The position numbers and the translations under genes were made by a program. This document shows positions 1 through 41,882 of a stretch of DNA of 41,882 nucleotides, piece by piece. A model generated the notes under the pieces. That model did no database searches and was not told the origin of the DNA. It was given only the letters and a program-made list of their open reading frames with translations. Position 1 is the stretch's first letter, and each line of letters begins with the position of its first letter. The stretch comes from Armatimonadota bacterium (GTDB lineage: Bacteria > Armatimonadota > Armatimonadia > Armatimonadales > Armatimonadaceae), in NCBI GenBank assembly GCA_014380815.1, contig JACMJB010000257.1, positions 1-41,882 on the forward strand, given 5' to 3'.

Positions 1-1183
1 TATTGCACGAGTTCTTGATCACGTCGTTCAGGGACTCGCTGCCGTGCTGATCTCCGTGGGCACAGCCGATGGAGCGGCGTCCTACCTTCATGCGTCCGGC
101 GCAGTAAAAGCCGCTGGAGGCGGACACCAGATGTTCTTCAAGCGCGGCGGCAGCGGTGATGACTTTCAGGGTCGAACCCGGCTCAAACGGCGCGGTGACC
201 GCGCGGTTCATCCGGCACTCCGGACTGGTCCGCGCGCGATCGTTCACGTTGTAGGTCGGGCAGTTCGCCAGTGCGAGGATATCTCCGGTCTTCGGGTCCA
301 GAACGATGGCGGTGCCGCCTGCCGCGTGGCTCTTTTCGCAGGCGGCAGCGAGCGAGCGCTGGACCGCGTGCTGCAGATCAGAGTCGAGGGTCAGAACAAT
401 ATCCTGCCCCTGACGCGCGGACTGGCGGGTCCGCACGGTGCCGGGGATTTCCCGCCCGCGTGTGTCGAACTCGGCGGCGAGCCTGCCGCTTTCGCCTTTC
501 AGCGATGCATCCATGCCACCCTCAAGGCCATCGAGTCCGGTGCCGTCGCGACCCGTGAAGCCCAGCACATGGGCGGCGAGGTTGCCATCCACGGCGCGGC
601 GGCGCGAGGTTCCGGGCGTCCCGACCCCCAGCAGGCTCATTGCCTTGACCCGCTCGCCCACCGCGGCATCCACCTGCCGCGCAACGGGAATGATCCTGTA
701 GCGGCGCTTGCCGTTTCTGGAAGAGACGAGGGTCGGCGGATTTTTCGCGACCGCGCCACGTACATCCACGCCCGGCAGACACATCTCCAGGCCCACGATG
801 GCCTGCTCCTGACGCATCGCGGGTGTGTCCATTGCCGTAGCGCTTGCCTGCCACATATTCGGATCGAGTTCGATGTCGTAAGCGGGTTCATTGCGAACCA
901 GCAGGGTCCCGCTGCGGTCGAACAGAACACCGCGCTGGGCCGGAAGCGGCAGCGATTTTTCCCGATTGGTTCGGGCCTGCTCCAGGAACTCCGGGTGCCG
1001 GACGATCTGCAGATAAAAACAGCGAAACGCGAGGGCGGCGTACAGCACCACAACTAAGATGGCGACACGAAGCACCCGCTCTCCCGGCGCGCCGGTCTTC
1101 GGATGGCGCGGGCGGGAAGGAGCGGGTGGATTATGGCGACCTCGGTTCGTGCGGGAAGGGCCGCCGCGAGTGGTTGCTGCCAT
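1..1183 (-). CDS. ftsI: Class B penicillin-binding protein (FtsI/PBP2 type), partial
   Basis: Septal peptidoglycan transpeptidase of the divisome, anchored in the inner membrane. The first 394 codons lie in the window and the 3' end runs off the left edge. A basic N-terminus is followed by one membrane segment at about residues 39-58 (VAILVVVLYAALAFRCFYL) and then a PBP dimer-type domain (LPLPAQRGVLFDRSG). The transpeptidase domain carries the SxxK motif in FEPGSTLK, with nucleophile S337 (codon 173-175) and K340. The SxN motif reads SCN at residues 392-394, right at the edge; the KTG motif would lie outside. The ATG overlaps the ftsL stop in TGATG, so translation is probably coupled. Family and start are clear; ftsI versus spoVD or another class B PBP is decided by its place in the dcw cluster. 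Confidence 0.9.
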   Translation of the reverse strand, partial: MAATTRGGPSRTNRGRHNPPAPSRPRHPKTGAPGERVLRVAILVVVLYAALAFRCFYLQIVRHPEFLEQARTNREKSLPLPAQRGVLFDRSGTLLVRNEPAYDIELDPNMWQASATAMDTPAMRQEQAIVGLEMCLPGVDVRGAVAKNPPTLVSSRNGKRRYRIIPVARQVDAAVGERVKAMSLLGVGTPGTSRRRAVDGNLAAHVLGFTGRDGTGLDGLEGGMDASLKGESGRLAAEFDTRGREIPGTVRTRQSARQGQDIVLTLDSDLQHAVQRSLAAACEKSHAAGGTAIVLDPKTGDILALANCPTYNVNDRARTSPECRMNRAVTAPFEPGSTLKVITAAAALEEHLVSASSGFYCAGRMKVGRRSIGCAHGDQHGSESLNDVIKNSCN

Positions 1184-1701
1184 CAGGGGTTGCGTTCTCC
1201 GGGTTCGGTGGGAATCTGCCGCGACGGCGTGGCGTCCCTCGTCGGGGTCTCTTCTGTCCCGGAGGAGGATGCCCCGGAGAGGATTGTCAGCGTTTCCGGC
1301 GTTCCTGGCTCCATCTGAAGTTCGGCGGCCCGCTGCGCCACGGTCCGCGGCAGTGAGAGACGGCTGATCTCGGCCTGAAGCGTATCGCGCTGGAGATTGG
1401 CCTGTTTCAGCTGCGACCGAAGCCGCGACCGCTCAAAGCCCTCCCCGGTCACGCGCGCATACGCGCTGACATAGAGGCAGAGGATCGTCACCGTGAACGT
1501 CGCCGCCAGCACCGCACCGGGAACACGGCTGTTCTCGTGGATCGCTCTGGCACGGCGCAGGGCACGTGGCCCGGTGTGCGCCATCGCGCGGCGCGGCCGC
1601 ACGGTGCCCGGTGTCCCTGCCCGATCCGCGAGGGTTCGGGAGGGCTGCGGGGCGACCCGTTCCCGTGGGAGGTTCTGTATTCGCTGCTGATCGGCTACCA
1701 T
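1183..1701 (-). CDS. ftsL: FtsL-like cell division protein
   Basis: Small bitopic divisome protein of 172 residues, named mainly from position: it sits between rsmH and ftsI, where ftsL normally lies. The sequence shows an Arg/Pro-rich cytoplasmic tail of about 60 residues, one membrane segment near residues 62-82 (VLAATFTVTILCLYVSAYAR), and then a coiled-coil-like stretch (SRLRSQLKQANLQRDTLQAE) followed by a Pro/Thr/Ser-rich tail. This is the FtsL/DivIC plan, but FtsL is poorly conserved, so sequence alone would not prove it. The cytoplasmic tail is longer than in E. coli FtsL (121 aa in total). It begins 19 nt after rsmH and ends in a TGATG overlap with the PBP gene. Confidence 0.75.
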   Translation of the reverse strand: MVADQQRIQNLPRERVAPQPSRTLADRAGTPGTVRPRRAMAHTGPRALRRARAIHENSRVPGAVLAATFTVTILCLYVSAYARVTGEGFERSRLRSQLKQANLQRDTLQAEISRLSLPRTVAQRAAELQMEPGTPETLTILSGASSSGTEETPTRDATPSRQIPTEPGERNP

Positions 1702-1720
1702 TTACTGCCCATCCTTCGCT

Positions 1721-2671
1721 TCATCCTGCCAGCTTCTTTTCTGCCACCCGAAGCTTCGCACTCCGTGAGCGTGGGTTGCGCCGTATCTCATCGTCAGTCG
1801 GCGTCAGCGGTTTCTTCGTTACAAGCGTCAGGATCGGGGTCGCGACCGGCTCCGGGTCGGGCAGGTCCGTCTCCACCCGCTTTCCGGAAAGCTCCGCGAG
1901 CACCTTCTTGACGATCCGGTCTTCGAGCGAGTGGTACGCAATCACCACCAGCCGCCCTCCCGGCAGCAAAACTCGCGCCGCCTCGCGCAGGCCCGTTTCC
2001 AGCACTTCCAGTTCTCGATTCACCGCGATACGCACCGCCTGAAACGTCTTTGTCGCCGGATGGATCTCGCCGGGCCGCGTGCGGAACGGCATCGCGCCGC
2101 GCACGGCATCCACCAAATCTTCCGTTGTGGCGAGCGGCTTGACCTGCCGCCGTCGCACAATCTCGCTGGCGATCCGTCGGCTCCGCGACTCCTCGCCATA
2201 GGTGAACAGGATACGGGCGATCTCCGCCTCCCCGAGACGGTTCAGCAGATCGGCGGCGGTCTCCGCCTCACCGCTTCCGTTCATCCGCATATCGAGCGGT
2301 CCCAACGTCCGAAACGCAAACCCACGCGCGGGCGTGTCCAATTGGTACGACGATACGCCAAGGTCCATCAGGATGCCGTCCACAGCAGGGAGGCCGACTC
2401 CCTCCAGCGCCCCGCGAATCCCAGCAAAGTTCGTCTGCACCAGATGCATCGTCACGGTGTCCGGTGCGGCTTTCAGCGTCTCCTGAGCGGATTGAAGCGC
2501 GTCCCCGTCCTGGTCCAGACCGATCAGCATCCCGCCCGGCGCGATCCGCTCCGCGATTCGAAGGGCGTGGCCCGCTCCGCCCAGGGTGGCATCCACCACG
2601 CGTCGCCCCGGCGCGACGTTTAATGCTTCCAGGACTTCGGCAAGCAGAACCGGCACATGATAAACGCTCAT
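1721..2671 (-). CDS. rsmH: 16S rRNA (cytosine-1402-N4)-methyltransferase
   Basis: 316 residues, the usual RsmH/MraW length. It methylates N4 of C1402 in the ribosomal P site using SAM. The N-terminus MSVYHVPVLLAEVLEAL is typical. The SAM-binding loop is DATLGGAGHALRIAE, and further family signatures are ILMDLGVSSYQLD, RGFAFRTLGPLDMRM, KTFQAVRIAVNRELE and the C-terminal block VVIAYHSLEDRIVKK. The ATG lies 14 nt after the mraZ stop. Cotranscription of mraZ, rsmH, ftsL and ftsI in this order is the classical start of the dcw cluster. Confidence 0.96.
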   Translation of the reverse strand: MSVYHVPVLLAEVLEALNVAPGRRVVDATLGGAGHALRIAERIAPGGMLIGLDQDGDALQSAQETLKAAPDTVTMHLVQTNFAGIRGALEGVGLPAVDGILMDLGVSSYQLDTPARGFAFRTLGPLDMRMNGSGEAETAADLLNRLGEAEIARILFTYGEESRSRRIASEIVRRRQVKPLATTEDLVDAVRGAMPFRTRPGEIHPATKTFQAVRIAVNRELEVLETGLREAARVLLPGGRLVVIAYHSLEDRIVKKVLAELSGKRVETDLPDPEPVATPILTLVTKKPLTPTDDEIRRNPRSRSAKLRVAEKKLAG

Positions 2672-2685
2672 CGTTTTGCTCTGCT

Positions 2686-3120
2686 CTACAGCTTGCTCAG
2701 CCCGACCTCGACCGCCGACTGCATGATGTCTTCATCCGAAAGACTTGCGTTAAAAGCATCCCAACCAACACGTGACCAGACCTCGATCCGGTGCCCGGCG
2801 CCCACGATCGCCACCTCTTCCTCGATGGAGGCGAAGTCGCGCAGGTTGCTGGGAATGGCGACCCGCCCCTGACTGTCCACCTGCGTTTCGACCGCCTCCG
2901 CCGAAAACCAGCGCTGCAGCCGCATGGTGTGCCGGTCGAGCGCGGGCTGGCTCATCAGTTGCGCCTCCATGTCCTGGAAGTCTTTTTCCCGGTAGACAAA
3001 GAGGCATTTGTCCAGGCCCTTGGTGATAATAAAGATGTTGCCGAGTTCGTTCCGAAAGCGCAGCGGAATAATCACCCTCCCCTTGTCATCCACAGAATGA
3101 TAATGTGCGCCACGGAACAA
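2686..3120 (-). CDS. mraZ: Transcriptional regulator MraZ
   Basis: 144 residues with two SpoVT-AbrB-like halves, each containing the DxxGR signature: VDDKGRVIIPLRFR near the N-terminus and VDSQGRVAIPSNLR in the second half. MraZ forms ring oligomers that bind repeated short boxes in its own promoter and repress the dcw operon. The start is TTG at 3120, chosen because it gives the conserved MFRG N-terminus and has GGAGGG about 8 nt upstream. The adjacent leader holds four phased AGTGG boxes, fitting autoregulation. Confidence 0.95.
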   Translation of the reverse strand: MFRGAHYHSVDDKGRVIIPLRFRNELGNIFIITKGLDKCLFVYREKDFQDMEAQLMSQPALDRHTMRLQRWFSAEAVETQVDSQGRVAIPSNLRDFASIEEEVAIVGAGHRIEVWSRVGWDAFNASLSDEDIMQSAVEVGLSKL

Positions 3121-3156
3121 CCACTACCCTCCACTGAGTCTCCACTCGCCGCCACT
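3121..3156 (-). promoter_or_regulatory. Putative MraZ operator: four phased AGTGG boxes
   Basis: Read on the minus strand, AGTGG occurs four times. The plus-strand CCACT copies start at 3121, 3131, 3142 and 3152, so the spacing is 10, 11 and 10 bp, one helical turn. MraZ from E. coli and Mollicutes is known to bind short direct GTG/TGGG-type boxes at about 10-bp spacing ahead of mraZ. Here the array runs from about the transcription start, through the ribosome-binding site, to the base before the TTG start codon. Confidence 0.8.
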
Positions 3157-3162
3157 GCGCTG

Positions 3163-3191
3163 ATTGTAGATTAACGAGCGATACCTGTCAA
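3163..3191 (-). promoter_or_regulatory. Sigma-70 promoter of the mraZ/dcw operon
   Basis: On the minus strand, TTGACA (3186-3191), a 17-bp spacer and TACAAT (3163-3168) make a near-perfect consensus. The predicted start point is near 3156, giving a leader of about 35 nt that consists mostly of the MraZ boxes. Confidence 0.85.
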
Positions 3192-3197
3192 CGGTTT

Positions 3198-3221
3198 CCG
3201 GGACAATTTCCCGGTTTTTTT
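3198..3221 (+). terminator. Intrinsic terminator on the strand antisense to dcw
   Basis: CCGGGA (3198-3203), loop CAATT, TCCCGG (3209-3214), then seven T. It works only for left-to-right transcription, that is, transcripts antisense to ftsI-rsmH-mraZ. No plus-strand gene lies upstream of it in the window. It sits directly behind the -35 box of the mraZ promoter. Confidence 0.7.
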
Positions 3222-3308
3222 GCCTTTTAATACGAAATGTGCCGTTTCAAGACAGTGTTTGCCCCTATATGTTGTGTTTTGTTCGCTTTCTGTTTGCCCA
3301 TGGCGGCG

Positions 3309-3338
3309 TTGACAGCAGGTCGGCAGGTTCCTTATACT
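3309..3338 (+). promoter_or_regulatory. Sigma-70 promoter for the ROK kinase gene
   Basis: TTGACA (3309-3314), an 18-bp spacer and TATACT (3333-3338). The start point would be near 3345, leaving a leader of about 145 nt before the GTG at 3491. I see no convincing riboswitch in the leader. Confidence 0.65.
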
Positions 3339-3490
3339 GCGGGTATTACGAGCCGTCCCAACGGAACGGTTTCACCCCATGCCCTCCCTTTGCCGCCATT
3401 TTCGCTCCCCCGTCGCCGGTTTGGGCGACGGGGAGAAACAAGTGGAGGCCAGGGGAGGGACACACCTGAAAGAAAGGTTAACTCTCAACT

Positions 3491-4486
3491 GTGGAACTGA
3501 ATCGTGAGGCACCCTATATCCTGGGCGTAGACCTTGGCGGCACGAACGTGCGCGCCGCTGTGCTGGACCGCTCGGGCAAGCAACTTGGCGCGGGGCGGTC
3601 GCCATCGCTTGCCACCGAGGGCGTCGAGAATACCGTCGCCCAGATCGTTCAGGCCGCCAAGACCGCGATTCGGTCCGCGGGCGTGAATGACAAGGAGGTC
3701 GCGGGGGTCGGCATCGGCGTGCCAGGCCATATTGACGACAGAAACGGTGTCGTTCTGTGGGCACCGAATTTTTACGAAAAGGGCCAGCCCTACCGTAATA
3801 TCGCGCTGGGCAAGCCGATTGAAGCCCAGATCAATCTGCCTGTCTTCATGGGCAACGATGCCAATGTCGCCGCGCTGGGCGAGTTCCGCTTTGGCGCGGG
3901 GCGGCAGGTACGCACCATGGTCATGGTGACGCTCGGAACCGGGATCGGCGGCGGTATCATCCTCGACGGCAAGCTATGGACCGGCGCAACCGGCGGTGCA
4001 GGCGAGATCGGGCATATCATCGTCGCCGCCGGGGAACGGGGCGGGGCGGCGGCCTTCGGGTCCCTGGAGAGCATGGGGCAGATCGCCGCTATCGTGGAGC
4101 GAGCCGCGCGCAAGATCAGTCTGGGCCGGAAAACCAGCCTGGCGGAAACAACAGGCTACGATTGGCACCTGCTGACCCCCAAGGACATCGCGGATGCCGC
4201 CGCCGAAGGCGACGCCGTTTCGATCGAGGTTTTCGAGGAGACCGGCTACTTCGTGGGCCTTGGTATCGCGTCCATGGTCAATCTGCTTAACCCGCAGATG
4301 GTGGTTGTCGGCGGTGGCGTCGCCCAGAGTGGTGACCTGATTCTCGACCCGATCCGCCGGTCGGCCCGCGCCAACGCTATCAAGACCATGATTGATGTCT
4401 GTCCCATTGTCCCCGCCGAACTCGGCGACGATGCCGGAATCTACGGCGGCGCATCGCTTGTGCTGGACGCCCTCGAAGCGGCTTAG
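3491..4486 (+). CDS. ROK-family sugar kinase (probable glucokinase) without the zinc-cysteine motif
   Basis: 331 residues. ROK kinases phosphorylate glucose or related hexoses with ATP. The sequence shows the phosphate-1 loop GVDLGGTNVRAAVLD near the N-terminus, GVGIGVPGHID, the sugar-binding/catalytic region FMGNDANVAALGEF (catalytic Asp in GNDAN) and the nucleotide loop VTLGTGIGGGII. GEIGHI keeps the His that usually ligates zinc. The normal CxCGxxGCxE that follows is replaced by AAGERGGAAAFGSLE, with no cysteine at all. The start is GTG with AGAAAGG 13 nt upstream. Glucokinase is the likeliest activity, but the altered motif leaves the substrate open. Confidence 0.87.
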   Translation: MELNREAPYILGVDLGGTNVRAAVLDRSGKQLGAGRSPSLATEGVENTVAQIVQAAKTAIRSAGVNDKEVAGVGIGVPGHIDDRNGVVLWAPNFYEKGQPYRNIALGKPIEAQINLPVFMGNDANVAALGEFRFGAGRQVRTMVMVTLGTGIGGGIILDGKLWTGATGGAGEIGHIIVAAGERGGAAAFGSLESMGQIAAIVERAARKISLGRKTSLAETTGYDWHLLTPKDIADAAAEGDAVSIEVFEETGYFVGLGIASMVNLLNPQMVVVGGGVAQSGDLILDPIRRSARANAIKTMIDVCPIVPAELGDDAGIYGGASLVLDALEAA

Positions 4487-4621
4487 CACGGAGCCGCCGT
4501 GCCGAAGGAGAGCAGAGCGCGGTGTTCCGCGCCCTGCCGGCGGCGAAGACCGGCGGGTATCTGGTATCTGGAACAGGGGCCACTGGAGCAGTGCAGTGAC
4601 CAAGTGAAGGAGAAATATCTG

Positions 4622-5497
4622 GTGATTTTCAGGACTGTCCTGGGCCTTGTCACAGCGCTTGCCCTTTTTCAGACGCCGGTCGCCGCCGAATACCCTAAGA
4701 GTGCTAAAGGTACTGCGACATCCCCTGCCGGTTCCCGGACTGCTGCCATTCCACGATTTATCGCTCGACCGCTGCCGATGCACCCGGTTTTCGCCATGAA
4801 TCGGCGCGGTCAGATCGTTGGTGTCCGGGCCGCGGACCGAGCGGTCATTGTTTGGGAGCAGGGTAAAGCGGACCGACTGATCCGCCTGCCCAGGGGCCAC
4901 TTCCCCCCGAACGTACTGGTTTTACCGGGTGCTATCAGCGAGGAGGGGGTGGTGACCGGGACGCTCGAAAGTACAGGGAGCGGCGCGATCACCTACGCCG
5001 TCTCGGAACCGTTCACCTGGCAGCAGGGAAAGATGCGGATCCTCCCGCAGTCCGTGCCACTTCGCGAAGTTCTTTCGGTAGGGCGCTGGCACACAGGCCG
5101 ACTGCCTACCGAAAAATCGCGGGTGATCACGTATTCCCGCCCGGAGTTTCCGGGGGAGACGGAGACCCGCAGGGAGCCATATTACAGGGCGCAGGTGTGG
5201 CGGGACGCGGAGCCGCGCCGGGACATCGGCACGATGGGTGGCGATTGGAGCCGGGTAGTGGGACTGAATCAGCAGGGCCAGGTGGTGGGCAGTTCGGCGA
5301 CCGCCACCGGCAATGAACACGCCTTTCTGTGGCAGAACGGGTCTTTGTATGACCTGACGGACGCCCTGCCGCAACCCTCGAAAGGGAGTGGCAGCAGGGC
5401 AATCGGCATTGATGACCAAGGATGTATCGTAGTTGAGGTGACCGGCAGAGGCTCTTTTCGCCTCATTCCGACCGAGCGAACCAGAACGATAGACTGA
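4622..5497 (+). CDS. Exported HAF-repeat-type protein of unknown function
   Basis: 291 residues from the GTG at 4622, chosen because AAGGAG (4607-4612) lies 9 nt upstream and it gives a clean signal peptide (VLGLVTALALFQTPVAA). An in-frame GTG at 4499 would add 41 residues with no ribosome-binding site. The mature part repeats the HAF-type pattern in which a segment like GQVVGSS is followed by HAFLWQNGSLYDLTD; weaker copies are GQIVGVRAADRAVIVWEQGK and EPFTWQQGKMR. HAF proteins are extracellular beta-rich proteins whose function is not established. It follows the ROK kinase by 135 nt on the same strand. Confidence 0.75.
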   Translation: MIFRTVLGLVTALALFQTPVAAEYPKSAKGTATSPAGSRTAAIPRFIARPLPMHPVFAMNRRGQIVGVRAADRAVIVWEQGKADRLIRLPRGHFPPNVLVLPGAISEEGVVTGTLESTGSGAITYAVSEPFTWQQGKMRILPQSVPLREVLSVGRWHTGRLPTEKSRVITYSRPEFPGETETRREPYYRAQVWRDAEPRRDIGTMGGDWSRVVGLNQQGQVVGSSATATGNEHAFLWQNGSLYDLTDALPQPSKGSGSRAIGIDDQGCIVVEVTGRGSFRLIPTERTRTID

Positions 5498-5523
5498 CGG
5501 TTTCACCCTTTTCCGGGTACACT
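5494..5523 (+). promoter_or_regulatory. Weak promoter candidate before the phosphatase pair
   Basis: CTGACG (5494-5499), an 18-bp spacer and TACACT (5518-5523), ending 12 nt before the ATG at 5536. It overlaps the stop of the preceding HAF gene. The leader would be only about 6-15 nt. The sequence GGTACACT recurs upstream of the aldo-keto reductase (about 13078) and DinB (about 14216) genes. Confidence 0.4.
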
Positions 5524-5535
5524 GTCGCCGGAAGA

Positions 5536-6126
5536 ATGCCGAACATGATCCAATCGCTTGTGTTTGCCCCTGCTCTTTTCTGTCTTTCCCTCGCGCTGAG
5601 CGCACCGCCTGCGGCACCGGACCAGAAGGCCGCTCCCCCGGTCGTTGCCGCCCGTTTCGCACCTAAAACCTCGGCACTGCCACCTCTGCCGCCGGGTGTC
5701 ACCGCGCTGACCTTCGCGGAGTTTTTTCTAACGCCCGTCGGACCGCGTGGGCTGACGATTTCCGACTCGCTCAAGAGGCAGGATGGGAAGCGCGTTCGGA
5801 TTTCCGGTTACATGGTGCGGCAGGAGGAACCGGGGGACGGTGCGTTCTTCCTGGTGGCCAGTCCAGGCCTTCAGATCGAGGAGCACGAGGCGGGCTTCTC
5901 CGACCTGCCCGCCGCGACAGTCCGCGTTCGGGTGCCTGGCCCAAATCCCGGAGCCGTTCCCTTTACTCCGCGCCTGCTTCTGCTCACGGGTACCCTCAAT
6001 ATCGGCAGCCGCGAGGAGGCCGATGGGACCGTCTCGCTCGTGCGCCTGGCACTGGATGCTCCTGCACCTGCCGCCATCGCATCCCCCCCGCCCGATCGCC
6101 CACAAGGACAACCCTCTAACCAATGA
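5536..6126 (+). CDS. Exported protein of unknown function coupled to alkaline phosphatase
   Basis: 196 residues. The N-terminus is a signal peptide (LVFAPALFCLSLALSAPPAA), followed by a Pro/Ala-rich linker and a compact domain beginning at LTFAEFFLTPVGPRGL. The segment DGKRVRISGYMVRQEEPG resembles the start of DUF3299-type OB-like domains, where GKRVRIxGFM is common; this is recollection, not a search. A second in-frame ATG at 5545 is an alternative start. Its TGA overlaps the next ATG in ATGA, so it is translationally coupled to the phosphatase and may act with it in the periplasm. Confidence 0.7.
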   Translation: MPNMIQSLVFAPALFCLSLALSAPPAAPDQKAAPPVVAARFAPKTSALPPLPPGVTALTFAEFFLTPVGPRGLTISDSLKRQDGKRVRISGYMVRQEEPGDGAFFLVASPGLQIEEHEAGFSDLPAATVRVRVPGPNPGAVPFTPRLLLLTGTLNIGSREEADGTVSLVRLALDAPAPAAIASPPPDRPQGQPSNQ

Positions 6127-8192
6127 TACGCTCTCGTTCTGTCGGCTCTGCCTTATCTGCCTTGTCTGCCCTGTCTATCTCCGTTGCGGCGTTTACAGCG
6201 TCTGCGTTGCCCGCCGCCGCTGTGCCGACTATTTACCGGCTGACACCACCGTCGCGCCTGTTCACCTATGGCAAGGCGAACGGCCCGATTGTGGCGCGCT
6301 TCCTGCCCGATCAGCGGTTTGATCTTCAGGCGACCATCGTTCCGGACACGGGGAAAACCATTACCAGCGTCCAATTCGCCGTGGACGGCAAGTTCGTCTC
6401 CGCCGCGCAAAGCGGGCCATTTGTGCCCACGGATCTGCCTTCCGCACCCACGGGCGGCGTTGCTGCCTCCGTGCGGGCGTTCTCGACAGGCGCGGCGGGG
6501 GTCCATCTGCTTTCCGTCACCGCGAAACAAAGCGATGGGCAGACCGTGACGCGCCAGAGCAGTTTCGAGATCCTGGCGGTCAAGGGGGAGCGGGGCGGCA
6601 AAAAGATCAAAAATGTCATTATCTGCATCGGCGACGGGATGGGAGCGGCGCATCGTACCGCAGCCCGCGTGATGCTGAGCGGTGTCGAGATGGGCCGCTC
6701 TGTTTCCCCGCTGAATATGGACACGTTTCCCAATATGGCGATGATCAGCACCGCCTCACTGAACAGCATTGTGACGGATAGCTCACCGGGTGCGCACTGT
6801 TATTCCACCGGCAACAAGGCGGATAACAACGAAGAGGGGGTCTTTCCCGACGATACCAAGGATCCCTTCGATAACCCGCGCATCGAGAGCATCGGCGAGT
6901 TTCTGTTCCGGACGGAGGGCAAGACGCTTGGCATCATCACGACTGCAGATGTGTTCGATGCCACGCCCGCCGCATTCGGTGTCCACACCAGTGACCGGGG
7001 CGCGGGCACCGGAATCTGTGACCAGTATTTTGATGAGCAGGGCAAGGCCGGGCTTCGCGTTCTGATGGGCGGCGGTCGAAAATGGTTTCTGCCAAACTCC
7101 GGGGGCAGTATCACCCCGCAGCCTGTCAGCGGGTCGCAGCGCCGGAGCAGCAATGACTACATACTCCCCGCGGATCTGGCGACGGCGTGGAACGTGCCAG
7201 TGGGCGCGCGCGACCCGGAGCGCGACCTGCTCGCGGACTTCCAGAAGGCGGGATGGTATTACGCTTCCACCAGCAAGATGACAACCGGCGGCAACACCGC
7301 GCTTCAATCCGTGCCCAAAGACACGGACCGACTGCTTGGATTGTTCAGCTTCGGAAACATGAATGTCGCCAAGGACAAAATAGACGGGCGCAGGGGCAGC
7401 CCCCAGGTGGTCTCCGACTTCGGCTTTCCCGATCAGCCGATGCTCGACGAGATGGCGGAGAAGGCTATCACGGTGCTTTCCAGGAACCCCAAGGGCTTTA
7501 TTTTGATGGTCGAAGGGGCCAGCATCGACAAGCAGGCCCATGCGATGGACTCCGAACGCTGGATTCTGGATACCATCGAGTTCGACCGGGCGGTTGGTGT
7601 CTGCCAGCGGTTCGCCGAAAAAAACGGGGATACCCTGGTGATTGTCACCGCGGACCATGAGTGTAGCGGCGCGGCGGTTATCGGGGCGTCCACGGTCACC
7701 AACGCCGAGCTGAGAGCGCGGGCGACGGGCCAGAACCAGACCGGCAAGCCCACCGAGTACCTGCGCGATCAGGTCGTCGGCATTTATGAATCGGCGGGCT
7801 TTCCCAAATACACCATCGCGACCGATGGATACCCGGTCACGACCGACGTTGACCGCAAGCTGCTGATCGGCTATGGCGCAAACGCGGACCGCTATGAGGA
7901 CTGGCTGACAAACCCCCTGCCCGGCCCGGACTCCCCTTTCGGCACGGTTGGCGCGCTTGCCGCATACCCGAAGATCAATACCACGGGAGCCGACCCGCTG
8001 AACCGTCCCCTCCGGGATTCGGCGGGCGGTCTGCTGGTTACTGGACAGGTCGGCGGCGGGTCCGCCGCCCACACCGCCACCGATATTCCGCTCTCCGCCT
8101 ATGGCAGAGGGGCCTCGCTTTTCGGCGGCGTCCTCGATAACACGGATGTCTTCTTCCGCGTGATGAACGGGGTGCTGGGCGGGGTCAAGTGA
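6123..8192 (+). CDS. Exported PhoA-superfamily alkaline phosphatase with an N-terminal beta domain
   Basis: 689 residues. A signal peptide contains a SALSALSALS repeat and ends near residue 33. Residues about 45-155 form an added beta-rich domain (TSVQFAVDGKFVSAAQ and GVHLLSVTAKQSDGQTVTR resemble Ig/Big-like strands). The catalytic domain follows: metal ligand D171 in IICIGDGMGAAH; the TDS motif at 218-220 (VTDSSPGAHCYSTGNK), with S220 in the nucleophile position of E. coli Ser102; VEGASIDKQAHAMD; and TADHECSG with metal-binding Asp and His. It hydrolyses phosphate monoesters outside the cytoplasm. Its start overlaps the preceding exported protein. No Pho box was recognised. Confidence 0.93.
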   Translation: MIRSRSVGSALSALSALSISVAAFTASALPAAAVPTIYRLTPPSRLFTYGKANGPIVARFLPDQRFDLQATIVPDTGKTITSVQFAVDGKFVSAAQSGPFVPTDLPSAPTGGVAASVRAFSTGAAGVHLLSVTAKQSDGQTVTRQSSFEILAVKGERGGKKIKNVIICIGDGMGAAHRTAARVMLSGVEMGRSVSPLNMDTFPNMAMISTASLNSIVTDSSPGAHCYSTGNKADNNEEGVFPDDTKDPFDNPRIESIGEFLFRTEGKTLGIITTADVFDATPAAFGVHTSDRGAGTGICDQYFDEQGKAGLRVLMGGGRKWFLPNSGGSITPQPVSGSQRRSSNDYILPADLATAWNVPVGARDPERDLLADFQKAGWYYASTSKMTTGGNTALQSVPKDTDRLLGLFSFGNMNVAKDKIDGRRGSPQVVSDFGFPDQPMLDEMAEKAITVLSRNPKGFILMVEGASIDKQAHAMDSERWILDTIEFDRAVGVCQRFAEKNGDTLVIVTADHECSGAAVIGASTVTNAELRARATGQNQTGKPTEYLRDQVVGIYESAGFPKYTIATDGYPVTTDVDRKLLIGYGANADRYEDWLTNPLPGPDSPFGTVGALAAYPKINTTGADPLNRPLRDSAGGLLVTGQVGGGSAAHTATDIPLSAYGRGASLFGGVLDNTDVFFRVMNGVLGGVK
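6147..6173 (+). repeat. 9-bp in-frame tandem repeat (3 copies) in a signal peptide
   Basis: TCTGCCTTA, TCTGCCTTG and TCTGCCCTG follow one another and encode SAL three times within the alkaline phosphatase signal peptide. Confidence 0.75.
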
Positions 8193-8194
8193 CA

Positions 8195-8222
8195 GCAGAC
8201 GCAGCCAAAAGCCCCCGTCTGC
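8195..8222. terminator. Hairpin between convergent genes
   Basis: GCAGACG (8195-8201) pairs perfectly with CGTCTGC (8216-8222) around a 14-nt loop. It starts 2 nt after the phosphatase stop and ends 4 nt before the stop of the opposite gene. There is no T-tract, so it may be a weak or factor-assisted bidirectional terminator. Confidence 0.45.
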
Positions 8223-8226
8223 GCCG

Positions 8227-9429
8227 TTACTCCCGCATTGCGGCGGGGTCGAGGCCGCTGGCGCGGCAGAAGGCTTCGTAGGCGATCGGTGAGATCTCGG
8301 ACGGCTTGATCTCGCTGCGTCCGCCCCAGAAGACGTTGGTGTAGGAGACCGGGATACCGACGGATTCCAGGTGGGCGTCCATGGCGGCTTTGTGGGCCAG
8401 CACGACGGGCTTTTCCTGCCCATGTGCCACCCCCATGATGTTCACGTTGGCGAACTCCGGTCCCCCTTCGCGCCAGTAGGCATGCGTCATGATGTAGAAT
8501 CGGCCCACCTCCCGGCCCGCTTCGATCTCACGCCCGGCGGGAACGCGCCAGTGGAACAGGGCGTTGTAGCGGGTCACGCGCTCCTCGGTCGCCGCGGTCG
8601 GCTTGACATGTTCCAGAAACGTCGAGAAGCGTCCGACCACCTTTCGTTCGGCGAGGGAGCGGGCCACCTCGTGGAAGGTTTCAAGCGTCACGCCCGCTTC
8701 ATCGGCGCGGGCCTGCCACAGATCCCGCACGATCTCCTCGGGGGAGAACTCCCGCTTCAAGGCGGTAACGATGCGCCAATCCAGATCCGAAAGCTCCACG
8801 ATCTCGGTATCCAGAACGATGCCCGGTTCGTCCGATTTCGCCCCGATCTCCATGCCGCGCCGCCGCACGTGCCCGACCCCCAGCGCGAACAGGCGCTTCG
8901 CGGGCATCAGACGGTAGGACTGCGCCCCGATTCGCTCCCGCAGAAAGTCGGCATGTTTGGAAAGGGAAAACCCCTGCGGGACTTTCAGTGTCGTCCAGAG
9001 CCGGTATTTGGAGCCGGTGGTTTCGCTGTCGGTGGAGCGGACCACGACATGCCCACTGAATGGGTCGTCGCGAAACAGGGTCTCGAACGCGGCGTCCAGC
9101 TTGTCCGGCGGCACCTGCCAGGCGATCAGCGACCCTTTCGCGAGATTGGTCGCAAGCAGGGTCTGCCGGACACGCCGGATGGTTCCCGCCCGCAGCAAAA
9201 GCCGGACACGCTCCAGAACCGTCGCGATTGGCACCTCGGACAGGCGCGCGATCTCGCCGAACGGATCGGTCTGAAAGCCCTGAAGACGATCCTCGGAGAC
9301 CGCCAGGATCGCCGCGTTGGTGGGGTCATCCGTGCGCGCGAGAGCGGGGTCGAAGCTTAGCTCTGTTAGCTCTGTTAGCCCTGAACCCGTTTCCTTCAAC
9401 GTATCTAACGACATATCTAACACGGTCAC
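8227..9429 (-). CDS. Two-unit Lrp/AsnC-fold protein, siroheme-decarboxylase-like (AhbA/AhbB/NirD-type)
   Basis: 400 residues built from two similar halves. The first starts with a winged-helix unit (ILAVSEDRLQGFQ through LRAGTIRRVRQTLLATN) followed by a sandwich domain. The second repeats the plan from LDWRIVTALKREFSPEE through RKVVGRFSTFLEHVK and YIMTHAYWREGGP. AhbA/AhbB and NirD/NirL decarboxylases use such Lrp-like folds on siroheme, usually as separate subunits; here they would be fused. A DNA-binding Lrp regulator is the alternative. The GTG at 9429 is chosen for AAAGGA 5 nt upstream; GTG 9423 and ATG 9414 are also possible. No other heme gene lies nearby. Confidence 0.6.
   Translation of the reverse strand: MTVLDMSLDTLKETGSGLTELTELSFDPALARTDDPTNAAILAVSEDRLQGFQTDPFGEIARLSEVPIATVLERVRLLLRAGTIRRVRQTLLATNLAKGSLIAWQVPPDKLDAAFETLFRDDPFSGHVVVRSTDSETTGSKYRLWTTLKVPQGFSLSKHADFLRERIGAQSYRLMPAKRLFALGVGHVRRRGMEIGAKSDEPGIVLDTEIVELSDLDWRIVTALKREFSPEEIVRDLWQARADEAGVTLETFHEVARSLAERKVVGRFSTFLEHVKPTAATEERVTRYNALFHWRVPAGREIEAGREVGRFYIMTHAYWREGGPEFANVNIMGVAHGQEKPVVLAHKAAMDAHLESVGIPVSYTNVFWGGRSEIKPSEISPIAYEAFCRASGLDPAAMRE
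9359..9376 (-). repeat. 9-bp in-frame tandem duplication
   Basis: AGCTCTGTT occurs twice in tandem and gives the repeated LTE-LTE near the N-terminus of the Lrp-like protein. Just upstream the codons for LDMS-LDTL also look like a degenerate 12-bp duplication. This N-terminal part lies outside the conserved domain. Confidence 0.65.
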
Positions 9430-9466
9430 ACAGTTCCTTTAAGACGTTCTGTACCCGATTTAGGAC

Positions 9467-10042
9467 TTAAGCGCTGAGCGCGCGGGCCAGACGCTCGCGT
9501 GCTCGGTGCAGGCGGGAGCGCACCGTGCCCAGCGGCAGCCCCAAGCGCTGGCTGATCTCTTCATACGTAAGCTGCTCGAAGACCAGAAGAGAAAGCGTAT
9601 AACGATAAGCAGTCGGCAGTTGTTCCCACAATGCGAGAATCCGGACTGCCTGGCTTCGCAGCAGCAGCGCCTGTTCGGGCGGATTGCTCAAGCGCGGATC
9701 GTGACCGGACTTCCCTTCCGTGGCCTCCTCCACCTCGCTCCAGGCGATTCGCTGATTCTCTCCCTGTCGCCTGCGTCGGTGGTACTGATTCAAGAACACA
9801 TTCCGCTGGATCGCCACCAGCCACGGCAGAGCCGAATCGCCGCCTCGCTCCGCGCGAAAGGTTTCCGCCCGCCGCATGGCCCGAAGCAGAGTATCCTGCA
9901 CCAGGTCTTCCGCGTCTTCCGCGTTGCGAGTGAGCGACAGGGCAAGCCGCAGCAGCACCGGGCGATAACAACTCATGTCCGGCGCGGTGCGGCCCGCATT
10001 CAGCGGGTCATGATCCCTAGGTCCATCTTGATGGTATCTCAT
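9467..10042 (-). CDS. ECF-type RNA polymerase sigma factor
   Basis: 191 residues from the ATG at 10042, chosen because AGGGG lies 4-5 nt upstream. Upstream codons to 10168 are Arg/His-rich low-complexity sequence in a repeat region. Region 2 is visible in YRPVLLRLALSLTRNAEDAE and DLVQDTLLRAMRRAETF, with LPWLVAIQRNVFLNQYHRR following. Region 4 is LPTAYRYTLSLLVFEQLTYE and EISQRLGLPLGTVRSRLHRA, a typical helix-turn-helix. No anti-sigma factor gene is adjacent; the membrane protein gene 46 nt upstream on the same strand may be cotranscribed. Confidence 0.92.
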   Translation of the reverse strand: MRYHQDGPRDHDPLNAGRTAPDMSCYRPVLLRLALSLTRNAEDAEDLVQDTLLRAMRRAETFRAERGGDSALPWLVAIQRNVFLNQYHRRRRQGENQRIAWSEVEEATEGKSGHDPRLSNPPEQALLLRSQAVRILALWEQLPTAYRYTLSLLVFEQLTYEEISQRLGLPLGTVRSRLHRARERLARALSA

Positions 10043-10061
10043 CTGGCCCCTCACGTGTTGG

Positions 10062-10097
10062 TGACGGTAGTCACGGTAATGATGGCAATCACGGTAA
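10062..10097. repeat. Degenerate 9-bp tandem array (4 units) ahead of the sigma factor gene
   Basis: The plus strand reads TGACGGTAG, TCACGGTAA, TGATGGCAA, TCACGGTAA in exact 9-bp phase; units 2 and 4 are identical. The array covers the upstream end of the sigma factor leader and the last codons of the membrane protein gene. Confidence 0.65.
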
Positions 10098-11120
10098 CGG
10101 CTCCACAGCGCGCTTCCGGTCCTTCCACTCCAGAATAAACGGGCCAAAAGGAACGACGCTCGCGGCAAGCGCCATCAAAACGCGCTTCCAGGGCCAGCGA
10201 AACGCGGCTGTCGAAAGGAAGACCGCGACCACGTACAGCACAAACAGCGCACCATGGATTGGCCCCAGCAGCTGTACCAGAATCGCCTGCCCGGCGAGGC
10301 GCTTCAGCGGCACCGCGATGAGAAGCAGCAGCAGAAAGGAGGTCCCCTCTGCAATCGCAAACACGCGCAACAGCGAACGCTCGGAGGAGCCAGGCGGGCG
10401 CGGCGTCGCGGGAAGCGAGGCAGCCATGGCGCTTTCGCCACTGCGCAGGCGGCGGTTCCAGATCGGTGCCCAGATCAGCAGCAACGGAAGCGCGACCGCG
10501 AACGGAAGCAGCATTTTGGCTTCCAGGGGCCAGTCCAGCCGTGTCAGGCGTTCGAACTGGGTGTTCAGGAACGCGGCGACCGCGGCGGTGAGGGCAAGTG
10601 AGGCGGCGATCAGGTGGTCCACGACACGTCGTTCATAGCTGGCGTCTTTCGTGATCAGCGTTTGCAGGTCACGCCCCGCGACCAGAAGGCCGATCCCACT
10701 GAAAACCACGGCGGCCCTTGCCGTAGATTGCAGGGAGCCGCCTGTCAAAAGCCAGAGAGCCGCGGTCAATGCTGCCGCGAACACGGCGAGGCTGAAGAGT
10801 GCGGGGAGCCAGTCCAGTAGCACCGATGCGCTTTGGGAATGGCGACGCAGCACCCGGAAGCCGAAGAGGGTCAGATACCCACTGTATAGACCAACAATCG
10901 CCTGGAACAGGTCCGCGCGCCAGAACGCGAGCGGGAACGCAGAAACAGAAGCGACTGCCATTGCCCAGGTAAAGACCCTCCCCCAGCGCCGGTGATTCAG
11001 ACCCCCTTTGTGGGTGAAGAGGGGGACAAAGCCGCCGTACATACCGACAAAACCTGCCACAATATGGACACCAAGAACCAGGTAACATGCTAGAAACTGC
11101 GGTCGGTCCGTGGGGATCAT
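10089..11120 (-). CDS. Integral membrane protein, fusion of a DUF2306-like and a DUF3817-like part
   Basis: 343 residues with about ten hydrophobic segments. The N-terminal two thirds match the DUF2306-like pattern: a segment near residues 11-33 (CYLVLGVHIVAGFVGMYGG), then HRRWGRVFTWAMAVASVSAF, where the HRxxGR block is typical. After a Pro/Ser-rich linker near 235-250 the C-terminal part resembles DUF3817: AEGTSFLLLLLIAVPLKRLA, QLLGPIHGALFVLYVVAVF and VPFGPFILEWKDRK. Both families are of unknown function. It is divergent from a broken LysR gene that may once have controlled it, and ends 46 nt before the sigma factor gene. Confidence 0.75.
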   Translation of the reverse strand: MIPTDRPQFLACYLVLGVHIVAGFVGMYGGFVPLFTHKGGLNHRRWGRVFTWAMAVASVSAFPLAFWRADLFQAIVGLYSGYLTLFGFRVLRRHSQSASVLLDWLPALFSLAVFAAALTAALWLLTGGSLQSTARAAVVFSGIGLLVAGRDLQTLITKDASYERRVVDHLIAASLALTAAVAAFLNTQFERLTRLDWPLEAKMLLPFAVALPLLLIWAPIWNRRLRSGESAMAASLPATPRPPGSSERSLLRVFAIAEGTSFLLLLLIAVPLKRLAGQAILVQLLGPIHGALFVLYVVAVFLSTAAFRWPWKRVLMALAASVVPFGPFILEWKDRKRAVEPLP

Positions 11121-11165
11121 TATGTTCCTTCCATTCCGTCACCGTCAGCATACGGTGCTTACTAC

Positions 11166-12091
11166 ATGAATTCAAGTCATGTTAAATTTAATTTAATGAA
11201 TCTTTCGCATATTGGTTTTTCGCAAATCGAGCTTCTGGTCGCGTTAGTGGACACCGGCAGCTTTTCCCAGGCCGCGAGCGATATTGGGGTTTCGCAGTCC
11301 GCAGTCAGCCACGGACTGGCCCGCCTGGAAACAGAACTTGGGGTCACCCTGGTGGAACGAGGCCGCCGCGGCATTTCCCTGACAGAGGCGGGCCGCGAGG
11401 TGCTGGGGCATGCCCGCGAGGTACTGCGGCGATTGGACGCCATCCGTCAGGCTGCGGCGGCGGCATCGCTTCTGGCAAGCTTCGTCTTGGCATTGCGCCG
11501 CCTTTTTTCCCGATCCTTGCGGCGGGGATCGTGAGCGCTTTTCAGCAGCAGTACCCGGAGACGGAGATAGCGCTGTTTGAGGGGACGGAGGCAGAGATCG
11601 CTTCGCGTCTCAAGGAGGAAAGCCTGGATGCCGCGCTGGCCGCGCCCCAGTCCGGTGGCGAGTTGGACAGCTACCTACTTTTCCAGGACGAATTGTGCGT
11701 GCTGGTCAGGGCGGGGCACCCACTCCTTCAGAAGGCGACCGTCACCGCGACAGACCTATCCGCAGAACCGCTCATTGTACCAATGCTGGGTCGTTCGCTG
11801 GCGATCGCGATGCTACGCGGCGCCAATGATGGCAACGGGCGGCCTCAGATACGCCATCTGGTGAGCGATACCCCAACCATCTTCGCACTGGTCCGGGCGG
11901 GGGTCGGGGCGGCGCTTTTACCACGGAGCGCCGTTCCTTTGGACGCTTCAGACCTGTCCACAGCAGCTTTAGAGCCGCCGTTTCCGATTACCCTGGCCCT
12001 GCTGGCCCGCTCCTGGGCGGCGGCGTCACCCGCGGCCCTGCGCCTGCGGCGGACGGCGGAGGCATGGGTACAGCAGCACCGCTCTTTATGA
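11166..12091 (+). pseudogene. LysR-family transcriptional regulator, frameshifted
   Basis: The winged-helix N-terminus (IELLVALVDTGSFSQAAS through SHGLARLETELGVTLVERGR) and the effector-binding domain (from LRLGIAPPFF on to the stop at 12091) are both well preserved but lie in different frames, offset by -1. The frame is lost in or next to GCGGCGGCGGC near 11454-11464; the second frame resumes as ASGKLRLGIAPPF, the usual LysR linker. The first frame ends at 11534. One missing base in a slippage-prone GCG run explains it. ATG 11196 is the likely start (MNLSHIGFSQIELL), with ATG 11166 in frame. The 45-75 bp AT-rich gap to the divergent membrane gene would hold its operator. Sequencing error or recoding remain possible. 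Confidence 0.75.
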
Positions 12092-12105
12092 TATGTTACG
12101 CGTCG

Positions 12106-12897
12106 TCAGGGACGCTTGGGGCGCCGCCGCAGGGCCAGAAGCGCGGCATCATCACGCAGCTTTCGAGTTCCCGCGAACGCTCGGACCTGCCCCAGCAGCT
12201 TCCGCACCAGCCGGGCAGGAGACAGGGGCAGGAACCGCACCAGCCAAGCGCGAAGCCGTTCCACGCCGAGGAAGGCTCTGCCTCTTCGCGCTTCCGTCAG
12301 GCCGTCGGAGTACAAAAGGAGTGTGCCACCGGGAGGGAGGGTCGCCTGGCGACTCTCGTAGCGCACCTCCTCAGCAGGGAACGCGCCTACCGGCGGACCG
12401 GTGCCAATAAGTTCTTGAACGGATACCGGCTTGTGCGCAGACGGGCCAGCAGCAGTGGTGGGAGCGGCAAGCAGAGCCGGTTCGTGGCCGCCGCTGGCGT
12501 ATTCGATATGCCCAGTCTCTGTTTCGACCGTTCCCGCGATGACAGTGGCAAAGCCGGGGAACTCCGGGTCCATTTCGGCGGCGGCGTTGACAAATCCAAG
12601 GGCATCCGAGGGGGTCAGCCCTTCGTCCAGGCAGCCGGTGATCGCCTCTTTCAGGTACTCCGCCTGGACCGCCGCCTCCGCCCCGTGCCCGGCGACATCA
12701 CCAAGCACAAACGCGACCTTCGCGTCGTCCTTGAGCGGGAACGCAGCATGGAAGTCTCCCCCTGTGGGCGGCACCAGTGGTGACTGAGCATGTGCCGCGA
12801 TAAAGTTTGCCGCCAGGGTCTTGCTGCCGGTATCCAGCGTTTCGACGGTTTCCGTGGAGGCGGCCGGTGCGAAGTCAGTGTTGAGAGGCGTTTCCAT
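12106..12897 (-). CDS. PP2C/SpoIIE-type serine phosphatase
   Basis: 263 residues that form a stand-alone PPM domain. Metal-binding motifs are visible: TGGDFHAAFPL (first Asp), FVLGDVAGHGAEAA (DVxGHG), then GHIEYASGGHEPALL, TLLLYSDGLTEAR and RDDAALLALRRR (final Asp). Such phosphatases dephosphorylate anti-sigma-factor antagonists (RsbU, SpoIIE) and similar targets. No sensor domain is attached, so input must come from partners. No anti-sigma or STAS gene is adjacent. The ATG overlaps a TATAAT, so the exact start is less sure. The 249 bp upstream, shared with the divergent reductase gene, show no other clear element. Confidence 0.88.
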   Translation of the reverse strand: METPLNTDFAPAASTETVETLDTGSKTLAANFIAAHAQSPLVPPTGGDFHAAFPLKDDAKVAFVLGDVAGHGAEAAVQAEYLKEAITGCLDEGLTPSDALGFVNAAAEMDPEFPGFATVIAGTVETETGHIEYASGGHEPALLAAPTTAAGPSAHKPVSVQELIGTGPPVGAFPAEEVRYESRQATLPPGGTLLLYSDGLTEARRGRAFLGVERLRAWLVRFLPLSPARLVRKLLGQVRAFAGTRKLRDDAALLALRRRPKRP

Positions 12898-13146
12898 TAT
12901 AGGTGAGGAACAGAAACGAAGCGCTGTTAGAAGGCGTTGCTGATAATCAGAACACGGGGAGGCGGTTCGGGTGCCGCCTATTTTACCACATGTTTGCCTG
13001 CCAGATTTTTTTAGATCCTTGTCAGGACAGCCGCTGCCCAGTCAGCATCAAGAGACCACAAGAAACCACAGGATAAAGGTACACTACGTCCGCGCGGCGC
13101 GGCCCTCACAGGGCGCGAACCTAACACGCATCAGGAGTGAGGAAAC

Positions 13147-14097
13147 GTGAACTATCGAAGGCTAGGCAGGCAGGGGGTCAAGGTGTCCGAGGTGGGGCTT
13201 GGTTCCTGGCTGACCTACGGCGGAGCGACCGAAGATGCCGAGGCGACCGCCTGCATCGAGAAGGCATATGATCTCGGTATCAATTTTTTCGACACCGCGA
13301 ACGGCTACGCGCGTGGGAAGTCGGAGGAGGTTGTCGGGCGCGCACTGAAGGCGTATCGGCGCGACAGCATCGTTCTGGCGACGAAAGTATTCTTTCCCAT
13401 GGGGGATGGTCCCAACGACCGGGGGCTGTCGCGCAAGCATCTTTTCGAGCAGTGCCATCTGAGCCTCTCCCGGCTGGGCGTCGAGTACGTTGATCTGTAT
13501 CAGGCGCACCGCTACGACACCGAGACACCGATCGAGGAGACCCTGATGGCATTCGATGATCTGGTGCGGCAGGGCAAGATCCTCTATTACGGGGTCTCGC
13601 AGTGGTCCGCGAGCCAGATCGAGCGTGGCCTGGGGGTTGTTCGGGAGCGCGGCCTGCACCCTATCGCCAGCAATCAGCCCGCTTACAATGCCCTGAACCG
13701 CGACCTGGAAAAAGAGGTCATGCCGGTCTGCAGCAAGGAAGGGATCGGCCTTGTAGTGTACTCACCGCTCGCACAGGGGCTTTTGACCGGCAAGTACAAG
13801 CCCGGTCAGCCGCTTCCCGAAGGCAGCCGCGCCGCCGACCCCAGTCAGAATATGTTCTTGAACAAGGGTAACCTGGATGCATCCACTCTGGAAAAGGTGC
13901 AGAGACTCGTCCCCATCGCCGAGAAGAATGGACTGACACTGTCGCAGCTTGCCCTCGCCTGGTGCCTGCGCCGCCCGGAGGTATCCAGTGTGATTATCGG
14001 GGCCTCGAAGCCCTCGCAGGTGGAAGACAACGCGGGCGCAGCCGGGGTCTCGCTGTCCGCCGAGGATATTTCCGCGATGGATGCCGCACTGGCATAA
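13147..14097 (+). CDS. Aldo/keto reductase
   Basis: 316 residues, a full-length AKR barrel resembling the AKR6/YghZ branch. NADPH-dependent carbonyl reduction is expected. Visible are LGRQGVKVSEVGLGSW at the start, the catalytic Asp and Tyr in FFDTANGYARGKSEE, the catalytic Lys in VLATKVFFPMGDGPN, the His in DLYQAHRYDTETPIEE, and cofactor-binding VYSPLAQGLLTGKYKPG and SSVIIGASKPSQVEDN. The GTG start has GGAGTGAGGA just upstream. The natural substrate cannot be read from the sequence. It is monocistronic, with a strong hairpin downstream. Confidence 0.93.
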   Translation: MNYRRLGRQGVKVSEVGLGSWLTYGGATEDAEATACIEKAYDLGINFFDTANGYARGKSEEVVGRALKAYRRDSIVLATKVFFPMGDGPNDRGLSRKHLFEQCHLSLSRLGVEYVDLYQAHRYDTETPIEETLMAFDDLVRQGKILYYGVSQWSASQIERGLGVVRERGLHPIASNQPAYNALNRDLEKEVMPVCSKEGIGLVVYSPLAQGLLTGKYKPGQPLPEGSRAADPSQNMFLNKGNLDASTLEKVQRLVPIAEKNGLTLSQLALAWCLRRPEVSSVIIGASKPSQVEDNAGAAGVSLSAEDISAMDAALA

Positions 14098-14123
14098 ATT
14101 CGAGGTCCGGGGAAGAACTGATG

Positions 14124-14158
14124 CCCTCTCTCACTGGTCTCTCAGCGGTGAGAGAGGG
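14124..14158 (+). terminator. Strong hairpin after the aldo/keto reductase gene
   Basis: CCCTCTCTCAC (14124-14134) pairs perfectly with GTGAGAGAGGG (14148-14158), an 11-bp stem with a 13-nt loop, 26 nt after the stop codon. No T-tract follows. Confidence 0.55.
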
Positions 14159-14278
14159 AGGCGGGCAGGGACGCATCAGGGGCCGACGCGAACCCCGACG
14201 GAAACCCGAAATTGGGTACACTAGAAACGGTAAATCCAAAATGCGTGACTCTCCGAAGCTACCCCTATTTCAACAGCT

Positions 14279-14776
14279 ATGGACAAAACTACCCCGGAAT
14301 ATATTCGCCGCTATCTTTTGCATGGCCTCGCAGCGACGCCGCTGACCCTGACAGCATTGCTCGCGGGGGTTTCCGCCGCGGAACTGGACGCCCACCCGGA
14401 CCCGGCTCGGTTCACGCTCCGCGAGGCTATCGCGCACCTCGCCGATTGGGAAGGCGTTTGGCGCGAGCGGATCGAGCGGACCGTTGCCGAGGAGAGTCCC
14501 TTTTTGCCCAGCTATGATGAGGGGCAATGGGCGATTGATCATCACTACATGCAGACGGACGCCACGGAGCAGTTGGCCCGGTTCGCGGATGGAAGACAGA
14601 CTTTGACCGCCCTCCTGGGTGACCTGAAAGCCGAGGAATGGGCGCGGGTCGGGCTGCGCGACGAGGTCGGGGCAGTGAGTGTCTTCGAGATGGTCGCGAT
14701 GATCCTGGGCCACGACGGCTACCATGTGCGGCAGATTCTGGATTACCGCTCCCTGGGCCGGACGGCGACTGGGTGA
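14279..14776 (+). CDS. DinB-family protein
   Basis: 165 residues, all helical. The DinB/YfiT metal-site pattern is present: a first His in REAIAHLADWEGVWRERIE and a pair in MILGHDGYHVRQILDYR near the C-terminus. DinB-like four-helix proteins often act as metal-dependent thiol transferases or are uncharacterised. No ribosome-binding site is evident before the ATG. Its TGA overlaps the next start as GTGA, so it is coupled to the epimerase gene. Confidence 0.85.
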   Translation: MDKTTPEYIRRYLLHGLAATPLTLTALLAGVSAAELDAHPDPARFTLREAIAHLADWEGVWRERIERTVAEESPFLPSYDEGQWAIDHHYMQTDATEQLARFADGRQTLTALLGDLKAEEWARVGLRDEVGAVSVFEMVAMILGHDGYHVRQILDYRSLGRTATG

Positions 14777-15720
14777 GGGCGGTTGTGACCGGGGGGACCG
14801 GATTTCTCGGACGAAGACTTTGCGTCAGCCTGGTGATGGCAGGGGTTGGCGTCACTGTGATCTCACGCGATGCGTACGATTCGCGCAAAATCCTCGGCCC
14901 GGCGGTCAGCGTGGGCACGGGTGCGGGAAGCGGAGCCGGGATCAGCGTGATTGCCTGGGATTCGCCCGATGTCTGGCATGAGGCGATCCAGAGCGCGGAT
15001 GCCGTCTTTCATCTTGCGGGCGCATCGGTGGCCGGAGAGCGTTGGACCCCGGAGTACAAAGAAAAGATCCTGACTTCTCGTGTCACGACCACGCGCACCG
15101 TGGTGGAGGCGGGGCCAAAGGTCTTGATCAGCGCCTCCGCGGTCGGTTACTACGGCGACAGCGGCAGCAGTGCCGTTTCTGAATCAGCCCCCCCTGGCGA
15201 TGATTTCCTGGCGACTGTCTGCGTTGCCTGGGAGAGCGAGGCCGAAAGAGCCACCACGAACGGCGCACGCGTCTGCCGGATGCGAATCGGCAATGTGCTC
15301 GGCACCGAGGGCGGCGCGCTTCAGGCGATGCTCAATCCCCCCAATATCCCCTTCTCTCCCTGGAAACTGGGTCTGGGTGGCCCGATGGGGTCTGGCAGAC
15401 AGTGGTTCCCCTGGGTCCACGTGGACGATGTCATCGCTCTGATGCTGTTCGCCGCTTTCGAGAACGAATCCGCGCGCGGCCCGATCAATGTTGTCGCTCC
15501 GGAGCCGGTCACCAACGCCCAGTTCTCCCACGCTCTGGGGCGCATCCTCCGCCGTCCCTCGCTGGTGCCCGTGCCCGGCTTCGTGCTGAGAGCCATGGTC
15601 GGAGAGTTCGCCGAAGCGCTCCTCGGCGGGCAGAAAGTGGTCCCGGAAGCCGCGCAGCGTCTCGGCTATCGGTTCCGCTTCCCAGAACTCACCGCCGCGC
15701 TCACGGACCTTCTGGACTAA
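14773..15720 (+). CDS. NAD-dependent epimerase of the YfcH/TIGR01777 family
   Basis: 315 residues from the GTG at 14773, which overlaps the DinB stop; an extension upstream would read antisense to the family N-terminus. The Rossmann motif is VVTGGTGFLGRRL, then DAVFHLAGASVAGERW, the family signature VLISASAVGYYGDSG, PWVHVDDVIALMLF, and the C-terminal DUF1731 block LRRPSLVPVPGFVLRAM with LGYRFRFPELTAALTDLL. The fold is an extended SDR; the substrate of this family is unknown. Confidence 0.93.
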   Translation: MRAVVTGGTGFLGRRLCVSLVMAGVGVTVISRDAYDSRKILGPAVSVGTGAGSGAGISVIAWDSPDVWHEAIQSADAVFHLAGASVAGERWTPEYKEKILTSRVTTTRTVVEAGPKVLISASAVGYYGDSGSSAVSESAPPGDDFLATVCVAWESEAERATTNGARVCRMRIGNVLGTEGGALQAMLNPPNIPFSPWKLGLGGPMGSGRQWFPWVHVDDVIALMLFAAFENESARGPINVVAPEPVTNAQFSHALGRILRRPSLVPVPGFVLRAMVGEFAEALLGGQKVVPEAAQRLGYRFRFPELTAALTDLLD

Positions 15721-15734
15721 CAGGGATCCGCGAT

Positions 15735-17003
15735 TCAGACAGTCCGCTCGGCGGTCGTCAGGTTCGCGGGGGGGACGATCCCGATTCCTTCCCCAATTGG
15801 CACGGGGCGCACAAACGGACCCTGTGGGAGCCAGCGCGTGGTCAGCAATGATCCAGCAGCGATAGCGGCCCCGATCCAGAACGGCAGCTGGTAGTTCTGG
15901 TAGTGCTGCCATAGCCAGGCCCCGCCGATGGGGACGGTGACCGCGGCAATGTGATTCATGGTTGTTCCCATGGCGACGCAGGGCGTCAGCTCGTTTTTGC
16001 GCACGATCCGGTTCAGGTACGTCGTGAATCCCACCCCGAACGAAAACAAGACATTGTCAATCAGGAACAAGGCATAAAGCGCCTCGACCCGTCGCAGGCT
16101 GGCATAGCCGAGAAACACGACGATCAGGCCGATGCTGTAGAACGTCAGCGGGCCGCGCTCCCCTTTTCGATCTACGATCCTGCCGATCACCGGCGCGGTA
16201 ATGGCGATCAGGACAGCGTTGATTAGCTGAAGCAGCAGCATGTTCTCCAGCGGCACTTTATAAACAAGGATCAGCGCGAAGGACGCGAAGATCGCGAAGA
16301 TCTGACGGCGGCATCCCTCCAAAAATGTAAGCAGATAAAACAGTCCGTACTCGCGGCGCAGGATCAGGCGGGCACGCGGCTCGCTCGATGCGGCATGGCG
16401 CCCCAGCATCAGGCAGGTCAGACCGGAGGCAAAGATACAGGCACCAGCGAGAAAAAAGTAGGCGTTGTAAGGCAGATTCGGCAGGGAGTACCTCATCAGC
16501 CAGGCGGTCGCCAGGCCGCCGAGGGTCGCGACCGACCCGACTGCCCCCATACGTCCCAGGTGACGCCCTCCCTCCTCGCCCTTGGCGAGGGTCAGGGTGA
16601 TTGCGGGCGCGACAGAGGCGTACAAATGGAAACCGACAGACCAGAAGACCGAGATCAAAACCAGAGTGGCGTAGGTGGGCATCAAGCCGGTGACCCCCAT
16701 GCCAAACGAAGCGATAATCAGGCCAAGCCCCGCGACCCGCGATTCCGCAAGCGCGACCAGGGTTCCCGCTGTCAGTGCGGCAAGCAGGCCCGGCACCTCA
16801 CGCAGCGATTCCAGCCCGCCCAACTCCATCGGTCCGGCATGAAGAACATCGCGCAGAAAGTTCTGAAAGACGCCCATGTAGATGGCGAAGCCAAAGTAGA
16901 AAAGGGCGGTCAGCGTGGTGAATCGGCCCCAGTCACGTCGCAGCGACCGGGCCTCCTCGGGCAGTGAAGTCACCGAGGGTTCAGAAGAACGGGGAAAGGT
17001 CAT
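15735..17003 (-). CDS. MFS transporter
   Basis: 422 residues and about 12 membrane segments; the N-terminal half begins at TTLTALFYFGFAIYMGVFQN and a central cytoplasmic loop lies near GRHAASSEPRARLIL. The ATG at 17003 (MTFPRSSEPS) is chosen because the frame extended to 17402 only shadows modA. A minus-strand TAAAAT lies 5 nt before the ATG and no ribosome-binding site is visible, suggesting a leaderless transcript. The substrate cannot be inferred. Divergent from modA, with a 55-bp gap. Confidence 0.87.
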   Translation of the reverse strand: MTFPRSSEPSVTSLPEEARSLRRDWGRFTTLTALFYFGFAIYMGVFQNFLRDVLHAGPMELGGLESLREVPGLLAALTAGTLVALAESRVAGLGLIIASFGMGVTGLMPTYATLVLISVFWSVGFHLYASVAPAITLTLAKGEEGGRHLGRMGAVGSVATLGGLATAWLMRYSLPNLPYNAYFFLAGACIFASGLTCLMLGRHAASSEPRARLILRREYGLFYLLTFLEGCRRQIFAIFASFALILVYKVPLENMLLLQLINAVLIAITAPVIGRIVDRKGERGPLTFYSIGLIVVFLGYASLRRVEALYALFLIDNVLFSFGVGFTTYLNRIVRKNELTPCVAMGTTMNHIAAVTVPIGGAWLWQHYQNYQLPFWIGAAIAAGSLLTTRWLPQGPFVRPVPIGEGIGIVPPANLTTAERTV

Positions 17004-17008
17004 GTCCC

Positions 17009-17014
17009 ATTTTA
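17009..17014 (-). promoter_or_regulatory. Leaderless-type -10 box of the MFS gene
   Basis: Minus-strand TAAAAT ends 5 nt before the ATG at 17003. No good -35 is seen at 17 bp. The case rests on the shared pattern with other genes of the window. Confidence 0.35.
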
Positions 17015-17022
17015 CAGGACAC

Positions 17023-17052
17023 TTGCTCCTCTCAGTTGCAAGCGCGCATAAT
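17023..17052 (+). promoter_or_regulatory. Promoter of modA, leaderless type
   Basis: TTGCTC (17023-17028), an 18-bp spacer and CATAAT (17047-17052). Only 6 nt separate the -10 box from the ATG at 17059, so transcription should start at or next to the start codon. Confidence 0.5.
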
Positions 17053-17058
17053 AGGGGC

Positions 17059-17787
17059 ATGGCAATAGCAGCCGCGAGCACGGAGCTTCTGGTATCGGCG
17101 GCGGCATCGCTCACCGATGCGTTCGAGCAGATCGGGGCGGCGTTCGCTCGGAAGGAGAAGGGTGGCGTGACGGTGCGCTTTAATTTCGCGGCGTCGGGGG
17201 CGCTCAAGCAGCAGATTCTGGCTGGCGCTCCCGTAGCGGTGTTCGCCTCCGCCGCGCCGCGGGAGATGGACGAACTGGAGCGGGCTAAGCGGATCGAAGC
17301 CGCGACACGCCGTGACTTTGCGAGAAACCGGCTGGTGCTGATCGTGCCCGCCGGGTCACGCGCCGGGGTCAGGGATTGGAAGGATCTGACCGGGGCGGGC
17401 ATCCGGCGGATTGCGGTTGCCAGTCCGGACGGCGTGCCCGCGGGCCGTTATGCGAGGGAGACCCTGCTGAAGCGGGGGCTTTGGGCGGCGCTCCAGCCGA
17501 AATTGGTCTTCGGCGAAAATGTTCGGCAGACACTCACCTATGTCGCCGGGGGCGATGCCGACGCGGGGATCGTCTTTGCAACCGATGCGCGAAGCGAGGC
17601 GAGGCGGGTGCGGATCGCCGCCGTGGCGATTCCGGGCAGGGACCATTCTCCCATCGTCTACCCCGCCGCCGTGATCGCCGGCGCCCCGAACCCGGAGGCC
17701 GCCCGCCGCTTTGTCCGCTTTCTGCTTAGCCGAGAGGCACAGGGCATTTTTAAGCGGTGGGGCTTCTCCTCCCTGACAGCGGCCTGA
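17059..17787 (+). CDS. modA: ModA-like molybdate-binding protein without an evident signal peptide
   Basis: 242 residues of a type II periplasmic binding fold. Family motifs: LLVSAAASLTDAFEQIG, FNFAASGALKQQILAGAP, VFASAAPREMDEL, FARNRLVLIVPAGSRAGV, ADAGIVFATDAR and SPIVYPAAVIAGAPNPEAAR. It should capture molybdate or tungstate for ModB. Odd point: from the ATG at 17059 the mature domain begins almost at once (MAIAAASTELLVSAAASLTD), so no signal peptide or lipobox is seen; an in-frame ATG at 17002 adds 19 residues that do not look like a good signal either. The stop overlaps modB in TGATG. Confidence 0.88.
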   Translation: MAIAAASTELLVSAAASLTDAFEQIGAAFARKEKGGVTVRFNFAASGALKQQILAGAPVAVFASAAPREMDELERAKRIEAATRRDFARNRLVLIVPAGSRAGVRDWKDLTGAGIRRIAVASPDGVPAGRYARETLLKRGLWAALQPKLVFGENVRQTLTYVAGGDADAGIVFATDARSEARRVRIAAVAIPGRDHSPIVYPAAVIAGAPNPEAARRFVRFLLSREAQGIFKRWGFSSLTAA

Positions 17788-18461
17788 TGTCCCCGCTCAC
17801 GCTTTCCCTGCTCGTCGCCACAGCCGCGATGCTGCTCGCCGTACCACCCGGCCTGGTGACCGCCTGGTGGCTGGGGACCGGGAGACCGTTTCCCGGCAAG
17901 TCGCTGGTGGAAACGCTGCTGACACTACCGCTGGTGCTGCCACCGACCGTCGTGGGCTTTGGCCTGCTGCTCGTGCTGGGACAGCAGACCGCTCTGGGCC
18001 GATTCCTCAATGACACGCTCGGCGTGCGCCTATTGCTTACCTGGCAGGCAGCAGCGATTGCCTCGGCGATCATGGCGGCACCGCTTTTCACCCGAACTGC
18101 CGCCGCCGCTTTTGCCGCGGTGGACCCCGACCTGCTGGATGCCGGGCGGACCCTCGGCGCATCGGAGGGGCGGCTGCTGTTTCGGGTCCTGATCCCTCTG
18201 AGCTACCGGGGGCTTCTGGCGGGCGGGACCCTCGCCTTTGCCCGCGCCCTGGGCGAGTTCGGGGCAACCCTGATGGTGGCGGGCACAATACCAGGCCGGA
18301 CACAGACCCTGCCGCTCTCGCTCTACGCCGCCGTGCAGAACGGCAAGAACGAGGCGGCTCTGCGCGATGCGGTCCTGCTCTCTCTGCTGGCCTTTGCGCT
18401 TGTGGGCACGATCAGCCTCTACACCGGGACGGTCGCGACACGGCGGGGGGAGCGACCTTGA
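17787..18461 (+). CDS. modB: Molybdate ABC transporter permease
   Basis: 224 residues with about five membrane segments, the usual ModB size. It shows SPLTLSLLVATAAMLLAVP, TLPLVLPPTVVGFGLLLVLG, and the EAA loop DAGRTLGASEGRLLFRVLIP, where the permease contacts its ATPase, then ARALGEFGATLMVAGTIPGR, a strong ModB signature. The ATG overlaps the modA stop by one base (TGATG). No modC ATPase follows; the next gene is convergent. The ATPase must be encoded elsewhere or shared with another importer. Confidence 0.94.
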   Translation: MSPLTLSLLVATAAMLLAVPPGLVTAWWLGTGRPFPGKSLVETLLTLPLVLPPTVVGFGLLLVLGQQTALGRFLNDTLGVRLLLTWQAAAIASAIMAAPLFTRTAAAAFAAVDPDLLDAGRTLGASEGRLLFRVLIPLSYRGLLAGGTLAFARALGEFGATLMVAGTIPGRTQTLPLSLYAAVQNGKNEAALRDAVLLSLLAFALVGTISLYTGTVATRRGERP

Positions 18462-18473
18462 GGGGTCGCGGAG

Positions 18474-19403
18474 TCAGGGGGCGGTCAAGGCGGCATCCAG
18501 AAACTCGGTGACACGGCGCGCGTATTCCTCTCTGGCAACGTACACGCTCCGCACGTGCTCTGCGCCGGGGACTTCCCAAAGGGTCGTGTTTCCCGGCGAG
18601 GCAGCCCAGATCCGGCGGGAGTTTTCCGGGGCGATCAGCCGGTCTTCCTGCCCATGAATCAGCAGAACGGGACGGGGGAAGATCCGCCCCATCGCGGCGA
18701 GTGGTGCGATCTGGTCGCAGTGGACCCCCAGCATCGTCTCGCCCGCCCGACGCGCGCTTGGTGTCACCAGAGGCGCGACTCTGGGGCCAAGAGCAAGCTG
18801 AAGCCGCCCCTCGACGGCGCTGTCAAAACGGGCGTAGGGTGAGTCCGCCACCACGGCCCGGACCCGCTCCGGCTCCTCGGCGGCAACCAGCAGTGCGACA
18901 GACGCCCCCATGCTCTCTCCCAGCAGCGCAAGGGGGAGCGACCGGAGACCGGGATGCGAACCGACCCAGTCTAGTACCGCTGCCAGGTCGTCCGGCTCGG
19001 TGCAGCCGAAGGTCGCCATTCTGCCGCCGCTCCAGCCGTGCGCCCGCCAATCAAACAGCACGGCGGCATAGCCGGCCTCATGCAGAAAGGCGAGATACGG
19101 TAGCATGGTGGCCCGGTTGCCGTAGTAACCATGGCAGACGACGATCACGCCCCGCACGGAAGCGTGTTCGGGCGCAGGGACGTACCACGCCGACAGGGAG
19201 ACTCCGTCCTGGGTTCGCAGACGGACCCGTTCGAAGGAGATCCCAAGCGCGGAGAGCGGCGTCTTGTCGTGCAGGCGGCGCGGCGGGTGCAGAAACCCCC
19301 AGGCCAGCGCGGCGGGGAAGCACGCGACAGCAGCGACCCCCACCCCCAGTGCGGCCAGTCCCCAAAAGCCGCCGACTTTCTTATTCCTGCTCGCGGGTTT
19401 CAT
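18474..19403 (-). CDS. Membrane-anchored alpha/beta hydrolase
   Basis: 309 residues from the ATG at 19403. An N-terminal hydrophobic segment near residues 11-33 (GFWGLAALGVGVAAVACF) should anchor it with the catalytic domain outside. The domain shows VIVVCHGYYGNRATM (oxyanion region), VLFDWRAHGWSGG, the nucleophile elbow LALLGESMGASVALL, the acid in LLIHGQEDRLIAPENS and the His in VPGAEHVRSVYVA. This matches the BAAT/YqkD-like esterase/peptidase group; the substrate is unknown. Frame upstream of 19403 is unlikely coding, since a good promoter lies there. Confidence 0.88.
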   Translation of the reverse strand: MKPASRNKKVGGFWGLAALGVGVAAVACFPAALAWGFLHPPRRLHDKTPLSALGISFERVRLRTQDGVSLSAWYVPAPEHASVRGVIVVCHGYYGNRATMLPYLAFLHEAGYAAVLFDWRAHGWSGGRMATFGCTEPDDLAAVLDWVGSHPGLRSLPLALLGESMGASVALLVAAEEPERVRAVVADSPYARFDSAVEGRLQLALGPRVAPLVTPSARRAGETMLGVHCDQIAPLAAMGRIFPRPVLLIHGQEDRLIAPENSRRIWAASPGNTTLWEVPGAEHVRSVYVAREEYARRVTEFLDAALTAP

Positions 19404-19411
19404 CCTGGGTA

Positions 19412-19440
19412 ATTGTAGTCGTCCACCGCCCAGACCGCAA
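19412..19440 (-). promoter_or_regulatory. Promoter of the hydrolase gene, near-leaderless
   Basis: Minus-strand TTGCGG (19435-19440), a 17-bp spacer and TACAAT (19412-19417). The -10 box ends 8 nt before the ATG at 19403, leaving at most a leader of 1-3 nt. Confidence 0.55.
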
Positions 19441-19664
19441 CGAGGCCCCCTGATCCGGTTACGGCGGAGCGGCTGAGGGGTAAACGATTTGTGGCGAGCG
19501 CTGCGGGAACAGCGAACAGCCCTTAATGAAACTAAATACCAGCAGTGCTTCGTAATATCAGGGTGGGGGGCGGTACGGCTTGCGGGGAGAACCCAGGCCG
19601 CGGCAGCAAAAGACTCCGACGTGAATTGAGAACCGAAACGCACTTGGAAAGAGCAGCGACGACG

Positions 19665-19958
19665 ATGAAACACGAGCTACGCCCAATGGTGGACCTCTCG
19701 CGGCGAATTTTTACATTGCGGCATATCGAGACCGGCGAGTACATCTGCCTGCGCCAGGACAGGACCGAATACGTGGCCTGCTTCTCCGATGGGGATTCGG
19801 CGGGCCAGTTTCGCGAGGAAATGGGGCTGATCGAGCACGTGGACCTCGCGCCGATGCCCCTGAGTGAGACCCCCTTCGACCACTACTGGCTGGACGGCGA
19901 GATGCTGGGCCGTAACGCGCTCACCAACAACGGCGCGGCCTCCTACCCGGCGGGCTAG
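19665..19958 (+). CDS. Small protein of unknown function
   Basis: 97 residues from ATG 19665 (MKHELRPMVDLSRRIF); GGAAAG lies 13 nt upstream. The sequence TGEYICLRQDRTEYVACF, then SAGQFREEMGLIEHVDLAP, reads as a compact alpha/beta soluble domain, with no signal or membrane segment. Codon use matches its neighbours and the composition looks like a real protein, but I do not recognise a family. The stop codon lies inside a perfect 24-bp palindrome that may serve as its terminator. The 261 bp between the divergent hydrolase gene and this ORF show nothing else I can name beyond the hydrolase promoter. Confidence 0.6.
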   Translation: MKHELRPMVDLSRRIFTLRHIETGEYICLRQDRTEYVACFSDGDSAGQFREEMGLIEHVDLAPMPLSETPFDHYWLDGEMLGRNALTNNGAASYPAG

Positions 19959-19968
19959 CCCGCCGGGT
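19945..19968. terminator. Perfect 24-bp palindrome over a stop codon
   Basis: ACCCGGCGGGCT is followed directly by its reverse complement AGCCCGCCGGGT. The TAG stop of the 97-residue ORF is 19956-19958, at the centre. Extremely stable hairpin on either strand but no T-tract. Confidence 0.55.
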
Positions 19969-20143
19969 GGGGGAACGCAAGGTCCTGGCATCCGCACACC
20001 CACTGGCCCTCGCCTGGAAGATTGCGAGCAACGCGATTTGCCACATTTTGTAACCCTGTCGTCGAACCGGGGGCAGGCGAGACAGAGTGAATCGTGCAGA
20101 TCCTGCATGGACAGCATGGGGCAAGGGAGCAGAACCCGGAAAG
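19969..20143. other. Gene-free stretch before the ahcY promoter
   Basis: Together with the ahcY leader, 324 bp carry no gene between the small ORF and ahcY. In 19969-20143 I see no coding frame with support, no RNA gene and no clear repeat. Confidence 0.5.
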
Positions 20144-21590
<1,447 letters not shown>

Positions 21591-21608
21591 GGGTCTCGCG
21601 GTATGGAT

Positions 21609-21632
21609 GACCCCGGCCTTCAGGCCGGGGTC
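21609..21632. terminator. Bidirectional terminator shared by ahcY and the antiporter gene
   Basis: GACCCCGGCC (21609-21618), loop TTCA, GGCCGGGGTC (21623-21632): 10 perfect base pairs. On the minus strand it encodes the last residues of the antiporter, whose TGA stop (21620-21622) falls in the loop. Confidence 0.7.
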
Positions 21633-22852
21633 TTCCCCCCAAGCCCCGCCTCATCCACAGACAGCAGGAATCCGTCGCCGTTCGTTTCGTCGGGTTCCGC
21701 GGGGACACCCGCGAGCAGTGCTTTCAGCACCGGGGGGGCGACCACCGAGGTAAGCAGCGACATGGCAATGATAATGGCGTAGATACGTCCAGAAAACACG
21801 CCCGCCCCCTGTCCCAGGCTGGCGACAATGATTCCGACCTCACCCCTCGGCACCATGCCGACCCCGATGATCAGGGCGGACCTCCTGCCGAGCGAGATCG
21901 CTCCAAACCCTCCCCCAATCAGCTTGGAGACAATGGCGAGCAGGGTCACAAAGGCAAGCGTGCCGATCGCCGCCCCGCTTGCGAGCTCCCGCAGGTCCAC
22001 TTTAGCGCCGGTCACCACGAAAAAGAACGGGACCAGAAAAGCCATCAAAGGCTGTATCTGGCGCTCCAGCGCATGGCGCTGCCGGGACTCCGCAATCACC
22101 ATTCCCGCCAGAAATGCCCCGATGATCGCGGCAAGACCCGTAAATGTGGCGGCGGCGGCAAGTCCCAGGCAGAGTGCGAGCGAGAGGGTCAGCGGTGACA
22201 GCGGATTGATCGGGGCATCCAGCAGTTCGCTGTTCTTGCGGAGAAGGCGAGTGCCCACCAGTCCGATGACCACGACAAACCCGACTGCCTGAACCAGAAC
22301 GATCCCCAGACGCAGATAGTCAACGCCTCCCCCACCCTGAAGCGCGGTCACGATCCCAAGCAGCAGCATTGCAAGAATATCGTCAATGACCGCCGCCCCC
22401 AGGATCACGCGGCTTTCGGTTCGCCCCAGAACCCCAAGGTCGGAAAGGACGCGGGCGGTGATCCCCGCCGAGGTCGCCACAAAAGCGGCGGCGATGAACA
22501 GGCTTTTGGGGGTATCGAAACCCGACCACCTGGCCCACATTGCCCCCAGAAGAAAGGGCAGAACGACCCCCAACACCCCGACCAGGCATGCGATTCGCCC
22601 CACCTTACGCAGGTCTCCGACCTGTGTTTCCAGACCGACCGAGAACAGAAGCAGGACCGCTCCGATCTCCGCCAAAACTTCGAGCGGTTCAGAGGCGGGC
22701 GGAATCCAGCCAAGGGCGGCGGGACCAATGACGCAGCCCGCCGCGATCTCGCCGACCACGGCGGGGAGCTTCAGACGCTGGGCGGTCTCCGCACCGACTT
22801 GTGCGGCGACGAAGACGATAAAGAGCACCAGTAGGATATTGGTTTCGGGCAT
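21620..22852 (-). CDS. CPA2-family cation/proton antiporter (Kef/NhaS3-like)
   Basis: 410 residues with about 12 membrane segments, a pure membrane domain without RCK/TrkA-N. Start ATG 22852 (MPETNILLVLFIVFVAAQ); the frame upstream to 23041 is unlikely. Family features: RLKLPAVVGEIAAGCVIGP in the second helix, LLFSVGLETQVGDLRKVG, the ion-binding helix with Asp pair in GAAVIDDILAMLLLGIV, AAIIGAFLAGMVIAES and GMVPRGEVGIIVASLG. It exchanges Na+ or K+ for H+ across the inner membrane. The C-terminal tail carries the shared terminator. Confidence 0.93.
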   Translation of the reverse strand: MPETNILLVLFIVFVAAQVGAETAQRLKLPAVVGEIAAGCVIGPAALGWIPPASEPLEVLAEIGAVLLLFSVGLETQVGDLRKVGRIACLVGVLGVVLPFLLGAMWARWSGFDTPKSLFIAAAFVATSAGITARVLSDLGVLGRTESRVILGAAVIDDILAMLLLGIVTALQGGGGVDYLRLGIVLVQAVGFVVVIGLVGTRLLRKNSELLDAPINPLSPLTLSLALCLGLAAAATFTGLAAIIGAFLAGMVIAESRQRHALERQIQPLMAFLVPFFFVVTGAKVDLRELASGAAIGTLAFVTLLAIVSKLIGGGFGAISLGRRSALIIGVGMVPRGEVGIIVASLGQGAGVFSGRIYAIIIAMSLLTSVVAPPVLKALLAGVPAEPDETNGDGFLLSVDEAGLGGKTPA

Positions 22853-23015
22853 TGTGTTCCGCACCGTTCCGAGGCCCTCTTTCCGAAAGCCGATCACGGA
22901 ACCTACCGCGGGAAGCGCTGTCAGGACCGCGGGAATGGGATTGTGCAGCCATAGTGTACCTGGCACGGGGTCAGTCGTGGCCGCGATAGCGTCGTGTTGC
23001 ACCGGGTCCGCGGTT

Positions 23016-24191
23016 CTACCGCGGCATGGTGCGATATACACTGCGAATCAGCGCGACATCGGAGATGGAGGCAGGGAGGAGATCCGGGGTGTTTTCAGCA
23101 GCCCGTTCCCGGTTTTGCCGCAAAGCGTTCGCGACAACGTAATCGTAACGTCCCGCAAGCAGCAGTCCCACCAGAGACTGGTTGCTGTCCAGCGCACGAA
23201 TAAGGCCGTGCACCCCGGTCTTTCCGATGCCGTTTTTCCGCAAATCCAGGTGCCGAAGCGGTGGATTAGCGGCAAGAAAGGCCGCCGCCACGGTCGCGCC
23301 ACGGTCTCCCAGCGCGTTTGGTGATGCCCCCAGAACGCTTGTGGAGGGACTCCAGCCAAGATCAAGGTGCGACAATGCTTTGTGATCGCGCAGCCCCTCG
23401 AACAGGGCCGCACCTCCCGCTTCGGAAAGGGTGTTGCTGGCCAGGCCCAGCTCTTCCAGCGTCTGGTTTTCGCGCAGGGCATCAGCCAGGATCACCGCCC
23501 CTGTGTCGCCGATCGCATTCACATTCAGCAGCAACGCTTTTAACGAGGGGTTAGTTCGGAGCAGTACCGCCAGATGCTCGGCCTCGTTCGGTCCGATACC
23601 ATTGCCGCCGAGGTACAGCCGCTCTACGGTCCGGTTTTGATGCAGCAAGGCGTCAAGGATCGCTGCCAGTCCGTCCGCACCGATCTGCGTATTGACCAGG
23701 TCCAGGGTTCGGAGCGTGCGGTTCGTCCGCAGCATCGCCGCCACCGCCGCCGCGCCCTCAGGGCCGATAGGATTGCGCTTCAGCCATAGTCCCGTGACGC
23801 TGCGGTTCGTTGTTAGAACCTCGCAGAGCCGGGCAGTGCCCGCCGAAGAGATGCGATTGCAGCCCAGGTACAAGATCTCCAGTGCTGGGTTTTCTGCAAC
23901 GAGACGGGCGACATCGTCCGCGCCGCTGTCGCCGATACCGTCCGTCCCCAGGAGCAGGCTGCGGACCCGCGTGTTTCGGGTGAGAGCCTCCGTGACGATT
24001 CGGCAGCCGTCCGGCCCCAGGCTCTGCTTGCACAGATCCAGCCGACCGTCTGGAAGGGCGGTGCCACGCGGGAACACCGTCGCCTCTGTCACGGGCCGGT
24101 TCGCGAGCAGGTGCGCTGCCAGCGGCGCGATTTCGGCGGGGTCGCAGGGCTGAATCTCGTAGGGAATCGCGATTGGGCAGTGTACTAGCAT
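23016..24191 (-). CDS. Leucine-rich-repeat protein of ribonuclease-inhibitor type
   Basis: 391 residues from ATG 24191, with GGAG 9 nt upstream. After an N-terminal part (PIAIPYEIQPCDPAEIA) come about nine repeats of 28 residues with the consensus LxxLxLxxNxIGxxGAxxLAxxLxxN, for example LEILYLGCNRISSAGTARL, VTGLWLKRNPIGPEGAAAV, VERLYLGGNGIGPNEAEHL and LKALLLNVNAIGDTGAVIL. This is the RI-like class, common in eukaryotic NLR/RNH1 proteins and less usual in bacteria. No signal peptide or membrane segment, so a cytoplasmic protein-interaction scaffold is likely. It lies 25 nt after the zinc-ribbon SDR gene and is probably cotranscribed with it. Confidence 0.88.
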   Translation of the reverse strand: MLVHCPIAIPYEIQPCDPAEIAPLAAHLLANRPVTEATVFPRGTALPDGRLDLCKQSLGPDGCRIVTEALTRNTRVRSLLLGTDGIGDSGADDVARLVAENPALEILYLGCNRISSAGTARLCEVLTTNRSVTGLWLKRNPIGPEGAAAVAAMLRTNRTLRTLDLVNTQIGADGLAAILDALLHQNRTVERLYLGGNGIGPNEAEHLAVLLRTNPSLKALLLNVNAIGDTGAVILADALRENQTLEELGLASNTLSEAGGAALFEGLRDHKALSHLDLGWSPSTSVLGASPNALGDRGATVAAAFLAANPPLRHLDLRKNGIGKTGVHGLIRALDSNQSLVGLLLAGRYDYVVANALRQNRERAAENTPDLLPASISDVALIRSVYRTMPR

Positions 24192-24216
24192 AAGAACGCG
24201 CTCCACAGATCCCCCC

Positions 24217-25632
24217 CTACCAGGGGCAGGGCAAGAAATCCTTGAGGAATTGACCGAACAGCGGCCCCTCTGCTTCGTTGATGCCGCGCGCGATCGGATC
24301 ATAGATCCGCGCCATTCCATCCGTCACATCGAGCGGCGTGACAAATCCGGTCGTCTCCTGGTAGCGAGTTCTCCGTTCGGCGGGGTTTTCGTCCGTGACC
24401 CAGCCGGTATCCACGCTGTTCATGAAGACGCCGTCTTTCGCGCAGCCGGCGGCGGAGGTGCGTGTCAGCATGTTGAGCGCGGCCTTTGCCATGTTGGTGT
24501 GCGGATGACGCTCTGTTTTGCTCGCACGCGCGAACTGCCCTTCCATAGCGGAAACGTTCACAATGAAGCGGCGAGCGTGCGGCGAACCCCGCAGAAGCGT
24601 CCCCAGTTGACTGCAGAGGAGAAACGGAGCGACGGCGTTGACCAGTTGCGTTTCTACCAGTTCGACGGCACTGATGCCGCCGAGCGGCAGACTCCAGCTA
24701 TTGATGGGGCGTTTATCTATCTGCTGACCATCAGGATCATACAGGCCGGGGGGAAACCAGGCTGCGAGGGAGGCGACCGGCTGAGCGGCGCTCGGTTCCG
24801 TCAGGGCAGATCCCGGCGGTATCTGCGGTGCCTCCGGATAGTTCGCACGTGCCTCCAGCAGAACGGGTTCCTGGTTCGAGGGCAGGGCAGCAGCCTCCGC
24901 CGCCAGCAGATGATCATAAAACGCAAGGGGGCGTTTTACCGTCTGCGCCGCATTGTTGATCAGGATGTCCAGATAGGGTTCGGCATCCTTCAGGTGACGC
25001 GCGAAAGATTCCACGGCAGAAAGATTCCGCAAGTCCAGACCATGGATCGAGAGGCGTTCGTGCCACCGGGCAGCATCGCGTTCGGTGCTGAAGCGCCGGG
25101 TGGCATCGGCGGGGAAACGTGTGGTCACAATCACTCGCGCACCGTCTCGGAGCAGCCGAAGTGCGGTCTGATACCCGATCTTGATACGCCCGCCGGTCAC
25201 GAGCGCAATGCGACCGGAAAGATCCGCGCGCTGGAAACGCTTCGCGTAGCAGAACGAAGCGCAGTCAGGGCAAAGCAGATGATAGAAGAAGTGGACCATG
25301 GTGAAAGGCTGTTTGCAGCGGTAGCAGTGTACCGCCCGGTGCAGCACCCCCACCGAGGCTTCCCCCACCGGAGGGATCGCGACCGGGGAAAGCTGCGGAA
25401 GGCCCCGCCGCACGATCACGGTCGCCTGCCGGACCGCATGGTCGTCGGCCTGACGGCTCTGCCGGCCGGCACGGCGCTCTTCTTTTTTGCCGGTCCGGTG
25501 GATCTTAGCGATCAAAGATTTCAGGCGCTTGTCCCCCTGGATTATCGCCGGATCATCCGCAATGCGCTGGAGAACCAGGAGGCAGGCTGCGCGATCTTCT
25601 GGATTAATTTCGTGTTGATCGGGATCGGGCAT
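24217..25632 (-). CDS. Zinc-ribbon short-chain dehydrogenase-like protein with altered active site
   Basis: 471 residues from ATG 25632 (MPDPDQHEINPEDRAA). A basic helical N-terminus is followed near residue 105 by a zinc ribbon, CYRCKQPF then LCPDCASFCYAKRF. The SDR domain begins with IALVTGGRIKIGYQTALRLL, an unusual glycine loop, and contains ILINNAAQTVKRPL and FIVNVSAMEGQFARASK. Where SDRs have YxxxK the sequence reads HTNMAKAALNMLTRTS, so the catalytic Tyr position is Thr while the Lys remains. This matches a subgroup I recall from bacteria and eukaryotes, of unknown substrate. Probably cotranscribed with the LRR gene downstream. Confidence 0.82.
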   Translation of the reverse strand: MPDPDQHEINPEDRAACLLVLQRIADDPAIIQGDKRLKSLIAKIHRTGKKEERRAGRQSRQADDHAVRQATVIVRRGLPQLSPVAIPPVGEASVGVLHRAVHCYRCKQPFTMVHFFYHLLCPDCASFCYAKRFQRADLSGRIALVTGGRIKIGYQTALRLLRDGARVIVTTRFPADATRRFSTERDAARWHERLSIHGLDLRNLSAVESFARHLKDAEPYLDILINNAAQTVKRPLAFYDHLLAAEAAALPSNQEPVLLEARANYPEAPQIPPGSALTEPSAAQPVASLAAWFPPGLYDPDGQQIDKRPINSWSLPLGGISAVELVETQLVNAVAPFLLCSQLGTLLRGSPHARRFIVNVSAMEGQFARASKTERHPHTNMAKAALNMLTRTSAAGCAKDGVFMNSVDTGWVTDENPAERRTRYQETTGFVTPLDVTDGMARIYDPIARGINEAEGPLFGQFLKDFLPCPW

Positions 25633-25664
25633 CACGGTACTACGGTACCACGGTACTACGGCAC
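25633..25664. repeat. 8-bp tandem array (4 units) between the tRNA-like gene and the SDR start
   Basis: The plus strand reads CACGGTAC, TACGGTAC, CACGGTAC, TACGGCAC: two 16-bp copies with a single mismatch, immediately abutting the SDR start codon. On the minus strand these are GTACCGTG-like units. Confidence 0.75.
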
Positions 25665-25672
25665 GGTCGGTT

Positions 25673-25746
25673 TGGAGACTGGGAGGAATCGAACCTCCAT
25701 CCTCCCCGTTGAAGCGGGGCACTCTTCCATTTGAGCTACAGTCTCC
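25673..25746 (-). tRNA. tRNA-like gene, isotype undetermined (6-nt anticodon loop)
   Basis: A 74-nt cloverleaf on the minus strand: 8-bp acceptor GGAGACTG/CAGTCTCC, linker TA, D-stem GCTC/GAGT with loop AAATGGAA, anticodon stem CCCCG/CGGGG, 5-nt variable loop AGGAT, T-arm GGAGG-TTCGATT-CCTCC, then A; CCA is not encoded. The extra G:C acceptor pair recalls G-1:C73 of tRNA-His. The anticodon loop is CTTCAA, one nt short. Reading UUC (Glu) lacks U33; reading UCA keeps U33 but needs a G-G clash closing the stem. It could be a pseudo-tRNA or have a non-decoding role. Confidence 0.75.
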
Positions 25747-25822
25747 CTATCCAATAACCAGAAAGGCCATTGCCATCGAAAGATTCCTCCTTGTGCGACC
25801 TCGCTCCTCCACACAAGCGCGG

Positions 25823-26530
25823 TTATTTCAGCGGATGGCAGCCGAAGTAGCCTTTCGCCTTGATCTCACGGGCCACGGCTTCCGGTACCATCGCTTCCCA
25901 GGATGCATCTCCGGCTCCAATCCGGGCCAGCACTTCGCGGGAAAAGATGGGCAAGAAATCCGGCTGATAGTCGGACAGAGAAATGACCCGCTGGTTTTCC
26001 AGCAGGTGCTGGTAGAGATGCCGCAGGTTCGGCGCAGGCTGAAGCGTATCGGCGGTCACCAGGTCCCCGTTTTCCAGCAGTGGGTACACGTACAACCGGA
26101 GATCGTCCTTGAAAAGCCGCCCCAATGCCTCCAGGATTCCCCCCTCCAGATTCTGGTAGTAGGATTCGTCCAGGATTTCGCGGACGCTCGGCACCCCCAT
26201 GACCAGCCGGATGCCGCAGTCTGTCAGACGGCCGACATAGGTTGCCAGGCGGTAGTATTCAAAGAAGTCGGAGATAAGCACGGTCATGCCGGACGCCGCC
26301 AGCAGATCCGCCCGTGCGAGAAAGTCCGGATAATCCACGGCGTACGGGGTCACATCCGGGATCTCACAGACCATCGCTTCATCCGCAGCCGACGACACGG
26401 GCGATGGCTGGAGTTTCCGCATCGTCAGTTCCGCCAGAACCAGCGGTTCGATCGGATCACCAAATTCTATCGTCAGAGAAGCAAGGAAGCATGGGGAGCA
26501 GCTCCATAGAGTGCCCCACATCTCACCCAT
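25823..26530 (-). CDS. Probably 5'-truncated gene for a conserved protein of unknown function
   Basis: 235 residues. From about residue 16 the sequence reads like the interior of a larger well-folded protein (LASLTIEFGDPIEPLVLAEL, IPDVTPYAVDYPDFLARADL, MTVLISDFFEYYRLATYVG, LVMGVPSVREILDESYY, LYVYPLLENGDLVTADTLQ). The first 15 residues (MGEMWGTLWSCSPCF) look unlike a natural start, and an in-frame TGA lies just upstream. I recall similar C-termini in cyanobacterial proteins loosely labelled nicotinate-nucleotide adenylyltransferase or TonB-related, but I cannot assign a function. It lies at the edge of a more AT-rich, decayed block, consistent with loss of its 5' part. Confidence 0.55.
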   Translation of the reverse strand: MGEMWGTLWSCSPCFLASLTIEFGDPIEPLVLAELTMRKLQPSPVSSAADEAMVCEIPDVTPYAVDYPDFLARADLLAASGMTVLISDFFEYYRLATYVGRLTDCGIRLVMGVPSVREILDESYYQNLEGGILEALGRLFKDDLRLYVYPLLENGDLVTADTLQPAPNLRHLYQHLLENQRVISLSDYQPDFLPIFSREVLARIGAGDASWEAMVPEAVAREIKAKGYFGCHPLK

Positions 26531-26796
26531 AGCCTGGGATCATATACAGCTTACGGGCGAGTATCGCTGGAAGATCCAATTGTAAGCGCCTGAATGCCTG
26601 GATACGGGAGCTGTTTTAGCCGCTTAGCGTATAACCAACCCGAAATTTTAGGGTTGCCCCTACTCGGACGGACGAAACGTCATACCAAGACCGACTTCCT
26701 CAGAGTGCCGAGCCCAACTAACGTATAGTCCGTTCTTGAACCTTTTTGCGTGACGCTACTAAATGAAAAACAGACAAGGTCCCGAACATAAGGTTC
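26531..26796. other. AT-richer intergenic block
   Basis: No supported coding frame, RNA gene or repeat. Base composition is visibly less GC-rich than the rest of the window. It lies where the 5' part of the neighbouring truncated gene would be expected, so it may be a deletion or insertion scar. Confidence 0.5.
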
Positions 26797-28404
26797 TCAA
26801 TTTTCTAAGGCAAGCTTCCTCAGCCGCAGTTCGATCACCTTTTGTTCTTCGTCGGTCATTTTTGGTGCGGCTTGTCGCAGCGTTTTCAGAAAGAACTCTA
26901 TCTGTGACAATGTCGCGGGTGCGCCAACCTGTCCTTCCGGAGACATGCAGTCGCCAATCTTATTGCCTTTGGAATCCAAAGTCGTCCAGTAGGGAAGCCC
27001 CCGGCTTTTGGTGTACTCGTCCATCAGCGCCACGCCTCCGGGCGTCTCGTAAAGTGTTTTCTGCTTTCCCTCGGTCTCAAAAACGTTCATGTGAACGAGA
27101 ACGAAATGCTTCTTGATCACGTCGCTAGCGTCCTTGGAGTCAAGTATTGCTTCCAGACTCCGACAGGCGCCGCACCAGGTAGCACCAAAGATAAGCAAAA
27201 TCCGCCTGCTGTCTCCCGCGCCTCGCTTCGCGGCACCCATCAAAGCCGCTGCAGTGATGGGAGTTACGGTGGGCACCGTGTCCGGCGCTTCAGCAGTCTT
27301 GCCGAGTTCCCCAGGGACCGCTTTTGCCGCACGCGACCGGGCAAGAAGGCTTTGCGCTTTCAGGTCCCCGCCTTTGGGGTCGAAGCGAAACCGAACGGTG
27401 GAGTCGCCGTCATTCTCAACTACCGTCTCGCCCCAGGGAAGATAAGCTGCCGGTAGAAATTGCTTCAATGGCAGCGGCGAAGCAGAGGCTTTCACCATCC
27501 GATAACGGCGCACCTGTGCAGGAACAGTCGTCACCTTTCCACCCTCATCCGTCACTACCTGATACCTCGTCGACTTTATCTCTGTCGCGATATACGTTCC
27601 CGCGAAGCTCCGATAGTCGGAGAACTGCCACTCCGAAAACAACAAGCTGTCATCCGCGCTGCGAATCTGCGCTCGAAGCGGAAGCCGCACTCCCTCCTTC
27701 GAGGTGAACGTAATGAGTGCAGGTTGGTACAAGGGGGAGTCAGAACCAGGATTTGCGGCGGAAAGGTCCAGTAGTCCTTCCGCTGTCGAAAGCGGCTTTC
27801 GGAACGGAAGGTAAGGAAGGTCCGTTCCAAGGAGAGGAAAGTCGGCCAGCTGACCGAACCGAAAGCCTCGGGCAACGTTTCCCTGTGTCGATTTGTTGCC
27901 ACTGCTGTAATGCCAGAAGCTGGTCTGCCCATCGAACAGCGCGACGCGGCGAATGCCGAGCCGTTGTGGTGTCTGGCTGCTCGGATTTGAAGGAGGAGTT
28001 TTTGTTTCTATCTGCTGCGCGAGGAACAGCAGCTTATCATTGCGCAGGGAAAGGGAGACCTGATAATCGCGTGGAATTGATGACTGCTTATCCTTCTCTT
28101 CCAGGGAAAGAGCTATCGCGTCCACTGCTTCCTTGCTCATAGTGCCGCTTGCCTGAGCCTGCCGGTAGCTCTTGATAATGTTATTGCGAACCTCTGCCTT
28201 CAATGCAGGGGTCCGTACATCATCCTCGCGAAAGCTGTAAACAAGCGTGAACTCGCTACCGAGCGCTTTTCCCGTGCCTGGCTTTGAAGGAACGGGCAAC
28301 GACAGATCATCTGTGGCACTGCATGGCATCACTGCCATTCCGCCCAGTAACGCGTGCAGAAAAAAGATAAGTATACTGCGCTGGAAACATTGGTTGATTT
28401 TCAT
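26797..28404 (-). CDS. Exported protein with a C-terminal thioredoxin-fold domain
   Basis: 535 residues. A signal peptide is present (ILIFFLHALLGGMAVMPCSA). Residues about 30-370 are a beta-rich domain of unknown family (SEFTLVYSFREDDVR, RLGIRRVALFDGQTSFWHYS). A thioredoxin-like domain starts near 400 with FGATWCGACRSLEAIL (CxxC in WCGAC, residues 410-414) and has a plausible cis-Pro in GLPYWTTLDSKGNKIG. The DUF899/SoxW/DsbD-gamma-like C-terminus suggests thiol redox chemistry outside the cytoplasm. Composition is less GC-rich than its neighbours and an IS1 remnant lies just upstream, so acquisition by transfer is possible. Confidence 0.8.
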   Translation of the reverse strand: MKINQCFQRSILIFFLHALLGGMAVMPCSATDDLSLPVPSKPGTGKALGSEFTLVYSFREDDVRTPALKAEVRNNIIKSYRQAQASGTMSKEAVDAIALSLEEKDKQSSIPRDYQVSLSLRNDKLLFLAQQIETKTPPSNPSSQTPQRLGIRRVALFDGQTSFWHYSSGNKSTQGNVARGFRFGQLADFPLLGTDLPYLPFRKPLSTAEGLLDLSAANPGSDSPLYQPALITFTSKEGVRLPLRAQIRSADDSLLFSEWQFSDYRSFAGTYIATEIKSTRYQVVTDEGGKVTTVPAQVRRYRMVKASASPLPLKQFLPAAYLPWGETVVENDGDSTVRFRFDPKGGDLKAQSLLARSRAAKAVPGELGKTAEAPDTVPTVTPITAAALMGAAKRGAGDSRRILLIFGATWCGACRSLEAILDSKDASDVIKKHFVLVHMNVFETEGKQKTLYETPGGVALMDEYTKSRGLPYWTTLDSKGNKIGDCMSPEGQVGAPATLSQIEFFLKTLRQAAPKMTDEEQKVIELRLRKLALEN

Positions 28405-28455
28405 AGAAGTATGCTACTTGAGGAGTCTCCTGTGCATTAGTTGAAGATAGTGGCC

Positions 28456-28914
28456 TCATAACTGTTCAAGGATGTTTTTCACGCTTTGCCGCTCGTTGTA
28501 TGTCTGGAGAAACCAGCGCAAGGAGCCATCGTGCATCTTAGGGCACTTGCTAAACGAGAGCGTCTTGCACACGAAGCGACCGAGCCTTTGCCGAATATGG
28601 TTGTTCATTCGCTCGACTATGCAGGTTTTGCCGCTTTCTTTTCCTCGTGGGCGATGCTGCCAGCACGGTATCCCTGAAAGGTAAGCTTCGTAAAAGTCTT
28701 TGTATACCAACTTGCGGCGGTAACCCTTCAGGACGCGCTGCCACAGCAAACGGCAAGTTTCGGCGCTTCGGTCACATACGGCGTAAGCCACCACTTGACG
28801 GGTTCGCCAGGAGACGATCAACCACGCCCACTTTTTGTTACGCTTCTTGGTGACGAGACTCCACATCTCGTCCGCTTCTGAACTATCGCCTTTCTTTGCG
28901 GGCCGGACCGTGGT
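28456..28914 (-). mobile_element. IS1-family transposase remnant
   Basis: The C-terminal part of an InsB-like DDE transposase. The frame contains ADEMWSLVTKKRNKKWAWL (first Asp), KLVYKDFYEAYLSGIP (second Asp), then KESGKTCIVERMNNHIRQRL (Glu) and GRFVCKTLSFSKCPK, the classic IS1 tail. The ORF from ATG 28866 gives 136 residues; homology-like sequence (VRTTVRPAKKGDSS) continues in frame to about 28914, where two TGA codons stop it. I could not find the InsA zinc-finger half or terminal inverted repeats. The 28915-29150 stretch may hold further decayed remains in another frame but nothing I can name. Confidence 0.82.
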
Positions 28915-29150
28915 CCGTACTCATCATTCTTTTGCTCTTTCCTGACTATACGAGCAACTTTCGCAGGATTGGTTAGGTTGGAGTGGTCTTTGTCTCGCTT
29001 TGCGTCAGTACTGAACGTACTGAAACTTACTGTACTTGCTGCAAATAAATCCCTAGAGGCGGCGCCGAAACCGGGCAATCTTCCGAAGCAACCGATCCAT
29101 AGGCTTGTTTACCCCGCTCGGTCTAAAGTCGCTCAGCAGGCGTTAGAAAT

Positions 29151-30119
29151 TTAAGCGACCGCGATGGCCTCACCCCTGGCGGCGGAGAAGGGCGGAGAGG
29201 AAACGGATGCCGCTGGCTGCACCACTTCGAGAACGACCGTGGTTCCCTTCGTGCCCGTGAGCAGATACGCGATGCTCACCAGATTGAGGACCAGATACCA
29301 CCCCTGACCTGCCGTTCCCGCGGTCGAATACCCCTGCTTCAGCGTCGCAATCGGCAGCCGGTCCAGCGGGATGCCCTTCCCGATATCCTCGATCCACACC
29401 TGGATCTTTTCCTCTGTGCACCGGCAACAGACAGTGCCGCCGCCTGCGTGCGTCAGCGCATTCATTGCCGCTTCGTGAACGGCAAGGAGCAGGTCATTGA
29501 CGAGATCACTGCTGAAACCGGCTCCCACCGCCACCTTGCGCAGGGACTGCCGCAACGCCCGCAGGTCCCACGACTCGCGCACGGTCTGCAACAGGACGCA
29601 TTCATCCAGAGCCGCGGGCAGGTCCGTCCGGGTTTCGCAGAGCATCAGGCGTCCCTCGGTCGCACTGTCGAGAATATCCCGGAGCCACTGATGCTGCTGG
29701 CGCAGGGCAGCCTTCTGGGTCAGGATGGTCAGCGGCGCATCCAGCGCCAGCGGGAGCAGCTTGATCAGGCTGATCGCGGTGACCAGAGAAACCGTGGCGG
29801 TGATGCCCCGGATCAATCCATTGATCCGGTAAACCGGATAGTAAAACATCAGCGCATCGAAGAAGTGTGTCCAGCCACATGCGGTGATGAACAGAGCATA
29901 CAGGAGCAGTATCGCCAGGGTCGCTCGCTGCAGACGCACCTGCTGCCGCCGCACGAAGGACATCCGCAGCATCAGCAGGGGGATCCAGAGATACGAGAGC
30001 CAGGTGACGACGTCGGAAACGAGATGAAGACTGACCAGCGAGTTATCCCAGACGCCGCAGTAACGGCGCGGCATGAAGCCGTCACCGCTCAGAAGATTGA
30101 GCCAGAAGTCCAAAGTCAC
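29151..30119 (-). CDS. Ethylene-receptor-like membrane sensor fused to an RsbW-type ATPase domain
   Basis: 322 residues. Residues about 28-125 form three membrane helices that match the copper-binding ethylene domain of plant ETR1 and its bacterial relatives: D36 and Y43 in SDVVTWLSYLWIP, and I78, C81 and H85 in FITACGWTHFFD. These correspond to ETR1 D25, Y32, I62, C65 and H69 with the same local spacing. After a coiled linker (ALRQQHQWLRDILDSATEG) comes a HATPase_c_2 domain: LLLAVHEAAMNALTHAG (E216, N220), WIEDIGKGIPLDR (D245, G247, G249) and GTAGQGWYLVLNL. There is no HisKA dimerisation/phosphoacceptor domain, so the output is probably a serine kinase or anti-sigma interaction. Seven residues precede no obvious partner gene. 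Confidence 0.82.
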   Translation of the reverse strand: MTLDFWLNLLSGDGFMPRRYCGVWDNSLVSLHLVSDVVTWLSYLWIPLLMLRMSFVRRQQVRLQRATLAILLLYALFITACGWTHFFDALMFYYPVYRINGLIRGITATVSLVTAISLIKLLPLALDAPLTILTQKAALRQQHQWLRDILDSATEGRLMLCETRTDLPAALDECVLLQTVRESWDLRALRQSLRKVAVGAGFSSDLVNDLLLAVHEAAMNALTHAGGGTVCCRCTEEKIQVWIEDIGKGIPLDRLPIATLKQGYSTAGTAGQGWYLVLNLVSIAYLLTGTKGTTVVLEVVQPAASVSSPPFSAARGEAIAVA

Positions 30120-30305
30120 CGTCCTGAGTCTATGAAAATTTTAATAAGGATATGTGGTCTCGGTACCTCTGAATTTTACACGGCAAGTTGCGTTTCCTTG
30201 TTCGCAAGCGAAAGATTACGGAATTCCCCTTATGTCCGCCGTTTCTTGCCAAGGGGTGGGCAATGTGGGGCGGCGTCTTCCCCCATTTTCTGCTACCATA
30301 GCGTC

Positions 30306-31586
30306 ATGCCAAGCGGTACGCCCGATACGTCGTCCACCTTGCTGCCCGTTTGCCGCCAGGATATTGATGACGCTCACGGGAGGCTGCGTTCCGTGATTCG
30401 CCGGACCCCACTGGAGCTTTCAGAACGGCTGTCGGCGGAGTTTCAGGCCAGCATCTACCTGAAGCGCGAAGATCTGCAGACGGTACGCTCTTACAAGATC
30501 CGCGGAGCCTATAATCGGATGAGCCAGCTTGCCCCCGCCGTTCGGAGCCGGGGCATTGTCTGCGCCAGTGCGGGAAACCATGCCCAGGGCGTCGCGCTGA
30601 GCTGTCGTCTGCTGCAAACGCGCGGCGTGATCTTCATGCCCCAGAACACCCCCCGGCAGAAGGTAGCGCGGGTCCGCACACTGGGCGGCGAATGGGTGAG
30701 GCTGGAGATGGTCGGCGACACCTTTGATGCCGCCAAACGGCTCGCGCTTCTCTTCGCGAGTGAGCAGGAGCGGACGCTGGTCCACCCCTTCGACGATCCA
30801 CACGGGATCGCCGGTCAGGGAACCGTGGCGCGGGAGATCCTGGAACAGCTGCCCGCCCCCGCCGATCACTTTTTGGTGCCCGTGGGCGGCGGCGGATTGC
30901 TGGCGGGTATGGCGGTCTACACGGAGGCTGTCAGCCCCGGAACCCGCCTCACGGGCGTCGAGCCGGATGGGGCCGCCTCGCTGCGCGCCTCGCTGGATGC
31001 GGGCCGGGTCGTGGCGCTTTCGAGCGTGGATACGTTTGTGGATGGCGCGGCGGTGCAGGAGGTCGGTCATAACCCTTTTGCGATCTGCGCCGCGCTGAAA
31101 CCGGGGGTGATCGCTGTTTCGACGGGGCACGTCTGCACCAGCATGATCCACCTGTACCAGAACGACGGCATTATTACCGAACCCGCCGGTGCGCTGACCG
31201 TCGCCGCGCTGGACTCCATGCGCGGCGAGATCGCCGGAAAGAACGTGGTCTGCGTGGTCAGCGGCGGCAACAACGACCTCAGCCGCTACCCGGAGATCAT
31301 CGAGCGCAGCCTGATCCATCAGGGACTCAAGCACTACTTCCTGATCGCGTTTTCGCAGCGGGCCGGGGCGCTTCGGCAGTACCTGGACGAAGCCCTGGGC
31401 GAGAACGACGATGTCACGCTCTTCGAGTATGTCAAGAAAAACAACCGGGAGTTCGGCCCGGCTCTGGTCGGTATCGAGCTGACCGACCGCGCGGACCTGG
31501 CCCCGCTTCTGGCCCGCATGGACGCGATCGGACTGCGCTATCAGGCTGTCGAGCAGGATAGTCTTTTGTACCGCTTCCTGGTGTAG
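30306..31586 (+). CDS. ilvA: Threonine dehydratase (IlvA, short TIGR02079-like form)
   Basis: 426 residues, close in size to Bacillus IlvA (422). PLP-dependent deamination of threonine to 2-oxobutanoate, first step to isoleucine. Seen: YLKREDLQTVRSYKIRGAYN (PLP Lys in SYK), CASAGNHAQGVALSC, VPVGGGGLLAGMAVYTEA (phosphate-binding glycines) and VVCVVSGGNNDLSRYPEI. A C-terminal ACT-like regulatory domain begins near FLIAFSQRAGALRQYLDEAL. The ATG at 30306 is chosen by family length; the frame upstream to 29448 is antisense to the sensor gene. A TACCAT lies 6 nt before the ATG. The 186-nt upstream gap shows no T-box. Confidence 0.93.
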   Translation: MPSGTPDTSSTLLPVCRQDIDDAHGRLRSVIRRTPLELSERLSAEFQASIYLKREDLQTVRSYKIRGAYNRMSQLAPAVRSRGIVCASAGNHAQGVALSCRLLQTRGVIFMPQNTPRQKVARVRTLGGEWVRLEMVGDTFDAAKRLALLFASEQERTLVHPFDDPHGIAGQGTVAREILEQLPAPADHFLVPVGGGGLLAGMAVYTEAVSPGTRLTGVEPDGAASLRASLDAGRVVALSSVDTFVDGAAVQEVGHNPFAICAALKPGVIAVSTGHVCTSMIHLYQNDGIITEPAGALTVAALDSMRGEIAGKNVVCVVSGGNNDLSRYPEIIERSLIHQGLKHYFLIAFSQRAGALRQYLDEALGENDDVTLFEYVKKNNREFGPALVGIELTDRADLAPLLARMDAIGLRYQAVEQDSLLYRFLV

Positions 31587-31703
31587 CGGTATCTGTCTAG
31601 GTGGGTCAGAGGTCTGTCCTGGGCCGTTCTACCACGGTTGTTTCCACCCCGGACAGCCGTGGACGCTTCTTGCGGCACCTGGTTTTCGCAGGCACAGTGA
31701 GAG

Positions 31704-32261
31704 TCAAGCAGCACGGTCAAGACGGTTTTTGTACAGTGCCCAGGACGCCAGCATCGCCGCGTTAATTACCCTGCCACCCGAGATAAGCGCCTCTATCTCA
31801 GTTTCGGTGAGCCAGCTAGCCTGCAGGTCCACCTCATACTTATCCCTGGTGGTGCTTTGCCGCTCGGTCAGTTCCTCGCCCAGAAACACGAACATTTTCG
31901 CGTGAGAGCGACGGTGGTCCATCAGATACTGGCCCAGCAGTATCAGCCGCCCTGCATGCTGATTCAACTCCTCCATCAGTTCTCGGTTCGCCGCTGCGGC
32001 AGGCGCTTCCCCGTCTTCCATGCCCCCACCCGGAAACTGGTAGAGCGGCTGGTTCGGCAGGTACGAATACTCCCGTTCCACCAGGATTTTGCCTGCCGGG
32101 TCGCGCGGGATAACCGTTACCGCATCGCGTCCCCCGACAAACCAGAGGTAATCCCCCTCCTGACCGTCGGGTAATTCGAGAAGATCTTCAGCAACCGTCA
32201 GCCGTGGATGGATCAGCAAAACCCGAGACGACCGCGCTTTGTACGGAGCGCCTGTACGCAT
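31704..32261 (-). CDS. Nudix hydrolase, ADP-ribose-pyrophosphatase-like
   Basis: 185 residues from ATG 32261, 4 nt after the dehydrogenase stop; ATG 32276 overlapping that gene is an alternative. The Nudix box is GGMEDGEAPAAAANRELMEE with final Leu-Asn, so the last Gly of the consensus is Asn. A typical upstream strand is GKILVEREYSYLPNQPLYQF. It probably hydrolyses a nucleoside diphosphate linked to another group; sugar-nucleotide or ADP-ribose is plausible. Cotranscribed with the dehydrogenase. The 117 bp to the convergent ilvA contain a weak CCACGG/CCGTGG hairpin (31632-31662). Confidence 0.85.
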   Translation of the reverse strand: MRTGAPYKARSSRVLLIHPRLTVAEDLLELPDGQEGDYLWFVGGRDAVTVIPRDPAGKILVEREYSYLPNQPLYQFPGGGMEDGEAPAAAANRELMEELNQHAGRLILLGQYLMDHRRSHAKMFVFLGEELTERQSTTRDKYEVDLQASWLTETEIEALISGGRVINAAMLASWALYKNRLDRAA

Positions 32262-32265
32262 CTGC

Positions 32266-33312
32266 TCAGCCCGCATCCACGAGGATCTGTGCTTTGACTG
32301 AGGCTGGAGGCAGGGCGGCGGCGAACTCGAAGGCGGCAATGCTGTCCGCGAAAGCGAAGGTGTCGGTGATGAGCGGCTTGACATTGATCTTCCCACTGCC
32401 CATCAGGGCGAGGGCGCGCGGATAGACATGCGCGTAGCGGAAGACCGTTTCGATTCGCGCCTCTTTGACCTGGGCCGCGATCACATCGAAGGCGATAGGT
32501 GCCGGCGGCATCCCTACATACACGACCCTCCCACCGGGACAGATCAGATCAAAGACGCCGGAGGCAGCTTTGGCGCTGCCGCTGCACTCGAACACGATAT
32601 CTGCTCCCCAGCCATCGGTCAGCCGCCGCACCACGGCGGGGAGGTCATCCCGAGCGGCATTGACCGCCACCACCGGGCCAAGCGTGGCGGCAAGGTCCAG
32701 TTTGGGCTGCTGCAGATCGCTGAGAATCACGAGGGCGCACCCACCCGCAAGCGCAGCAAGCGTGGTGACCATGCCGATCGGCCCCGCCCCCAGAACCACG
32801 GCGCTATCACCGGGTCGGATCGCCGCTTTTGTGGCGGCGTGCATCCCGACCGCGAGCGGCTCCACCATCGCGCCCTCCGCGAAGGAGACGGTTTCCGGCA
32901 GCTTGAAGGTGAACGCCTCGGGGTGGATCACGGTGGGCCGCAGCACCCCATGAACCGGCGGCGTGGCCCAGAAACGCACGGCGGGGTCCAGATTGTAGCG
33001 GCCTTCGCGGCTTGCCCGGCTGGCGGGGTCCGGGATACCCGGCTCCATGCAGACCCGGTCACCGGGTTTTAAACTCGTGACCTGATCGCCCACCTCGAGA
33101 ACGGTTCCCGCCGCCTCGTGTCCCAGCACCATCGGCTCGCGGACCACGAAAGGCCCGATACGTCCGTGCAGGTAATAGTGGATATCGCTCCCACAGATAC
33201 CGACTGTGTGCAGCCGGATGCGGGCATCGCCCGGCCCTAATGATTCCTCCACTTCCATCTCGCGCAAGGCCAGTCGCCCCGCCTCTTCCACCACCAGAGC
33301 CGTCTGCCGCAT
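32266..33312 (-). CDS. Zinc-dependent alcohol/sorbitol dehydrogenase family (MDR)
   Basis: 348 residues from ATG 33312, which has GGGGAGG 9 nt upstream. Catalytic zinc site: [16 protein letters not shown] (Cys) and [16 protein letters not shown] (His, Glu). The segment [20 protein letters not shown], where many members carry four structural-zinc cysteines, has none, as in animal sorbitol dehydrogenases; [11 protein letters not shown] supports polyol specificity. NAD-binding: [19 protein letters not shown], then [14 protein letters not shown]. Likely oxidises a sugar alcohol such as sorbitol or xylitol. In an operon with the Nudix gene and divergent from the PAS kinase. Confidence 0.9.
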
Positions 33313-33440
33313 CTTGATTCGCCTCCCCGCACCTGCTGCGCGATTCCGCAGTGCAAGCCGGAATTCCTTCGCCCGTTTTTTTACCGGGTTTCCCCGTCGG
33401 CGGATGCAGGAATGGCACGTTATTTGCACAATAGTCTCCT

Positions 33441-36400
33441 GTGACTACAGCAGCAACATCGGCGGCGTCAGTGGTGCCTGCGAGCGAGCCTTCTTTCCGC
33501 GATTCGGAACAGGGGCAGTTCGACAGCCTTTTTCGTAACATCCCGACTGGCATCTACCGAACCACGCCGGAGGGGCGCATTCTGCTGGCAAACCCCGCCC
33601 TGCTCCGCATGCTGGGCTATGAGCGGTTTGAAGAGATCGCCAGCCTGAACCTCGAAGTGGATGGTGGTCATTCCTCTTACAGCCGTGCCCATTTTCGGCA
33701 GCGAATGGAAGCGGAAGGGGAGGTTCGGGGACTGGAGTCGGTCTGGTGGCGGCGCGATGGGTCCGCGATTCATGTTCGCGAAAATGCCATCATCGTCCGG
33801 GGTCAGGACGGCAAGACGCTCTATTTCGAGGGAACCGTCGAAGATGTCACAGAGTACCGCGCCGCACAGAACGCTCTGAGTCAGAGTGAGCGGATGTTGC
33901 GCAGTTTCTTTGACACGTCGCCGCTGATCCTTGGGGTCGTTGAGCTAGTGGAGGATAGCTGCGGCGGGGACATCCTTCAGATCGCCTGCAGCGCGAACAT
34001 CGTCTCTCTTACCGGTCTTGCGCCGAACCAGATCGAGGGACGGCTCACCAGCACCCTGGGTATTCCCGAAGCAACGATTCAGGAGTGGCGCCTGCAGTGC
34101 CTGCGCTCCCGGGCGGGCGGCAAGCCGGTTCGGCAAGAACTGGTCCTTGGAGAGGGAGGCCAGGCGCGCCGACTCTTTATCACCCTGCAGCACATTGCCG
34201 GACCGCAGTTCTCCTATGTCATTGAGGATATCACCGAGCGCACCCGGATGCAGGGTGAGCTGCAGGAGCGCGAGACAACGCTTCGCAGTCTTTATGAGAG
34301 CGTCCCACTGATGATGGGGACCGTCGAGCTGACCGATCCCCAGAAGGGGGAGGGCGAAGATATTCGCCACATCTCCGATAATGCCGCCGCCGCCCGGTCT
34401 TTTGGCCTGGAGGACCCCTCGCAGACAAAGGGTAAGTTGGCAAGTGAACTCGGGGTGTCCTCCGAAACGGTCCGGAGATGGCGCACCCATTATTTGAAAT
34501 CCGCGGAAACGGGCAGTCCGATCCGTTTTGAGTACGTACACGCCGTTTTGGCAAGCGGTGAGTCTACCTGGTTTGCCGTCACCGTGCAGCAGATCCATGG
34601 CAGCCGCTTCTGTTACGTTGCAGAGGATGTTTCGGAGCGGCGTCGCAGCGAGCATCAGTTGCGGCTGCTTCAGGCCGCTGTCGAGAACGCCAACGATGTC
34701 ATTTTGATCACCGAGGCGGAGCCGGTGGATGCTCCCGGCCCACGGGTGCTTTATGTGAACCCAGCCTTCGAGCGGATGACGGGCTATCCGCAACGCGAGA
34801 TCCGCGGCAGCACCCCGCGCCTGCTGCAGGGGCCGGGGACCTCGGCGGAGACGCGGGCGCTGATTCGCCGCAAACTGACCGCCTGGGAGCCGATCAGCAC
34901 GGAAATCCTGAACTACCGAAAGGATGGAACTTCCTTCTGGGTGGATCTCAGTATCCACCCTGTCGCGGATGAGACCGGGCGCTACACCCACTGGGTGGGA
35001 ATCCAGCGGGACAGCACCCAGCGGCGGCGCGCGGAGGAGGCACTGAAACAGAGCGAGGAGCAGTACCGCCTTCTGTTCATCGCCAGCCCCCACCCCATGT
35101 GGGTCTCCGATCGGGAAAACTTCCGCTTTCTGGAGGTGAACGATGCTGCGATCGCGCACTACGGGTATACCAGAGAGGAGTTCCTGACCCTGCGCCTCAC
35201 GGATATTCGTCCCGACTCCGAGTGTGCGGCTCTTGAGCAGAACGCGAAGGTGTACCAAACCGTCACCGACTATGGAGGTCCCTGGCTTCACCTGAAAAAA
35301 GACGGCACCCGGATCAAGGTAGAGGTCGCCGCCCATCCGCTCACCTTCCGGGGACGACCAGCTCGCCTGACGGTGATCCACGACATCACGGAAAAACTTC
35401 GGGCCGAGGAGTCGCTGCGTGAAACTCAGGAGCGCCTGCGGACGGTCGTGGACAATCTGCCGGTCGTGGTTTTTGGGCTGGATACCAACGGGGTTTTCAC
35501 GTTTTCCGAGGGAAAGGGGCTTGCCTCGCTTGGACTGCATCCGGGTGAGGTGACCGGCAGGTCCGCCCTTGATGTTTACCGTTCCGTGCCCGAAGTAGCA
35601 GCACTTATCCAGGACGCTCTGGTGGGCAAGGCGACCTCCTGGCTGCTGGAAGTACAGGGGATCGCTTTCGAGACAAAGTGTAAGCAGATGTTCGACGCGG
35701 AAGGCCGGATGACCGGGGTGATCGGGGTCGCGATGGATGTGACCGAGCGCAGTCAGCTTCGCCAGAAGATCCTGCAGTCCGAAAAGCTGGCGACCCTGGG
35801 AGAAATGGTGGCGGGAATCGCCCACGAGATGAACAATCCTCTCGCGGCGATCTCTGGCAATGCCCAGCTTCTGGCGATGCATTCAGACGCTCAGGTGCGG
35901 GAGGATGCGCAGTCCATCCGGCTCATGGCGGATCGGGCCAGTCGGGTAGTGCGGTCCCTGCTGACCTTCGCGCATGGAAGCAGCGCGGAAAAGGGCGTGG
36001 AGCGGGGTGCCCACGAGGTTCGTTCTCTGCATTCGCTGGTGGCGGAAGCGCTCTCGCTGTCGGAGTTTGGCCTGAGTGAGGCAGGCGTGGAGATTAGCTG
36101 GGATGCCGCGAAGGCCGATCATTTTTGCGTGAAGGTTTGCACGGATCAGATCGTTCAGGTGCTGCTCAATCTACTCGGCAACGCGGAGCATGCCATGCGC
36201 TCTCGCCCCAAAGGGGGGCGTCTGCTGCAGATCCAAATGGGAGCGGACGAGTCGCTGGTTTGGGTTTACGTGGGGGACAGTGGAACCGGAATGTCCGAGG
36301 CGACCCGCCAGCGGGTTTTTGAACCGTTCTTCACTACTAAGGACATCGGGGAGGGAACCGGACTTGGGCTTTCGCTGTGTCATGGGATTGTTCAAGCCCA

Positions 36401-36497
36401 TGACGGCACCCTTACCGCCCAGTCGGCAGAGGGTGTCGGGTCGGTGTTTACCCTGTGTCTTCCCCGGCATCACGACCGTGGGACATCCACCGAATAA
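33441..36497 (+). CDS. Multi-PAS sensor histidine kinase
   Basis: 1018 residues, soluble, with no membrane segment. About six PAS units precede the kinase: roughly 24-142, 150-265, 275-395, 405-528, 530-650 and 657-775. Units 2 and 3 resemble each other ([15 protein letters not shown] and [15 protein letters not shown], each with a matching tail ending in IEDITER/AEDVSER), suggesting tandem duplication. Unit 4 is LOV-like ([31 protein letters not shown]) but lacks the flavin-reactive Cys. His[21 protein letters not shown] with H795. HATPase: [25 protein letters not shown] and [15 protein letters not shown]. The GTG start lacks a ribosome-binding site; CACAAT lies 8 nt upstream. The cognate regulator is probably the next gene. 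Confidence 0.93.
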
Positions 36498-36519
36498 CAG
36501 GAGTGTGGGAGAATACCCA

Positions 36520-36540
36520 ATGGCGAGACACCAGAAATGA
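36520..36540 (+). other. 6-codon coupling mini-ORF (MARHQK)
   Basis: ATG at 36520, with GGAG 8 nt upstream (36508-36511), then five sense codons and TGA at 36538-36540. That TGA overlaps the response-regulator ATG (36537-36539) as ATGA. The response regulator has no ribosome-binding site of its own, so it may be translated by re-initiation after this mini-ORF. Confidence 0.5.
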
Positions 36541-37721
36541 AAAGCACGATATCTGCCGCTGAGCCGCCGGTCACCGGGCGGTTCGGATCACCGGGAACCG
36601 CTGCTGTCCTTTCCTCACCCCAGGAGGATATGGAAGGCGCTAACCGTCCCGTTATCCTTGTGGTGGATGACGAAGCCGCGGTCGCGATGGTGCTATCGCG
36701 CGGGCTGACCTATGCCGGCTATGACGCAACAATCGCCACCAGCGGACAGGAGGCACTGGACCGGCTGGCGGAAAAGCCCTTCGATGTGCTGCTGACGGAC
36801 ATTCATATGCCACGGCTTCGCGGCGATGAGATGCAGCGGATCGCCCGAGAGCGGGACCCGGATCTTGCGGTCCTGCTCATTACCGCTGCCAACGAGACCT
36901 CAAGCGCTATCGAATGCCTGAAAGAGGGGGTCTATGATTACCTTTTGAAACCCTTCGACCTTGCGGATGTGGTGGTGCGGGTAGGGAATGCGCTGGAGCG
37001 CCGCCGCCTGGTCCGGGAGAACCGGGACTACCAGCAGAATCTGGAGCGCCGCGTCGCGGCGCAGGCGGAGCGGCTCAATCGGACGATGCAGGGTTCACTG
37101 GAGATGCTAATCGCCGCCCTGGAGGCCAAAGACTCGAACACGCGCGACCACTCCGCGCGGGTGGCGAAGATCGCGTCTCACATCGCCCTGCGCCTGCTGC
37201 CCCACAACCGGGAATTTGCCGCCCGCGTCCGCGTGGCCGCCCTATTTCATGACATCGGCAAAATCGGGATCCCGGAGTCGCTTCTGACCAAGGATTCTCC
37301 TCTCACGGAGACCGAGAGGGATACGGTGCGGCAGCACCCCCTGATCGGCGAGACGATCCTCGCCCCGCTTTTGGAGGAGGAGACCGTCGCCATGGTGCGC
37401 AGCCATCACGAACAGATCAATGGCGGAGGCTACCCCGATGGCTTCAAGGGCAGTGCGATCCCCCTGGGAGGGCGGATCATTGCGGTCGCGGATTCCTATG
37501 ACGCGATGACCTCGCCCCGCCCCTATCGGTCGCAGATCGCGGTCCCGGATGTTCTGGAGCAACTCAAGCAGGGCGCGGGCGAGCAGTGGGATGCGGATGC
37601 GGTAGGTGTCCTCCTCGCGCTCGCCGATGAGGGGGTGTTGCCTCTGCGCGGCGAGGGCGCCATCCCCGGAAAGGGGTCCGATATTTTTCGGGCTAGTGAC
37701 TGGAAGCTGGAGGCAGTCTGA
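36537..37721 (+). CDS. Response regulator with HD-GYP domain (c-di-GMP phosphodiesterase)
   Basis: 394 residues. A Ser/Pro-rich lead of about 36 residues is followed by a receiver domain: acidic pair in ILVVDDEAAVAM, phosphoacceptor D88 in DVLLTDIHMPRL, K138 in YDYLLKPFDLAD. A coiled-coil linker (LVRENRDYQQNLERRVAAQA) joins an HD-GYP domain: DSNTRDHSARVAKIA, ALFHDIGKIGIPESLL (H238, D239), SHHEQINGGGYPDGF (GYP at 298-300) and IIAVADSYDAMTSPRPYR. HD-GYP proteins hydrolyse cyclic di-GMP to pGpG or GMP, here under control of phosphorylation, probably by the preceding kinase. An in-frame ATG at 36630 has AGGAGG but only 2 nt spacing. Confidence 0.95.
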   Translation: MKSTISAAEPPVTGRFGSPGTAAVLSSPQEDMEGANRPVILVVDDEAAVAMVLSRGLTYAGYDATIATSGQEALDRLAEKPFDVLLTDIHMPRLRGDEMQRIARERDPDLAVLLITAANETSSAIECLKEGVYDYLLKPFDLADVVVRVGNALERRRLVRENRDYQQNLERRVAAQAERLNRTMQGSLEMLIAALEAKDSNTRDHSARVAKIASHIALRLLPHNREFAARVRVAALFHDIGKIGIPESLLTKDSPLTETERDTVRQHPLIGETILAPLLEEETVAMVRSHHEQINGGGYPDGFKGSAIPLGGRIIAVADSYDAMTSPRPYRSQIAVPDVLEQLKQGAGEQWDADAVGVLLALADEGVLPLRGEGAIPGKGSDIFRASDWKLEAV

Positions 37722-37730
37722 GGCAGTCTA
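37711..37730 (+). repeat. 10-bp tandem duplication at a stop codon
   Basis: AGGCAGTCTG is followed directly by AGGCAGTCTA. The TGA stop of the response regulator lies across the junction (37719-37721). Confidence 0.6.
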
Positions 37731-37748
37731 GGGCAGGGGCAAGCGCAA

Positions 37749-38303
37749 TTACCGGGCGGTACCGCTGGAGTCCTGCAGAAGCCGCGCCGTCAGAGTCAGG
37801 CCAGCGACCGTCTTCATATCTTCGATCTCGCCCGTTGAGATTGCCTTGATCGCGTCGTCGAGGCGCATCGAGACGACCTCCACGAACTCGTCCTCGTCGG
37901 CGTCCTCGGGGGCATCGCGCAGCCCTCGTGCCAGAAAGCCATAGATCTTCTCCGTGGTGTATCCGGGCGCGACAAACGCCTCGTAAAGCGGGATGAGGGT
38001 ATCGGGAACCATCCCGATCTCCTCGGCGAGTTCGCGCCGCGCGGCCTCTATCGGCGACTCTCCCGCATCAATGCCGCCCGCGACAATCTCCAGCAGCGCC
38101 TTTTCCGCCGGAAGCCGGAACTGCCGGACCAGCAGCACGGTCTGGTCGTCCAGGAGCGCGACCACGGCGACCGCCCCGCTGTGTTCGATCACCTCGCGCT
38201 TGCTCTGCTTACCATTGGGCAGCGTCACGGTGTCCACCCGCAGCTTGACGATGCGTCCTTCGAAGATCCGCTCACTATGGGTCACTGTTTCGGTCTGGTC
38301 CAT
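37749..38303 (-). CDS. Nudix ADP-ribose pyrophosphatase
   Basis: 184 residues, the usual size for bacterial ADPRase (NudF type). It splits ADP-ribose to AMP and ribose 5-phosphate. Upstream strands VLLVRQFRLPAEKALLEIVA lead into the Nudix box GGIDAGESPIEAARRELAEE with IG following, and YEAFVAPGYTTEKIYGFLA matches the ADPRase signature downstream of the box, where a Pro sits about 16 residues after it. The 3' gene of a three-gene operon, 9 nt after the acidic protein; GGAGA precedes the ATG. Confidence 0.92.
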   Translation of the reverse strand: MDQTETVTHSERIFEGRIVKLRVDTVTLPNGKQSKREVIEHSGAVAVVALLDDQTVLLVRQFRLPAEKALLEIVAGGIDAGESPIEAARRELAEEIGMVPDTLIPLYEAFVAPGYTTEKIYGFLARGLRDAPEDADEDEFVEVVSMRLDDAIKAISTGEIEDMKTVAGLTLTARLLQDSSGTAR

Positions 38304-38312
38304 CGCTGTCTC

Positions 38313-38810
38313 CTATTCCTGCTCGTTGCCGTCGTCCTCGGATAGCTCCGTCATCAGCCAGTCGGGAACGGCGACCGGCGTTCCGGTTCGCGTCCACTCG
38401 CCTCGCTCCGCCCGGTCCGGGATCTCGTCGGCGGCGCGGCGCAGCACCGCTTCGCGTTCCTCCTCCGTCGCTTCCTCGCGGAACACGCTATATTCGGGCA
38501 ACAGGCGCGGGCCGAAGTCGTCCACCCAAAATACCCCCCAGGGTTCGTCATCCTCGCCGGAGGCGTCCCAGACCGTTGCCGTGTACGCCCCGTCCGGAGA
38601 GAGATACACCATTCCGCACTCGACATCCTCGAAGTCGTAACGGCGATCCGGCGGTACCAGCAGCAGCCAGTTCAGTTCATTCGGAACCTCTGTGTCTTTT
38701 GGCGCGGATTCGAGTTCCCCGTAATCGGCGAGAACGACGTTGACAAACCATCGGTGCCGGGCCTCACCGTCCGCGAACTCCGGCTCTTCGATTTCCGTGT
38801 ACAAAGGCAT
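38313..38810 (-). CDS. Acidic protein of unknown function
   Basis: 165 residues from ATG 38810 (MPLYTEIEEPEFADGE); the frame extends to 38975 but that part overlaps the DUF3866 gene. About a quarter of the residues are Asp or Glu. It contains NELNWLLLVPPDRRYDFEDV, GAYTATVWDASGEDDEPWGV and FREEATEEEREAVLRRAADE. No signal, membrane segment or recognised domain. It sits 10 nt after the DUF3866 stop and 9 nt before the ADPRase ATG, so it should be cotranscribed and may function with them. No ribosome-binding site is evident. Confidence 0.75.
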   Translation of the reverse strand: MPLYTEIEEPEFADGEARHRWFVNVVLADYGELESAPKDTEVPNELNWLLLVPPDRRYDFEDVECGMVYLSPDGAYTATVWDASGEDDEPWGVFWVDDFGPRLLPEYSVFREEATEEEREAVLRRAADEIPDRAERGEWTRTGTPVAVPDWLMTELSEDDGNEQE

Positions 38811-38820
38811 GTTTTTGATT

Positions 38821-39939
38821 CTACCCGGAACGGGGCCGCGCACGAATACGGAAGGCGGCGACCGCCCCCGCCGCCGCCGCCGCATGAAAGCAGAGCGGGT
38901 CCTGGACGGGCGCGCGGCCCATCGAGGTAACCGGAACGCCGCGCTCCGCAAGAAGCGCGAGACCCGGCGCGCCATCCGCGATCTCGACGGTGTGCAGCGC
39001 GGCGATGGGAGAGTTCTCCACCGCCTCTTTCACCTCGCGGTACGCTTTTTCAGGGACACCGATCGGAATCTCCGGCCAGGCGACGATCCCTGGCGACTGG
39101 GCGAGCAGACCAAGCGAGGTGACAGAGTGGTGCGACAGCCCGTAGTGACGGTCACGTTTATCGGCGAGCGACAGCCGCAGCACGCCGATGGGGGTCCCCC
39201 AGAGTCGCCCGGTCAGGTCCAGCAGCGGCCCCTGCTCCACGCCGGAAAAGCCGAAGCGGGTGCCCGTGCCCGCGTTGCCGGGACCCGGCGCGACGATCAC
39301 CACATCGGCGCGGGCGACCCAGCGCGCAGCAAGCAGAGCGGAGGCATCGCTGACGCATTCATAGTCGCCCCCGAAGGCCTGACCTGCCGTCAGGGTGACC
39401 TCGATCAAGCCCGCCGTTTTGAGATCGCGCACCAGATCGGAAAAGGCGAGCGGCAGGGCGGCACTGTCGGTCCAGACATAGGCGATCCGGGCCTCCGGGC
39501 GAGCCGCCTTGACCCCTGCCGCAACGGGGGCGATCTGCGAGTGAAGGCCGCAGACCACGACCGGGGACTGGAGCAGCGTGCTGGCCATCTCCCAGGTCCC
39601 GGCGTGAGCGGGGTCCATCTCGGCGACACGAACCGCATGCTGCAACGGGGTGTAGCGCAATTTGACGATGTGTTCGCCGCCCACGGGGTCGCCAAAGACC
39701 GTGGGGAGCGGCTGCCCCTCCACCGACATCACGAAATCCACGCCGCCGGTCCCAAGACGCAGATCGGTCGCGGTGATGTTCAGCCGGACCGAGTCCCCAA
39801 CCGCGACCGGACCCGTAATGGCGGGATAAGCCAGCGCGCGGCGCGGCTCCGCTTCACCGTCCGCGAGCGCGAGAAGCGCAACGGCCTGCGCATCAGCGCG
39901 GGTGATGGCGGAAACGACCGCGCGAACAACGGCGAGCAT
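38821..39939 (-). CDS. DUF3866-family protein
   Basis: 372 residues from ATG 39939. The pattern matches DUF3866 as I remember it: an N-terminal beta part (AYPAITGPVAVGDSVRLNIT), GGEHIVKLRYTPLQHAV, VVVCGLHSQIAPVAAGV, RIAYVWTDSAALPLAFSDLV, ARADVVIVAPGPGNAGTGT and KRDRHYGLSHHSVTSLGLLA, with PGIVAWPEIPIGVPEKAY near the end. The HYGxSHHS block suggests a metal or phosphate site, but the function is unknown. DUF3866 genes sit near ADPRase Nudix genes in other bacteria to my memory, and the same grouping is seen here. First gene of its operon, with a leaderless-type promoter. Confidence 0.8.
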   Translation of the reverse strand: MLAVVRAVVSAITRADAQAVALLALADGEAEPRRALAYPAITGPVAVGDSVRLNITATDLRLGTGGVDFVMSVEGQPLPTVFGDPVGGEHIVKLRYTPLQHAVRVAEMDPAHAGTWEMASTLLQSPVVVCGLHSQIAPVAAGVKAARPEARIAYVWTDSAALPLAFSDLVRDLKTAGLIEVTLTAGQAFGGDYECVSDASALLAARWVARADVVIVAPGPGNAGTGTRFGFSGVEQGPLLDLTGRLWGTPIGVLRLSLADKRDRHYGLSHHSVTSLGLLAQSPGIVAWPEIPIGVPEKAYREVKEAVENSPIAALHTVEIADGAPGLALLAERGVPVTSMGRAPVQDPLCFHAAAAAGAVAAFRIRARPRSG

Positions 39940-39944
39940 GAAAG

Positions 39945-39973
39945 ATTGTAGCAACCGAGGCGAAGGGCGTCAA
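39945..39973 (-). promoter_or_regulatory. Leaderless-type promoter of the DUF3866 operon
   Basis: Minus-strand TTGACG (39968-39973), exactly 17 bp, TACAAT (39945-39950). Only 5 nt follow before the ATG at 39939, so the mRNA should begin at the start codon. No ribosome-binding site is possible. The best example of this promoter type in the window. Confidence 0.7.
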
Positions 39974-39990
39974 GCGTTCCCGGCCTCGCT

Positions 39991-40020
39991 TTGCACCCCA
40001 CCGCTCCCTGCCGGTATGAT
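39991..40020 (+). promoter_or_regulatory. Promoter of the carboxypeptidase gene
   Basis: TTGCAC (39991-39996), an 18-bp spacer, TATGAT (40015-40020). It is back to back with the DUF3866 promoter, with 17 bp between the two -35 boxes. Confidence 0.55.
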
Positions 40021-40043
40021 GAGCGGGGAGAATTTTGGGACGG

Positions 40044-41543
40044 ATGCAAAACTATCAGGCGCTTCTTGCGCGGCTCGCGGAAATCGGGCATATCAACACG
40101 TCGGCGGCGGTTCTGGGCTGGGATCAGCAGTGCTATATGCCGACCGGCGGCGCGCAGGAGCGGTCCGAACAGCTTGCGGTGCTGGGCAAGATCGCTCATG
40201 AACTGCATGTTGCTGAGGAGACGGGACGTCTCCTTCAGGCGGCGGAGGGGGAGGCCGCCGGGATGCCCGACGGCAGCGACGAGAAACTGACGCTGCGCGT
40301 TGTCCGCCGCGATTACGACAAGGCTACCAAGTTGCCGACCGAGCTGGTGACCGAGATCGCCAAGGCAACGACGCTTGGTCACGAGACCTGGGTCAAGGCG
40401 CGCGAGGCCTCCAACTGGGCACAGTTCGCGCCGACCGTCGAGCATCTGCTGGACCTGTCGCGACAGGTCGCGGAGGCTTATGGCTACGAGGACCGCCCCT
40501 ACGATGCTCTGCTGGATCAGTACGAACCGGGCATGAAGACCGTGGAAGTCGAGCGCGTATTCGGCGATTTGCGCACAGGCCTGGTCGCGCTGGTGAAGGA
40601 CCTTGCCGCCGCCCCGCCTGTGGACGATTCCGTGCTGCGCCGTGACTTCGCCCCGGAGCAGCAGAAGGCGTTTGGCGAGTTTATCGTCGCGAAGATGGGC
40701 TATGACTTCGAGCGGGGACGGCAGGACAAGGCGGTCCACCCCTTCTGCACGTCGTTTGGACGCAGCGATGTCCGCATCACCACACGCTTCGATCGGAACT
40801 GGCTGCCCTGCGCGCTGATGGGCACTGTCCACGAGACCGGACACGCGCTTTACGAGCAGGGATTCGATCCCGGGGATGATAACACGCCGCTGTCCGATGC
40901 CGCGAGCCTTGGCTTTCACGAGTCGCAGTCGCGGCTCTGGGAAAACATCGTCGGGCGGTCGCGGGGCTTCTGGGATGTCTATTACGGCGATCTGCAGCGC
41001 CACTTCCCCGGCGTTCTGGATGAGGTGAGCGTAGATGCCTTCTATAAAGCCATCAACAAGGTGGAACCCTCGCTGATCCGGGTCGAGGCAGACGAGGTGA
41101 CCTATTGCCTCCATATCATGCTGCGCTTCGAGATGGAAAAGGGGCTGATTGACGGCTCTATCGCGGTCAAGGATGTCCCCGACGCCTGGAATGCGAAGAT
41201 GAGCGAATACCTGGGCATCACGCCGCCCAATGATGCCGAGGGCTGCCTGCAGGACATCCATTGGAGCGGGGCGAGCTTCGGTTACTTCCCCACCTACGCG
41301 CTCGGCACGATCCTTTCCGCCCAGCTTTTCGACAAAGCTACCTCAGACCATCCGGCGATCACCACGGATCTTGCAGAGGGGGAGTTTGCCAGCCTGCTTT
41401 CCTGGCTGCGCGAGAACGTCCACAAGCCAGGCGCGCGTTACCTGCCCGCAGAACTCGTGCAGCGGGCGTGCGGGGAACCCGCGCAATCCCACTCCTACCT
41501 GCATTACCTGAACACCAAGTTCCGCGCGGTGTACAGCATCTGA
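40044..41543 (+). CDS. M32-family metallocarboxypeptidase (thermostable carboxypeptidase Taq type)
   Basis: 499 residues, typical for M32. A zinc peptidase that removes C-terminal residues from peptides, here cytoplasmic (no signal). Seen: NTSAAVLGWDQQCYMPTGGA, the M32 N-terminal signature; the zinc site ALMGTVHETGHALYEQGF (HExxH); the downstream Glu ligand region ASLGFHESQSRLWENIVG; VRVEADEVTYCLHIMLRFE-like sequence; and GASFGYFPTYALGTILSAQL. ATG 40044 gives the usual MQNYQALLARL start; an in-frame TTG at 40035 lies 4 nt after GGGGAG. Confidence 0.95.
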   Translation: MQNYQALLARLAEIGHINTSAAVLGWDQQCYMPTGGAQERSEQLAVLGKIAHELHVAEETGRLLQAAEGEAAGMPDGSDEKLTLRVVRRDYDKATKLPTELVTEIAKATTLGHETWVKAREASNWAQFAPTVEHLLDLSRQVAEAYGYEDRPYDALLDQYEPGMKTVEVERVFGDLRTGLVALVKDLAAAPPVDDSVLRRDFAPEQQKAFGEFIVAKMGYDFERGRQDKAVHPFCTSFGRSDVRITTRFDRNWLPCALMGTVHETGHALYEQGFDPGDDNTPLSDAASLGFHESQSRLWENIVGRSRGFWDVYYGDLQRHFPGVLDEVSVDAFYKAINKVEPSLIRVEADEVTYCLHIMLRFEMEKGLIDGSIAVKDVPDAWNAKMSEYLGITPPNDAEGCLQDIHWSGASFGYFPTYALGTILSAQLFDKATSDHPAITTDLAEGEFASLLSWLRENVHKPGARYLPAELVQRACGEPAQSHSYLHYLNTKFRAVYSI

Positions 41544-41560
41544 GGGTGTCTGAGGGTGAT
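41541..41560 (+). repeat. 10-bp tandem duplication at a stop codon
   Basis: TGAGGGTGTC is followed by TGAGGGTGAT. The first TGA is the carboxypeptidase stop codon; the duplicated TGA is in another frame. Confidence 0.6.
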
Positions 41561-41643
41561 TTACGAGGTCGGTTGGCGTGCGACAGAATCGGGAATGATT
41601 GGCGGAGCCGTAAGACCGTTCCGCTGGCGACCAGAAATGGCGG

Positions 41644-41678
41644 CTAGCCTTGCCGCCCGAACCAATCAGGCAGGCTAG
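41644..41678 (+). terminator. Hairpin between the carboxypeptidase gene and the next gene
   Basis: CTAGCC (41644-41649), one bulged T and TGCC (41651-41654) pair with GGCA (41669-41672) and GGCTAG (41673-41678); loop 14 nt. No T-tract follows. Lies 22 nt before the next start codon, so it may instead be a leader structure. Confidence 0.4.
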
Positions 41679-41700
41679 TGGGGAGTTTCCAAGACACGTG

Positions 41701-41882
41701 ATGATTTTTCAATGCGCCGCCGCCCGGCTGTTGTGCGGCGGCGTCCTTTTGTTTGTGACAGTCAGTGTGGGCTGTGTCAGTGGCGCGAGGGCAGCACCGC
41801 CTGTTCCGGTCAAGCCAATCAAAATGACAAAATCCACCGCGAGGCCGCAGACGGCCCCGCCCCTGCCCGCCCCACTGACACA
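41701..41882 (+). CDS. N-terminus of an exported protein, partial
   Basis: Sixty codons from ATG 41701 before the window ends. The N-terminus is a signal peptide (RLLCGGVLLFVTVSVGC, then VSGARA-AP), with either signal peptidase I cleavage after ARA or a lipobox-like SVGC. A Pro/Lys/Thr-rich stretch follows (VKPIKMTKSTARPQTAPP). The function cannot be read from this part. GTG at 41698 is an in-frame alternative; GGGGAG lies about 15 nt upstream. Confidence 0.65.
   Translation, partial: MIFQCAAARLLCGGVLLFVTVSVGCVSGARAAPPVPVKPIKMTKSTARPQTAPPLPAPLT

Follow-up and report, generated by a model that had tools for sequence, protein, structure and literature searches.

Does the copper and ethylene site of plant ETR1 always stand at the head of a histidine kinase, or can it also be coupled to an ATPase of the kind that operates in partner switching? 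This question is raised by a gene of an Armatimonadota bacterium (assembly GCA_014380815.1), on the minus strand of contig JACMJB010000257.1, within a stretch of 41,882 nt that is called the window here. Plants themselves mostly signal without the histidine kinase activity of the ethylene receptor. The initial annotation of the gene had described an ethylene-receptor-type domain fused to a lone HATPase_c_2 domain rather than to HisKA, and had proposed an output through partner switching. The architecture is confirmed: ETR1_N is joined by a short linker to HATPase_c_2, and HisKA is absent. The features are as follows, with residue numbers counted from the GTG codon.

29151..30119, minus strand: whole gene, ETR1_N, coupling linker and HATPase_c_2 (open reading frame, Pfam, orthologue alignment)
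29739..30038, minus strand: ETR1_N with three predicted transmembrane helices, residues 28-127 (Pfam PF25487, E 9.2e-24; found at the same place in the genome search)
29979..30014, minus strand: helix 1 site residues D36, Y43, I46 and P47, corresponding to ETR1 D25, Y32, I35 and P36 (alignment)
29865..29888, minus strand: helix 2 putative copper/ethylene site I78, C81 and H85, corresponding to ETR1 I62, C65 and H69 (alignment)
29808..29810, minus strand: R104 at the position of ETR1 K91 (alignment)
29568..29738, minus strand: coupling linker, residues 128-184, with the module signature WLRDILDSATEGRLMLC and lacking a conserved histidine (module alignments)
29226..29711, minus strand: full recurrent output module, residues ~137-298 (profile A1, 228 bits in the host genome, the profile having been built from 20 sequences that include the window copy)
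29229..29567, minus strand: HATPase_c_2 / GHKL ATPase, residues 185-297 (Pfam PF13581, E 4.1e-12; residues invariant in 33/33 module copies)

The open reading frame encodes 322 amino acids if translation starts at the GTG at 30119. In the alignment the orthologues begin two residues further on, where the window gene has a TTG (30113) with AGGA 8 nt upstream of it; TTG is therefore the likelier start, and the true protein is probably 320 amino acids long. ETR1_N scores 84 bits against a Pfam cut-off of 27, and only this domain and HATPase_c_2 exceed their cut-offs in the protein. A HisKA domain in the linker, the possibility against which the annotation was to be checked, did not appear in the Pfam scan at E<=1. 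This absence is informative because the scan does detect HisKA in further proteins with ETR1_N, and in one of these, L083, the linker is about as short. Neither of the two marks of a two-component histidine kinase, HisKA and a conserved phosphoacceptor histidine, was found for the window protein. The ExxxN and DxGxG motifs that had been read in the ATPase are present as E216-x3-N220 (N box) and D245-x-G-x-G249 (G1 box), followed by G271-x-G273 (G2) and T293. The predicted structure, run with three sequences, is good and usable for the ATPase part alone; in the membrane part, where three helices are drawn, pLDDT lies mostly between 30 and 53, and one continuous helix spans residues 95 to 153 in this low-confidence model. 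No solved structure of an ETR1_N relative was found.

Among 291 Armatimonadota genomes, 11 have ETR1_N over the cut-off, and in five of those 11, all in the family of the host, it is fused to the HATPase_c_2 module. In others of the 11, ETR1_N heads ordinary kinases; two that were scanned (L018 and L076) contain HisKA and HATPase_c. Five orthologues of the same architecture occur in separate genomes, which rules out a chance fusion or an assembly join. On plasmids, ETR1_N was found in 18 records from Cyanobacteria and Proteobacteria; none of the 18 carries the module, for which tblastn gave no plasmid match. On the Acaryochloris plasmid pMB03 (L086), an IS1 transposase gene comes after an ETR1_N open reading frame of 298 amino acids, and a gene for an ATP-binding protein after that; an insertion may have split an ethylene receptor gene here.

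How much of the ETR1 site is retained? Wang et al. are said to have found in 2006 that D25, Y32, I35, P36, I62, C65 and H69 of ETR1 are needed for ethylene binding. In the alignment, all seven are kept in the window protein and in all five orthologues; the five residues named at the outset (D36, Y43, I78, C81 and H85) hold, and I46 and P47 are kept as well. Seven residues are likewise mentioned in PMC11819568, with D25, C65 and H69 named, and ethylene binding has been shown by experiment for the ETR1_N domains of AzoEtr1 and SynEtr1 (PMC11819568, PMC6682694). The clade stands apart at the position of ETR1 K91, a residue predicted to bond to D25 and to be involved in receptor output (PMC11819568). 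It is arginine in 5/5 orthologues and lysine in 15 of the 17 other ETR1_N proteins compared, the exceptions being L087, in which the aspartate is lost too, and the short open reading frame beside the IS1 element in L086. Since the five orthologues form one branch in the tree (100/100 support), the replacement is a single evolutionary change and not five. The lysine that is absent here is a common feature of ETR1_N and does not define binding. The loop between helices 1 and 2 is also slightly longer in the window protein; this and K91R could change the ligand or the coupling.

In genomes of order-mates of the host (G020, G021, G022), four proteins (L009, L041, L042 and L043) have a diverged ETR1_N-like membrane domain that remains below the Pfam cut-off. 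Its hhalign probability against ETR1_N is 80%; the D and C-x3-H positions are kept, those of Y and K are not. In L009, L041 and L042 its fusion partner is again the output module of the window protein, and in G021 a gene of this fused type and the GAF-SpoIIE gene upstream of it overlap by 4 bp.

The C-terminal part of the protein is one copy of a module that is widespread in the phylum. With the window protein as query, relatives are found in 49 of the 291 genomes of the phylum, nearly all through residues ~135-300, while a few match through ETR1_N alone. This module of ~165 amino acids has, by profile A1, five full copies and fragments in the host and ~36 copies in the closed genome G020. It consists of a helix with the signature FLRDVLaSVTEGrLxLC and then the ATPase, and Pfam recognizes only HATPase_c_2 and HATPase_c in it. 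In 33 copies there is no variation at E216, N220, D245, G247, G249, G263, G271, G273 and T293, whereas no linker histidine is conserved; on this ground a phosphoacceptor hidden in the linker was rejected. Sensors of many kinds precede the module: CHASE3, PAS, GAF, receiver, HAMP, Cache and DUF4118. As the initial annotation had supposed, the ATPase resembles anti-sigma factors and serine kinases. The module profile matches RsbW (1e-9) and SpoIIAB (1e-8) in the PDB ahead of the first histidine kinase (6e-6), and the predicted C-terminal fold has RsbW as its top match and SpoIIAB as its second. RsbA, SpoIIAB and RsbW are also the most frequent NCBIfam matches, all far below curated cut-offs: RsbA (NF041045) comes first, in 20/20 module members, and the window protein reaches 39.5 of 210 bits for NF041045, 25.9 of 145 for PRK04069 and 19.1 of 155 for TIGR01924. 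The module appears to be an unnamed and undescribed output class.

Two other architectures were noted. In L015 the module forms the C-terminus of a hybrid histidine kinase, after HisKA-HATPase-receiver, which suggests that a phosphorelay can feed it. At L100:4491-7429 (contig C130 of G000), a module paralogue with an unrecognised N-terminal domain is overlapped at its start, by 4 bp, by a gene for a KaiC-like double ATPase.

In G020, a SpoIIE-type PP2C gene, among the SpoIIE matches listed, is found no further than 2.5 kb from 10 of the 34 module genes, against a mean of 0.82 and a maximum of 7 in random circular shifts (p 0.0002); recent duplicates among these pairs inflate the count slightly, so that it is approximate. 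The control with HisKA genes gave 1/34 at the same distance against 0.66 expected, and STAS genes show no enrichment (0/34 within 2.5 kb). Module, SpoIIE and STAS genes recur together in G020 near 3158300-3163300, 4252700-4253900 and 6968100-6972500, in blocks that look like duplicates within one genome. Twelve other genomes have a SpoIIE neighbour for 12 of 86 modules, and overall the modules with such a neighbour are a minority. In four single open reading frames, SpoIIE and the module share one chain. On contig C209 of the host, the genes for a receiver-PAS-module protein and a receiver-PAS-SpoIIE protein are convergent.

The suggested search of the host genome for STAS partners gave 6 STAS matches, and there are 15 for SpoIIE. 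On contig C433, genes for STAS, HATPase_c_2 and a sigma factor that exceeds the SigBFG cut-off are consecutive on one strand; by gene content this is an rsbV-rsbW-sigB-type locus. The linkage of modules to PP2C genes and this locus lend independent support to the idea of partner switching.

Near the receptor gene itself lie genes for a thioredoxin-like protein, a NUDIX protein and, just downstream, an IS1-family transposase (28456-28866). A PP2C gene does occur elsewhere in the window and, as had been remarked, is not adjacent (12106-12897, minus strand; SpoIIE 2.6e-39). Neither SpoIIE nor STAS genes were seen beside the window gene or the examined orthologues, whose neighbours are unrelated, and a search of the orthologue contigs for a conserved operon partner found none.

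It may be proposed, with slightly more confidence than doubt, that the protein is a membrane receptor in which an ETR1-type site controls an RsbW-like ATPase that feeds a partner switch in trans. The receptor would be a dimer with Cu(I) probably bound at its three-helix site (C81, H85, D36), and the ligand would be ethylene or a similar small unsaturated molecule. Occupancy of the site would move helix 3 together with its helical continuation, and this movement would control the serine-kinase-type GHKL ATPase (RsbW/SpoIIAB/RsbA-like), by a linker-controlled logic comparable to what PMC12143880 reports for RsbU and for dimeric outputs of other kinds. The ATPase would most likely phosphorylate a STAS anti-anti-sigma protein, or else hold and release a PP2C phosphatase, so that the circuit would act in trans on a sigma factor of the SigB type, provided that the window copy works with a partner of the kind that its paralogues have.

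The nature of the ligand and that of the output can be questioned separately. With the same output, the N-terminal domain might respond not to ethylene but, for instance, to copper itself, to a different olefin or to CO. The clade retains the copper ligands, yet it alone has arginine for K91; no ethylene-related gene was seen next to the receptor gene; and the diverged cousin, which retains only the D and C-x3-H positions and is fused to this module, suggests a broader family of copper sites. Against this, all seven ethylene-binding residues of ETR1 are unchanged, and ethylene binding is known for bacterial members of two phyla in which these residues are identical (PMC11819568, PMC6682694), so that another ligand seems rather unlikely.

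As to the output, the ATPase might have no kinase activity and act as RsbT does, binding a PP2C phosphatase through a coiled-coil linker and so activating or sequestering it. The segment GYSTAGTxGxG is presumably reminiscent of RsbT. The frequent neighbours and fusion partners of the module are PP2C phosphatases and not STAS genes, and RsbT activates RsbU by binding to the RsbU linker (PMC12143880). The catalytic residues, which mere binding would not require, are nevertheless invariant, and the NCBIfam matches are RsbA, SpoIIAB and RsbW; we regard a pure binder as unlikely. More improbable still is a non-canonical histidine kinase that would feed a response regulator after phosphorylating a histidine of its own or one in a separate HPt-like protein. 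A weak HATPase_c match (1.8e-5) in the window protein, some lower-scoring histidine kinases among the results of the fold and profile searches, and the occurrence of a module in a phosphorelay protein such as L015 speak for it. It is contradicted by the lack of HisKA in a scan that finds this domain in other ETR1_N proteins, and by the sole linker histidine, H143, which is glutamine in 2/5 orthologues and missing from most modules; nor are modules enriched near HisKA genes in G020. A probable non-phosphorelay output is the reading supported.

A wider interpretation can be offered as a tentative one, somewhat short of probable: a gas receptor built like that for ethylene in plants but placed on a serine-kinase partner switch, with arginine for K91 at the site of coupling, and, in a broader sense, a class of Armatimonadota sensory kinases that has no name, with ~36 copies in one genome, and that would place many sensors, two kinds of ETR1-like copper-site domain among them, ahead of PP2C/STAS circuits. 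A gas or copper signal may then feed another control circuit than in plants and cyanobacteria. As a natural receptor with the same putative binding site and a small, different output, the protein would make the coupling of the three helices to the output directly testable, and its natural K91-to-Arg swap points to a coupling residue. The module, found behind many sensors and next to PP2C phosphatases, outlines what appears to be an unstudied signalling system in a phylum about which little is known.

A literature search gave nothing relevant on an ethylene receptor with RsbW, an anti-sigma-type ATPase or partner switching. The passages of a review (PMC7700396) that concern bacterial ethylene-binding proteins describe diverse output domains, among which an anti-sigma-type ATPase is not named, and the characterised ethylene receptors named in the cited literature are all of the histidine-kinase type (PMC6682694, PMC11819568). 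SynEtr1 of Synechocystis, AzoEtr1 of Azospirillum and plant ETR1 share with the window protein the three-helix ETR1_N domain and the conserved D, Y, I, P, I, C and H. They differ from it in their histidine-kinase-type outputs (PMC6682694, PMC11819568), whereas the window protein has the HATPase_c_2 module, no HisKA, and arginine for K91; HisKA was present in all four ETR1_N relatives scanned. On the output side, fold searches point to two proteins that combine an RsbW-like ATPase with regulatory domains in one chain, the PP2C-plus-ATPase protein Rv1364c of M. tuberculosis (3ke6) and the receiver-ATPase LvrC of Leptospira (9qih), both without ETR1_N. The RsbA family differs in its N-terminal part. 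RsbW and SpoIIAB, the best profile and fold matches, have the ATPase fold and its motifs in common with the window protein, but they are soluble, single-domain, sigma-binding proteins, whereas the ATPase of the window protein is carried on a membrane sensor by a conserved linker.
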